From Talaromyces rugulosus (Eukaryota; Ascomycota; Eurotiomycetes; Eurotiales; Trichocomaceae): a DNA stretch of 64,000 nt. A model generated the notes under the pieces. It saw only the letters and a program-made list of their open reading frames with translations. It had not been told where the DNA came from and did not search any database. Both the position numbers and the translations under genes were made by a program. Position 1 is the first letter of the stretch; each line of letters starts with the position of its first letter. This document shows positions 1 through 64,000 of this stretch, in pieces. Location: contig NC_049562.1 in assembly GCF_013368755.1 (NCBI RefSeq), positions 5,456,001 through 5,520,000 on the forward strand, read 5' to 3'.

Positions 1-1088
1 TATGAACTTGCTTTTTTTTCCCCATTCATTTTCAGTTTTGTCATCCTGCATAAATTAGATATGCATCAATGCATGCAGGCGCTTACCCGTCTGCTGTGTA
101 TCGCGTGAGCGTCTCATGGGTTCTTTTTGCAATTACAAATACCTCATATATCGAGATGACTGTTCAATGGGGGAAAAAAGAAAAAAAAAGGTGACATCGA
201 CTGCATATTCTGACAGCACAGCTATTGTGCTCGAGATACGTCAATAAGAGCAATAAAGAAAAAAATTTAAAATCAAATCAAAACCAATAGATGCATGCAG
301 TCAGCCAAAGGTTGGATTGGGCAGCCGTTTGTCGATAGTCGGCATTTACACAGTATTAATTATTAATATTATAGAAATGTGCATGGATCGTATTGATGCA
401 CCAAATCAGTCATTTTACAAATCCCTTTCCTCGTCGCTTAAACCATGATAGATAACAAACGAAATACTTTTCTTTTTGTGTACCGTGAAATGTATAATCT
501 ATCATATTATAATCCAAACCCCCCCCCCCCCCCCATTTCCTGCCCCACAGTGCAAACACGCAAAGTCTCTAGAGAGCTGCTCGGAACAAACGGAATTCTG
601 TTGGATGTACAAGACCAGTTCTTCTTTGACATGCCCAGCCGCTTACGAATTACGAATGACTGGTGGCTATGCAGAATGGGCTTTTTTTTCCTGGACAGCT
701 GACGTTTCTATCGCCAGACTCGTCCTACTGTAACATTGAATGTGATGTGGATGATGGAATAATCCGAGTCTTATTTTCTTTTTTCTGTTTGAAAAATGAT
801 GATGCGGTCATGTAACACGAACTTAGTCTTGGAATTGCATTGTTGAGTAATATCAGTAGTAATGACGTGGAAGAATTCGCGTACACCAGGTACGAGGAGC
901 AGGATATGCAGAAACGTAAAACAAATGTCAAGCTATACTGATATGCTATTGCTAAGGGAATACCCGAAAGAGTACGTAACCTAGCATGCGCCATTTTCAT
1001 ATATATTTCCATAAAATCGAAACATTGAAAAAAGATGACAACGAAAAAGACATGAACCTAGAGTTATTCAATGAAAAAACTGTAAATC
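1..1088. other. Intergenic, no gene seen
   Basis: This is AT-rich non-coding sequence. Only short overlapping open frames are present and none resembles a protein. A run of 16 C residues lies at 519-534. The right end is the 3' flank of the minus-strand regulator that ends at 1089. Confidence 0.6.
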
Positions 1089-2579
1089 TCAAAATCCAAC
1101 CACGTTATAAGCGGAACCTGCGTGTGGAAATGGTTGAGTCGGCGACGGATAGTGAATCTGCGGAGCACTCGACGTCGCGAAAACATTAGGAATCCAAGCT
1201 GCCTGCAGCCCAAATGATGCGGCGGTGGTCGAAGTCGAGGTTGGCTTAGGGGCAATATTGTAGGAGACCGCTACCCGAAGATTCTCCAGCATAGACTCAT
1301 AGCGACAAGCGAACTCGCGCAGATGGGTCATCTGTCCCGAGTCAACGTTGTTTCTCGGGTCGCCGCCCTCAAAGATCGGAGGGGAAAGCTGTTCAACAGT
1401 TCCAGTGTCTTGACCAAATATTCCCCAGACCTGGTTTGTGGAATTCTTTTGCGTCAAGTCCGTATTCGCAAAAGCTGTAAAAAAAGGTGTTTCTACATGC
1501 CCGTTGACAGTGTAGAGATCTGCGCTCGGATCAAGAAGACCCTTTAGTAAGTCAAGCGTTTCACGCGCGGTTTTCAGAGACCGATCAACCAGGGACTTCC
1601 GGGTTGTTGGTGTGCAGTCGCGAGGGACAGTACTAGGAACACGCCCCATGCTTGGATCTTGTAGGCTGGTAGGCACGGCTTGAAACACTGTCTGGGCCAG
1701 AACAGTGAAGAGGCGGTCGAGCAAGGAAGTAGCCGCGAGCAGATTATTCGTCTCCTTTGAGCATAGCGCACAATTGAACAGTAACTGACATGATGAGAGC
1801 GACGAAATCACGACGTCGATCGTTGGCTCGAACAGCCACTGCGACGGATCGCGGCCGAGACTGTACAGTTTGTTCTGGCTCAGAGCTTGCTGGTGCATGC
1901 ATCCACATATATCAACCGGTGTTACTGGTTCTGTCCGCACACTGGACCAATTGGTAGACTCGTCGTCCGGTGATTGCACGTACTGAGAATGCACCGGCGA
2001 TATGTAGGGAGTTTCCATAGAACCAAAGCTTTCCAGGTCAATGGATAGTCCTCCTTCCCATGTGTAGGGTCTGTACCCGGTAGAAATTGGCGAGATACAC
2101 GAACTGGTTCTTCCCGGCAAGCTATACTTGCGGTTCGATCTGTTGGTCGTGTGGCCTTGGGGTGACCAAGCCATCTCATAATGCATAGTAGTAGACGCCG
2201 ACTAGAGTAGTGATTAGCATCGATCCTGGTAGAAATTTGAACATCTACTTACATCACTTCCCCGGCGGTCTATTGGATTTTGATTGGAAGGGACCTTGGG
2301 TGCTGTTGTCCAGGCGGCTACCTTCTCCTTAGAAGATGCATTCCGTTTAGAGACCTGAATATTCTCGAGCTTCTTCAATGTGGCCTTGTTCTTACTGCCC
2401 TTGGGCTTGCCAGCGCGGCTGGCAATGCTGTAGGTACACTGGAAGTCATGCTTCTCGCAGCGCACGCAGACTTGGCCGCCCGAGCAGCGTACCTTGGATT
2501 GGCGACAAGCATCGCAAGCCGCGCGCATTCGGGGCTTTTCCGGGTAGTTCGGTGACTGCAACTGTTGCATATCGATCAT
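1089..2579 (-). CDS. AflR-type Zn2Cys6 transcription factor (copy 1)
   Basis: Two exons (2253-2579 and 1089-2201) are joined across a 51-nt intron with GTAAGT donor, GCTAATCAC branch region and CTAG acceptor. The frame is continuous and gives 479 aa. The N-terminus (about residues 18-50) has a fungal binuclear zinc cluster, CDACRQSKVRC followed by CVRC and a final Cys, spaced C-X2-C-X6-C-X5-C-X2-C-X6-C. It is followed by a basic linker RAGKPKGSKNKATLKKL, as in AflR-like regulators. The C-terminal half (CGCMHQQ... and a Cys-containing helical stretch) resembles the AflR regulatory domain and matches the layout of the gene at 11027-12237. Such proteins activate secondary-metabolite genes in the nucleus; here no polyketide or peptide synthase is nearby. 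The last 40 residues are low complexity, so the 3' end could contain an unrecognised intron. The target pathway is unknown. Confidence 0.85.
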
Positions 2580-3756
2580 TTCTTAGCGTTTATTCTGACA
2601 TATGCAAGCAAGGAACAAGTCGTGAAGCTGTTTGGCCTCTCAGAAAAAGGTGGTGCCTTGGAGGAGGGGTATTGCAACAGAGATTGGCAACTAAAAAGGC
2701 AACCAACTAGGGAACCAAACTAGGGAACTAAACTAGCTGTGATCAAATAAGCAATAATAAAAGAAGGGGTAAGAGGGGAAGAAGCAGAAATGCAAAAATG
2801 CAGCTTCCTCGAGGGTGAATATAAGGCAATGCCTCGTTCTTAGTCCTTCCCATGTTAATAATAATACCATGGCATGGCATGGCATGCCTTGTCCGTTCAC
2901 CAACACCTTATCCACAATGGCACCGCCATTCAATCCAAACGCTGTGATACCTTTGTGTCGCGCCCGAACTTAGCCGGACGTCCATCGTAGGCTGAGCAGG
3001 TATCCAGTCAGGGCAGACCGAGGTTCCAGGCGGCTCCAGAAAATGCCGTAACGGGCAATGGAAATTCTTTGGAAGTCATCGGGAATTGTGTGTGGCAATT
3101 AGACCTTCATCATGCGGGTGTCATTCATGCGCTTCGCAGTACGTTTGCCTGGTGGTGGGACAAAGCACGCGGTCCCCGTCAGCCTGCAGCCTGGCCGCAA
3201 AAAATAAGATAAAAAACGAACGCGCTCGATGCGAGCCCTGCGATCGCCCAGGGACCCATCAATTCGACCGGTAAGAATTTGTCATGCTAGGCGACAAACG
3301 GACAAGACTGTCTAAGCGAGACAGGAGACGGAGGAGAAGAGGGACGGAACGGGAAGGGAGGTTGGTCGTTCTCTTTGTTCTCTCTCGCCAGGATAACCAC
3401 ATCCCCGGTAGACGCCGTCGACAAGAATTGACCGGACCCCGGCGGCCCCATGATTCGCTTTGGACCTTGCCTGGGTAGGACACAACACAAAGGCCCGGGC
3501 GACAACCCTCATTCGGCAAAAAGGTTGCCGAGTCCTTTTGGGATGCGCTGGGCCTGGCTGTCCTGCACGAGTTATGCACGACCGGGTTTTGCCCTGTGTA
3601 TCTCCGTCGATTCCCCGACAAAGAGAGAGACAGGCCATGCTAATGTACATGCTACTAAATAAGTCGAAACACATTATTGAGTTATCAAGAACAAAACAAA
3701 AAATATATTACAAATAAAGCAACCCAATTAAGGGGGAAAGGGGGACAGTGCGAAGA
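2580..3756. other. Intergenic: promoter of the copy-1 regulator and 3' flank of PAQR gene
   Basis: No gene is supported. Open frames of about 120 codons at 3259-3674 overlap each other on both strands and look like chance. A short tandem of ATGGC units (about 2868-2886) is the only repeat noticed. Confidence 0.55.
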
Positions 3757-4695
3757 TCAACAGGTATCAGCGACGCTATGCCGGTAGTCAAACGCCCTCA
3801 AAAGACCGGTTAAATGGGCTACGGCGGCACAGACGACTAGGACGTGGAAGATCTGATGCGAACTGCCCACGATGTCGAACTTTCCCGGCCACAGGCGCTC
3901 TGGCACGCGAGCTGCGTAGATGGTCGCGCCAAGGATGTAAAGAAAGCCCTGAAACAAGAGCCAATCGAGGCCGATCTGATAGGTCATCTGCGTCGCACCG
4001 TACAACCACAAGCCGTGAATGACTGGAAAGATGGCCGACAAGCCCATCGATACAAACATGCCTGCTCGGAAAGGTCGCCATTCGGGTGTTCGAAACCGAG
4101 GCATTACGCAGACGCAAGTGCACCCGAGCCCGATGGTGGTGATCATGGCCCAGTAAATCGTCTGTAGGACGGGCATGCAGTAGAAGCCATAGTAGATGCT
4201 GGGGATGAAGCTGCCCGTGATGAGACCAACAATGCCTACGTAGTCCAGGGCATTCCCAATGCGCGCAACAGCCGGCGAGTGATTCGCGATGGTGTGGTAG
4301 GTCGCTGACATGCCGAGACAAAAGGCTGCACCGACAAAGAAGCACGCAAAGGCGGAGATGTCGGCGCTGGACGCGGAGCTGTAGCGCGGTGAAAGGACTT
4401 GATACAAGCGGACTCCGGCCGGGATAGTTAACAGCGCTGGCAGCAGATGAGTGTAGATGTTGACACTTTCATTGTGAAGGTAGGCCAGTGACTGGAAAGA
4501 GACCAGGAAGGAGGACGATGCTGGCCGGTAGCCGCTATAGATGTGGTGGTTGTCGCGCAGCCAAGTCGGCAATTCGTCCCAGACCAGCAGTCTTCGAATT
4601 GCCTCTGCAGGCTGCTTCACGGCCAGCTCAGCAGTAACCTCTCTATTCTCCGGCTGCGCATCCGTTGGCTGCCTCCGTTGGCGAGCACCGGACAT
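3757..4695 (-). CDS. PAQR / hemolysin-III family membrane receptor (Izh-like)
   Basis: Single exon of 312 aa. I chose the ATG at 4693-4695 (MSGARQRR) rather than the upstream in-frame Met at 4752, because the extra 19 residues form a spurious hydrophobic lead and family members begin with a soluble tail. After a roughly 65-residue cytosolic tail (WDELPTWLRDN, HIYSGYRP) come seven predicted membrane segments. PAQR signatures are visible: SVNIYTHLLPALL in the first segment, a conserved SATYHTIANHS, and a C-terminal HQIFHVLVV in which the two His complete the presumed zinc site. Fungal members (Izh1-4) act in zinc and sterol homeostasis and are related to adiponectin receptors. The gene faces away from the next one, with about 490 bp between starts. 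Family is confident; the ligand or substrate is not known. Confidence 0.9.
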   Translation of the reverse strand: MSGARQRRQPTDAQPENREVTAELAVKQPAEAIRRLLVWDELPTWLRDNHHIYSGYRPASSSFLVSFQSLAYLHNESVNIYTHLLPALLTIPAGVRLYQVLSPRYSSASSADISAFACFFVGAAFCLGMSATYHTIANHSPAVARIGNALDYVGIVGLITGSFIPSIYYGFYCMPVLQTIYWAMITTIGLGCTCVCVMPRFRTPEWRPFRAGMFVSMGLSAIFPVIHGLWLYGATQMTYQIGLDWLLFQGFLYILGATIYAARVPERLWPGKFDIVGSSHQIFHVLVVCAAVAHLTGLLRAFDYRHSVADTC

Positions 4696-5188
4696 GGCGT
4701 AGCGTTTGTTGGTCTTCCTAAAGAGGAAGACCAAGACAAAGAAAAGAAGCACGGGTATCGATAAGAGTAACGCACCGAACAGGAAAGCGAGCCGGGCGGG
4801 AATAAATAGCGCGAGTATAATAAGAGACGTCGCTCGTTTGCAGGATTTCTTTATGTCTTGTTGCTTGTTGTTGTTGTTGTCGTCGTTGTTCTCTGCTCAC
4901 CTCAAAAAGTCGAGAATAAATGTTGGGAAGCGCCCTGAGGCAGGGGCAGAAGCCGCCATTCCTCTTTGGGACGCCACTACGCCTGAGCAGGAAGGTGCGA
5001 CCCACATGCGCCGCGATCACTCGGCGATCACATGTCATGGCACGTGCAGGATCGCCGCGGCAGTCAAACAAGACAAACAGGCTGCTCCTGCTTGTGGGGC
5101 AAAAGATAATCATCATTGATGACGGCCTCGAGAGACAAGACACAAAAAGAAAAGAAAGAGATGAGGACCACTGCTTCATTTGGCAACG
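4696..5188. promoter_or_regulatory. Divergent promoter region between PAQR gene and CSN8/Rpn12-like gene
   Basis: 493 bp separate the two divergent start codons. There are TTG/GTT repeats near 4860-4880 and a run of CAA/AAC near 5236-5255 just inside the right-hand gene. I see no recognisable factor site. Confidence 0.45.
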
Positions 5189-6289
5189 ATGGACGTTTAT
5201 CCCCGGCCCAGGCCCTCTAGAAAACAAGAAAATAACAATAACAACAACACTAACGCCAACAACAACGCCGGCAGCCGCTTGCGCCCCGTCGCCGATGCGC
5301 TTGACGCTGTCGGCTTCCCCTCCAAGGGCGACAAGACGTAGGTCACTTGGCAGGAGGCCTATCGCAGACTAACTTTCCACAGACTACTAGAGCACAAGGC
5401 ACAAAAAGACTTCTATGACAAAATAGTTGATCGCTACATGCGCTTTTGCTCGCGCAATTCGCATGACCTGGAGGCCGCCTGGGCTTCCCTCCCCGCCAGC
5501 GCATCTGCAGACGCTACCAAGAACCCCCCAGCCAACCTTCCTGTCCGGCCTCGCGCACAAGCACCGCCGCAAAATGAAGACGCTGATTCTCTGGTTGCAA
5601 AAACCGCCAAGTTGAGCCTTGGTCCACAAAAGCCGACGCGAGATGAGCGGCAACAATCCCCCGCGGTGGAATTGTCCACGCTGCTGATGTCACTTCGGAA
5701 GCTGCGCGAAGGGCTCCTGGCAACGGCCTCTACAACTCCCGTCACTTTCCAACAACAGGTTCACATATTCTCCATCAGGTTCTCCATTCTAGCTCACCAT
5801 CCGCCGTCCTACTTCTCTTCGCTACGCTACCTGCTCGAGTCCCTGCACACATCGACCCATCCCCTCACGCCACCTCAGCTGACCGAATTCACATCCTACC
5901 TCATCCTCGACTATGCCTGTCGACAAAACTCATTTGCCGCCGCCTATGCCTTGCTGGTCGAGTCCAAGGAAAAGCACGGCTTCCAATCCCCGGTGGTGGA
6001 GCAAGTGCTCACCGCGCTAACCCATGACAACTGGGTCTCGTTCTGGCGCATCCATAAAGGAGTAGACGGATATGTGCGTGCAGTGATGGGCTGGGCAACG
6101 GAAAACGTCATAAGGCAGGCCCTCAAGGCTGTTGGTCGAACATACCTAAGCGTCAACCTGAATTGGCTGTTGACCAACTGTACTGGTGACGAGGACTGGA
6201 CATGGGAGGGCCTGGCAGAGAAGGAGAGGCTTGGATGGGATCGAGAAGGTGACACGATTATTATTCGTAGACCCAAGCCAAAGCAATAA
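5189..6289 (+). CDS. CSN8/PSMD8/eIF3k-like PCI-type protein
   Basis: Two exons (5189-5337 and 5383-6289) give 351 aa. The 45-nt intron has a GTAGGT donor, a GACTAACTTTC branch and a CACAG acceptor, and the joined frame reads GDKT-LLEHKAQKDFYDKIVDRYMRF. The ATG at 5438 is internal. The N-terminus has an Asn-rich run; residues 60-150 are charged and low complexity. The C-terminal 170 residues are helical and end in a winged-helix-like stretch (ALKAVGRTYLSVNLNWLLTN, then a Trp/Glu-rich turn and a basic tail). This pattern is that of the CSN8/Rpn12/eIF3k family, subunits of the COP9 signalosome, 26S proteasome lid and eIF3. Which of the three complexes it belongs to cannot be settled; it may be a fungus-specific paralogue. 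Confidence 0.7.
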
Positions 6290-6486
6290 TTGCTGATCAT
6301 TGGCGTATCGCCGGACCGCGTCTTTAATTTATAACTTTTATTAGCAGTAGCAGCGTCTCGCCTGTGCTGCGCGATATTCGATATACTGCCTTGATGTGAG
6401 AGGTCCGTAGAATGATCTCGTATTGCACTTGCAATGATCGACTTGTATATATCACATATTTTAGCGTTAGAATGAACCCTTCAACA

Positions 6487-8025
6487 TCACAACTTGAAAT
6501 CCGACGTTGCCCGGTCTAGGTTTGTCTCGCCAGAATGAGTTTGCTGGAAAACCGTGTCCGCTAATTGAGTTTTCAAGTCGCGCGACTTGTCGGAGCAAAG
6601 CTCATATATGGTTGCGAGGTTGAAAGTGAGACTGCGGAATGAATGATTCGCAGAAATGAGAGATTCTAAAAGCGATCGGGCCTAGGGATACGTTAGAAAT
6701 GGAGACATCGATTTTTTTCAGTGAACACCGCACTCACTTCGTTCAATTGACCCGTGTAAAGAAGGCACACGGCAAGATTTTGTACAATCATCGGCTCGTT
6801 GGACTTGATCGGGTTCTCGAGCAGTGCCCTCCATTCAGAAATAGCATCGTCGTAGCGACCATCGGCCATGCTTGTCAAAGGTTTCAAAATACCCTCTTGC
6901 AGGGCATCGGATTTGCTCAAAATTTCCTTGGCGGCAGTGACATCTCCGATCCGCAGAGCCAAAAGGGCAGCTCTTAGTTTGATGCTATCGCTATCGCCAA
7001 ATCCAAGACTATTCAGAGAACGTTGCGCGGCATCCAGGTCGTTCATTTCGACAAGTGCATTGACACTTCGAACTCCGAGGTCTAGCAGCCTTTCCTGCCA
7101 TATTTGCCTTTTGGACTTATCCAAGCCAGGTCGCATGATCTCTTGTCGCGCCTCGAAGCCAAGCTCGTACAAGCCAGTGATGCCTCGACGGGGGTCCCCA
7201 AAACCAATACTCTGTAGTCGGACCGCAAGAACCCGGAGCGGCCATGGTACGATATGATAGGAATTCTTCTTTTGTACCTGAGGCACCGCATCGCCGGCGG
7301 CTTCTAGGTCGGTATCCACATAGTAAAAGGTCGAATGGAGATCTTCCAATGCCTTCGACTCTTGTGCCGCCAGCGCAGTATTTCCGGTCAGCTCGAGACA
7401 CGCTAAACGGGTGTAGAGTAAGGTGAATATTGTCTTGGAGTCTGAAGGCCGCATGCTCGGCGAAGTCAAAAGTATTGCACTTAGATGCGCGGCAAGAAGA
7501 AAATGGCCTTTTGCGAGGAATCCATTGAGAGCACCGAGTGAGACCTCGATAGGTTCTTCTATATTAGGACTGTAAAAAGGTGAGCGAAACACAGGCGGGA
7601 TCTCAAGTTGAGATAGAGGATGATAGATCTCTGGGCGTAGGAGGAACGATAGGTCCTTGGTAGTTGAAGAAAGACTTTGAGACTCAAATATGCTATCAAT
7701 CTCGATGCTTAGTGAGCCCAAGTCCAAGGGATTAGATGGCGACAAACGGCCAACATCGCTAGTCCGGGCTTGAGACTTTTGAGGCGACCTTGGAGATAGT
7801 GGCTCGTCGGATGAGAGAGGGTCGCTGTGTATATTAGCATGTGCTCATAGATCATTGCAGGACGCAGCTCACTCGTCAACTAAATCCAACGGTCCTTTTG
7901 TTGATGTTCGTGGGCGCGAAGCTGTAGCATGTGAGCGTGCGTCATCACCGGATTTTCAGGTAAAGGGTCATCTTACACCTTGATGAGGTACTGCGCTGGT
8001 GCTTTAAATCCTGTCTATTTGCCAT
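6487..8025 (-). CDS. TRAPP complex subunit 12 homologue
   Basis: Four exons (7977-8025, 7873-7921, 6738-7824, 6487-6681) splice in frame to 459 aa. Intron donors are GTAAGA, GTGAGC and GTGAGT, and all acceptors end in CAG or TAG. The long third exon holds TPR-like helices, including the stretch IVPWPLRVLAVRLQSIGFGD followed by PRRGITGLYEL, which parallels the TRAPPC12 (TTC15) core. The last exon supplies the typical C-terminus NLATIYELCSDKSRDLK. TRAPPC12 belongs to the TRAPPIII-type tethering complex that activates Rab GTPases in ER-Golgi and autophagic traffic. The N-terminal 60 residues are Ser/Pro-rich and unconserved. The gene is head-to-head with DPM1, 282 bp apart, so the two probably share a promoter. 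Confidence 0.8.
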
Positions 8026-9102
<1,077 letters not shown>

Positions 9103-9369
9103 GCCAATTTAACAGGCGTGAATAACGCAATTCCCGCGTATGGGGATTCTTTTCAACTACTCTTGCGGCGGTCCTATTCTTGCGCTGCTACTGCTGCTAT
9201 ACCCTAAGTTTTATTAATTTTGATCCAAGCATCTATTCTCTTGTTGCACGGTAGATGCATGCCTATCGACACGGTGTTTCATATCTTTTTTTCATTATAC
9301 GTTTTCTGTATACTAAATTTCAATCATCACTAACGAAAATTGATTTCCTATCGTCATGAAGTTTTGAAA

Positions 9370-10503
9370 TCATGTTGCTTTCTCAACGCTTCCTAGATAC
9401 CCTTGGACTCGGGTTGCCAAATCACGTCGTGCTTCGTCTTCGCCTTCGCCGCCGAGGCCGTGCGAAGCTCCAGGGACAACACCACTATGCTCGTCATCCC
9501 AAAGATTCTGGAAAGACTTGTTTGTTGCTGTTTGCCATCGTTGTAATAATTTTTGCTTGTCTAATGTTTTTGGAGCGTGTTCATCCTCGCCAGAGTAAAG
9601 AACCACAAGCTTTGTTTTGAGCAAGTTCCTAGTGGCAATCATTCCAAACGTTTCGTCCAGTCGTTTATCAGGCAAATCTGAGCTGAATAAGTCGTCCTCC
9701 CGAGGATCTGCCGGACTATCTGGACTAATAAGGCTTAGGAATCGCCTAGCCGTTACTGGGACAGGCGGAAATCCCAATTTGGACGTCAACGACAATGGCA
9801 ATAGCACATCATGCATGTTGTCATCAGTATAGGTAAGTCTCTTGGCCATATCAACGAGCTGCAAATATGTGCCTTCCCCTTCTGCGTCCTTGAAATTGCC
9901 AGCTCCATCGGTCATGTGGGAAAGCAGCGCCTCGCGGTCCGAAACAGGAGCTTGCATGATTGCTCCGTCGACTGCTGGTCGGCGAATATGAAGCAATCCT
10001 TGGTCGAAGACGGTGTCAGGTGTTATTGGGTTCGGCGTGTAGAGATAGTGCAGAACGTCTTGGCTCCCCGTGGAATGGCCCATTATCACGACCTTTGGCT
10101 CCTGGCCAGTCTGCAAGGACTTTTTGTACCCTGTGATATATTCCACCCCCTGCGCAATATCTTCCACGTCTCTGCCCAATCGGCCGGTCCCCCACATGTC
10201 GTAGGACGAACTGAGTATCAAGGAAAACAGAGACCACTGGGTGGACTCTACAGCAGCAGAGAGGCTTTTCAAGTACGGGACGGTGGAGAGGCCATCACTC
10301 AGGCCGCCGATGACGATGAGGCTGTGAGGCTTCTTGGGTGCATCCGGCTTCAGATATTCAAAGGCCACCAGCCGTTCAGTCTAGGTCGAGTCGTTTCAAG
10401 GTTAGCTGTTGCTTGGACATTGTGCGAGGCCAGGGGAATTGCTTACAACATGGTGCAGCTTTCCCTCCTCGTGGGTGCCCACGACACCATTAAAACCATC
10501 CAT
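9370..10503 (-). CDS. DUF1749-family alpha/beta hydrolase (SidJ-like)
   Basis: Two exons (10447-10503 and 9370-10380) join across a 66-nt intron (GTAAGC...CTAG), giving 355 aa and the family-typical N-terminus GKLHHVTERLVAFEY. The nucleophile elbow is GHSTGSQD; an acidic residue in YSGEDEHAP and a His in GASHGLGGE complete the probable Ser-Asp-His triad. Members of this family include the Aspergillus SidJ esterase, which hydrolyses siderophores inside the cell, and other uncharacterised UPF0613 proteins. No siderophore genes are nearby, so the substrate is open. The frame stays open upstream to an ATG at 10752, adding 83 residues; I prefer the ATG at 10501-10503 because family members start close to the LHxYTERL motif. 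Confidence 0.82.
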
Positions 10504-11026
10504 TATATCGGTTATCAACTCTGTAATGAAACCCCGCGGCAGCTTTTCCGCAGTCGATCCAATGCGCGAGAATCCTCGGGAGGGTGCGAAGACTCGGTCT
10601 CTACTCGGAACTCTAAATGTCCCCTCGTCGTCAAAGAGGTCAATGAGGTATTCGACAATGAGAAGAAGGACGAGGTCGGGAGTGGCTTCCACAAACACAT
10701 ATATTGATGATGTGATGCGATGTCGGCTCTGCGCCAAGAGCGGGCCGGGCATGGTGTGGAGCCCAGCTTAAAGTTTCATGCTCTATTATTATCACTGATT
10801 GATAAGGATATTGACATTAATCGTTCAAAGGGAAGTTAGCCTCGCTAATACACACAAGCTCCACAGTACATATGACATTTCACGGAACTCAACCCGAGAC
10901 CACCCTACTAGAGGACATGTAAATCTATGTGGACGACGATAAAAACCAGAAATTCTCCAAAGCAAAAAACACAAGAAAAAAAGAAGAAAGGAGAAACAAG
11001 AAAAAAGGTATAAAGACGCTAACAAA
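10504..11026. other. Intergenic, with an open frame continuing from the hydrolase
   Basis: The left part (10504-10752) stays open in the hydrolase reading frame and may be 5' UTR or an N-terminal extension. The rest (10753-11026) is AT-rich 3' flank of the copy-2 regulator, with A-rich runs near 10960-11005. Confidence 0.5.
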
Positions 11027-11946
11027 TCAAACCACATAACTCCCAACAGTACCAATTAATGTCTCAATTCCGGCCTGCAGCCTGTCAAGTACGTGCCACA
11101 GGTATTCCGGGTTACTGGAATCAGAGGCGAGCAGAGCAGAATCAGAGACCCTTCGCCCGGGAGATCGTACTCTGGCCAACTCAAATGCATCTCGTAAGTC
11201 TCGTAGGGTAGTCTGGGCCCTCAACAGCATGTGACGAAGCTGCATCATCCGAAGCGTGCTTGAGCCGCCCTGATCCGGGTGCGGTAGCCCCGTCATGGGA
11301 TTGTTTGCGGTGAAGTCCTTCAACTGGGTAAAGAGCAGAGATTCGAGCTGGTCAACGGCCATTTGAAGGGAAGCAATAAGGAACAGGATCAAGGATGAGT
11401 CTTTCTCGCACGATGGGCAGCCGGCTGTCCGCTGGCATGCCGTGAATGTGGCGTCCACGCACTGCATTGACTCGTCGAAGACACCGTGCTGCGCCAGGGC
11501 TCCCTGCGACTTCAGCGCCTGGAGCGAGGCTACGCTCGACGTCTGCCAGTGGAAACAGCCGCACGGGGCCGATTGAAAAGAAGACGCCGCATAGCCTGGG
11601 GAGCCGTTGTCGGCGGGATACATGTCGCCTGAGTGCGAAATGCTGGTAGCAGAGTGCAGCGATGGGCTGTGCGATGCCTGGGAGACTATGTGGTCGTGGT
11701 GCAAAGACAGATTCTTGGATCCCAGATCCACGCTCTCAGGGGGAGTCGGAATGGGCTGCGGCGAGATCCAAGCATAAGAAGCATACTGGCCGTGCTGGAG
11801 GCGCTGATTAGCCGATTGATCTGGCAAAGAGAAAAAAGAAGAGCAAGACTCACCTGGTACGACGAGAGGTCCCATTCAGAAGCAGCAGCAGCCGGCGCGC
11901 TGAACGACGAAGCCGAGGTTGTCGATGTTGATGCAGTTGATGTTGA

Positions 11947-11978
<32 letters not shown>

Positions 11979-12237
11979 TCGGATAAGCAGCGCCCATCGG
12001 GAAGGCGCTGGGCTGGCTGGTCGCGCCTGCCGTGGTGAGCGCGGCCTCTCGCAGGCGTGCGAGTGTCTTTCGGTTGCGGCTGCCCTTGGGCTTCCCAATC
12101 CTCGCCGCAACACTGTAGTGACAGTCGTGACGGTGGTTCTTGCAGTGCACACACGGCGCGCCTCCGGTGCAGCGCACCTTGGCTTCATGGCATGCGTCGC
12201 ATGCTGATCGGAGCTTGGGCGTCTGGGTGTTGGCCAT
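11027..12237 (-). CDS. AflR-type Zn2Cys6 transcription factor (copy 2)
   Basis: Two exons (11854-12237 and 11027-11803) give 386 aa. The donor is GTGAGT. Of two candidate acceptors only the one ending AATCAG keeps the frame and makes a normal 50-nt intron; the nearer CAG would leave 33 nt and shift the frame. The zinc cluster is [15 protein letters not shown] and a last Cys with the same spacing as the gene at 1089-2579. It is followed by the same basic linker, [18 protein letters not shown] long Thr/Ser tract (about residues 88-115) is encoded by a GTT/GAT-type repeat at about 11916-11984. The C-terminal half starts CGCFHWQ and contains CPSCEKDSS, as in AflR-domain regulators. It is probably a paralogue of the first regulator. 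Its target genes are not evident here. Confidence 0.85.
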
Positions 12238-14800
12238 GGCGGTGTTGTGTCTGGTGTTGAAAGGGCTTAGGTCTCCGCTTGGAAAAGTGAGTTCAGTGCG
12301 TTTCCTTTATACCGTTTGGGGACCTGGCAATCCTTCAGCTCATGCTAATCCTGGCCACGGTACAACTTCAGTCGTCGTTCCACACACGGCCTTTTTTACG
12401 CGCCGCAAATTGCCAGCTGGATTGATCTCTGCTGTAGGGGTGGTGGGGTCTGTATGTCGATTACAAGACTTCGAAAAAAAAGACGCCTATGGAGGGGGGA
12501 GACAGGAGGCTTAAAACACGCCCAATACCCTGCCTGGGTCGTGCCCTGGAGTTATGCATGCTCTATTCAGCTACGAATCACCAGCGCGTTCTAATTTCGA
12601 ATTCACAGCCAAAGTCGAATGCTCCTTTGACCAAGCTCCACGAGGTGCAGACGCCCTAGAAGGCTAGAACAGATAGTAGCAGATCAAGCGGCGGTGCTTG
12701 CATGCGTGGTGCGCGGCTAGGCGCTCTTCCGTGTGCCTGATTCGCCTGCATTCCTGGCCCCATTCGGCCTAAAGAGGAAATTCATTCTCTGGCAGCCTTG
12801 TCAGCCGATTCGCTCGTTTCCTTGGGAGAGCGACGGCGATCTCAGATTCTGACGTGGATAGACACGGCAACTGGCCATGCTGTGTAACAACGCTCTCAGC
12901 TCTCAGAAATCTCGCTTCGATCATTCGCCCGGTGCCACACTTTTCTCCGAATGCAGATGCGTCACCTCCACTCTCAGCTCGACCAATTTTGATGCAAAGA
13001 AAGAACTGAAAAGGGTAAGCTTGTGTTGGGCGGCCCCCGCAGTCCAACTCGCAGTGATGACGAGGCTGACTTCCGCTTCGCCTGGTTAAAAATAAACAGA
13101 TGCACATACACATACCTTATTGATCCTCGCCCGTACTTAGTGCTAACTCTCCCGCATATATGGGCGTCGCTTGCTAACGTTGCTCGTGGCAGAGGCCACC
13201 TAGCTCCGCGCTCCGCCCGTCAAGTTGAACCCTGGTTCGTCGTCTGCGAGTGCTCGTTGGACGACAGTTTTCATTGGTCGTACTAGCACCCAACTCGTTG
13301 ACTGTGCCGCCGAAAACCGAAATCTGGTTAGTCCCCGCCATGATCGTCGTACAATGCCTCTCTCGATGCTATCTTTGGGCGGTACGACACCAACACAGAC
13401 TTTGGATAGCGGTGAATGGTTCGAGAACAATCCCCAAACGACGTGGTCATGCTGACTTGCAATCTATGTCTTGAGTCGCAGTGGCTTTGTCTGCACCTTT
13501 GGGGATATTGACTAGCTTGCTTAGTACCCAACAAACAGGCTTCTATTTTCATCAAATTTAGGCTCAGTTATCATATCAAGATCACCAGACGGCCTTGGAC
13601 CAACAAATTGGCCAACAACTTAGTTTGGTCCTTCAGGGCAAGACTGCCTGTGCTGATTTAAATCCTAGGGATACATCCTTCGTCAGCTGTAGACGCCGTG
13701 CGACTACAGTCACCCTGGGCATCCTGCCATCTCGGTTGTATTACCTTTGACCGAGGACTGTACGTCGCGAAACCACCACCCTATTTTTCCATCTGGCTTC
13801 CAGAACAACACGTCGCTCTTTTAATACTACTACACGTGCATCTTCTTTCAGGGATCATGCCACATGGGCTTTTTGTGTGGAGTGTTACATGGTCTCAAAC
13901 TCGACGTTATTGTTTTTCTCTGACACCCTGGCTCGAGTGGACAATACTGACTGTTTGATACCGAACCTAGCCCCATAGACAAGTAAACGACCATGATAAA
14001 GTCTAGATCGGCCGGTACATGCAGACTTAGACAGCCTGCTGTCATTGGACGTTTTTTTGAAGTTGTTGGCGGGCGAATCCCAAGTGAATCTAAGACCATT
14101 CGCGCATTCTATTAAGACAATGTTTCACCCTAGAAATAGCTCCTAATATTATTTTTGAGTCAAGGCAGTACAGCCCACATATAACCAAACAAAGAAATCA
14201 CAGAGCGCTTTCCTATTTTTTCGATGTGGCAGAAAATGGCCCCCAATGCGGAGTACAGCGAGCCACTCAATATACTTATAGCACCATTTTTTTGTGGGGG
14301 GGTGAGTCTATTTATATGCTTATTAAATCACTTTGTAAATATACGACGAGGGCGTTTATGCATATACACCCAGATACAGTCCCACTCATATAACCCCTAG
14401 AACTAGAGCGGCAGTAAGTCGACTCAATTTCTAGGTCATTCCTTTAACATATTTTCCGCGTCATCAACGCTGATCAAAGGTAACTAGTACTATATACCGA
14501 AAATTACCGTTTTTTTCTCGCCTCTATACAAAAACGCCCCGGCGTTAGAGGCATGCAGGTACATGCATCATGCAATGCGCCTCCTGGCCCGGCGGCAAGT
14601 ATAGATATAAATAACATTTTTGGTATTATTAGAAGCTCAGATAAAAAAATCCCGCGGAAGAAACAATCCCTTTAATTGGACTTTGTTTTTATGCCAATAT
14701 TGATGGTATTTCAAATGTTCAGGTATTTGTCAATCCCTGTATCTTGGCTACATTCCCGTGTAGTCGGGATACTATACACTTTCAAAAGAAAGACTAAGAA
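12238..14800. other. Long intergenic stretch, start of the AT-rich block
   Basis: The first several hundred bases are probably the promoter of the copy-2 regulator. Open frames up to 114 codons (for example 12769-13113) have no family look and overlap others. From about 14100 the base composition turns AT-rich with many stop codons. No gene is supported. Confidence 0.55.
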
Positions 14801-14946
14801 GAGCGCATGAAAATTCGTTTAACCCTTACTGTGATTGATGAACATGTGGTGGTTTTCCATTTAATACTAGAGTATCTATGAGGTTTAATTTCTATCGTAT
14901 GCCCTGCATCTTATTTGTCGGGATACATATATAGATGACGAGTTCT
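14801..14946 (-). pseudogene. Decayed scrap of the GIY-YIG/UDG-like gene (C-terminal part)
   Basis: This stretch aligns by eye to 15750-15885 of the large gene, about residues 768-814 of its product. Shared blocks include TTTTCCATTTAAT, ATTTCTATCG/ACTTCTATCG and CCTGCATCT. It is in the same orientation, with many transitions and small indels, and has no open frame. Confidence 0.6.
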
Positions 14947-14972
14947 TCATTCTAATGGCTCACCCAAATGTA

Positions 14973-15047
14973 ATTCTAAAAAAGATATGAGGAATTTCCG
15001 GAGGAATTATGAGACCGATAGTATTACGAAGAACTTCTCCGAGCACC
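14973..15047. repeat. Diverged direct repeat, unit 1
   Basis: It matches 18985-19063 in the same orientation: AAAGATATGAGGAATTTCC against AAAGATATAAGAAATTCC, then GAACTTCTCCGAGCACC against GAACTTCCTTGGGCACC. Most differences are transitions. The repeat abuts the decayed gene scrap at 14801-14946, suggesting a collapsed copy of a larger repeated unit. Confidence 0.55.
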
Positions 15048-15107
15048 CTAAATGTTTCCAGGGGTGCTTTAAATCACAAGCTGGAATAAAATTTGAAACT
15101 AGACATA

Positions 15108-15446
15108 TCAAATATCTTCAGGGGGGCCTATAAAGTACTTCGTCTCGTTCCACTTCCGTTTTTGATCTTTAACCCAAGTAGAAACGGTCCTTTTGCCGCA
15201 AGTTCGATAGACCCTAATGTTTCGTGCCAGAATAGCAATGAATGGAGCTTCTCTGTCAAGCCTTTCAAGCCAGTAAGATGTATAAGGGAGATTGATGTGT
15301 TCATCTCTCTTACAGAATTTCAAAAATTCTTGGAGGTCTTCCGTTGAGTCTAACATTCTCTCCCGAGAAATGGTCCGAAATACACCACCCTGGGGGAATC
15401 TTTCATTGAGAAAATGGTATATTAGGTAGTTTGCATCCTCAATGTT
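15108..15446 (-). other. Open frame continuing the large gene past a G9 run (likely C-terminal extension)
   Basis: On the minus strand the product of the large gene ends with RMQTT just after a C9 run (15447-15455 as G on the plus strand). In the neighbouring frame translation runs on from that homopolymer without a stop for about 110 codons, reading PNIEDANYLIYHFLNERF and later LDSTEDLQEFLKFCKRDEH and WLERLDREAPF. The most economical reading is that one base in the homopolymer separates the parts, through a sequencing error, a real frameshift or slippage. If joined, the protein would be about 1,020 residues. I recognise no domain in the extension. It could alternatively be a separate small gene starting at the Met near 15356. 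Confidence 0.55.
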
Positions 15447-18190
15447 GGGGGGGGGCGGTTTTGTTTTGGGTCTTCCACTATGGCATTCGAGGGCAGAGGT
15501 CCTACCCCTCGTCGTATTGGAGTCAGTGATGAACGGAACGGTGTACTTTGCTCTATTTCATGCCCAAGCTCTGAGCGAACCGCCTCCCAAAGTTGTTGAA
15601 TACGTTCGTCAGATTTAGGTCTCAAACTCGACCGGGGGATGGTTGCTTCCAGATTGTGTCTGCGCAAAGGATTTCCACTAGCGTCAAGAATGTCTAAGCC
15701 ATATTCTGTAAACGAGATCGCACGACTTTGTAACCCATGTTCTGGCAGGGCGCATGTAAGGTTGTTAAGCCTTACTGTAATTGAGGAGCCTGCAGTAGTT
15801 TTCCATTTAATGCTAGAGTGCCCCTCCAGTTTGACTTCTATCGGGTGTCCCTGCATCTCATTTGTCAGGATAAATGGCGAGTTCTCGGTTCGATATGCTT
15901 TTATGCGGTCTCTCGAGACCCACAAACCACATTTCAACTCTGTACTCCCGCTGATCTCGTCAAATCGCCTTCTACCAACAATAGCCGAGTTGCAAACTTT
16001 CGCAAGAGTGGTTATATAAAGGGGCTGAGACATCTGGCTGAGCACCTTCAGAAAGTAAAATTGGCCTTCATGCAAGGTTGAAAACTCCCCATTCCACTGG
16101 GGATATTTTTCTTCGCGGTGAGGAATCATGATATGCAATTCCGGCACATTTTTGGCCCACAACGCCTTCAAATGCTCAAATCGCTCCTGAGAATTCGGTG
16201 TGCCGACTGCGCGGCCTAGAGAAAAGATATTATGAAAAGTACCACGACCAAATACTGGGGAAGATTTGTCTTTTTCAACAGATTTTGCTTTCCTCTTCCG
16301 GTTAGATCCAACCTGTAGCGTCGAGTCTGAATTCTCACTTTCCATGCGTGTATTCAGGGCATCAATCCTTTGTTTGAGGACTTTCTTGATATCCTGGAAT
16401 ATTCTTCGGCAATTTAAATCAGTCGTAGGTACGTTTAAAGTTGAATATGTTTTCAAGAAACTGATCTCACCACTACTGCCCGCTGATTTGAGTATTACAC
16501 CTTCTCGGTTGTGAAGGAAATCCCTGACACGATTCAAAATCTTCAAGCAAACATCTCTTCGAGACAACCGCATGCTTCTGGATTCAAGTTCGTCCAAAAC
16601 TTCCGTTGCGGTAAATGCAATGAAGTATACTAACTGAAACTGCAGATAGTATGACCGTAAGTGATCATGATCTCTAGTAGCATATAAATAGCTACCTGGA
16701 TGTCTGAGTGCGATGTGAGTATAAGAATCATCCCACGTTTCACCGTATTGTCGTATTATCACTTTGATCCATCCTTCTTTTCCTAATGGCTGGCTTGGCT
16801 TTTTGAAGTATAACTTTTTCAGGTTACTCTCAAGAGTGAAAGAGCTTCGTTTCCCCAAAGACACGACAACAATTGGTCGAGTAGAAATGAAATAATTTCT
16901 CAATCCCTGTAATCCTCCCGTTAAGTCACTGTAATCCGGCAAAGGAAGTGAGTTGATAAACGTAAATGACTTTGACAAGTCCCAATGAGATTTTGATGAT
17001 GTCTCATACTCGTTCATATTTGCTATATGATTCACAAGGCTTTTCACCAGAAGGCTCGCCCCACAATTTCCTTTAAAAAATGTGTTCCCGGCTGTGAGGT
17101 GGTTATCAGAAGGTTCTTCGCCAAGGAAAGCTAAAATAACGTTCCCACAATACTCATAGGGGCGAGCTTGTGTCTCCATGACTTTGAATGAATTTTTGTG
17201 AATGATGTTTTTGTTTTTATAACTCTTTGAATGCTTCTTAATGTCCATGAAAAAGGAAGCCGTCTGGTTCCATTTGCTATCTGGTAAAAGCGAGCATTTA
17301 TTCGGTAATTTTTTGAAGTAATCGGATCCCAATCCTTCAAAGATGCTTGAATCGATGGCTTGTGGAAGATAATTGATATTTCTGCCTCCAATTTGTACGT
17401 TCAAGAGTGATCTATAGCCAAAAAGTTGTATCAAGAGTCGTTCCATATCATCAGCGAGTTGAAGGACACCACTTTTGTCATTGCCAATGACGTTGATTCC
17501 CATTTCTGGGAATTCATGAAGTTGAAACTCACATGGATCGGGGCATTCTTCATCAACGATGTGCATGAATTCTCCATGAAGGGTATTCCTGGACTTGTCA
17601 TTTTGGTCTCTCTTGTGCCTTTGAGTCGCAGTCCGACCACCACCTGCCATGCCAACATAGCGCACGGTAAGGGTCCCGCATAACGCAATGCAGCTTTGAA
17701 ATTCCCATTCTTCCAGTCTGGGGGAAGTGAATCCTCTTTTGCGGAGCAATTTCACAAGACGGAGCAATTTCGAAGACATGAAGGTCCATGACCTGACGTA
17801 AAATACATGCACACTGTCTTCCTTAGGAGCTTTCCGGTTTTGCTTATGGTCACGAAGCTGCAATATCATCCTCAACTCGTCATTGGACACTTGCATGGGC
17901 TGGTCCAAGAGCTTTTGGATAGCTTTTCTGCATTCAGGTGTGGCTTGCGTTCTAAGCAAAATTGACTTGAATCTTTCAAAACAAGTGGCAGAAATATCCG
18001 AATGGTTGGCCCGTATAGAATGATGTACAGCTTTTGTCCCAGATAATGGGTTTCGTAGTGCCTCTACCGTGTCTTCGGGTGCTCGTGTTAGCTGCTGTAG
18101 GGCTTTGTCAATCTCGCAAATGTGCGATACGTATGTTGGGGCTATGGGCATCGACATCGCCCTTTTCCTTGAGAACTTTCTTGAATCCAT
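15422..18190 (-). CDS. Large intronless protein with GIY-YIG-like and uracil-DNA-glycosylase-like segments
   Basis: A single uninterrupted frame of 922 aa sits in an otherwise gene-poor AT-rich block. Residues 166-215 hold TVRYVGMAGGG (Tyr178, Gly180), then Arg186/Arg191, His192 and Glu207, in the order expected of a GIY-YIG nuclease core. Residues 350-515 carry, in order, FLGEEPS, AGNTFFKGNCGASLL, FINSLPLPD, RPIVVVSLGK and ALRHPGSYLYATRD. These parallel the family-4 uracil-DNA-glycosylase motifs (GEAPG, GxPFVGxxGxLL, NxxKCRP, RPxVIxxLG, HPSYLL). Only one Cys precedes the first motif, so the iron-sulphur cluster of classical family-4 enzymes is probably absent. A basic RKRKAKSVEK near 631 could be a nuclear signal. 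I infer a DNA-acting enzyme; no function is established. A decayed copy lies at 21285-21903, and an apparent C-terminal continuation lies in another frame at 15108-15446. Confidence 0.75.
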   Translation of the reverse strand: MDSRKFSRKRAMSMPIAPTYVSHICEIDKALQQLTRAPEDTVEALRNPLSGTKAVHHSIRANHSDISATCFERFKSILLRTQATPECRKAIQKLLDQPMQVSNDELRMILQLRDHKQNRKAPKEDSVHVFYVRSWTFMSSKLLRLVKLLRKRGFTSPRLEEWEFQSCIALCGTLTVRYVGMAGGGRTATQRHKRDQNDKSRNTLHGEFMHIVDEECPDPCEFQLHEFPEMGINVIGNDKSGVLQLADDMERLLIQLFGYRSLLNVQIGGRNINYLPQAIDSSIFEGLGSDYFKKLPNKCSLLPDSKWNQTASFFMDIKKHSKSYKNKNIIHKNSFKVMETQARPYEYCGNVILAFLGEEPSDNHLTAGNTFFKGNCGASLLVKSLVNHIANMNEYETSSKSHWDLSKSFTFINSLPLPDYSDLTGGLQGLRNYFISTRPIVVVSLGKRSSFTLESNLKKLYFKKPSQPLGKEGWIKVIIRQYGETWDDSYTHIALRHPGSYLYATRDHDHLRSYYLQFQLVYFIAFTATEVLDELESRSMRLSRRDVCLKILNRVRDFLHNREGVILKSAGSSGEISFLKTYSTLNVPTTDLNCRRIFQDIKKVLKQRIDALNTRMESENSDSTLQVGSNRKRKAKSVEKDKSSPVFGRGTFHNIFSLGRAVGTPNSQERFEHLKALWAKNVPELHIMIPHREEKYPQWNGEFSTLHEGQFYFLKVLSQMSQPLYITTLAKVCNSAIVGRRRFDEISGSTELKCGLWVSRDRIKAYRTENSPFILTNEMQGHPIEVKLEGHSSIKWKTTAGSSITVRLNNLTCALPEHGLQSRAISFTEYGLDILDASGNPLRRHNLEATIPRSSLRPKSDERIQQLWEAVRSELGHEIEQSTPFRSSLTPIRRGVGPLPSNAIVEDPKQNRPPPTLRMQTT

Positions 18191-18984
18191 CGATGCAACT
18201 GGATTGGATAAACTCGAAATTATGAAAAATGAAATGTGTGAATGTGATGAAGCAAGAATGTTTTAGGAGTTTGAAAAAACGTTGGGGGGGGAGAAGGAGA
18301 TAAACGCAGGGTGAGTCACCGTTTGCTCTGTTCTCGAAGCAGTACCGCGAGGATGTGCAGGTAGCCGTTTATCATATAGGTAGATTTTCCTCCAATAAAT
18401 TGCTTGTTTCAGCAACTGTAACATGTTTTCAGCCACAAATTATATTTCTTCCCAGGACGAAAGCCAGAAAATCCCTGTAACTCTCTTTTCATTTTAAGAT
18501 CCTGCCAATCCATCAACCTACAACACCATACCACTAAATGATTAGTATTAATTAAAACTGCCTCAAATGGCCTAATCTTTGCTACCTATTACGGCTTTCT
18601 ATAATTTATTTTATTTTAATGTGTGTGTGTATTTTAGGCTCATGGTTCCGAAACAGGTAATTCTTAACTACACTGACTGATATCTCCATCTTCCGACTTA
18701 AACCGAATCAAAAAGTTACGGAGATTCTGGATACTCTCATTTCTAGCATTTTAACAATTTTTGTGTGTTTATATGGGACTTATTGATGCTTTTGTATAGG
18801 GGCCTATGGTTTAAATACAAACTCATTGATCTTGCTGTTTTTGTTTCGATTTAAGTGGCCCCTTGTGGTTGTGTATTCTGAAGCCACGGATGAATTGGGG
18901 CAGATGTCAAAGTCTTCAAAATTCCATTACCTTTGTCACGTCAAATCATGTATTTACTTTCTTCGAATAGTTTCCTTGGAGGTA
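18191..18984. other. 5' flank of the large gene, no gene seen
   Basis: AT-rich sequence with a GT microsatellite near 18621-18630. No coding potential was seen. It presumably includes the promoter of the large minus-strand gene. Confidence 0.5.
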
Positions 18985-19063
18985 ATTTTAATAAAGATAT
19001 AAGAAATTCCTAGGCTGGTTATGATGGAGGCTGATAGTGCTGCGAGGAACTTCCTTGGGCACC
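18985..19063. repeat. Diverged direct repeat, unit 2
   Basis: This is the partner of 14973-15047, same orientation, with differences mostly transitions. Here it lies between the large gene and the decayed tRNA-Asp, so it probably belongs to the repeated unit that contains both. Confidence 0.55.
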
Positions 19064-19311
19064 ATATATCGGCGTTACTCGACTCTAACCGTCACAGGCA
19101 TAAACATTTCATTTAGTGCAAACGAGAAATTCACCCGGCTTCCAGCCTTAGCGAATCTATCGGTTCCCAACAGAGACAATGGTGGGAATTTCCCAAGCGG
19201 ATGGCCGAGGCTATTCTATCAATTTAACGAAGACCTCATGAACGACATATGGATTACAACTGCCAACTCATCCCCGATGGTCCGCTGAAACGTCTCCCTT
19301 CTTTGATTGGA

Positions 19312-19332
19312 TCTCAAACAACTCAACCAATA
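19312..19332 (+). repeat. 21-bp inverted repeat, left arm
   Basis: Begins TCTCAAACAACTCAACC. Its exact reverse complement lies at 22165-22185. The two arms bracket both tRNA-Asp copies and the decayed gene copy. No target-site duplication flanks them. Confidence 0.7.
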
Positions 19333-19422
19333 CTTACATGTTACGGTGGTCGCCTGTCATTAATAACCAAAAACCCGATCAACCGGGATATATGGAGTTA
19401 TTATTCGTAGAATATTCATCAA

Positions 19423-19562
19423 TCCCCGTTGATCTAGTGGTATGTCTCCCTTTTCTAATTCGCTTCCAACTCAGCTAATATCCCGAAGGTCATGATTTCC
19501 GCTTGTCATTTGCTTGAAAGTAAAACAAGCGCGGGAGACCGGGATGATTCCCCGACGAGGAG
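19423..19562 (+). pseudogene. Decayed tRNA-Asp(GTC) gene with D-loop insert and anticodon intron
   Basis: The 5' acceptor strand TCCCCGT (19423-19429) faces ACGAGGA with one C-A mismatch. Inside the D-loop, after CTAGTG, a 49-nt insert (19440-19488) begins GTATGT, contains CAGCTAATA and ends AAG. The anticodon arm TCCGC-TTGTCA ... C-GCGGG gives anticodon GTC and is split after base 37 by a 21-nt intron. The T-arm has lost two bases and the TTC of the T-loop (GGGATGATTCC instead of GGGGTTCGATTCC), destroying the B box, so this copy is probably inactive. A T7 stretch follows as a Pol III terminator. It is homologous to the copy at 21978-22124. Confidence 0.75.
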
Positions 19563-21284
19563 ATTATTTTTTTAACGTTTTTAATATTAGATATTAACTT
19601 ATCGGCCAGGATCTACAAGTTATAACTGTTTTGGGAAGGCGATAGGATATTTGTAATTAAAAGTTGAGGTAGATAGCTTCTTCCTTAGAACAATCACTAT
19701 TACATTACCATGAGAATCGCCATTCCATCCCCGTAGGATGTTACACTAATCTCTATAATAGATATATAACTAGGGTTTCTATCTCGAGAACTGGGATTGC
19801 ACCGTCAAGTATAAAGTAAATAAGTTGTAACTAGTACTAAAAAAAAGTATTATTATTTAGTGTTAGAGTGGTATATCGTACAGTTAAATAACCTAGGAAT
19901 TCATAGAGTCATTATGTGTTGGAATCAATAATATTTGACGCTTTTGATGGGTTACAACTGGATGAGGTTTTGGAAGCAATTAATTGGGATAGTAGAAGGT
20001 TGAGATATATATTTTCTATATCTTACTTAATTAAGAAGTCCTTTAACCTGTTTTAGATCTGCGGAAAACCTGATGTGGAATGGATTGGGAGATGAGTGTT
20101 GAGGCACTGCAGAACCTCACTATTAAGGCGGGTTCCATCCGCTATAGAAGCGGAGTTTTAGGCTTGATTAAGTTTCTAATCAAACTACGTATATACATCA
20201 TCTACATGTTATTTATATCCGACTGGTACGTTCTATAATACTACGTTTTTTTAGAAACTCAATACTCTTCTCTTAGGTTGGTGGTAAAAGATGCTCTTAG
20301 TGCATACGATAGGCACCTGACTATTTCTAACCGGTCGAATGCCTACTTATACGAATGAACCAATATCAAATGATCGACTTATTCTGTTTTTTGGGTCTAG
20401 TATTGACCATTAAAGTCTCGTGGGGCCACTCAAATATTCGATGTGGGTGCCAGTATATCAGCACCGGAAAGATGTGAGAACGCAGTATCGATACAGTTCC
20501 ACAATATTGCTACGATGTTTCGCGGTCTGCAATATATTATTATAAATATCAATATATAAATGGTTTACATTTATAGTATTCTAATTATAAACCGAGAAGC
20601 TGTAGCAAGACGTAAGCCTGTTAGTAAGGTTTTATATAGGAGATGCAATATTATGTTCTAGCTGCATGACTGTAACCACGCCTCAAGTGCTGTCGATGTT
20701 GACCTAGGTGGCTTTGGCTAAAAGTATCTGGACTCTGCACCTCCCGCCATTTTCTATTTTTCGGGATTGAATGTAACGACCAGAAGTTCCGACTGAATGT
20801 GATTATTTCTATCAAGAGCATTCAAGAGTGTCTGTTATATATGTATTATATGTACTTACATGTCTAATACCATGTCAGTGCCTTCTATAATTATAGATTG
20901 ACTGCGCAATATATCTCTGATCTCCTGGTGCCTACCCATGTTTGCTCATAGCCTAACCCTAACCCTTGGTGTGTGCCTCCCTTGCTAAATAGTTATAGGA
21001 GAATTGCGAAAGGGGCTTTGAGGAAAAGCTCAACCTAGGAAATTAGTATCTTCGTGGCGCTTTCACAAAACAGAATCGATAAAAAATTCCTCCCTCAGAA
21101 TACAATGGCTGCTATCGATACATTCTCCAGGAGCGGTGTTGCTCGCTGGTCTGTAGTTTTAGCCTGGTATGTGTTGCTTGCTCTCCTCTTGTTCACGTAT
21201 TCTCTGCCCTAAACTCCTCAAAAAAACACGGTTGTACATTCGTAATGGGATTACCCAAAGGAAAATATGGAAAGAAAACTCCTC
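19563..21284. other. AT-rich stretch without genes
   Basis: Dense in stop codons in all frames and locally very AT-rich (for example 20520-20600). A telomere-like repeat lies at 20952-20966. A stretch near 19861-20290 starts TGTTAGAGTGG and is followed near 20277 by GGTTGGTGGTAAAAGATGC, faintly like a retroelement LTR and primer-binding site; I do not consider it proven. Confidence 0.5.
20952..20966 (+). repeat. Interstitial telomere-like repeat
   Basis: CCTAACCCTAACCCT is two and a half units of the CCCTAA/TTAGGG telomere repeat used by filamentous ascomycetes. It is internal here, in the AT-rich block. Confidence 0.7.
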
Positions 21285-21903
21285 GACGGGGAATCCTGGA
21301 GTATTCCTTGACAATTTAAATCAGCCGTAGGCACACTGCGATCCGAATCCATATTCAAGAACCCGATATCAATACCACCATGCGTTGATTCGAGAATTAT
21401 ATTTTCCCGGTTTTAGAGTGATTCCCTGGCACGAACCAATATCTTCGGGAAAAAAAGGTCTCTTCGAGGCATTCTGGTGTTTTTAGATTCAATTTTATCC
21501 AAAATTTCCCGTTAGCTACCTAGTTGCCTGAGTGCGATGTTGATATATACATCGCCCGAGGTTTCACCACAGCGTCGTATAGCCAGTTTAGTCCATCCCC
21601 CTTTCCCCAATACCCGGCCTCCTTTTTTTTTTTTGGCGTATAACCTTTTAAATTAGACCCCAGAGTGAATTTTTCCATAATAAACTACGACAATTAGTCG
21701 AGTACACATGAAATAATTACGTTGCAATGCCCCCGTCACCTTCACCATGCTTCGGCAAAGGAAGTGAGTTGATAAAAGTAAATGACTTTGATATCTCATG
21801 CTCATTCATATTTGCTATATGATTCACATGGCTTTTCACCAGGAGGCTCACCCCCCAATTTCCTTTAAAAAATGTGTTCCTAGTTGTGAGATGGTTATCA
21901 GAC
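21285..21903 (-). pseudogene. Truncated decayed copy of the GIY-YIG/UDG-like gene (UDG part)
   Basis: Aligns by eye to 16390-17110 of the intact gene, roughly residues 360-600, in the same orientation with internal deletions. The best block, 21794-21902 against 17002-17110, differs at 10 of 109 positions. Eight of the ten are transitions, and six of those read C-to-T or G-to-A going from the intact gene to this copy. Stops and frameshifts interrupt every frame. Similarity ends at the GEEPS motif, so the GIY-YIG part is missing. The tRNA-Asp copy begins 75 bp further right, just as the other tRNA-Asp copy lies on the same side of the intact gene. Confidence 0.85.
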
Positions 21904-21977
21904 CGGGGTAACCGATTCTCTGGCGAGAGGAACTGATTATAGTTATAATGTCATTTTCCCGGAGGCAGTACATCAAG

Positions 21978-22124
21978 TCCTTGTTGGTCTAGTGGTATGT
22001 TTCTCTCATCTAATTGGTTCTCAACATCTCAACTAATACACCATTCAGGTTATGATTTCCGCTTGTCATTTACTAAAAAGTAAAACAAGCGCGGGAGACC
22101 GGGGTTCGATTCCCCGACAGGGAG
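21978..22124 (+). tRNA. tRNA-Asp(GTC) with two inserts (D-loop and anticodon loop)
   Basis: The acceptor strands TCCTTGT (21978-21984) and ACAGGGA (22117-22123) pair with one G-U, and the discriminator is G. The A box TGGTCTAGTGG and B box GGTTCGATTCC are intact. After CTAGTG a 54-nt insert (21995-22048) starts GTATGT, has CAACTAATA 14 nt before its end and ends TCAG; this is the structure of a spliceosomal intron. The anticodon stem TCCGC/GCGGG and loop TTGTCA-C give anticodon GTC, with a second, conventional 21-nt intron after base 37 (22069-22089). Removing both inserts leaves exactly 72 nt, a standard tRNA-Asp. A T7 terminator follows at about 22131. Whether the first insert is removed in the cell is unknown. 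Confidence 0.85.
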
Positions 22125-22164
22125 CTCTAATTTTTTTGAATATTTTTTTGTTTTAAATAAAAAA

Positions 22165-22185
22165 TATTGGTTGAGTTGTTTGAGA
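22165..22185 (-). repeat. 21-bp inverted repeat, right arm
   Basis: This is the exact reverse complement of 19312-19332, reading TATTGGTTGAGTTGTTTGAG then A on the plus strand. It lies 41 bp beyond the intact-looking tRNA-Asp. Similarity stops sharply at both ends. Confidence 0.7.
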
Positions 22186-22596
22186 CAAGGCAGACGTGCC
22201 ACCAGTGGATTCGTTATTTGATGCCGCTTAAAGTGTCCGTCTGATCTTCCAACCTGAAAACAAGGACGTGGGGCTCCTCTGAAAATTTTTAATTGGTAAG
22301 CTGGAGTATTTGGGGAAAAAAAAGAATATATAAATACTCATATTAATATTGATAGGTAGTTCGTTGTACACGTATACATCATGAAAATTGTGGTCATCTG
22401 GTCATCAGTTGTATAACATTGGAACAGAAGTCCCGCATGAACCGAAACATAAAATCCGGATAGCTTCACAGAAAAAATCTAAATAGGCAACCCCTTCAAA
22501 CACCCTGCAGACATGCAACATCATAAAGAAAGAAAGTTTAGATATGTACATCGAATCGAAAACAAAAAAAGTAGCGCTAGCGGATAATGATGATTT

Positions 22597-23337
22597 TCAC
22601 TCCTTTTCTTCTGACCCCATAAGCACAGGGGGACTGCGCAGGAGGGAGCGTCTGACGACGTCGTTACGCGCTTGCTCTTCCCGGTCTCTTTTTAATGCAC
22701 TCCACCCAACAGGCTCGGACTCACTGGACCGAGAGAATGGGAATCCCGTTGGGATTATCGTGATTGGGGAGGATACTGGTTTTGTTGGTGATGAGGAAGA
22801 AGAAGATGTGTGAGTCGGAATCACGAATGCTGAAGAAGTAGGCGTGGATGCTGGGATCGGGACTGCCGATGACGAAGGAAGTATTGTTGATGACCAGACG
22901 CTCGAGCTCTGCGTCGAAGAGACGGAATAGAAAGAGGATGAAGCGGATGTAGCTGTTGGAAGAGGTGGTGCGGTAGTAGTAGTTGTGGTGGTAGCAGCAG
23001 CAGTGGTGGCAACGACAGTCGTCCTGCTGCTCGCCGTAGATGATATTGGTATAGAAACCGTCACAGTAACAACGCTAGATATGTCCGAAGTAGGCTGCAC
23101 AACCGAAATGGCCGTACTGGTTACATCAATAGTGGCTGTCGCAACAATTTCTGTTACTGTCGTCGTCTCTGCTGCTGTCACCGTAGCTGTGGCGCCGCTG
23201 TCGACATTCACAACAGAGTAAGTAGGTTGTCGTCGCTCAATGGTCGGAAACTGCTGTGGTGCGACTGGCAAGGCTGACACTGGAAGCAGCAATGCAGCTG
23301 GTCCTGCAAGGAGGACAGATGCTTTCAGGAAAAACAT
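22597..23337 (-). CDS. Secreted Ser/Thr-rich protein
   Basis: A single exon of 246 aa from the ATG at 23335-23337. The upstream in-frame Met would bury the signal peptide, so I reject it. Residues 1-23 (MFFLKASVLLAGPAALLLPVSA) form a clear secretion signal. The remainder is dominated by Ser, Thr and Val, with a TAAATTTTTTTAPP run, and should be heavily O-mannosylated. Dibasic sites (ERRQ near the N-terminus; LKRD and VRRS near the C-terminus) could be processed by a Kex2-type protease. The C-terminus is charged and has no hydrophobic tail, so a GPI anchor is unlikely. I recognise no family. A cell-wall or extracellular protein is the likely class. The gene borders the AT-rich block. Confidence 0.75.
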   Translation of the reverse strand: MFFLKASVLLAGPAALLLPVSALPVAPQQFPTIERRQPTYSVVNVDSGATATVTAAETTTVTEIVATATIDVTSTAISVVQPTSDISSVVTVTVSIPISSTASSRTTVVATTAAATTTTTTTAPPLPTATSASSSFYSVSSTQSSSVWSSTILPSSSAVPIPASTPTSSAFVIPTHTSSSSSSPTKPVSSPITIIPTGFPFSRSSESEPVGWSALKRDREEQARNDVVRRSLLRSPPVLMGSEEKE

Positions 23338-23911
23338 GTTGATGTGTACTTGATGAATCAAGACTGTGCGATTCAATGGATAATGTAATGTTTGTTTATA
23401 TCGATGATATATCCACTGCGGTATCGATGGGTTCGTGAGGCAGCAACTCAACGTTGTCGCTAGTTCATGAAGCGCATTAGGACCAGAGAAACAAAGGAAA
23501 GCTAGATTTAGGAAGACAATCGTATTATATACGTGAAAGTCTTAGTTTAATTGTTTATGCATCGAATATCGAATGGCGGGGTGGCGCAACGGCGTTGCCA
23601 GAATAGGAATAAAGTGGATCCAACAGGTGGCTGGGAAGGCCTTCTACAACGCATCATTGGTCAGCTGTTGGCGCTAGTCGTCCCAGCCACATAGATTAAA
23701 CAAGCTAGACAGGCTTTCGGCCAATAAGCATGCTTTATTGCTTAGATCTGTGTGTGGATCTGCAAGTCATCACGTTTAAAGTTATTCTGTTTAGCGGTAT
23801 GGAATATTTTAGGAGCGAAGGAGAACCGAATAAGAGAGCCCTGTACGGAGTAAATTCGGGTTATTATTGCGGAGTACATGGGCCCAAGTTGAGTAGTCTC
23901 TTTACTGCAAA
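23338..23911. other. Intergenic, no gene seen
   Basis: This holds the promoter of the secreted protein (left side) and the 3' flank of the TFIIIC gene (right side). Nothing else is recognised. Confidence 0.5.
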
Positions 23912-26261
23912 CTAATGAAACATGGCCAAATCCTCCACTCGGATCAGTCCAGACCCCATACCGGCTGCCACCCACCCGGCACAGTCTTGGTTGGGGTTCC
24001 ATTCTAGAGCAAGCACATGCTGAGGTTCGTCGTACACGGTGATACCCATTACCCCGTTCACAACCCTGCCATCCCCCCGTGTTGCCCGCGTCAAGTTCAG
24101 GCCTTCCACTTCCACCTCATCTGTAAATCGCACCGTGTCCGGTGTTTGGTCATCCTTACCCCTGGCCCACTCGTGCAGAAACCATCGTGCATGGAAATGC
24201 GGCTCTTTTGAATGCATGAACCTGCGGAGCGCGTTAAGGATAAAAACAGAGCCTTCAGTAGATCCCACAATCGTGGAAGGGTGCCAGCGGCTACCATTTG
24301 CAATGGCAGATACGGTGCTTGGAAGTCTGCCGATAGACGTAGACGTGTAGAATCGCCGTACAGATAAACCGCGCACAAAGTCGTTTTCGTCACTGGAAAT
24401 GAATGCTTGTAAAAAGGGATTATACGAGATGTGTGTGGTGCCCATTCGCTGTCTCTGAGTATCAACCACGTCCTTGGAGGGGTCACCTAGAGAAGTAAGA
24501 CGAGTGTTTCCATCCATTGATACCGTCGAAATGAGCTGTGGATGCTGAGGGTAGCCTGTCTGTATGTTGTTGATATAGGTCATATGCACCGGGAAATTGA
24601 TATAAGGAATCGGTGCTTTGTCTGGTCGAGAGGTGTCACACGTCAAAATATTGTACACAGAAACCGACCCATTGGCGCAGCCAACAACTATGTCAGTTGG
24701 AGATAGCCATGCCATGCAAGTAGACACGGTTGGGGACGGTATCGCGGTAAACGCTGCAGAGTGCACGTAGACTAGCACATTGTCAGACGAAGCAAACGGG
24801 GAACAGGTAGGGATACGTACGATATTCTGTAGTTTCGGATTTTTTGTTCACCTTAACATCCAAAATTCTAATACGGCCATCTGAGAACACACAGGACAGT
24901 AACCCTAGAGATCGGGTGTTATCCTTTTCGTCTTCCTCGCGCTTCTTGCGCGGTATTGAGCACCAGTTGAGTTTTCTTATATGACCAAACTCCATGCAGA
25001 GCACTAATCTCAATTTCGGCCTCTGCGCAACGTCTAGTGTCTTTGTTATATAGTCTTCACGCTTCTCAGCTTCAAAAGACCAAATCTGTATGGCACCAGG
25101 ATAGGGTGGCGAAGGAGAGAACGCTGGTGAGACTGTTGGTGGACCAGGTGGATTGTATTGGTGTTCCTGGTCCGAGTTGATAGGAACTGAAACCGCCAAG
25201 TATTGTGTCATGCGGCTTTGATTCGGCGCCCATGACATTGCTTGTATCTTGCCAGAAACGTTTAAAAACCACCCATAGCGATTTTTCCGTCGGGTTTCTT
25301 CTATAGAAGACTCGTTTCCTGCCAATTCATCGTCAGGTGCTTCCCCAGTCGTCTTCTTTCTTCCTTTCTTTTTGGTTGCATCCTTTTTGCCAATCTTATG
25401 GGTTTCATCTCGATTCTTCCAAGCATTTCCAAAATTGATAGATTCGTGGTGCGGCAGTTGTGCACTTGTTGGACCATCGCCAGGTCCGTATATGACCTTG
25501 AGGCTGTTTTTCTTTGGCTTGACCAGGAATTTCTCCTGAGCTTGTCTCTGACTGATATTATCAAGACGTTGCCTTTTTCTGAAACTGGATCCATACTTGT
25601 CGTAATACCAGTCCCATCCGGCTGTAGCTTCACGCTCTAGGTCTGCTGCATAGACCCCATGGGTGTTGCCTGGACCGTAATCGGTGGCAGTTGGTCCCTT
25701 GTCCAGTGATGCTCGAGTAGGAAATATAGAGTCTATTCCCGTTGTGAAACGCGATCTGGCATTAACCACAGCGAGTAGGTCGCGGTCGTCCGAGCCAAAG
25801 GATAGTTTGATGTGCATTGACTTGCTCACATGTTCCGAGGGATTATACACCCCACGACTATGGGTTTCCTGCGGAAGAAATCGAAGTGAACCGTCAAACT
25901 TTCGCTCTCGATAGCGACCGGTACGGTTGCTACTAGCTACAGATGGGCGGTTGACGATTACAGACTGTGCGGGCTCCTCCTCTTCCTCCTCCTCCTCCTG
26001 ACCGGGCTCATCACTTTGAGAGGCCTCGTTTTCACTTGGCTCGTCTTCATCTTCGTTTGACTCTATGACCGCATCCTCGTCGAATTCATCATCTGATTCT
26101 CGCTTGCGCTTCTTCGCTTTTCCTTTTTCTTTTACTGAAGGACCGACTGAGCGCTCGGTGTTTTCCTCGTCTCCAGAATCCTCCAGCCCAATAGCCTTGA
26201 ATGGATCATTTGCATAGCTCTTTTGTGCACCCGAACGGCGCCCAGAGCGGCGGATTGGCAT
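23912..26261 (-). CDS. TFIIIC WD-repeat subunit (Tfc6/Sfc6-like)
   Basis: Two exons (24821-26261 and 23912-24771) with a 49-nt intron (GTACGT donor, TCTGACAAT branch, GCTAG acceptor) encode 766 aa. The first 120 residues are basic then strongly acidic (an EEEEEEEE run), with a KKRKRE nuclear signal. A conserved middle reads RSGRRSGAQ at the start and GWDWYYDKYG near residue 215. From about residue 330 the chain forms WD-like blades (VSGKIQAMSWAPN, QIWSF, LLSCVFSDGRIRILDVK, then MAWLSPTDIVVGCANGSVSV). This layout matches the TFIIIC tau60/Sfc6 subunit, which helps bind the B box of tRNA genes for Pol III. The call is from overall layout rather than a unique motif; another WD-repeat chromatin protein remains possible. 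Confidence 0.72.
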
Positions 26262-26737
26262 GTTTCTCCGGGTTTGCGATTGATGCCAATTTAGGGATCA
26301 TCGCTCATGCATGCAAGAAATCGCAACACCGGCGGCTAATTAGTCGCGGGCCCAACATGCAACGATCGAGATGAGCTCAGAAAATGCCCCTAGATGGGCC
26401 GTGTAGTCGATAAGTACTGCCACTCCTAACTTGTTGTGAAGGCGAACTGAAGAGGAATGAATGGACTGAGATTTTTGAGAGAAGGAAGGAAGGAAGGGAA
26501 GGAAAGGTATTGAAAAGCGGTTTTGCTTCCACGTAATTTACGGTCGTGCATGCCGCATTAAGCGCGCTTTCTGAAACTGTATTACCAACATTGAAATATT
26601 TCCGTACTTCATCGTTCTATAATGTCGAGCACTTTCAATGTTGTGGCCGCTCAACATGATCAGTATAAGGTTCTCTTGAATATAATATATATACTATGTC
26701 TATTTGTATTACGCGAGATTGTAATAGTAGATTAATG
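26262..26737. other. Intergenic
   Basis: Promoter side of the TFIIIC gene and 3' flank of the small DUF1115-like gene. A GGAA microsatellite lies at about 26483-26505. No gene is seen. Confidence 0.5.
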
Positions 26738-27115
26738 CTAGCGCGGCGCATATCCCATCCCCTTCCTCCACCAGCCTAGCACGCCTCGGTCTTTCATGAG
26801 AGAGCCGAATTCCTTAATGGAGTCTACCTCTCGCAATCCAGGATCAGTCGAGATGGTGCTGCTCTTGGGATAGCCCTCGTCCGCCTGCGGACCAGGTCTC
26901 GTCACCAACTGATAGTCCTTGTACCTTAACCTCTGCACAGTATTCACCCAGGCGCTCACGTCCTCTTCGCGGCCGCTTTCGACGTACATTACGCCTGGGC
27001 AGCCGCCTGTCCGGAGGAGCACATAGCAGTTGTATGTATCGGCGGCCTTTTTCAGAACAGCGACTTTCTTACGAGAGGTGATATGGTGTGTTCGGATCAG
27101 CGCATTGAAGAGCAT
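26738..27115 (-). CDS. Small DUF1115/Prp3-C-like conserved protein
   Basis: A single frame of 125 aa. The core THHITSRKKVAVLKKAAD, then GGCPGVMYVE, EEDVSAWVNTVQRLRYKDYQ follows the pattern of the DUF1115 domain, found at the C-terminus of RWDD2 proteins and Prp3: an HHI start, a Gly-rich turn with PG(V/I) and VE, and a final helix with LRWK. The usual N-terminal RWD domain is absent, so the protein is either a domain-only fungal form or has an upstream exon I did not find. The last 45 residues are not conserved. The function is not established. Confidence 0.6.
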   Translation of the reverse strand: MLFNALIRTHHITSRKKVAVLKKAADTYNCYVLLRTGGCPGVMYVESGREEDVSAWVNTVQRLRYKDYQLVTRPGPQADEGYPKSSTISTDPGLREVDSIKEFGSLMKDRGVLGWWRKGMGYAPR

Positions 27116-28088
27116 CGGCGAGGCTCACAGAGCAGCGATCAGCGGTATCTCGCGTGTAGTCCGACGTGGAATGCAATGCAATGGGCGTGCATCTGCAGGC
27201 AGCGCGTTTGGAGGAAGATGCTGTGGAGGGTTGAAGAGACAAGAGACAGCGGTTAACGAGAAAAAAAGGCTTTGTCTGGCGGGCGGTGAAGCAAGCGCCG
27301 GCAGAATCAGCAGCAGCGGATTCGACCTTGCGAGCATCTATACATGAATAAGAATGCCCAATTCCCATGATTGTGCATGGGGAAATATAGTGTTTTCCAG
27401 CAGATCGCGTTTGGCCAGAGTCCTGGATACCGAATCGGCCACACAGGCACAGACAAGCAGACAAAGCCCGCCAGCCTCGCTTGCGGCGTCTAAGTGCCCG
27501 CTTTTGTCTGGACCAGCCAGAACCTAGAAGCCGCCCGCGTCAAGGTCCACCATCCGCTCGATCCCATCTCCGTCCACCCATCAATCCCCATCTCCGCCCT
27601 GCTTGCACCGTGTTTACGTCGCCTTCACGCCGGGCATTCTGCTGCAACACGCCTCAACCTCTCGACGACCACCGCACGCCGGCCTTTCACCCTGCTTCTA
27701 CCGCCATCGCAGCCTGCCCCAGCCCGCAGCCCGCCCGCGGCCTCGCCCTTCCCCTCCTTCCATCTCCGACCCTTGAAAATCCCTCCAGCCTCCGCCTCGC
27801 CGGTTTCTCTGCAGAGTCGCTCACCGGCCAAGCTTGGAACTGCCTGAAGGCTGTGTCAACCGCCATTCGAGCACCGCGCTTCTTCATGTCACTTGCGATA
27901 CTGCCATTTTAGTCCGCCGGTGACTCTTATCGAAAAGCGGCATGCCCGCTGCCCTTTCTCGATTCTCAAACTACTAGTGCCAGTGTCTAGTCATACTCAT
28001 CAGTAACTGCCACTGCGTGTCCCTAGTCGCCCTTGACTTTTTTTTCCCCCTCCCCTTCCAGAAGGGCAACCGAAACCAAACCTGAATC
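27116..28088. other. Divergent intergenic region and probable long NST1 5' UTR
   Basis: The region 27480-27910 is C-rich and carries two overlapping open frames of 117-143 codons in different frames. Both are Pro/Arg/Ser-rich without family features, so I treat them as 5' UTR composition. A CT-rich run lies just before the NST1 ATG (28040-28060). Confidence 0.5.
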
Positions 28089-31000
28089 ATGGCGCCTCCA
28101 GTGAACCGAAAGAAGGCCAAGAGGAGGCAGAAGCAAGCTGCTCGTCTTGTCAGTGAGCAAGAATCACACAATGACACATCGTCAGCTGGACTGTCGGAAC
28201 CGCATCAACATACGGGAAAGGACTACTCTGATGCTGATGATGGGGACTTGTATGACCACGACGACATCGACGATGAAGAATACGAAAATACGGCGCCTAT
28301 TCCAAATGGGACCGATTCAAAGTCGAAAAAGAAAAAGAAATCCAAAGCTCGCTCCGCTTCCAAGGATACAGTCGACGACAGCCCAATATCACCGTCCGCC
28401 TCGATAAATCCGTCACAACCCACTTTTCCATCGATATCGAAAGATGACCTGGTTGAAAAGGGCCCCAAGGAACGCATTTGGAACACGTCAACGCAGGAGG
28501 AGCGTGAAAACATCAAAAAATTCTGGCTGGAACTCGGCGAAGACGAACGGAGGGCCTTGGTCAAAGTGGAGAAGGATGCAGTGCTGAAGAAAATGAAAGA
28601 GCAACAAAAGCATTCATGCAGCTGCACAGTATGTGGGAGGAAACGAACCGCCATTGAAGAAGAGCTCGAGGTACTGTATGATGCGTACTACGAAGAGCTC
28701 GAGCAATACGCCAATCACAACCAAGGCGCTTTCCAGAACGGCACCTCGATTGTACCTCCCCCGCGACTGATGCATCACAACCTCCATCACCTTGATCATC
28801 ACACGCATATCCATCACCACCATCATCCATCTCATGGACGGGTTCATGAGCTGCCCGAAGATGAAGATGACTTGGAAGATGACTATGATGATGAGGAAGA
28901 TGACGAAGAGCCATACAGTGACGATGAGCTTGATGACGATGATGACAGCCGTAGTGAGCGAGCAGATTTCTTTGCTTTTGGGAATAGTCTCACTGTTAAA
29001 GGTAAGGCGTGATCCTTAATCTATGACAAAGTCGAAAAGGAGCCTCATCTAACCTTCGTCCAGATGGTATCCTGACAGTCGCAGATGACCTATTAAAAAA
29101 TGATGGGAAGCATTTCATTGACATGATGGAACAATTAGCAGAACGTCGAATGCAACGTGAAGAAGACACCCAGTACGGAATGGCCGCCGCCCACCAGTCT
29201 TTGCACGCAGGCCACAACCATGGACCTTTGGACGAAGACGACTACGAGGAAGACGAAGAAGAAGACGACGGTCCCTACGGCAGTGAGGAGGAAGAAGAAT
29301 ACGAAGATGACGACATGGTTAGTTTTTGCATCCATATATGCTCTCGAGAATTACACATTGACAATTAATTTTTTCTTCTTCAATAGGATACCATGACGGA
29401 AGAACAGCGTATGGAAGAAGGGAGGCGCATGTTTCAAATATTTGCCGCCCGGATGTTCGAACAACGAGTCTTAACGGCATATCGAGAAAAAGTCGCCCAA
29501 CAACGACAAGAATTACTTCTCCAAGAACTGCTAGAAGAAGAGACACTGAATGAACAGCGAACGGCAAAGAAAGCTCGAGAGGCGCAAAAGAAGAAGGACA
29601 AGAAGAGGCAACAGAAACAGGCTCGCGAGGAAGAGAAAGCTCGACGTGAGGCCGAGAAAGCCGCCGAGGAAGCCGCCGCTCGTGCTCTTGAGGAGAAGAA
29701 GCTGGAGGAACAGAGGCGAAAGAAGGAAGAACTGCGAAAGAAAAGGGAGGCAGAAAAGAAACAGCAAGAGGAAGAGCGTCTGCGCAAAGAGGTAGAGAAG
29801 CAGAAGCGCTTGCAAGAGGAACGGGAACGTCATGCTGAGGCCGAGCGGAAACAGCGAGAACAAAAGGAGCGTGAACGAAAAAAGCGCGACGATGCTAAGA
29901 AAAAAGAACGTGAAGAACGTGAGGCCAAGGAAAAGGAGCTACGAGACAAGAAAGCCAAGCAGGAACGAGATCGCAGAGCCCGGGAAGATCAGCAGAAACA
30001 AACTTTCGACCCTTTCACAAGGCCTGAACAAGCTGCCAAAGACCGCGTTCAACCTCAGCCTTCGCAATCTGTTACCCCTGGGGTCAAGCGGATGTCTCAA
30101 TCTGGCCCTGGCATGATCCCTATGCCGCCTGGGTTGCAACATCCTCATGGCATACCAGTTGCGAGCTCACCACACTTCCAAGTAGCAACGCCGATTATTC
30201 CCAAAGCCCCTACTCCCGCCCGACCTCGCCAGCCTTCCCAGCAAGGATCCCATGCATCGTCGCCTCGCTCTCAAGCCGCCAGTGGCACAGAACCGCTCAC
30301 ATCGATTTCGCCTCAAACAATCCCAATGTCGCAGTCGTCTGGAACTCCCACTAGTTCGTCGGGGAAGCTCGGTTTCGCTCAACAACCCATTCTCCATCAT
30401 CCACAGCCTTCTGCGCCTCTGTCGCCATTGGGTGGTGCCGGAAGATCTCACTCGTTGGGTTACCCGAATATGAATGGACTTCCGTCTCATCCCCCACCAG
30501 GCATGGCTGGAATTCCGACCCGACCAATTGGCAACGAAAACATGCCACTATACCCGCCTCCTTCTGGTCCTGTTGGTGGACAATACAGGGGATTCCCTGG
30601 CCCAAATGGTGTGCTGCTTCCTCCAGGTATTGGTGCTGGTCGTTCAATGCCAGGTCCAGGCCGAGGGTTCCCTATGGATCCGGGACACAACCTACCATTT
30701 AGTGGTCAACCACCTGTTCCTGGTGTCATGAGTGGCGCTCATTCTGTGGGACTTCCACAAGGGCACTCGCGTCAAGCTTCAGGCTCGTATGAGCGATCTC
30801 CTTTAGATGGACAACCCATGAATGCCCCGATTTCTCGGCCAACACCAATCAAGAGGCCTTCAAGTCCCCAGAAAATCAATGGAAGGACAAACCATTCAGA
30901 AGTGGATGACTTGAGTGCTCAATTGGGTAGCAGTGCTCTCCTTGAGGAATCGGACATACCTTTCACAGCCAACCTGTCGCAATCGCTGCCAGGTCCGCCA

Positions 31001-31746
31001 GTACCCAGTGGTTTTGGTCTATCTCGTGCTAGTTTTGGTGCTTCTCCCCTGTTTCCGGATCCGTTAAGTCGTAAGTACCAGTCCTTGTTTGACCCTAAGT
31101 AGCCTATATACTCACGTCAACTCACAGCACCAAAACAACCAAACTTTTCTGGGCCAGGAAATACATGGGGTGTCCAGGCTCCTTTCGGGGCCCCATTCAC
31201 GGGGTCCTGGGGTGCTCCAACGGGTTAGTCAAGTTGCCGAAAGAAGAAATTTGTGCGAATGCTGACATTGATATAGGTGGAGGTTGGCCAAACCGTGCCT
31301 TCGGTGCTGGTGGGAACCATCGAACTCATACGTCTCGACCTGTGGCCGTCCGATTGTTAGTCATTCAGGCGATCAAGAGTCTCAATTCTATGAGTCCCTC
31401 GAAAACCGCTCCCGGTTTCCACCAAGCTAGCCGTCTTCTTCAGCAAGTTGAGCAACTCAAGCCTCCGAATGAGCCATCGATTCAATTGAACGAAATGCTT
31501 GATATTTGTGATACAGAGGGCAGCCCCCAAAACGGAGGCGGATCTTTTATTGTCAAAGAAGACGACAAGCAAAACCGTTATGTCAAGTTTGAGCCTGACA
31601 GCAACAGCCCCATGGCTAGCCATCGAGTGGGTCTCGCTCCAGGGGACATTGGAAGTCCGGTTCCTGTGAGCAGCATACCAGCCACGTTTGGTGGAATCGG
31701 CACAGGTCCAAGTGCCAGGCAATTCTCGCCTCCCACGAGCTTTTAG
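28089..31746 (+). CDS. NST1: Stress response protein Nst1
   Basis: Five exons (28089-29001, 29064-29317, 29387-31070, 31128-31223, 31277-31746) splice in frame to 1,138 aa. The start is [20 protein letters not shown], a hallmark of fungal Nst1. Then come acidic blocks, a Cys-containing [12 protein letters not shown] (about residue 178), a His-rich patch with [24 protein letters not shown] sequence, long Asp/Glu runs, and a roughly 190-residue Lys/Arg/Glu coiled coil (about residues 400-590). The second half is Pro/Ser/Gly-rich and ends [10 protein letters not shown]. Yeast Nst1 is a cytoplasmic negative regulator of salt tolerance and interacts with the splicing factor Msl1. Length and order fit the family. 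The extreme composition of the coiled coil produces open frames on the other strand, which are artefacts. Confidence 0.92.
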
Positions 31747-32625
31747 ACCTATTTTTGTCCAACCACCCATCGTGTTATGAGTGAATTTTACTTCACCAAA
31801 AGCATTCCGGCGTCATGTTCCATGTCTGTCTTGATCATTTCGCTGTGTTTTCGGGCTACGCGCGCATTGTCTTTTGTCAACATTTTCGTGCGGATGGATA
31901 CTCCCGGCTTCATGATTTTCATTTCGATGCTTTGCGAAGCAATCACATGTTATGGTTCGTCTTTTTACGTTTCATGCAGCATGCCACACCAATTGTGTCC
32001 TTTTTCTTCTCTCTTCTACTCAAGGTTCTTGTTTTAAGTGGGATCGTCTTTCTGGTCGCTTGTTCTCTTTTTGCAACTTTCTATCCCTATCCCCGACCGA
32101 GTCCACCTCTAACACTGGAGGGAGCTTGCGGTATTCTGTACTGTACGTAGTTTTGAAAATGCCAGCTTGTCCATTTGACAGATGGCATATTACCAATAAC
32201 AACCGACGGAGCAGATTTTCAAGGCTGCCTCCTGATGCTCGAGTGCCAACACGGATCTCATTTCTAGTACAGTATTGTAAAGCTCTAACTGTGTGCCAGT
32301 AGTTGGGAGGCGAATTATATCTGTAGTTTCATGCCTCGAAATTGCTGTATACAAACTAGTTTAGCGCAACGGGTGCTGAGTGGCTGAGCAGCGCTCCGCC
32401 GGCTGCCATCATGACGGCGAGCTCGTGCTCCTCCCGGACCCTCCTCCACGCCCATTCCTGACCACAGTCTGCGCTGTCGCTTTCTCATCTATGTCTCTGT
32501 GCTTAATTCCATAGGGAAAGTAGAGTGTGCCGGCAATTGCGCCCCTGTATCCTTGTCGCTATCGCTACCTATTCCGTGGGGTTTCTACTGAGCCATTCTC
32601 CATCACCGCCGCCCCCCAAAACACC
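31747..32625. other. Intergenic: NST1 3' flank and VPS35 promoter
   Basis: T-rich 3' flank, then C-rich 5' UTR sequence close to the VPS35 start. Open frames of 86-116 codons near 31777-32302 overlap each other and show no protein features. Confidence 0.5.
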
Positions 32626-35526
32626 ATGTCTACCACGCCGACTCCCATCGAGGACCAGGGCCGGCTTCTCGAAGAGGCCCTGGGAGTGGTGCGGCAGCAG
32701 TCGCATATGATGCGGAAATGCCTGGAAAGCCCCGGCAAACTGATGGATGCTCTCAAATGCGCGTATGTTCAACGTCCCTCATCCTGGTTGCTAGGCAGCC
32801 GTTTCTTGTCGCATACATCTTTTTACTCACGTCTCAATTCCAATGGCTAGGTCTACCTTTGTATCAGAGCTGCGAACATCCAGTCTGGGTCCGAAACAAT
32901 ACTACGAGCTGTACATGGCCGTCTTTGACGCTCTTCGTCATCTCTCCGTCTATTTGCGTGAAAGCCACCCAGTGAACCACCTCGCGGATCTGTACGAGCT
33001 CGTACAATATGCCGGAAATATCATACCTCGTCTATACCTCATGATCACAGTTGGAACGGTGTATATGGCAATTGAAGATGCTCCCGTCAAGGAGATTATG
33101 AAGGATATGATGGAGATGAGCCGCGGCGTTCAACACCCTGTGCGCGGTTTGTTTTTGAGATATTACTTGTCCGGCCAGGCAAGGGATTTCTTACCAGAAG
33201 GAAAAAGTGACGGGCCAGAAGGGAATATCCAAGACTCGATCAATTTTATCCTGACCAACTTCGTGGAAATGAACAAGTTATGGGTTCGGTTACAACACCA
33301 AGGACATTCTCGCGAACGCGAAAAGAGAACGCAAGAACGGCGGGAGCTGGAGCTGCTGGTGGGGAGCAATATTGTTCGCCTCAGCCAGCTGGTGGATTTG
33401 GAAGCTTACAAGTCGACCATCTTGCCGCCTTTGCTGGAACAAGTAGTTCAATGCCGAGACGTCTTGGCGCAGGAGTATTTGCTCGAAGGTATGGTGGTTT
33501 GTCTCTCTTGGGAATGATAAAAAATGCTTATTTTCTCTACCAACAGTGATCACCAAGGTCTTCCCAGATGAGTATCATCTTCATACTCTAGACCTGTTGC
33601 TTTCAAGCATAGCTCGGTTGAACCCACATGTTGATATGAAAAAAATCGTTATTGGTCTTATGGACCGCCTCTCATCTTACGCTATAAGGGATGCAGACCA
33701 GACCGATGATCCAGCCAAGAAGAAAGAAAACGAAGAAGAAGCAGTTGCGAAACTGCTCGAGAATTTCAAGCTTGCTGAGGATAAAAAGGCCGAAGAGGTC
33801 AAGGCAGAGCCAGCCCAAGAGAATGGCGACAAGACCGAAGAAGAGCCTGCACAGCACGCGGAAGAGGGTAGCAAAACACCCGAGCAAACAGATACGAATG
33901 GGTCGAATTTGACGACTGACATCAAACTTTACGAGATATTTTACGAGCAAGTTGTGAATCTGATCAAAACAAGGGGGCTGCCTATACAAGACACCATTGC
34001 TCTACTTGTATCTTTGGCTAACCTTGCCCTGTAAGGCTCTTTACCTACTTTGGAAGATGGTTGGAAGCTGACTTTTAAACAGCAACATTTATCCGCAACG
34101 ATTAGAATATGTCGATCAAGTTCTGGATTATGCGACTCAAAAGACTACAGAAAATGCGGACCAGGCTGATCTCCACGCTGCACCAGCACAGCAAAACCTC
34201 TTGAACCTTCTTCTCGCACCACTAAACTCATATGTATCTATGTTTACTGCTCTTGCACTGCCTCACTATATTTCACTTCTCGCATCACAATCTTATCCGA
34301 CCCGAAGAGCCGTCGCAACTCAAGTCATTCGAAACCTCCTCAGCAGCAAAACCACCATCACAGACGCGGAGAACTTGGACCGTGTTCTCCAGGTTCTAAA
34401 AGTCCTCATCAAGGAGGGCGTGCCTCATTCTGCAGGCTATCCTGGCGTTCATCCGCAACGACGTGGCGAAACCGACGAGACGATTGAGGAGCAAGGCTGG
34501 TTAGCCAGACTGGTGCATCTCATTCAAGGACCTAATAATGACACCCAACTCAAGGTATGGACTCTGGTTTGTAGTTTTGGGATTTTTTTACTGATAGGTT
34601 ATTTAGCTTTTGCAAGCCACCCGAACTGCATACTTTGAGGGAAATGAGCGCATCCGATACACCACGCCGGCCATCATTACAGCATCACTGCGGTTAGCAC
34701 GAAAACTCAAATCACGCGAGCATTATGAGGACAACTGGCAGTCTCAGTCATCTACACTGCACCGTTTCATGCACCAGTGTATCAGCAATCTCTACCAGCG
34801 AGTCAACACGCCCGGTTGTGCTGATCTGTCCCTGCGCCTTTTTGTAATGTGCGGCGAAGTGGCCGATCAAACGGGTTTCGAGGAGGTTAGCTACGAGTTC
34901 TTAGCACAGGCATTCACTATTTATGAAGACGCCATCAGCGATTCTCGAGCGCAGTTCCAAGCCGTCTGTATCATAGCCAGCGCTCTCCACAACTCGCGAG
35001 GCTTCTCGAAAGAAAACTACGACACCCTCATCACCAAAGCTGCCTTGCACGGAAGCAAACTACTGAAGAAACCCGACCAGTGTCGTGCTGTTTACTTGGC
35101 AAGTCATCTATGGTGGGTTGTTGAAAACTCACAGAGAGAAGAGGATGCGGCGAATGTAAGTTTCTTTCTCTTTGCATATTAATAAAATTCAGTCTAACCA
35201 GTCTACAGCTATACCGCGACGGAAAACGTGTCCTCGAATGCCTCCAACGAGCCCTTCGCGTGGCCGATGCCTGCATGGACACCGCGGTGTCAGTGGAGCT
35301 CTTTGTCGAAATCCTCAACCGATACGTTTACTACTTTGATCAACAGAACGAAACCGTAACTACCAAATACCTGAACGGGCTCATCGAGCTGATCCATTCC
35401 AACCTGCAAACCAACGACGGCGAGGAAAACCCCAGTCTCGAGAATCCGAAGCGCCATTTCCAGCGCACTCTCGACTACATCAAGTCGCGGGATTACGAGG
35501 GAGTTGTTACAGAAGCAAGACAGTAG
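32626..35526 (+). CDS. VPS35: Retromer subunit Vps35
   Basis: Six exons (32626-32762, 32851-33488, 33547-34030, 34083-34554, 34607-35155, 35209-35526) give 865 aa with all junctions in frame. The N-terminal block ([20 protein letters not shown], then [34 protein letters not shown]) and the signature [14 protein letters not shown] with [19 protein letters not shown] identify Vps35. The rest is alpha-solenoid; an acidic, low-complexity insert (about residues 345-405, KKENEEEAV...[12 protein letters not shown]) precedes the C-terminal repeats. Vps35 is the cargo-binding scaffold of retromer, returning receptors such as Vps10 from endosomes to the Golgi. Length is normal. The gene is in a tail-to-head line with NST1. 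Confidence 0.97.
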
Positions 35527-36590
35527 GGTGGTTTCTCTTTTCTTTTTTTTAATATTCTCTTAAGTCGCTCGTGTAATGTGTATGGTGTTGTTCATGTCAT
35601 GAATTCACTTGATATCCTTTTCACATGCTGCTTATCTTCTTTGTAGAGATCATACCCAAGCCTTGCGCAATTGACATATACCTATCAATACATAAAAAAA
35701 GGCTCAAGCGCGTAGCATGGGCCAAGGACTACGCGTTATGTTCCAGATATCTGCAACTAGTATCCTCTCCCTGTCGATATACACAACTGATTCGACGCCA
35801 TTTATTAATAGAAACACCGCATACTAAGATTCAAATATTGCATAAGATGAATCTTGACAATGTACTCCATATTTATTATGTAATTAGCAATTATGTCAAC
35901 TCAACTGCTACATGTTCAGCCACACCATATAGCTAGTAGTTGGGTCCACGTTACATACGATAGAGATGACGTCTTGGCTTAAATGTGAGACAGGGCTTTG
36001 GCTGCGACATATTTAATATCATTGGTAACTAGCAGGAGAGTTTCAGACACATGCGACAGGCTAGAGAATTCTACCAAAATGTGGCGCATAATCGGATGAA
36101 CAGCTGCGGCTTGCTGCAAGACCTCGCAAACAGCCAAGCGTCGAAACTAGAAGCTGACCCTGGATCAAGCTGAACCGGCCTCATCCTTTTCCCTGCTTCT
36201 TCTTCTTCTTCTTCTTCTTCATCCTTCCCTTATCCACTAGCCACCGACGGTTTTAGCGATCTGCGTCGATCCCCGGTATTTTCTCGAACTGTTTAGTATT
36301 CTTGTCTCACCCAATCTGCGCCTCCGCCTCTCACAATCAGCTAGCCCAGTGCTCGGGCTGAACAATCCCTCTCCACAATCAATCCCCCCCCCCAAACAGC
36401 TGCGACAGCGCTGGACATCGGATTGCATTTGTCTTTAGCACGGTCCTTTATCTGTGCCTGTTATAGCGCCTAGTCGAGTCCGTGTCTCACTACCAACGAC
36501 GTCTTCTATCGAGTCTTTAAACCGCGATCTTCCCCCCCCGTTCTCTGCCGAACGACCGCTCTTCGTTATCATCGACAATACACGGCTGCC
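35527..36590. other. Intergenic: VPS35 3' flank and Rho2 promoter / 5' UTR
   Basis: A TTC-repeat pyrimidine tract at about 36196-36221 and several C/T-rich blocks (36385-36395, 36531-36540) lie upstream of the Rho2 ATG, as is common in fungal promoters. No gene is seen. Confidence 0.5.
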
Positions 36591-37615
36591 ATGGCTCAGC
36601 AACCAACAGACAATGTCATTCGAAGGTAGGTTCTACGGGAGAGAGAAATGCACAAAAATATATATTGGTATTGGGCTGCTTGTCGTCACGATTCGAGGGA
36701 TCATTGCCCTGGATTCGCGAAGGGCCCTTGCCGCCGATCTTTGTTGCCTAGACGTTCCTTGAAGCGGGCAGAAAAGAAAGAGAAAAATATCCAGTCTAAA
36801 AATGCTTTGGTATTCTTTGGGGCTTGGTCGCTGACTCGTCTTCTTCTCGGTCTAGGAAACTGGTTATAATTGGTGACGGTGCATGTGGTAAAACGAGTCT
36901 GCTCAGTGTCTTCACTCTTGGATATTTCCCAACGGTAAGTCTTGTGTTCGTTTCGCAATTATTTTTCAGTTATGCTAACTCTGAGACAGCATTATGTGAG
37001 TCTCCTCCCATCCTCGAGCGATTAGCGGCCTTTCATCTCTCCATAACGGCGACACGTTTCTGACCCGACTTAGGTGCCGACGGTATTTGAAAACTACGTC
37101 ACCGACTGCAGAGTAGATGGACGTTCCGTACAGCTGGCACTGTGGGATACAGCGGGCCAAGAAGATTACGAGCGACTGCGACCTTTAGCATATTCCAAGG
37201 CACACGTGTTGCTGATAGGCTTCGCTGTCGACACACCGGACTCGTTGGACAATGTCAAGACCAAGGTTAGTGACCGACGACGACGACGACAATAATCACT
37301 TGGCGGAAGCTTACAAATTTGTGACAGTGGATCGAGGAAGCGAACGAGCGTTGTCCCGGTATACCGATCATTTTGGTCGGACTGAAGAAAGATCTCCGAG
37401 ACGATCCCGTGGCAGTCGAAGAAATGCGCAAGAAATCGCTGCGATTCCTGTCGTCGAAAGAAGGAAGCGACGCCGCCGCTCAGATCGGAGCTCGAAAATA
37501 CCTCGAATGTTCATCGTTAACAGGAGAGGGCGTGGACGACGTGTTTGAAGCAGCAACCCGGGCGGCACTTCTCACATTTGAGAACCAAAGGAACTCTTGC
37601 TGTGTGATTTTATGA
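36591..37615 (+). CDS. RHO2: Rho-family GTPase, Rho2 type
   Basis: Five exons: 36591-36625, 36856-36934, a 6-nt exon 36990-36995, 37074-37265 and 37328-37615. The product is 199 aa. The G1 loop is GDGACGKTS; switch I is [13 protein letters not shown], where HY comes from the 6-nt exon and is needed for the universal Rho sequence; switch II is [17 protein letters not shown]; then [10 protein letters not shown] and ECSSLTGEG. The C-terminus CCVIL is a CAAX box ending in Leu, predicting geranylgeranylation. [18 protein letters not shown] and [11 protein letters not shown] are closest to fungal Rho2, which governs cell-wall alpha-glucan synthesis and polarity at the plasma membrane. The first intron is long (230 nt). 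Rho family is certain; Rho2 is likely. Confidence 0.93.
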
Positions 37616-38353
37616 GCAAGATGCTCCTTCTGTCGTCTGACTTCTATGACATAAAATGAGACTGTCCGGCAGCTACAGTAAGTGTTGCGCGCTCCGGTGC
37701 TCCTCATCTTGTCCACTCGCTAACACCAGCTCCCTTGTACAAGTCTCACCAACCCGATCTCCGTCTAGAGAGTCGAAATTCCAATCCGTCTATCTCCCCC
37801 GGCGACTATGAACATTCTTATAACCTCGAGACAAGACCCGCTTTGCATCGAATTTGGCGTTTTCCGGTGTTCTGTAAACCGTGTGTGCATGAATATATTT
37901 ACTCTTTGACTTTTAATGCGCGTTTGATGAAAACTTTCCTTTTTTTCCCGTTTTCTATTCCACATTTCATATTATACGTGTTTTTTTCTCCCTCTTTTTT
38001 CAAGTCCATACTTTATGTTACATATTTTGCAGATGTCATTGATTGTGGTGGCTACAAAATTGTGGACTACTCGTGTTTATCCTGGCGGTTGTGATTATAT
38101 GTACTTTTTTTGCAGTTGTAACAAAAAAGGCAGCAGCCTCGTCACTCATAATGAAGGTTGATTGATTATTTGAATATGCAAGAAAATCGAAACCGTATTT
38201 ATTATACATGTGGAAGTCGCCATCCAAAGCCTGAAAACGAATTCCTGATAAAAGCCGTCATTTCAAGCTCATCACGCAGGAATCTTGTTAAAGTTTTTAT
38301 CGATACAACACCCCCAACCAATTGTCATGTCAAAGAGAGGAAAACAAGAAAAA
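37616..38353. other. Convergent intergenic region
   Basis: 3' flanks of the Rho2 gene and of the mitochondrial ribosomal protein gene, T-rich near 37930-38000. No gene is seen. Confidence 0.5.
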
Positions 38354-38957
38354 TCAAATCTTCTTCCACTCATGATTCCACCCATCCTTTGGCGGACTAT
38401 CCGTCTGCAACCTTCCATACTCAATCGGGAACAAGTCCGTGAAAACACCTTTCTTATTCATCGCAAGTCGGAAGAGACGCGCTCCGCGCTCGCCGCAACC
38501 TGTTCGCAATTCCTCGCACGCGGCTGACATGGCCTGCTGTTGGCGCTGCAGCTCCATTTCGTGCTCGGTGCGCAATTGGTTCTGGTATAGGTTCCAGGCG
38601 CGGTGGATGGTCCAGTGGCGTAGGTATCTGTTTCGCGAGAAGCGGAGAGGGCGTGGGGTGAGAGGGTGGTAGAGAAAGTATCTAATGAGAGCTGTGTTTT
38701 TGTAAGTTTTTGAAGCCGGAAAAAAAAAGCATTGACGTCGCCGTTGGGATGGGCTGTTTTGGGGGTTACGTACTGACGCGCTTGTCCGGCTTGTAACCAG
38801 CATTCTTGCGCTTGGCTAGCGATGGCGTTGTCGAGAAAGAGGATGTCTGCTGCGAAGTACCTTGCAGCAATGCTGTCGTCGAGGCAATTGCTGGCCTGGT
38901 CATGGGGATTCGGAACACATTGGCCAAAGAGGCCAGTACGGGGGATAGGGACCGCAT
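38354..38957 (-). CDS. MRPL28: Mitochondrial large-subunit ribosomal protein mL40 (Mrpl28)
   Basis: Two exons (38774-38957 and 38354-38691) join across an 82-nt intron (GTACGT...ACACAG) to give 173 aa. The first 45 residues are Arg/Ser/Thr-rich without acids, a mitochondrial presequence with FSTTPSLAKRK as a probable cleavage region. The body reads PDKRVTLIRYFLYHPLTPRP, then LRFSRNRYLRHWTIHRAWNL, the conserved core of fungal mL40/Mrpl28. The protein sits in the mitoribosomal large subunit. A glutamine-rich helix follows (EMELQRQQQAM). The start is the first Met in frame and gives a good presequence. Confidence 0.88.
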
Positions 38958-39851
38958 TGGAATGAGCGCTCGATGCTGCTGTGAAATGAAATTGCCCCCA
39001 ACAACGTAGTTCTGTGTGTATCGCCCTTTGTCGTTGGGTTTCGTGGCTGTTGTTGAGGTGGTCGTGTCTGTCGGACTGTCTCTCTGGTGATAATTTAGGA
39101 GGGTTTAGTGTCTCATGTGGAGAACGCTTATATAATCTTTATCCTTATCAGCCTCCTAAAAGGCTCTTTTCTCTTTTTTCTTTTCTATTTTTGAATAATT
39201 TTAAATTAATTTTATTAATTGAAAATCTATCGATTTTATCAATTTATCTCCTTACTGTATTAATTATACATATTAGTTGAAGACTTGCTTTCTGTGCAAA
39301 CAACATTGTACCGGCGACAGCACTGAGAGTTATACTAAGTTTTGTTTTTGTAAAAAACATCACTTTATTACATCCAAAACCCAACAATCATAGACAAGCT
39401 GCTCGAGGAAAATACTATTTACCAACAAATCTACCCAAACATAGAGTAATGATTGGCTCTGCTCCGGTATACACGGACTGGACTCGACATCAGGACGAGC
39501 AAATATTGATTCGAGAGAATCGATCTGCCAAATCACTCTCCACGAACTGTTGGTGGCGTTTTATAAGGCTTAGTTATTCAATTGTTGCTTATAAATCTAA
39601 ACAACTGCTATCCTGAAACGTTCTTACGCAGTCGCATATTTCTTTTCGTAGAGCCGGAGACATTTCAATGTTCTCGTTGGCTCGGAGACATTCCATATTA
39701 TACAGACGTGGTTACATGTAATCTTTGCTCTAGAGAAAGGTACTTAAGATGCTATCAACTTCTTTGATTTTCCGAGTTTTATCTTCTTATCACATTCTCC
39801 CGCTCTATTCTCTTATTTTACCACATCTGTTCTTCTTTACACCGCCAAACC
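38958..39851. other. Intergenic, AT-rich centre
   Basis: The segment 39170-39270 is very AT-rich. The left part is the promoter of the mL40 gene and the right part that of the GST-like gene. No gene is seen. Confidence 0.5.
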
Positions 39852-40646
39852 ATGTCATCCACCTTGGACCTAACTCTCTTCCTTTGGTTAGAAGGCTTTT
39901 TCCCCAAGAGTGTTGCCTATTACCTCCTCTTTAAAGGCATTGTCAACTCTCCGGCCCAATTGTATGAGGGCACAACCAATGATCCTCGCCTGAAGATCCG
40001 AGTAATCTCTTTCAATGGATCTGCGTTTGAGGATGCCGACCCCAAAGATCCCAAGCCTCCCGGAAAGAGTTTGCCTTGTCTTCGAGTTGTAGACGGGGCT
40101 GCTGAAGAGAAAACAACCTGGATCCATGAAAGCTCGTCCATTTTGCGCTTTCTGGAAGACCATTATCCGCAAGAACCGCGTATGATGGGGACTGAAGCGT
40201 TGGACCGCGCTACCATGTATGACTGTTTGGCTGCTGTATATCAGGGCTTTAATGACTGCAATTACTATATTAAAAATGCAGCCGCGGTTACGACAAGCTG
40301 GTCAGGTATCCGGAATGAGGATAGAAGCCTTGTACTGGCCTCAAATGCCAAGAAAAGCATGGTCCATTCTTTCATAAAAGTCCAGGAGTGGGCAGCTGAG
40401 AGCCTGCAAGATAGCGGATGGCTGACCTCTGGGATAAGAAGCCCCGGCTTGGTTGATGTCGCGCTCGCTGCGGGTGTCAGATATATGGAGCTCAGTTACT
40501 CCTTTGATCTCTTCGAAGAGGAAGAGCTTGAACCTCTCCGCCAATGGTACGCTCGCTTTAAAAAATCTCAGTGGTGGGAGGACTATGAGGAAAGTGGACG
40601 TTTCCCAAAGGATATGTCTCACCCAGCAGACTGCCGTGAGGTTTAA
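39852..40646 (+). CDS. Glutathione S-transferase-like protein
   Basis: A single exon of 264 aa. The N-terminal half is thioredoxin-like (DLTLFLWLEGFFPKSVAYYL, then PGKSLPCLRVVDG with the cis-Pro, and WIHESSSILRFLEDHYP, the ES pair that binds the glutathione gamma-glutamyl group). The C-terminal half is all helical and ends with YARFKKSQWWEDY. No Cys is in the usual active-site position, so a Ser/Tyr-type or non-catalytic GST is likely. There is no targeting signal. The class cannot be named from the sequence. Such proteins serve detoxification or secondary metabolism, but no cluster surrounds this one. Confidence 0.8.
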   Translation: MSSTLDLTLFLWLEGFFPKSVAYYLLFKGIVNSPAQLYEGTTNDPRLKIRVISFNGSAFEDADPKDPKPPGKSLPCLRVVDGAAEEKTTWIHESSSILRFLEDHYPQEPRMMGTEALDRATMYDCLAAVYQGFNDCNYYIKNAAAVTTSWSGIRNEDRSLVLASNAKKSMVHSFIKVQEWAAESLQDSGWLTSGIRSPGLVDVALAAGVRYMELSYSFDLFEEEELEPLRQWYARFKKSQWWEDYEESGRFPKDMSHPADCREV

Positions 40647-41069
40647 GCATATTCAAGGGCTGAAAATGTAAAGGTCGGAATAATTTGCTTAGCCTTGCTG
40701 GGGTCTGAACTCACCACCTGGTCTGGTGGTGCAGAATCTGGGCGAGGATTTTGCAGGGTCCATGCAGGACGAGTCTGGTGTTGCACAGTTACCTGAACGT
40801 TGTCAGTACTGGCAGAATGCGCGATATCTTTCTAGATATAGTGGTGTCTCTCACAGGTGATGTAAAGAATGTATGTATATGTATATGTAATCTTCCGAGC
40901 GTCAAATAATATTCCTCACGCTATGTACAATGTTGTGTACGAAAAAAAGAGAGTTCCCTAGTCCGACTCACTGCAGACAAAAATAGAATGAACCCATGAT
41001 CCCAAACGCCATCAGAAGTTTCGTTATGCCGTAGTCGTGAGTATTAGCATGTGCCCAACCCAATTTATA
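40647..41069. other. Convergent intergenic region
   Basis: 3' flanks of the GST-like gene and the RING-CH gene, with a GTATAT-type microsatellite near 40871-40890. No gene is seen. Confidence 0.5.
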
Positions 41070-42614
41070 TCATACAACTTTCTTCTTCTGTCGATCATAA
41101 TTCAACACACGTCGTTTGCGATGCGTCTGGGCAAGTCTCCAGCGGCAGTAGAGCACCAACGCGTCCTTTAACAGAACAAAGAGGCACCCTCCAATGACAC
41201 TGCGACCCCATCGGCTTTGCAAAATCCCAACCCTGCCTCTTTCAAGTACAGATGGTGGCGTTGTCCATGTTTTAGGCAGCGCCAGTTTCAACAGCCCGCC
41301 CATACCGGCCGATATTGCCGGGAACAACAATGCCCCCAGGATAGTGTCTGCAAAGTTGCTTGTATCTTGGATAAGATCTTGCCGACGTCGGCCTAGGACT
41401 TGCTGCTCTTGGTTCTGGCCATCTTGCGCGGCACCGTCTTGCGGGTTATTGGCTTGGTTCTCATTGCCAGCCGGCGCAGCAGCACCCATACCTTGATCGT
41501 CTCGTTCTTCGTCGACACCGATTTGCAATTCCAAGTCGAATTCCATCAGGATGCCGCCGTTGCCAACTCCCAGCGCTCCCTGCTGGCCACCTCCCTGGTC
41601 ATCGTCTTGACGGTTTTCGCCTTCTCCACTGCGAGGTTGGATTTCGGCCAGCCATTTGCGCTCAAGTTTGCCAAACATTCGCTCATATAGGGCACCGTAG
41701 ATACTCTTGACGTAGGGCAACGCTGCAAATGTCATAGCTGCGCTAGGTGGCCATAGAGAGCCTTGGGGCTCGAGGTCGCCTTGGTTGTGGGTTGCGAATA
41801 ATAGAACTGGGATGGCAGGAAGAACACCTTCAGCCCATCGGAAGCGCGAAAAGACGAGTACTAGAGGGATAAATGGAATCCCCACGTTGCGAGCAGGACT
41901 CCATGTGTGATCGGTTCCGTGGTCGAAGATCCGTTGCGCGTCGTCCGTACCGAACACGAGATATATCGAGTACACTCCATGTGCACAGCATCCAGCCCAC
42001 AGAGTGCCCGCAAATGTAAAGACAAGCCCAGGCAGAACCAACTTCCCAGCAAGCTTCTCACAGGCTCGAACGAAATCGACAACGTAACTGCGCGGTCGCG
42101 AAATGACTATCTCTGATTTGCACTGCGGACATTGCATTTTCGAGGGCCCACCGCTGCGTTTGCGAGACCGGGGATTTTCAAGCTCGGCGAGCCAATCCAA
42201 CAGACAGGCCTCATGCGCGGTCAACGCACACGGGCAGGGAGAGCGCCAGTCGACGTTGTGTGGCGAGTCCTCGGTCTCATCGGTGTAGCAGATCCAGCAC
42301 TTTCGAGGCTCCTCTGCCGTCGACAATTCCTCTGTCTGTGCTCGTGCGTGCCTGGCATCTTGCGCATGCGTGTTATTGTTATTCTCCTGCTCCGCTGTTT
42401 CTGTCCGGGTGGGTGGCGGCGTAATATCGGCGGTTTCGACTGAAGAGGAGCGGTTGAGAAACACATCATCCGAAGACTCTACGCTGCTTACTGTTTCGTG
42501 GTCATTATATGTGGTGTCTGATTCGCCGTGGTCTTGTGTGCTGGGCGAACTGTAATTGGAGGTGGAGGATCGCGTTCTGCGAGTGTTGACCTGTCGTGGA
42601 GGAAGCGATGCCAT
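41070..42614 (-). CDS. RING-CH (MARCH-type) membrane E3 ubiquitin ligase
   Basis: A single exon of 514 aa. Residues 1-100 are Ser/Thr-rich and disordered. A RING-CH (C4HC3) finger spans residues 106-165: Cys106, Cys109, Cys127, Cys129, His134, Cys137, Cys162 and Cys165, with the typical WICY, CPCA, HEACLLDWL and CPQCKSEI. Hydrophobic segments follow at about 190-220 and 255-275, with more near 440-460 and 480-495, separated by an acidic Gln/Asn-rich insert (about 345-410). The call is therefore a membrane-embedded ubiquitin ligase of the ER, endosome or mitochondrial outer membrane. The C-terminal RKRRVLNYDRQKKKVV is basic and cytosolic. Substrates are unknown. Confidence 0.88.
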   Translation of the reverse strand: MASLPPRQVNTRRTRSSTSNYSSPSTQDHGESDTTYNDHETVSSVESSDDVFLNRSSSVETADITPPPTRTETAEQENNNNTHAQDARHARAQTEELSTAEEPRKCWICYTDETEDSPHNVDWRSPCPCALTAHEACLLDWLAELENPRSRKRSGGPSKMQCPQCKSEIVISRPRSYVVDFVRACEKLAGKLVLPGLVFTFAGTLWAGCCAHGVYSIYLVFGTDDAQRIFDHGTDHTWSPARNVGIPFIPLVLVFSRFRWAEGVLPAIPVLLFATHNQGDLEPQGSLWPPSAAMTFAALPYVKSIYGALYERMFGKLERKWLAEIQPRSGEGENRQDDDQGGGQQGALGVGNGGILMEFDLELQIGVDEERDDQGMGAAAPAGNENQANNPQDGAAQDGQNQEQQVLGRRRQDLIQDTSNFADTILGALLFPAISAGMGGLLKLALPKTWTTPPSVLERGRVGILQSRWGRSVIGGCLFVLLKDALVLYCRWRLAQTHRKRRVLNYDRQKKKVV

Positions 42615-43209
42615 GGTCGGCGATGCGACGGGGGCGGGGGATGAGAGTTTAGTCCGGGATTGTCTGGTCTCACGAGAATTGTGCGCTCATAGTCGATCGG
42701 TCTAGGGGCGTGTAGGTAGGATGCGGGGAGGGTATAATATAAGAATGGGGGATGCAGCGAGAGACGAGGTTGTTGAGATGATGCTCTGAGTTAATCGGCA
42801 ACAGCCCCGATTGCGGTGGAGCGCAGCGCCTGTTCCCGCTTCCGTCATAATGTGCTAGCGTCAACTGGTGCCTCGGCTCAATATACAGATCTCGGTTTCT
42901 ACTTTCAAAGCCCGCAGCTTGCAATTGTTGGAGTAAATACATTATATACATGCACCTCTGCTACTAAGTTAAACAGATCTCGCGACATGCAGTAAACGAA
43001 AAGAAAAATGAAACAATCGGTCGGCCTAAGTGAGTAAATAGGTCGACTTGTCTCGATATGCATATTTTAACAGCAATCATCATAAGTGACTTTTTTCCAA
43101 AGAGCAGCCACGAGAACGCCCAGGATATCCATAAATCAAAAGATACCAAGATGAATGAAACGACACAAGTAAATAGCACTTATTTCCCCATGTGACTCGT
43201 ATATTTGGT
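42615..43209. other. Intergenic: RING-CH promoter and ILV2 3' flank
   Basis: No gene is seen. The 93-codon frame at 42670-42951 shows no protein features. Confidence 0.5.
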
Positions 43210-45529
43210 TCAGAAAACAACGCCTCGCTTCTTCATCAAGGCTTTTCGCTCTTTCTCCTTGGCTGTACGCGTGGGTTAGCAAATGTCTTGTATTCAGAAA
43301 AAGGGTTACTCACCTTCGTCGTATATGAGGAACTCGTGAAGAGCGCTACCGGCCGGGACCATTGGTAGGACAGGGACTTTCTTGTCGGTGAAAACTTCCA
43401 ACAAAGCCGGGCCATCGCTTTCGATGAGCCATTTCAGTTTCTCTTCGACCTCATCGGGCCGCGAGCACCGTTGGGCCTGAACTCCCATGGCTTCCGACAC
43501 CTTCACAAAGTCGGGGTTCTTCTGATGGGTGTGGGCATAGCGATCTTCGTAGAACAGGTTCTGCCATTGCGTGACCATACCCTGCTCCTCGTTGTTCAAG
43601 ATAATCACCTTCACACCAATGTTGAACTGGGCAGCGGTTGACAATTCCGTCAAAGTCATGTTGAAAGAGGCATCACCGTCGATGTCAACAACCAGGGCCT
43701 CGGGGCGGGCAACCTTGGCACCAATGGCGGCAGGCAATCCGAAACCCATGGTTCCGAGACCTCCTGAAGTGATCATGGAGCGAGGATAGCGCCAGCGGAA
43801 GTGCTGTGCAGCCCACATTTGATGTTGACCAACACCAGTCGTAATAATTGTGCGGTCCTTGATAGAATTCGTCAAATTGCTCAGCTTCTCAATGACAGCC
43901 TGGGGCTTGATAGGTCCATCGGCAGTTTCCTTCTCATACAGAGACAGTGGGAAACGAGTTTTCCAGTCGTTCAACTGGGCAAACCATTCTGGTCGTTCGG
44001 CAACCTGTTTGACCTTGGGCAGAAGGAGCGCCAAGTTTTCAGCGCAGTCACCCTCGACAGCTTCAGTGGCTTCAACCACCTTGTTGATGTTCTTGGGCAT
44101 GACCTCGAAATGGACGATTCCACCCCGACCCTCGGCAGCGGCAGCTCTGGCTTGTGGAGCAAACCGAGCAATGTTAAGGGTGACACGGTCGTCAAATCGA
44201 GCTCCAAGGGCGATGATCAGATCGGCCTCTTGCATTGCCATGTTGGCATAGGCAGATCCGTGCATTCCCAACATGTGGAGAGACTTGGGGTCGAGTTCAT
44301 CAAATCCTCCCAGGCCCTGAAGGGTTGTGGTAACAGGAATGCAAGTCTTGTCGGCGAATTCCTTGAGAAGTTGCGGGCCATCAGGTCGAGCAAGCATACC
44401 GTGGCCGACGTAGAGAATAGGCTTTTCGGCCTTGTTAACAAGAGACGCAACTCGGGTGAGAGCGCTCTCAAGCTGGTGGCGGCCAATCTCACGTGCAGCG
44501 TGGCTGGCGGCGCTTGGGTGAGATGGGAGAGTGCTGTTCATGGGGATCGGTTTTCGGAGAATACCGCCGGTGATATCCTTGGGGAGGTCAACGAGGACAG
44601 GGCCAGGGCGACCGCTCGTTGCGATCTCAAAGGCCTCCTTGATACGGCGAGGGAGCTCAGCCACGCTCTTCACCATCACGTTCCATTTTGTGCAGGCACG
44701 CGAGATACCAACGACATCAGCTTCCTGGAAAGCATCGGTACCAATGGCGGAAGTCGGCACTTGACCGCAGAAGACGACCATGGGTGTTCCATCGGAGAGA
44801 GCATCCTGCATGGGGGTTATGACATTCGTCGCGCCTGGACCGGACGTGACCAGGACGACACCAGGAAGACCGGAAGCGCGAGCATACCCTTCGGCCATAT
44901 GGCCGGCACCCTGTTCATGGCGGGGTAGGATGAAATCAAAGTGCTTTGAGTTGTAGATGGCGTCGAAAACCGGAAGGATGGCGCCTCCAGGATAACCGAC
45001 TAAGGGATTGATTGTTGTTAGAGGGTGTTGCCCGATCAGATATTTAGGTCCATTCCGTTTTGTGTGACTCACAGACGTGTTTCACTCCCTGGCGGAGCAT
45101 CATCTCGTGGAAAATTTCACCACCAGTCAGTCCGACGAACCTATCCGAGGCAAAGGATTAGCACTATTTGCCAATTCTGACAACATGTCAACATACGAGT
45201 CATCGAGCTCGGGTAATTTTCTGTTCTCCAAGGGAGACACATTGGTGCGTGGCGAGTCTTGGTTAAATGCCGGGCTGGGTACGGGACGAGCTTCTCTGCA
45301 AGGAAAATTAGCCAGTGCAATGCAGAAGCACTTTTGTCGGCAGGGAATCTCACGAGGACGCAGTGGCAGTACTGGATTCTCGCTTTGAGATCACAGAAGG
45401 ACGAGAGGCGCGGTGGGGCGAGATGGCGCCGACAATCGAAGTCGCAGAAAATTGCCTCCGACTGGAAGCCAGCGGTCTCTGTGTGGGCAGAGTGCGCAGA
45501 GCGCTTCTTGATGGTCTGAGAGACATCAT
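43210..45529 (-). CDS. ILV2: Acetolactate synthase catalytic subunit
   Basis: Five exons (45354-45529, 45197-45295, 45073-45140, 43314-44999, 43210-43262) splice in frame to 693 aa. The enzyme joins two pyruvates (or pyruvate and 2-oxobutyrate) in the first common step of branched-chain amino-acid synthesis in mitochondria, using ThDP, Mg and FAD. The N-terminal 60 residues form a presequence (MMSLRPSRSALRTLPTQRPL...). Then come LPELDDSFVGLTGGEIFHEM, GYPGGAILPVFDAIY with the catalytic Glu in LPRHEQGAGHMAEGYARASG, VTSGPGATN, and the ThDP/Mg motif DIDGDASFNMT...NNEEQGMV. The tail KKRGVVF comes from a short last exon. The ATG at 45529 is followed directly by a second ATG. Two Gcn4/CpcA sites lie about 320-345 bp upstream. 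Acetolactate synthase is the target of sulfonylurea-class inhibitors. Confidence 0.98.
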
Positions 45530-46800
45530 CTTGGGCAACAGATGACGGCCAGGCCACCGAGCAATAGGGTGAGCAAAGAGAGGAGAGGGTCGAGGATTGA
45601 GGATAGGAAATCAGCCGGGAAGAGCAGCCCTAGACCGACATTTATTATCCAGAACTCTCACATGGATTAGCTCGGCGACCCGCTGTTTTGCGCGGCCTGA
45701 TTGGCTGCTGGAGACCACCCGCCGCCGAAGTCGGCACAAAACAGTAAAAATACAGCACAAATACGGTAATTACGGGAATGTGGCTGCAATTTTCGATTTT
45801 TGCGTTCAGTAACAACACGGCAATACGACAATACGGATGCCCTTGAGGTGAGTCACAAACACAGCACTGACTCATTCTGGTTCCTTTCTAACCACCACCT
45901 AGGGTTTTTGCTCTTTTTGTTAGAAGCTTTCAACAACACCTGCTGGTTTTCTTCTCAGCAGGCCCTCCGATACACGCACGACCTTCTTTCCGACTAATGC
46001 ACGTCGTGGCACACCTCACCAAGTCCAGAGTAAGCACAAGTCAATTGGCCCGTGTATGCGGGGAGCTTGGCTGTAGTCGATGTGCCCAATCATTTGTCTG
46101 CCATTACTATTATATCTTAAATTGCATGTGTTTGTACTATAATGACTACATCTCGTTTTATTTGGACCTTTCTTTCGATTGTTACTAATCCTGCATAATA
46201 TTTCGCTTGCTTCTTCGGGTAATTTCAGAGAGCTCGGTTGTATATATTCTACACCCATGTCCCAGTAGCTTACCCATGGATATAAGAACTTCAATTTATT
46301 TGCAATAATAGGGTGGCTATTGAAATTTGTATATAATCAACAGATACAGCATGATATTATTGTGAGTGCAGCAATATGAGCCTATGCAGTAGTGCTAAAT
46401 ATAGTCCCAGTTACAACGAGCTAACAACATAACCACCGGCATGTATAGGCACATCTGAATAGCTACATTATTATCATTACTACCTATCTTCTATTATGTT
46501 ACCCTGCTCTCCATTGATAAAACGACGTCATCACCTGACCGCCTTCCCAATCAACCCACCGGGGCTCTGGCAACGGCTAGTGCGGGGAGCGTTGCATCTG
46601 GTCGCGCTTTTTTCGACAATTATCCGGTCATCGAACGGTCGCGCTTAAGGGGAATCCCGCTTCATCTGCTCACAATTACGCTCAAAAGATTCAGACAAGA
46701 ACCCATCACCGGTCCGGACTCTTCCAGCAACTCTCTCGAAGCAAGCGACAGCGAGACAGACGACAACACGACACACACGCCCCCTCCCCGCTTCCCCGCG
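45530..46800. other. Divergent promoter region between ILV2 and galactokinase
   Basis: 1.27 kb separate the two starts. It holds the two TGASTCA sites described separately and AT-rich sequence at 46080-46500. No gene is seen; open frames here are under 95 codons and unremarkable. Confidence 0.55.
45849..45874. promoter_or_regulatory. Pair of Gcn4/CpcA binding sites upstream of ILV2
   Basis: TGAGTCA at 45849-45855 and TGACTCA at 45868-45874 are both perfect matches to the palindromic TGASTCA element bound by Gcn4/CpcA (cross-pathway control). They lie 19 bp apart, start to start, and 320-345 bp upstream of the ILV2 ATG, a normal place for this control in amino-acid biosynthetic genes. Confidence 0.8.
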
Positions 46801-48470
46801 ATGGCCCCGCAACAATTGGTCCCTCAGACCGAAAACATTGCAGACGTCTATGCGACTGACGATGTCTCGGCCAAGGCCGTTGCCCCTGAGATCAAGGCTC
46901 GCTGGCAGAACCTGGTCAGCCAATTCGTCCAGGTGTACGGTGAAAAGCCCGACTTTGTTGCGCGAAGCCCCGGCCGTGTAAACATCATTGGCGAGCACAT
47001 CGACTACAACCTCTACGACGTCCTGCCCACCGCGGTCAGCGTCGATGTCATCATTGCTGTCAAGGTTGTCCCGACCGAAGGCTCCGAGGCAACGGTCAAG
47101 ATATCAAACGTGAATCCCGAAAAGTTCCCGTCGCGCGAGTTCACCATCCCCTCGGACAAGGATATCGAGATTGACCCCAAGAAGCACGAATGGATCAACT
47201 ACTTCAAGGCCGGTGTGCTTGGCGCAATGAAGTTCCTTCGAAAGGAAACCCCTTCCATCAAGCCTGTCAGTATCGAAGTTCTGATGGACGGCAATGTTCC
47301 CCCTGGTGGAGGAATTTCTAGCAGTGCCGCATTTGTCTGTGCCAGTGCTTTGGCCGTCATGAAGGCCAACGACCACCATGTCTCAAAGCAGGATCTTTTG
47401 GACCTGGCTGTTGTTTCGGAACGTTCTGTGGGCGTCTACTCTGGAGGGTACGTTGCAATTAAATGCATATTCGTTCCAATTGGCTAACTCGTTTACAGAA
47501 TGGACCAGGCCGCCTCTGTTTTCTCGGAGCGAGGATATCTTCTATACACAAAGTTCTTCCCCAAATTCTTCGTCGAACATGTCCCAGTGCCTGAAGCCGA
47601 CGAGGAAGTTACTTTCCTGGTGGCCCAGAGTTTCATTACCTCCAACAAGGCCGAGACCGGCCCCCGTCATTACAATCTCCGCGTTGCTGAATGCACATTA
47701 GCCGCCGTCGTGCTGGCCAAACTGAACGGCGTCACCCTGGAGAAGGACAACAGTTCTCTGGGCTACAGCCTGCGCAACTTTCACGAGGAGTTTATTCGCA
47801 AACAGGGCCGTCTCCAAGATCCATTGGAGTCTCAGCTTGACACAGTCATCCAGACCACTAAAGAGCTATTCCCTCAGGAGCAGGGATATACGCGAGAAGA
47901 GATTGCTAAATTCCTCGACATCACCGTCCCAGAGCTGGAGTCGCGATTCCTTTCCTCGTTCCCTGTTCAGGCCGAACGATTCCTGCTCCGTCAACGCGCT
48001 CTACACTGCTTCAGCGAGGCTCGTCGTGTGCTTGACTTCAAGGCTTGCCTCTCTCAGGCAAAGAAGCTTGACGAAACGCGCCTTCACTACCTCGGCAAAC
48101 TCCTCAACGAAACCCAGGAGTCTTGCCGCGTCGACTACGACTGCAGTTGCCCTGAAGTCGACCAGATTTGCGAAATCGCCCGTCGCGCTGGTGCTTGGGG
48201 CAGCAGACTTACCGGCGCCGGCTGGGGAGGCTGCACAGTACACATGCTTCCCAAGTCCAAGGTGGAGGCTGTCAGCCAAGCTATTAAAGACGAGTACTAT
48301 TCAAAGAAATTCCCGGATCTTTCTCAGGAGAAGCTGGCTCAGGCTATTGTCATTAGCAAGCCTTCCAATGGCTCTTTCTTGTAAGACTCCCTTACTACTA
48401 ATATTTATCCGGTATGCAATCGCTGACATATTCTCCACCCAGGGTTCACGGTGCCGCTTTAGAATTTTAA
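46801..48470 (+). CDS. GAL1: Galactokinase
   Basis: Three exons (46801-47447, 47499-48380, 48443-48470) give 518 aa. It phosphorylates galactose to galactose-1-phosphate, the first Leloir step, in the cytosol. The galactose-recognition motif is RSPGRVNIIGEHIDYNLYDV; the GHMP ATP-binding loop is GNVPPGGGISSSAAF; the third motif is SRLTGAGWGGCTVHMLP. The split after SGG and before MDQAASVFSERG is closed by a 51-nt intron with GTACGT donor and TTTACAG acceptor. A final 28-nt coding exon adds VHGAALEF. Length fits fungal galactokinases. In yeast the near-identical Gal3 is a sensor; here the catalytic motifs are intact. Confidence 0.97.
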
Positions 48471-48913
48471 GTAAATTCCGATTTACTTTTTAATCTCTTT
48501 TAACACGGCTTTATTTCTTACATTTATAGAGATAGATAACAGATCCCGATGTAATATTAAAATGCATATCAACCCGGGCTATAAACACCTTCCTATGTAG
48601 GAAGTAGAGCGGCGGCGAGTTATAAAGCTCTCAATCGAGGCTAGCTAATAACTATCAACTGATGATAGCTAGCAGGGCTTGACCGGGGAAGCCGCTTCTG
48701 AAGAACCGTGGTATTGCCCTATCGTTGCCGTCTGCTATCTTCCTTGGTCGAATCGCTTTCTAGATGGCAGTAAAGCGAAATGCGGTGTCATGAAGATGCA
48801 CTTCTTTGATCAAGTACACTAGATATCTGATGTGATCAGATGTGTTGACATCCTGGCATTGGTACTTCAGAACAGGTTATGTGATGTAGAAAGAACCTGC
48901 CCGGCCGTCTCTT
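48471..48913. other. Convergent intergenic region
   Basis: 3' flanks of galactokinase and RNH202. No gene is seen. Confidence 0.5.
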
Positions 48914-50188
48914 TCAAGTCTTCTTTTTAAAGAAGTCACTCATCTTCTTCATCCCGCTGGTATTCACCTTTTTCAGGTCTCGCACGCCACGGGACTCGGC
49001 AAGCTTCTTTTTCTTCTCCTCTTCCTCCTTCTTGCGCCTCTTCTCGGCTTGAGATTCGCCATCTTCGTCGTCATACCCTCGCTTGCGCGTGTAGTTTCCG
49101 ACCTGTACGGATGCGTTTGCTTCGGCGCGGAGAATTGCGAGTTCTTTGAGGCGGTCATCAAGGGGTTTAAAGTCAATAGGGCTCTCGGGCGATTTCAGCA
49201 GCTCATCGATGCTGCTTGATAGATGGGGCGGTAGATATGACTGTTTCATGAACGAAAGCGCAATGCGGAGCCGAAGTAATCTCGTGATCGCATCGGAAGA
49301 TGATATGTCTTCCACTGTGGACAGCTGTGTAGCTGGCGTTGCGGCGCCAGACTGTTCTTCAGAGGTCACTGTGACTGTTGTCGTGGTCGTAGACTGCGTC
49401 TCCGATATTTCGGATTCCTGGCCCTCCTCGTTGGCCGTTGTCGAAACATCGGTTTTCACTTCTTCCTTTTTGATGTTCGTTAGAGGGGGGTCCAGCACCG
49501 TGCGGACGAAACGCTCTTCCAAACTCGTCGGCAGTCCTTGCGCAATCATCCGCTCGGCCTTTGCGATCAATTCATTCACAAGCTTCTTCTCTTTGAAGCG
49601 GTACAGTGTCTCATCGCCCGCTTCCATGGTGTCGCATATCGCCTGCATTCTTCGCTCGAGTGTGGGTCTGAATGTCACATCGTAAAGAATATGGCGTAGA
49701 TGAGGAGCGAGCTCGTCCTGGGAGTCGAGAATATCGTCGAGCGGTTGAAACATATTCTTTGTCGAGCTAGTATTTTCTTCAGGGGCTATGATCGGCAGCA
49801 TGAAGAAGAGCACATCAATTGGTGTCGCTATAAGCAATTCTGCCTTTTTCGTAACATATGCCTTGCTCTCTTTCCCCGACTCTTCCTCCTCTCCGTGCTT
49901 CGGCGTTAGGAGGATACTCCTGGGCGCCCATGGCGTGGAAGCAACACTGGTGAATTCGTACAGACCGCCATTGTGAGAGTCGAAAAAATAGCGATTGGGA
50001 GCGCCAGAGTTAGGGCTTTCGAGTGTAAGGAACCTGGCATCCTCGCTTCTTTTCGATGGTAGAATAAATGTTCGGCTGGGCACATCGACAGACTCCAATG
50101 GCTTTTTCTTCGTACTCGCATCGATTTGTTGTTCGTCTGCTGGCGTCGCTTTCGACCCGGTTGTGCCTTTTGATCGCGTTCTCGGCAT
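48914..50188 (-). CDS. RNH202: Ribonuclease H2 subunit B
   Basis: A single exon of 424 aa from the ATG at 50186-50188 (MPRTRSKGTTG); an in-frame Met 19 codons earlier (50245) is possible. RNase H2 removes ribonucleotides from DNA and RNA-DNA hybrids; subunit B is non-catalytic and links the complex to PCNA. Family features are RTFILPSKRSEDARFLTLES, then GAPNRYFFDSHNGGLYEFT (the triple-barrel dimerisation part), then DVLFFMLPII and the DELAPHLRHILYD helix region. A Thr/Ser/Glu-rich insert (about 255-310) follows. The last residues, MKKMSDFFKKK, have the shape of a PCNA-interacting peptide with Met in place of the usual Gln. It is head-to-head with MCM10. Confidence 0.9.
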   Translation of the reverse strand: MPRTRSKGTTGSKATPADEQQIDASTKKKPLESVDVPSRTFILPSKRSEDARFLTLESPNSGAPNRYFFDSHNGGLYEFTSVASTPWAPRSILLTPKHGEEEESGKESKAYVTKKAELLIATPIDVLFFMLPIIAPEENTSSTKNMFQPLDDILDSQDELAPHLRHILYDVTFRPTLERRMQAICDTMEAGDETLYRFKEKKLVNELIAKAERMIAQGLPTSLEERFVRTVLDPPLTNIKKEEVKTDVSTTANEEGQESEISETQSTTTTTVTVTSEEQSGAATPATQLSTVEDISSSDAITRLLRLRIALSFMKQSYLPPHLSSSIDELLKSPESPIDFKPLDDRLKELAILRAEANASVQVGNYTRKRGYDDEDGESQAEKRRKKEEEEKKKKLAESRGVRDLKKVNTSGMKKMSDFFKKKT

Positions 50189-50814
50189 GTTGGGCAATGG
50201 CGCTATTTTGAGGTTTGTCTGCCTGTTCCAATTCCCAAATATCAAGCCTGTTGTCGTTGTTATCTTCAGCTTGGTCGCGACCAGTACGGACTCTACGGAG
50301 TAATTTCCGCGGCGAACGCGACGCGCCGCAGCATTGACTTTCTACGGCGGACTCTAGCAGCCTTAGTGGTGGGTCCCATTTCTTACATTCCTTACCAATA
50401 TCCACATATTGCGCGTAATATTACACATCCTTTAGGCCTGTCTCGTAACATAAATACACCTCCGTATCGAAAAAGGGATAGCCGGCTCTGCCACCCGCCG
50501 TAATCGCGACGCGTCGAAGCGGTCAAATATGCAGGTGCAAGGCACAAACCGCGGCCCAATCACACCAGTGCCTCACATTATTAGTGCCTCAGCCGTTAAG
50601 CCTTGTTCCAGATCCAATAACAATCTGGAGCAAAAGCTACGTATCACGGAGACTAAATTCTCGTTTTTTTCCCTCGAGCATTTCTGTTCCGCTGCATGCA
50701 AAGACGTCTGCAGACACCAGGACTGCTGTGATCACGGTATGGTGGGGTACTCTGGTCGACGCCCTGCTATGGAATCAAGAGGAACATACAGATTGATTGC
50801 CAACGAGACAAGCC
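50189..50814. promoter_or_regulatory. Divergent RNH202/MCM10 promoter
   Basis: Includes the probable first, non-coding part of the MCM10 transcript at its right end. A perfect ACGCGT box lies at 50509-50514, and two ACGCG half-matches lie in tandem at 50316-50325. Confidence 0.6.
50509..50514. promoter_or_regulatory. MluI cell-cycle box (MBF site)
   Basis: ACGCGT is the core of the MBF (Mbp1-Swi6 / Cdc10) element that drives G1/S transcription. It lies about 320 bp upstream of the RNH202 start and about 300 bp upstream of the MCM10 start, both DNA-replication genes. Confidence 0.6.
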
Positions 50815-53271
50815 AGTATGTATACCAGCCCATAGCTCTGGCCAACAGCTAACCAAGATCCTGTCCCAGTGGTCGAACCGCCATCATGGCCTCCCAAATC
50901 GCCCAGGGAAGCCCTGCTCGTCTCTCCCGGTGGTCGCCGACGGTTTCTCGAAATGCGTCGCGAAAGAGAAGTCAATGAACCTCAGTCGCCCCTGAAGCGA
51001 TCAAGCATGACGCCTAATTTCCATGCTCGGGCTCTTCTCCAAGATGGCAACGATAACGGCCAAGTCGAAGGGGAGGACGAGGAGGAAGATGAAGAAACAT
51101 TGCGATTACAATTAGCTGCCATTGAGGCAAAACTTAAGCTCAAGAAGCTGCAACAGAGCAAATCGGCAAGACCGGCCACTGCTTCCTCTGACGGGGAAGA
51201 TGTTCGTCAACGAAGGCCATCGTCTCCTACGCGGCCACAAAGCAGGCTGAATGCCATGCGAGAAAGGCTGGCTGCGTCCGATCGCGGCTCCGATGTCCAA
51301 GTTCCACTGTCTCCCTCCAAAAAGCCCGCCATCCCAGAGCCAGCTTCTCCTCGAAGGGCGCTATTCAACTTCAAAAAAGCAAGTGAAGTGTCGCTGAAAC
51401 GACCATCGAGTTCCAGAGCAGGGGGCCGTCCTACAAGTTCATTTAGTTCTGGCACAAGAACCTCCTCGGCTGCGAGTAAAAATGACCATGATTCACCTGA
51501 TATCTGGTCACCCCCGCTGGAGGATTTGAAGCGTGCAAAATCTTTTAGCGAAAGAATTGCGGAGAGCAGGAATACCGACAAAGCCAAACAAGAACGAGCC
51601 AAGAGGATTCAAGAAAATCGAAGTTCTGGCTTTGCCGTCGACAAGGCTGAAGTTGAACGGTATAAAGAGGAAGCCGCTTCAAACCTCCAGTCTACATCTC
51701 CTGTCAAGAAGCAGGCGACACAGTCTTTTAGCCGTGAGGATGTGCTGCAGTCATACGGCGGTGCATACCCTTCAATGAAAAAGTCCGTCACGGCGCCTGT
51801 CATGCGAGAAACGCCATCAACAGCATGTCCGCAACTCTCTAGCCCTCGGTCCAAAACAACAGCTCATTCCAGGGATAATAGCACCAACACTCCAGAAGCG
51901 GATCAATCAAAACTTGAGCCTTTCTCATCCCTCAATCTCTCCAATCGAATCCTACCTCATTCCTTCCTCACCCGAACCCTCGAGAACAAAACCGTTCTTC
52001 GTATTCCTCATCTGTTAAAGTCGATCAAAGCACCAGAATTCGAGTTACCCGAGACGGTCGATGGAGACTACGTCGTATTCGGCATTGTAGCATCCAAGTC
52101 AGACCCTAAACAACACAAAGAGAAAAAGGCTTCTACAAAAGAGGTCGATATGTATGATGACGGGCTGAACAACAGCGAGCAATACATGGTCATCACCCTC
52201 ACAGATCTCCAATGGACGGTTGATCTTTTCCTTTTCGACACTGCATTCCCCCGATATTACCGGCTCTCCGAGGGAATGGTTATTGCCATACTTAATCCAA
52301 CTATCATGCCCCCGCCGCCCAATAAAATTGATACTGGCCGGTTCAGCCTCTGTCTCTCGTCGTCTGATGACACTGTCCTCGAAGTTGGGTCTGCACGAGA
52401 CATAGGATACTGCAAGGCAGAGCGCAAAGACGGCAAGGTATGCCGGTCTTGGCTTGACGCCCGAAAAACAGAGTTCTGTGACTTCCACGTTGATGTGCAG
52501 GTCCGAAGAACACAGTCTCAACGACCAGGGGTCAATGCTGGAACAGGCATGTTTGCTCCTGGGGGCCGCAATGCATCACGCATCGCAAACTTCGCTCCCT
52601 CTCGTGGCAGCGGTCGTGGTGGTGGTCGCGGAAACGGTCCCAGGGGTCTCAAACAAGAAGGCGCAAAATACGATTGGGGAACTCAGTCTACATACTTTGT
52701 CGCTTCAGCTCCCAAGTCTTCGTCCGCTCGTGGAGGAGGCGCTTCAATGTACCATCGCGGAGGAATGGGGGGCTTTGGCAGCTCGGCAGCTACTCTAATC
52801 GACACCATCGACGACAACCCATTCGCCGCAAGCAACGTACGTGGCAACGAAAGCAAAGAAGAACGCACTCGCCGCCGTCTACTCGAAGACCAACGCGAGC
52901 GCGACATCGCCAAGAAACTCGGCTCGAGAAGTGGAAATACAGGATCCGAATATCTTCGCGCAAGACTCGGCCAGACCAAACCCTCGTCATCACCAGCCTC
53001 GTCGGCGGGACAAAAAGACGACGCAGCAGCCATGCCATTCTTATCTCGCAAAGCCGAATCTGTCAGTCTCGGTCCGATCAGAAAGCGCGCCCATGAAGAT
53101 GAGAAGTCGTCCAAGGGGAGCGGCACAGCTGTCAAAAAGACCCGGTTCATCACTTCAAAGGGCATCCGTGAAGCGGGAAGAGACAGTATATGTGGGCATG
53201 AAGCGAGGCGGACGATCATGAATAACAATGATGACGATGACGATGACGATGACGAGCTGGATATTATCTAG
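50815..53271 (+). CDS. MCM10: Replication factor Mcm10
   Basis: Coding part: base 50815 joined to 50870-53271, 800 aa. The frame upstream of VEPPSWPPKSPREALL has no ATG. A 54-nt intron (50816-50869; GTATGT donor, AGCTAACC branch, TCCCAG acceptor) joins A to TG, creating ATG in a strong GCCATGG context. Mcm10 helps activate the CMG helicase and bring polymerase alpha to origins. The N-terminus has acidic and coiled-coil parts (LQLAAIEAKLKLKKL). The OB-fold runs from FLTRTLENKTVLRIPHLL to about 510 (VITLTDLQWTVDLFLF). The zinc ribbon is YCKAERKDGKVCRSWLDARK then CDFH. A Gly/Arg-rich segment (GRGGGRGNGPRG) and a poly-Asp tail end the chain. If the intron were not used, the next in-frame Met is at 50954. 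Confidence 0.93.
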
Positions 53272-53836
53272 TGGCGAGGTGGTTTTCTTGAAAGTAGACG
53301 TTTCCTTATGTAGATTTGCTTTGAATTGATACCCAGATATTACATAACATTAAACATCCCATTTACACCACACTCCGTGATACCATGATTTTATTTTTAT
53401 ACGCAATTGATGTCGATTGAACATGACAGCTATATGACTGCCTAGTCTCGGGCCTTTTAGGGTAAAGGGGAAGAGGATTACGAATCTTACACTAGTAACT
53501 ACGAAAACTTGATTGGAGTTGCAACGAAAAGAGTAACTATTAATCATTCTTGCATGGAAACGCTAACTATATCTTGAACCGAATATTCACTCCATGCGTC
53601 AACTGAAACACATCGAAAACGCATCATGAAAAAAAGAAAGGTATCGTGATCAAGAGTTTGGTTTGTAAAATAGCTCCCAACCTAACTCCATCCAACCAAG
53701 AAATAAAAACACCATCTGAATAATCCTCGGGTGAACAATCAACAACTGGATTAAAAACGTATTTCCCTCGCATAGTGTAAGATATTAACACGTTGAATAA
53801 TGACAATTTAGATAAATTTCGGATTTAACCGTCGAT
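53272..53836. other. Convergent intergenic region
   Basis: 3' flanks of MCM10 and the SP/TP-rich gene. AT-rich; nothing else is seen. Confidence 0.5.
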
Positions 53837-55164
53837 TTAATTACCACGGGTCTTCTTTGTGGCAGGGGCACTCGTGGCGGGCGAATCGTCAGCCTCTCGT
53901 TTCTTGGGAATAGAAGCCTCAGTTGGCGACTGCTTTTTTCTCTTCCAGATATCAAAAGGACTTCCACGCTTTCCCTTCTTCTGGGTCTCAGCAATGGCAG
54001 CCAAATGTGGAGCGATCATCTCGCCATCAGACAGACGACGAGAACGAAGAGCACGTTTAGGAGGAAGATTTTCCGCGGTGTCTTCAGAGGATGCTACAGC
54101 ATCATCGCTGTCGACGGGCTCAACTTGTTCGTCGATATCTGTAGTCGCCTCTTCATCGTCGTTATTGGTCGGTGGTGGCAGTTCTTCGCTTTTCACTTTC
54201 TCATTAGAGGGGAATAAAACGCGGCCTCTAATGGCGGAACGGGTGACGCGGGGAACACTAAGGTTGACGCTGCTGTCGAGCAAGTCTGGGCGATTGGCAA
54301 ACAGGCCCAAGTCTCCATCGTCGTCACTTTCCTCCTTCTCTTCATCTTTCTCGTCGAACTTGCGGAAAAGTTTCTTTCCACGGCTATAATTAATAGTAGT
54401 TAGCGTATACGCCAATATTAGATTATCCTTTCCAAAACTCACAATGTATATAACATTCCATCATCGCGTTTCACAGCATCTTTCGGGGCAAGCTCTGGCG
54501 TCGCAGAAGATGTCAATTTGCGGCGTTTTGGCATCACCGGCTCCGTCGAAGCAGGCATCGTGATCTCAGATTTTGCGGTAAAAATATTGTCGGGGTTATT
54601 GTTCACAGCTGGAATTCGATTGCGAATGTCTGTGAATATCTCGATGGTATTGCGATTTCCGTCAGAACCTTCGTCGAAGCTTCCCAAAGAGAAGCCAGTG
54701 GGATTCTTGATCTTCTTAGCGCGAGTTGAAGATGTAGTGGGGAAGAGAGACCGGGCAACGATTCCTAGGTCCGCATATGATTTTTTGTTGCCGTTTGGGG
54801 TCTTGACAGGAGTGGGGAGAAGAGTCGAGTCAGGCGGCAGCAGAGTTGCACGTGAGTGCTTGCTGGGTGATGCTGCTGCGGTTTGTGAGGAGCCAGACTG
54901 GCTAAGGTCATCGGCGAGCAGTGCGCGTCCTCGAACAACCTTGCGAGGCGACCTAGTTCTCGGGGGAGACAAAGTGCCTAGATTGTTTTGACGGCCGTCC
55001 TTTTTGGGAGATGAGGGAGGAGGGGTTGCGTTTCTTGCACTCAATTTCTGCCTTGCGATCCTTTCAGATTGTCTAGCAGGATAAGGGTCGTAGGAGTCAT
55101 AGCCAGTGCCATGCCGGGGGGCATGAGGTTCACGCAACAATCCAGGTGGAGGAGTGGTCGCCAT
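53837..55164 (-). CDS. SP/TP-rich nuclear protein, possible cell-cycle regulator
   Basis: Two exons (54443-55164 and 53837-54383) with a 59-nt intron (GTGAGT, CGCTAACTAC branch, TATAG) encode 422 aa. I do not recognise the family with certainty. The protein is mostly disordered, with at least eight SP or TP sites (TPPPSSPKK, LSPPRTRSPRK), basic clusters (PKRRKLTSS) and acidic runs. Conserved-looking islands are DLGIVARSLFP, DDGMLYTFRGKKLFRKFDE (created across the splice junction), PKRALRSRRLSDGEM and SPFDIWKRKKQ near the C-terminus. Several fit cyclin-docking (K/RxLF) and CDK-site patterns, so a CDK inhibitor or CDK substrate is plausible, but this is inference. It is head-to-head with DUO1. 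Confidence 0.7.
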
Positions 55165-55961
55165 GGTTCACGACACCAGTCTGCGCTTGTTTTTTTTTTT
55201 TTTTGTTTCCTTCTGTTCGGCTGTGATGCCTAGTGGGTTTCGATAATGATAGGTTGTGGGAGTTGATGACTGAGTCCTCTGGATAGTTCAGTCGCGTTGC
55301 TAAATGTAAACAAGGGATGTCTGTAGGTTTCCAATAAGCCCACACTGCAGACGCAGAACTGCTGCAGAACTCCTATTTCAGCACAACGTGGGCATTCCAC
55401 GTCCAAAACAGAATAATCGAGAATAATATGGGATATCCAAGCGAATAAAGCCAAAATGAAGGGACGCAACAGAGGATGGAGGGCGGCAGAGCGTGTGGTT
55501 GAGAGGAAAACAATGTTGGGCGGTTGAGGAATGCGGTGCCAGCCTGGGGGTTGTTGATCACCAGCCACTGCCCGTAATTCGGGAGGCTGACACTGGGCCC
55601 CGGCACGTGCCCCACTTCCTGCCAAGCCTGGCAGCGACGCCGAACAAGGAACGCGCTCCGTCAACAACCCCGCCAGAACAGCCAGCATCAACATAGAGCT
55701 GATCAATTCTCTCGTTTGTACTCTCGAGAGCTGCCTTGTTTTTGTTCTCGTCAATTGGCTGGCGCTCCTTTTCGTGCATACGCTTTTCGTCGGATCAGCG
55801 TTCCTTTTTTATCTTCACATCTCCACGCTAGGCACTGTTCTATCAAAAAAAGTATAACCAGTAGCTGTGCCACATTCTTTACCAACCCAAAGCTCGACTA
55901 TAAGCCCACCGCCAATAGCACGTTGTGCCAGACGACCACGAAATCACGAAATACTACCGTC
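55165..55961. other. Divergent promoter region with a poly-T run
   Basis: Lies between the SP/TP-rich gene and DUO1. A T run of about 14 sits at 55191-55204. An open frame of 174 codons on the minus strand (55230-55754) overlaps others and shows no family features, so I leave it out. Confidence 0.5.
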
Positions 55962-56735
55962 ATGACTTCAGCAACCGCTGCCGAGGAGATGGAGCGACTC
56001 CAGCTTTCCGACGGAGATACCGAAGAACTGTGGAACTCCCCATCCCAACGGCGCACGAAACCAATCAGCCAGAAGACCTCTACGACACCAGAGGAGCGAA
56101 CGCAGCATCGGGACAGCGAATTCGTGTACGGCCGAGAGGAGGCCCGGGAGCAAGCGCTGCGCAATGAATTGCAACGGGTGAGGACCGTCAACCAAGCCAT
56201 TGAGGGGGTTTTGGAGAGTCTCCAACGAGCTCGGGGAAACATGGAGGTATGTGCTATCTCACTATGGTGGTACTATGGCTATGGCTAATTTCAATGGCAG
56301 ACTGTTTCCCGGACCGTCGACTCTGCTTCAACATTAATGAATACCTGGACTCGGATCCTGTCGCAAACAGAGCACAACCAGAGACTACTTTTGAACCCCC
56401 AATGGCAAGGCGCCACCCACGACATATCTGAGATGGAGAACGAGGCGTTAGCGAAACAACAAGCCGCCGAGCGGAGAGAAAGGGAGCTTCAAGAACGCAG
56501 GGAGGCGGCTCGAAGAGCGGAAGAAGACAAGAAGCGAACCGACAGTGCTACGGCGACTAGCAGAGGCCGTGCCACATCTAGAGGAAGGGTAGTACGCGGA
56601 GGGTTGGGCAGGTCCACGAGTGTTTCCTCCAAGAGCAAGCCAGGCACCCAAACCACCTCGTCGACATCAACACGACGGCCAGTCAGCGGTATCGCGCGAG
56701 GCGGAGGGACAACTCGCGGCCGTGGTAAACCGTAG
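55962..56735 (+). CDS. DUO1: DASH complex subunit Duo1
   Basis: Two exons (55962-56246 and 56301-56735) with a 54-nt intron give 239 aa. The start MTSATAAEEMERLQLS is followed by an EEAREQALRNELQRVRTVNQ helix, VNQAIEGVLESLQRARGNME across the junction, and the conserved NTWTRILSQTEHNQRLLLNP and WQGATHDISEMENE, which define Duo1. The C-terminus is a Glu/Arg coiled coil and an RGRATSRGR basic tail. Duo1 is part of the ten-subunit DASH/Dam1 ring that couples kinetochores to spindle microtubules. The ORF is open upstream of the chosen ATG, but the residues there look like translated UTR. Confidence 0.93.
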
Positions 56736-57128
56736 GAAAGGAAATGAAATGACTAATGCCAATAGATGTTTATTTGTCTGGAAATATTACTTAGATACCC
56801 TAGATACCCACTGGCTGCATCTTGCGTTGTATCTACTAATTCAAAATATACATATGCACCTACATAATACGAAACTACATATAGGCAATATACACAATAT
56901 ATTAACTTTATGCGGAGTATACATGCACATATTGTTCCTGGTGGCTCGTGACGCACCACGGTCGAGCCAAGTGGGCCCGCGCGGTCTCTGAAGTCTAAGT
57001 AAAGTAAAGCTTATCAGCGCCGATAGGAGAAGCTCCAACGTAACTGTAACGATCTCCTGAACACCCTGGCCTCGCAATCACGCCGACGACAGGGAGCAAT
57101 TCTGCTCTCAGAACACCAGCCGATCACC
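56736..57128. other. Intergenic
   Basis: DUO1 3' flank and promoter of the Tic20-like gene. No gene is seen. Confidence 0.5.
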
Positions 57129-57983
57129 ATGAATTTCGCTCCTTACCAAGACGACTCGCCCGAAGTCGAACGAGCACTCTCTCCGCCCCCATTCGCCGAC
57201 CCGTTCAATCGTACCAAATCACCGCCAGCTCAACAACAACAACAACAACAACAACAGCAGCAGCAGCAACAGCGATCAACACCGTCCCCTCAGCCAAAGC
57301 AGGCACCGCCAAATTATTACTCTCATCCAAATACCAACAATGGATACATTGATTACAGCGCGTCCTCGAGCGGGTTTGGAAACACGCCGGCCTCCGACAG
57401 TCCGTTACATCAACAAGACTACGGTGGACGGGCAGACCTCGGCGCGTTTGATACCAGTTTACCATTGAGAATGGATTATGAGGCTATGCTGGCATACATA
57501 TTATTGCCACCTGCCGGTGGTGTCGCTTTGTTGTTGCTCGAGCACAAGAGTGACTATGTCCGGTATGCGCACTAACACCACTACTCTATGCGCCAGACAC
57601 CTAGACCAGGATTTAGCTGATTGTGATAAATATATAGGTTTCACGCATGGCAATCAAGCATGCTGTTTAGCGCTATATTCGTACGTCCAATCCCCTTCTC
57701 CGTCTCTCTATGCGACAACAACTCTTCTAACCCAAGTTGCCCTTTCCTGCTAGGTCCTTCATCTGATTTTTTCCTGGTCAAGCGTAATCTCGTGGCTCAT
57801 GTTTATTGGAGATATTGCCCTCATTGCATTCTTGAGTCTTCATGCCTATCAAGACGGTAAACTTGCTCGCTATCCTCCCTTGTCTTATTCACACGTGCTG
57901 ATAATCTTCTAGTTGACTCCCTCGAGCACTACGAAGTCCCCTTGTTCGGCCGTCTGGCAAATTCATTTGTAGACGATGAATAA
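57129..57983 (+). CDS. Tic20/DUF4870-like small membrane protein with a polyglutamine tract
   Basis: Four exons (57129-57562, 57638-57680, 57754-57856, 57913-57983) splice in frame to 216 aa. Residues 1-115 are disordered and include a 14-Gln run (57231-57272). The second half reads DYEAMLAYILLPPAGGVALL, HKSDYVRFHAWQSSML, then two more membrane segments (FSWSSVISWLMFIGDIALIA) and ends YEVPLFGRLANSFVDDE. The tyrosine/Phe-His-Ala-Trp-Gln turn between helices, and the PLFGRLA end, are those of DUF4870 (Tic20-like) proteins. Their function in fungi is not established; membrane location is predicted. The first exon alone would read into the intron and stop after ADYVRYAH-like residues, so the short exons matter. 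Confidence 0.82.
57231..57272 (+). repeat. CAA/CAG trinucleotide repeat (14 Gln)
   Basis: Fourteen Gln codons in a row, first CAA then mixed CAG, inside the disordered N-terminus of the Tic20-like protein. It is likely to vary in length between strains. Confidence 0.9.
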
Positions 57984-58746
57984 AAATGGAATAGCACATC
58001 GTACCCTTTTTTTTCCAATTCCTAGTTTATACTTTTTCACGTCAGTGACATTTTGGTGTTGTCAGATAGATACCCACATACTACTATTTTTCTGTCTCAA
58101 TGTTCTGTTTCATTTTGGTCTGTTAGATTCCGATTACATTGTATTGATTGTTTTTTTATTAATGGGTGTTGGGTATTTTCAAGTTTATATCGTACGATAA
58201 GGAGTTTTCAAAATGATAATATCATTGCATGATTGCGTTACAACATTAAACTACACTTTATCTACAATTATACCAACGTGTTAGCTGAAACTTGATGAAA
58301 CGTAAAGTACTTGTTGATTAATCATGTACCAGAATCGGTATATCACAAAAGGAGAAACCAAGAAGGCTCTGTTCCTCCCAAAAATCTTGAAAATCTTGGA
58401 TCAACGGTCATGACACATATATCAACATAGGAAGGGTGCAGAGAAATAGCGGGATGGGACTGAGAAAAACACAGGCAGTGATTCCCATTGGGATACATTC
58501 TTGGCTTGAAAGAAAAGTTGACGATTAAATGAAAAGTTGAGAGAAAAGGGATCCAAGGCTAAATTCGGAGCAAAGAAAAAAAGAAAGAAAAGCGAAAAGA
58601 AAAGAAGAAGAAGAAAAAGAAGAAATGAATAAAAGAAAAAGTGAGGGTGGTAGAAATCGTGGGCAAATTTTCGTATCATAGGTGCAAGTCAAGCGGTGAC
58701 TCTTTGTACAAAGGGTTGAGTCCTCAACGAGTGAAGAAGAGTGGTT
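57984..58746. other. Convergent intergenic region
   Basis: 3' flanks of the Tic20-like gene and the F-BAR gene. A purine-rich (GAAAA) tract lies at about 58560-58650. No gene is seen. Confidence 0.5.
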
Positions 58747-61700
58747 TTAAACGTTTTGCAAATAGTTACTGGGAACCAGTCCAGAAGGACCGCGGACTCC
58801 AGTTACCTCTGCCTCCCACCATCCATCATCCTGCAGTCGGAGGACTGCTAGGATATCTCCCTTTGAGAATCCAAGCTCTTCGGGGATTGCAGCGTTGTAA
58901 CTATACAATGCTCGCGCTAAAGTAAATTGTTAGCCTGAGTTAAAAAAAGAAGGGCGATCGGAATTTCCTTACCAAAATGCAAGACTGGGCGGCCATCGCG
59001 GCTGAAAGGCCGGTTTGGGTCAGCGAGGGCTACGCTCTTGCTACGAGACCGCGAGCCAACGTCTGGGCCGTTGCCATAATACATCGACTGGGGTCGGCCG
59101 CCATTGTCCCGTCCTTGACCACCGTAGTTATCATACCCGCCCCCATAGGGCTCGACTTGGTTTCCAGAAAGCTGAAGCTCCATACCATTGGCACTCGATG
59201 GACGATTAGTTTGAGCAAAGTGAGGTCGGGGAGAGACAGGACGACCAGCGTCAACGGGGGAGGCATGTCTCGAATATTGTCGTGGAGAGTACCCACGGTC
59301 ACTGCCAGCTCTAATACTAGCCGAGGGAGATTGCGCATGACGGCTGTTGTAGCTGTTTGACTGGTATGAAGATGGGCTAGTAGCCATTCCTCCACCGCCA
59401 CCGCCATATTGGCTCATGCGAGTATCAACCTGGGCGGGTTGTGGGCTAGCACTCCTTCTCAGTGTTGGAGCAGGAGACCGGGCACGAGGAATGTCCTGAG
59501 CATGGGCTTGCGACCTGGTAGGCATTCGTTGGGGGTTGTTGGAGCCTCCAAACATGTTCTGCGTCTGACCGACGTACTTCTGAGTCGTCTTTTGCATCTG
59601 GGCCGAAGTAAATGCCGGTTGGGGAGCATCCAGGCGTTTCACAGGGGCATCGTTATAGGAAGGTGGAGGAGCATCTGTATTGCAGTAAGTAGAATTCGGT
59701 GCTGAAGGTGCCGGCGTTGCTATACCATGGTATCGATCCGCAGAAACACGGCCGGCTGATGGCTTTCCAACGCCCTTGAGATCAGCGAGTGCCCGTGCAA
59801 TAGGGTCAACATTATCTTCTGCAGGCTTCGATGCCGGTGGCGCCTTCTTATCTGGAGATGCAACGTCGAAAACGTTATTGCCAATGTTCAATTGGAAATT
59901 CGCTCTGGGATCCACTGGCTCAGGACTAGCGGAACGGGCCTCGGCAGGTGATGGCGCCTTGTAGTTTATCTTTGTCGGACTACGGGAGTGCGACTGAGAC
60001 TGGCGGTCTTTATCATGGCGACTCTTGCGGCGGAATGGACTGTTACTGAAGAAGGCACTTCGCTTCTTCTGAACTTGTTTCTCCGGCGTCATGCCCGGCA
60101 TGGAAACACCATTGACCGGTTTGACGGGTGATTGCTTGATGCTTGGCGCAGGCTCTTGGCTAGAGAATGAGGAAGGGTTGGAGATGTCGCTCTGGTTGTC
60201 TTCGCGACTAGAAGGCCGGTATGCACTTGTAGCAGAGCTTCTCTCCGATGGTGGACCAGTTCGGCAAAACATCGTCATTCCATCGGTTGGGTAAGAATTA
60301 TGTGGCACCTTGTTGATTTCACCATGTTGGTTGGGGTCGTAATTTGGCGGTAACTGGCCTCCACGACGAAGGTCTAGCGGTGCTGGCTGGGATGGCTGTG
60401 GCTGTGGCTGACTCTGCGGTTGCTGGATGGGCTGGGCTTGCTGTGGGCTAGGCTTCTGAGGTGTCACTGTCGCTTCCCTGCTATTCGGAGTGGTAGCATT
60501 GGGATGCCCCATTTGAGCAGCCAGGTCTGAGCTCGGGTCATGGTGGGACTCATAGGTCGACGGTTGTGGAGAGGAGCTGCGGAAAGCTGGGTTTATCGCC
60601 CGTTGGAACTGAGCTACAGAGTAGTTATCTTCTTCTGATGTTTCGGAGCTGGCGTCGTTGATGTCTCCTCGACAGAAGTTTATGAAACGAGGGGGGTCTG
60701 GGATTTCTTGCCCAGTGCCTTGTTCTTTGATGAAGCTGAGGACGTCCTTTTCTACCTCGCAGTTCTCCAAAGAGACTCGAATTCGTTCGCAAGCCTTTAT
60801 AGATATTAGCCATGCCCTATAGGGGATTTAGTCCTTGCGACTTACCGCATCGTCGCTGACGCAGACGGTGGAAGCGATGTTTGCATAGGCCCAAAGGCTA
60901 CTCTTTGTGAAATCAAGTCGCTCTTCTTCCAAATCTTGAAATTTCTATTTCAATGTCAGCTCAAGAGACTATGTATTAGATACCAAGGAAAACTCACGTC
61001 GCAAGCAACCTTCCACTCCTTATTCCAGCGACCGGTTGTTTCTTGCAGGACCTTCACTGCTGCTTCGTACTCGGAGCTGTTTGAAGCAAGTTGGATCTGT
61101 GTCTTTTCTAATTTGGCTTTGTTTTTTCGCTCCTCTTGTCCCATGACCATGTGGCCTTGAGCTAGGTAACCTTTGATCCTCAGACAGTCTTGCTCATATC
61201 TGTCCCGTGTCTATAGTCGTATAGTTAGTGAATTGTAAATAGAACACATATCTGTACACAAACCTTGTTGACAGTGTGTGTTTGTTGGTTTTTGATTTTC
61301 AATAAACGTTCGATACCGTTCTGTACAATCTTGCGACGTTCCTTCATTCCTCCGGCAAAGGCGCCAAGGGGCTCTTCCAGCTCACCCTTCATTTGTTGTG
61401 AAATGGCAGCATGTGCTTTGGCAACGGCTTCTGTTTCACCCCGTACGACGTCGATTGATATACGGAGTGTGCCGGCCTCGCTGGATCCGAGGGGTTTTCG
61501 GCAGAGTGCAAGAAGCTTTCGGGCATATTCGTCTTCAATGGCAGCGCGAGCTATGCAGCTTGTTAATATGTTCCAGGCTTTGAAAGGCGTCGCGAGAGTG
61601 TAGGGCGCAGCTACATACTGCTATAAAAGTTTTTCAATTCATCACACGTTACTTTGGCATTATGCATCCGTTCCATCAACGGAATGACTCCTGAATCATC

Positions 61701-61821
61701 TTTGCCCCAGAAGTTATTGGCAACTGGGTATCATCAATCAGCAACGCGTCAAGCAGGAGATTCGATCGGTCGGCTTACATGACATGGCCACTGATGGCCC
61801 GTCTACTGCAGTGCCAGGCAT
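58747..61821 (-). CDS. F-BAR/SH3 septation protein (Cdc15/Imp2/Hof1 family)
   Basis: Seven exons (61779-61821, 61619-61723, 61264-61550, 60998-61210, 60846-60944, 58973-60794, 58747-58916) splice in frame to 912 aa. The F-BAR domain begins FANNFWGKDDSGVIPLMERM and continues TCDELKNFYSTRAAIEDEYA, then HTVNKTRDRYEQDCLRIKG and KFQDLEEERLDFTKSSLWAY. About 500 residues of Pro/Ser/Gln-rich disordered chain follow, with many SP sites. The last exon encodes a C-terminal SH3 domain: ARALYSYNAAIPEELGFSKG, DDGWWEAEV, GLVPSNYLQNV. Such proteins bind the plasma membrane at the division site and organise the actomyosin ring and septum. The start MPGTAVDGPS is in frame with a longer upstream open stretch (to 62094), which I take as UTR. 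Confidence 0.93.
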
Positions 61822-62436
61822 GCTGGGTTGGTGGTGTTGAGGTGTTGAGCTTCGACCAGCGGCTGCTCGTGGTTTCCGATCAAGCGGGAAAGCAGGCGGA
61901 TAAGATACGAGAAAAGAACGTCGTAGGTCATAAAACGGAATAATAGAAACAACAATAGAGATGTCACACTCTTGTAAGACAGACAAAATGGTGTCGAGGA
62001 CGAAGGGAGTGGAGATGGCAGCTGGGAAGTTCTCGACCGCGTGTTTACCGGCACCCGTCGCCCGGGGCAACCACACGCCGAACGGGTGACGCACTCCACG
62101 CTAGGATAATTGATAAGGATCCAAGCATTAATTAGTTAGTTAATTAAGACTAGTAGTGCTGCTTGCCAATTCTTATAGTTCCTAGAGTTTATTATTTATG
62201 ATATGGTCGAGAAAACTACTCCGTGTTGATTTCTAATTTGAACTATCTAACCCGACCTCGCGTCACGACTGAATGATGCAAGTCCCGAGAATCCCCAAAA
62301 CCCTTCTCACCACAAGCCGTGGATAGTTCGTGCTACGTACAGAGTAGCTCGACCTGCAAAGAGTCGAGCAGATACAGTCAAGTTTACTGCTTATCAAGGG
62401 CTTTGAAACCCCCGGGGCCGCTATGGACTGCATTTC
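61822..62436. other. Intergenic: F-BAR promoter / 5' UTR and tRNA 5' flank
   Basis: Stays open in the F-BAR frame to 62094 without family features. The rest is AT-rich. No gene is seen. Confidence 0.5.
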
Positions 62437-62483
62437 TCCGGTAAAGTATATATGGTATGGATATATATATATACCTTACCGGA
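62437..62483. repeat. Inverted repeat with 17-bp arms upstream of tRNA-Pro
   Basis: Arms TCCGGTAAAGTATATAT (62437-62453) and ATATATACCTTACCGGA (62467-62483) are reverse complements with one mismatch, around a 13-nt loop. The structure ends 67 bp before the tRNA-Pro(CGG) gene. Confidence 0.75.
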
Positions 62484-62550
62484 AAAATGCTTCCCTGCAT
62501 CAACTCCTTTTTTTATCAGACGAAAAGGCGGGCCGCATCTTGTATAGACT

Positions 62551-62655
62551 GGGTCGCTGGGCTAGTGGTATGCTTCATCCTTCGGGAAACCATTTTTCCA
62601 AGTAGTAAAACTACTTTCCTGGATGAGGTCCGGGGTTCGATTCCCCGGTGACCCC
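62551..62655 (+). tRNA. tRNA-Pro(CGG) with anticodon intron
   Basis: Acceptor strands GGGTCGC and GTGACCC pair fully (one G-U). The anticodon stem is CATCC/GGATG with loop TTCGGG-T, anticodon CGG. A 33-nt intron (62587-62619) follows base 37. The T-arm is CGGGGTTCGATTCCCCG. Mature length is 72 nt and the discriminator is C. A TTTTT terminator follows at about 62660. There is no D-loop insert. Confidence 0.92.
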
Positions 62656-62822
62656 CTATATTTTTGCCACCCGGTCTCGTTGGCAGAGAGAGAATCTTTC
62701 TTGAAAAAGGAAAAAAAAAAAGTGTGGTTTTTTTGCCACAGAAAACCGTCGGACGAAAAAAAAAAGCTAAGAACTTAGCACTAAAAACACTGACTAGTCC
62801 AAGTAGGTAGTAAAAAAGGTAG

Positions 62823-62931
62823 GGGCTCTCCGGGGAATCGAACCCCGGACCTCATCGTAGGTGGTCGTATGACCAGGGTTAACCTGGTCTGAACCCAAAC
62901 GATGAATCATAATCCACTAGACCAGAGAGCC
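62823..62931 (-). tRNA. tRNA-Pro(TGG) with anticodon intron
   Basis: On the minus strand acceptor GGCTCTC pairs with GAGAGCC. The anticodon stem is CATCG/CGATG with loop TTTGGG, anticodon TGG. An intron of about 35 nt lies at 62859-62893. The T-arm is identical to that of the other tRNA-Pro. A T6 terminator follows at about 62812-62817. It is convergent with the CGG gene, 167 bp apart. Confidence 0.92.
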
Positions 62932-63131
62932 GCTATGACAAATCAGATGATATTTACCATAGAAATTCGGTTCTACAAATCATGATCTTTTCCATTAGTC
63001 TTTTTATTTAGGCTAAAACCCTCTAGTTGAAAGGCGCTGCGAACCATGCATCTATCCTTAACGAACTGAACATCGATTGATGCGAGGGAGTAATCCAAAC
63101 ATGCTTGGCTAACTCTGATACCCTTCATTAC

Positions 63132-63933
63132 CTAGGTGGTAGTCTCAAAATACCGTCTCCCATCTCTCTTCAATCCCACGCGACGGCCAGGTGTGTTTAG
63201 AGAGACTTCGTAGTCAACTTCTTCAAGCATATCGACAAGATAATTCATGTCGCCTACCCATGATTCACCACGACCAAATAACCATGCCACGGAATATCTA
63301 GAGCGAATTTTTTTTTTCAGAGATACGGATACCAAGTCGAGCCGCCGATTATGTTGCCGTGGCATCAACCGCATGGTGGTGAGGATGCGGGCCGTCAGCG
63401 AGATCCTAAGCCTAGTTTCCGGGAAATAGTGAAAGAACATGTCCTCCGTTAATCTTCACTTGACAGTCTTTGCCCCCTAGAAGAACTCTCCGATAAGAGG
63501 CTATCGCCTGCTTATGGTATACAGTGACTCCAATTTCGTGGAACTTTTGCATCGCCTCCTTATCGTATTGTCGATGATTTGGGTCTGGCGAAGTTCGTAT
63601 GGCATGGAACGAGTTTCTCATACTCTCAGCCCAAGCTCGAATCTGAGGGTCTGCAGATAAAAGAAACTCTCGAAAGCCCTCCTTAGTAACTCCCATAGCT
63701 TGTTCTTTCCAAAGTTCAGAACCCTCGTTATCTCTGAACGATTGCCAAAATGGCAATGCAACATTGAGGTGTTGGCCTGCCCAGGCGATACGACTGCCTA
63801 GGGGAGTATACTCCTCAAGATCTTTCCAAGGAACAGTTTGGAAAACATTACACATCCACATCTCCACTAGATTCAGCAAAAGATGCATTTGCTTTTCTGA
63901 AAATCCAGCATCAGTGAGAGTAGTTAATCCCAC
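63132..63933 (-). pseudogene. Partial, frameshifted gene of unknown function at the window edge
   Basis: Two overlapping frames look like one protein: the first (63933 to 63412) ends NGGHVLSLFPGN and the second (from 63440 down to 63132) carries on FPETRLRISLTARILTTMRL. Dropping one base in the CCCGG near 63420 joins them as SLFP-ETRLR, giving about 270 residues. No intron with GT-AG ends restores the frame. The 5' end has no ATG and lies near the window edge, so it is probably incomplete. Motifs such as SVAWLFGRGESWVGDMNYLV and PWKDLEEYTPLGSRIAW belong to no family I recognise. A T-run at 63309-63318 is a second possible error site. It could be a decayed gene or an intact gene with an assembly error. 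Confidence 0.5.
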
Positions 63934-64000
63934 CTCTCAGAGGGGAATAAACCATGATTTTCCGTTGATGCTGCACGTGGAATTCCACACATTATAGTGT

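Follow-up and report, generated by a model that had tools for sequence, protein, structure and literature searches.

In the textbook view, nuclear tRNA introns are the business of the tRNA splicing endonuclease, whereas spliceosomal introns belong to transcripts of mRNA type. U6 of S. pombe, an RNA made by RNA polymerase III (Pol III), contains an mRNA-type intron (PMC10484740, excerpt). The rRNA genes of lichen fungi have spliceosomal introns as well, and yeast splices one of these, 57 bp long, after its insertion into the yeast rDNA (PMC8527467, excerpt). For tRNA genes, introns away from position 37/38, including in the D-arm and several to a gene, are described in Cyanidioschyzon merolae and in nucleomorphs (excerpts of PMC3978253 and PMC4090602). 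As far as these excerpts go, the ectopic introns of C. merolae are of the bulge-helix-bulge kind, and those of G. theta are 3 to 24 nt long, many of them without a defined motif.

Here we describe inserts in tRNA genes of the fungus Talaromyces rugulosus, starting from a stretch of 64,000 nucleotides of its genome (C2:5456001-5520000, referred to below as the window). Like the S. pombe U6 intron (PMC10484740, excerpt), they are introns of spliceosomal type in RNA genes transcribed, in our case presumably, by Pol III. However, U6 is one snRNA and a spliceosome component in its own right, whereas seven tRNA isoacceptors are affected by the T. rugulosus inserts. The two U6 genes of T. rugulosus (L079, C5:3041853-3041952, minus strand; L080, C4:2469452-2469551, plus strand) match Rfam end to end and are intronless. 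The lichen rRNA introns are likewise short, spliceosomal, and located in a noncoding gene that is not transcribed by Pol II (PMC8527467, excerpt), but they belong to Pol I rRNA genes of lichen fungi, whereas the present inserts belong to tRNA genes of a nonlichen member of the Eurotiales. In contrast to the bulge-helix-bulge introns of C. merolae, the T. rugulosus inserts carry donor, branch, and acceptor motifs, and in contrast to the very short introns of G. theta they are 49 to 58 nt long and have such motifs (both comparisons drawn from excerpts). They also differ from canonical anticodon introns, which sit after base 37, in lying elsewhere and in carrying splice motifs.

In the literature searched, of which coverage was partial, we found no earlier description of nuclear tRNA genes with spliceosomal introns. 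Judged by their sequence, the inserts belong to an established type of intron, but in a class of genes for which we know of no such report. We put the probability at roughly 85% that the inserts, of which 12 nuclear tRNA genes of T. rugulosus contain at least 16, are true spliceosomal introns of U2 type and are removed by the spliceosome.

An interrupted tRNA-Asp gene

A tRNA-Asp(GTC) gene occupies positions 21978-22124 of the window on the plus strand, measuring 147 nt in the DNA and 72 nt once both of its introns are removed. Exon 1 (21978..21994, plus strand) holds mature nt 1-17, that is, the 5' strand of the acceptor stem, the D-stem, and the start of the D-loop. It is followed by a 54-nt D-loop intron of spliceosomal type (21995..22048, plus strand) with a GTATGT donor and a CAG acceptor. 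A branch-site-like CTAAT within CAACTAATA lies at 22033..22037 on the plus strand, and its putative branch A (22036) is 12 nt before the last intron base. Exon 2 (22049..22068, plus strand; mature nt 18-37) contains the anticodon GTC and precedes a canonical 21-nt anticodon intron after base 37 (22069..22089, plus strand), whose last five bases, ACAAG, are the complement of a CTTGT around the anticodon. Exon 3 (22090..22124, plus strand; mature nt 38-72) completes the molecule with the 3' strand of the anticodon stem, the variable loop, the T-arm, and the 3' strand of the acceptor stem. The A-box-like TGGTCTAGTGG (21985..21995, plus strand) is unbroken in the DNA because its final G is supplied by the first base of the D-loop intron. 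The B-box GGTTCGATTCC lies at 22103..22113 on the plus strand, and a seven-T run resembling a Pol III terminator is present downstream of the gene, on the same strand, at 22131..22137.

The preliminary description of this locus, in which removing a 54-nt D-loop insert and a 21-nt anticodon intron leaves a perfect 72-nt tRNA-Asp, agrees with our reading base for base: once spliced, the sequence is called tRNA-Asp(gtc) by ARAGORN and forms 20/20 stem pairs in a cloverleaf scorer. The spliced D-arm is identical to that of one uninterrupted Asp copy and one base off that of the other. In the DNA as it stands, neither ARAGORN at default settings nor Rfam at gathering scores reports any tRNA in the window. 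A tRNA finder with introns allowed had been suggested as a check, and with introns of up to 150 nt ARAGORN does detect a tRNA here, but it misreads the unspliced gene as tRNA-Pyl and names Asp only for the spliced form.

The window also contains a convergent pair of tRNA-Pro genes (CGG, 62551-62656, plus strand; TGG, 62822-62931, minus strand) with anticodon introns of 33 and 35 nt, respectively, both of which are missed by the default ARAGORN scan.

A similarity search of the genome with the tRNA-Asp sequence gave five matches, L001 (the window gene) to L005. The second locus, L002, is also in the window (19423..19562, plus strand) and combines a 49-nt GT-AG insert in the D-loop (19440..19488, plus strand; GTATGT...AGCTAATAT...AAG) with a 21-nt anticodon intron. 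With a T-arm two bases short and its B-box lost, L002 is in all likelihood a pseudogene. L003 (C3, minus strand) has a 55-nt D-loop insert, an anticodon intron, and a further 57-nt insert in the variable loop (GTGAGA...TACTAATAT...AAG). It looks partly decayed: in the anticodon stem T faces T, and the T-loop motif has a T for C; compared with L001, one stem pair is broken, one is kept, and none is compensatory. L004 and L005 stand in tandem on the minus strand (C3:2623610-2623702 and C3:2623790-2623882) and have an anticodon intron only. In L004 the fourth pair of the acceptor stem is a C-A mismatch; L005 has identical acceptor strands, and the decayed L002 shares the mismatch. Since L004 and L005 are uninterrupted, the supply of tRNA-Asp does not depend on the D-loop insert. 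The concern that the window gene might be a solitary relic, with many intact Asp genes elsewhere, is not borne out, as three of the five Asp loci found carry an insert, counting the likely pseudogene and the decayed-looking copy.

Census of interrupted tRNA genes in T. rugulosus

Standard finders miss tRNA genes broken by such introns. We therefore searched the genome with patterns combining a B-box and a T-run and by similarity to known copies, and then read short regions around the matches. Sixty-six tRNA genes were read, 54 of them recognised by ARAGORN (from 56 distinct calls over all loci and the window) and 12 of them interrupted by a total of 16 inserts of spliceosomal type. The interrupted genes are three of Asp, two of Leu(AAG) (L085 and L100), two of Ser(GCT) (L090 and L101), two of initiator Met (L102 and L103), and one each of elongator Met (L108), Leu(CAA) (L105), and Ile(TAT) (L111). 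The reading proposed for the window gene, a GT-AG intron of apparently spliceosomal type alongside a normal anticodon intron, holds and gains strength from 15 more such inserts in 11 other tRNA genes. Eight of the 12 came from patterns requiring both B-box and TTTT, so these two features count as independent evidence only in L002, L003, L100, and L101, which were found by similarity.

Several ARAGORN calls were revised. The call at L086 was dropped from the census as spurious, and that at L103 was dropped from the recognised set as a misreading of the interrupted initiator Met gene. L066 and L087, which ARAGORN calls Leu(caa), were read by judgement as Lys(CTT), their acceptor, D-arm, and T-arm matching those of L071. 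L020 and L030, both among the 54 recognised genes, look atypical.

The census is incomplete. Phe, His, Trp, and Val(AAC) are among the isoacceptors not located, so uninterrupted copies could have been missed. A genome search with nine approximate fungal-type tRNA sequences (665 bases) returned no candidates and is uninformative. Three places with an initiator-type B-box were matched by pattern, two of which were read, and a further 20 B-box sites that were read contained one tRNA gene (L120), of normal structure. An intron-blind finder asking for 7/7 acceptor pairs, 5/5 T-stem pairs, and T8..A14 gave three real genes, all in the window, versus a mean of 0.05 per shuffle in 20 dinucleotide shuffles (154,330 bases), and it gave no tRNA gene in the 30 loci L036-L065; it is insensitive to decayed genes, L002 and L003 being absent from its list.

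Two further observations were made in the regions read. The Lys(TTT) gene at L109 (C6:3133570-3133850) and the Ser(CGA) gene at L074 have unusually long anticodon introns of 52 nt, which do not start with GT. Among the listed matches, GGTTCGAACCCCACTGGGAACCC followed by TTTT occurs in at least 15 exact copies and at least 4 near variants and may be a dispersed repeat; one example, L099 (C4:3359165-3359450), was checked for a tRNA, and none was found.

Splice signals of the inserts

All 16 inserts are 49 to 58 nt long (mean, 53.3 nt), begin with GTNNG, and end with AG. Each contains the branch motif CTRAY (CTAAY in 15 and CTGAC in 1), with the branch A 9 to 14 nt before the last base. They are located after mature nt 15, 17, 24-27, 32, or 45. 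The full feature set (GTNNG...CTRAY, with the branch A 9 to 14 nt from the last base...AG) occurs in 69 of 3,049,400 background segments of 49 to 58 nt, a frequency of 2.3e-5, the background being the window plus 30 other loci, read on both strands. In length the inserts resemble the mRNA introns: the median is 53.5 nt for 10 candidates in the window, which were picked by the same motifs and may include false ones. One intron candidate of 51 nt, built like the tRNA introns (GTACGT...GCTAAC...CAG; 47448-47498 of the window, plus strand), splits a galactokinase-like gene.

With the inserts excised, ARAGORN calls a tRNA in 12/12 genes, in Ile after a one-base shift of a boundary and in L002 with its damaged T-arm. 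Deletion scans covered every insert but that of Asp_L002, 15 in all; start, end, and size of the deletion were varied, giving 1,100 to 1,400 deletions per insert. Excision from GT to AG gave the best tRNA score for 11 of the 15. For the other four (Asp_L003 twice, the first intron of Ser_L101, and Ile, for which the anticodon-intron boundary used was one base off), between 1 and 16 other deletions scored slightly higher. When only deletions beginning with GT, with G at +5, and ending with AG are compared, the proposed excision alone is best in 15/15 scans. Ties are frequent for D-loop and variable-loop inserts (e.g., 39 deletions for the window gene), and because so many deletions tie, the cloverleaf alone leaves these junctions unfixed. 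It is the GTNNG, CTRAY, and AG motifs that decide the assignment of the inserts as spliceosomal.

Canonical anticodon introns are present in 10 of the 12 interrupted genes after base 37 (serial number 37 or 38), with lengths of 19 to 36 nt (25 nt in Ile). None of the seven anticodon introns of 35 to 52 nt that were examined for hidden GT-AG introns begins with GT.

Functional state of the interrupted genes

The inserts might be dead cargo, the interrupted loci being pseudogenes and the tRNAs being supplied by uninterrupted genes that we have not seen. According to reviews, when a eukaryotic tRNA gene has an insert in an arm, it is mostly a single member of a large synonymous set and is regarded as a pseudogene; nucleomorphs and C. 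merolae are the exceptions (excerpts of PMC4090602 and PMC3978253). The Asp family fits this pattern, with two uninterrupted genes, a decayed L002, and a partly decayed L003, and our 66 genes can be set against 124 tRNA genes reported for a related species (PMC11675779, excerpt). However, the other families argue against it, and we regard this explanation as unlikely. Initiator Met (two copies), Ser(GCT) (two), Leu(AAG) (two), elongator Met, Ile(TAT), and Leu(CAA) (one each) were found only in interrupted form, and the 54 ARAGORN-recognised genes include no uninterrupted gene with anticodon CAT, GCT, AAG, or TAT. A similarity search for Leu and Ser gave seven matches, all inside the four interrupted loci L085, L100, L090, and L101; the 25-nt first Leu exon went unreported in this search even where it is exact, so that short pieces may escape it, but a full-length uninterrupted copy should still match.

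The way in which the copies differ from each other also argues against dead cargo. Seven stem pairs differ within the paralogue pairs of Leu(AAG), Ser(GCT), and initiator Met, of which six are compensatory changes, one is a one-sided change that still pairs, and none is broken. Across five alignments of paralogous introns, in which Asp_L001 was used twice and the signal columns were selected by motif, the splice-signal columns are identical in 55/60 cases versus 136/226 for the other columns. Copies share the position of the intron, after nt 25 in Leu(AAG), 26 in Ser(GCT), 27 in initiator Met, and 17 in Asp. Such same-site introns, the bodies of which are identical in as few as 33/56 and 34/63 columns, point to gains that predate the divergence of the gene copies.

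In the cloverleaf, every pair forms in 8 of the 12 interrupted genes. One T-T pair is present in elongator Met, as is usual for this tRNA, and another in Asp_L003, and the cloverleaf of Asp_L002 fails at the T-arm. An intact tRNA could arise from these genes only if the inserts are taken out.

Proposed splicing route

Under the spliceosomal reading, the interrupted genes would be transcribed, most likely by Pol III, as precursors of 123 to 210 nt. The spliceosome would recognise GTNNG, CTRAY, and AG and remove the 49- to 58-nt introns, the tRNA splicing endonuclease and ligase would remove the anticodon introns (19 to 36 nt, where present), and RNase P and tRNase Z would trim the ends. In yeast, contacts of the tRNA endonuclease probably involve the D-arm as well as the acceptor stem (PMC3978253, excerpt). 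The enzyme presumably measures these two elements in their mature form, so the spliceosome should come first, and D-arm introns would be spliced before the endonuclease step.

The mRNA type of the introns might instead suggest that RNA polymerase II makes capped precursors resembling mRNA, which would pass through the spliceosome before being cut to tRNAs, and in Ser_L101 the A-box is indeed split by the first intron. We consider this very unlikely. The A-box is unbroken in 9 of the 12 genes by the consensus used here, the exceptions being L101 and the base-changed L002 and L003, and TTTT begins within 20 nt of the tRNA end in 12/12, a feature that the search pattern required for eight of them and that is independent of it in four. 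Pol III transcription of genes with mRNA-type introns has the precedent already invoked in the preliminary description, U6, which the S. pombe gene upholds (PMC10484740, excerpt). A further alternative, in which the GT-AG look is incidental and a bulge-helix-bulge or other local fold guides the tRNA splicing endonuclease or a different RNase to the inserts, has parallels in the handling of introns outside 37/38 in C. merolae and Archaea and in the ectopic introns of nucleomorphs (excerpts of PMC3978253 and PMC4090602), but we give it almost no credence, as a strict bulge-helix-bulge is found in 0/16 inserts (a weak test that leaves room for relaxed forms, because the canonical anticodon introns fail it too, at 0/10) and the uniform length of 49 to 58 nt, the +5 G, and the branch motif in 16/16 inserts would be unexpected for such introns.

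Implications for tRNA processing in T. rugulosus

In T. rugulosus the spliceosome is likely to be an essential tRNA-processing enzyme on which initiator Met, elongator Met, Ser(GCT), Leu(AAG), Leu(CAA), and Ile(TAT) depend. Most of these tRNAs would need two unrelated splicing machines in sequence, and mRNA-type introns would have spread through nuclear tRNA genes. Interrupted genes of this kind escape standard tRNA finders, so wherever an isoacceptor seems to be lacking from another genome, a second look is worthwhile. The order and place of pre-tRNA processing would become testable, and the entry of spliceosomal introns into new genes could be studied in a natural setting in T. rugulosus. 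If true, the reading would join the mRNA-splicing and tRNA-processing pathways and make translation initiation directly dependent on mRNA splicing.
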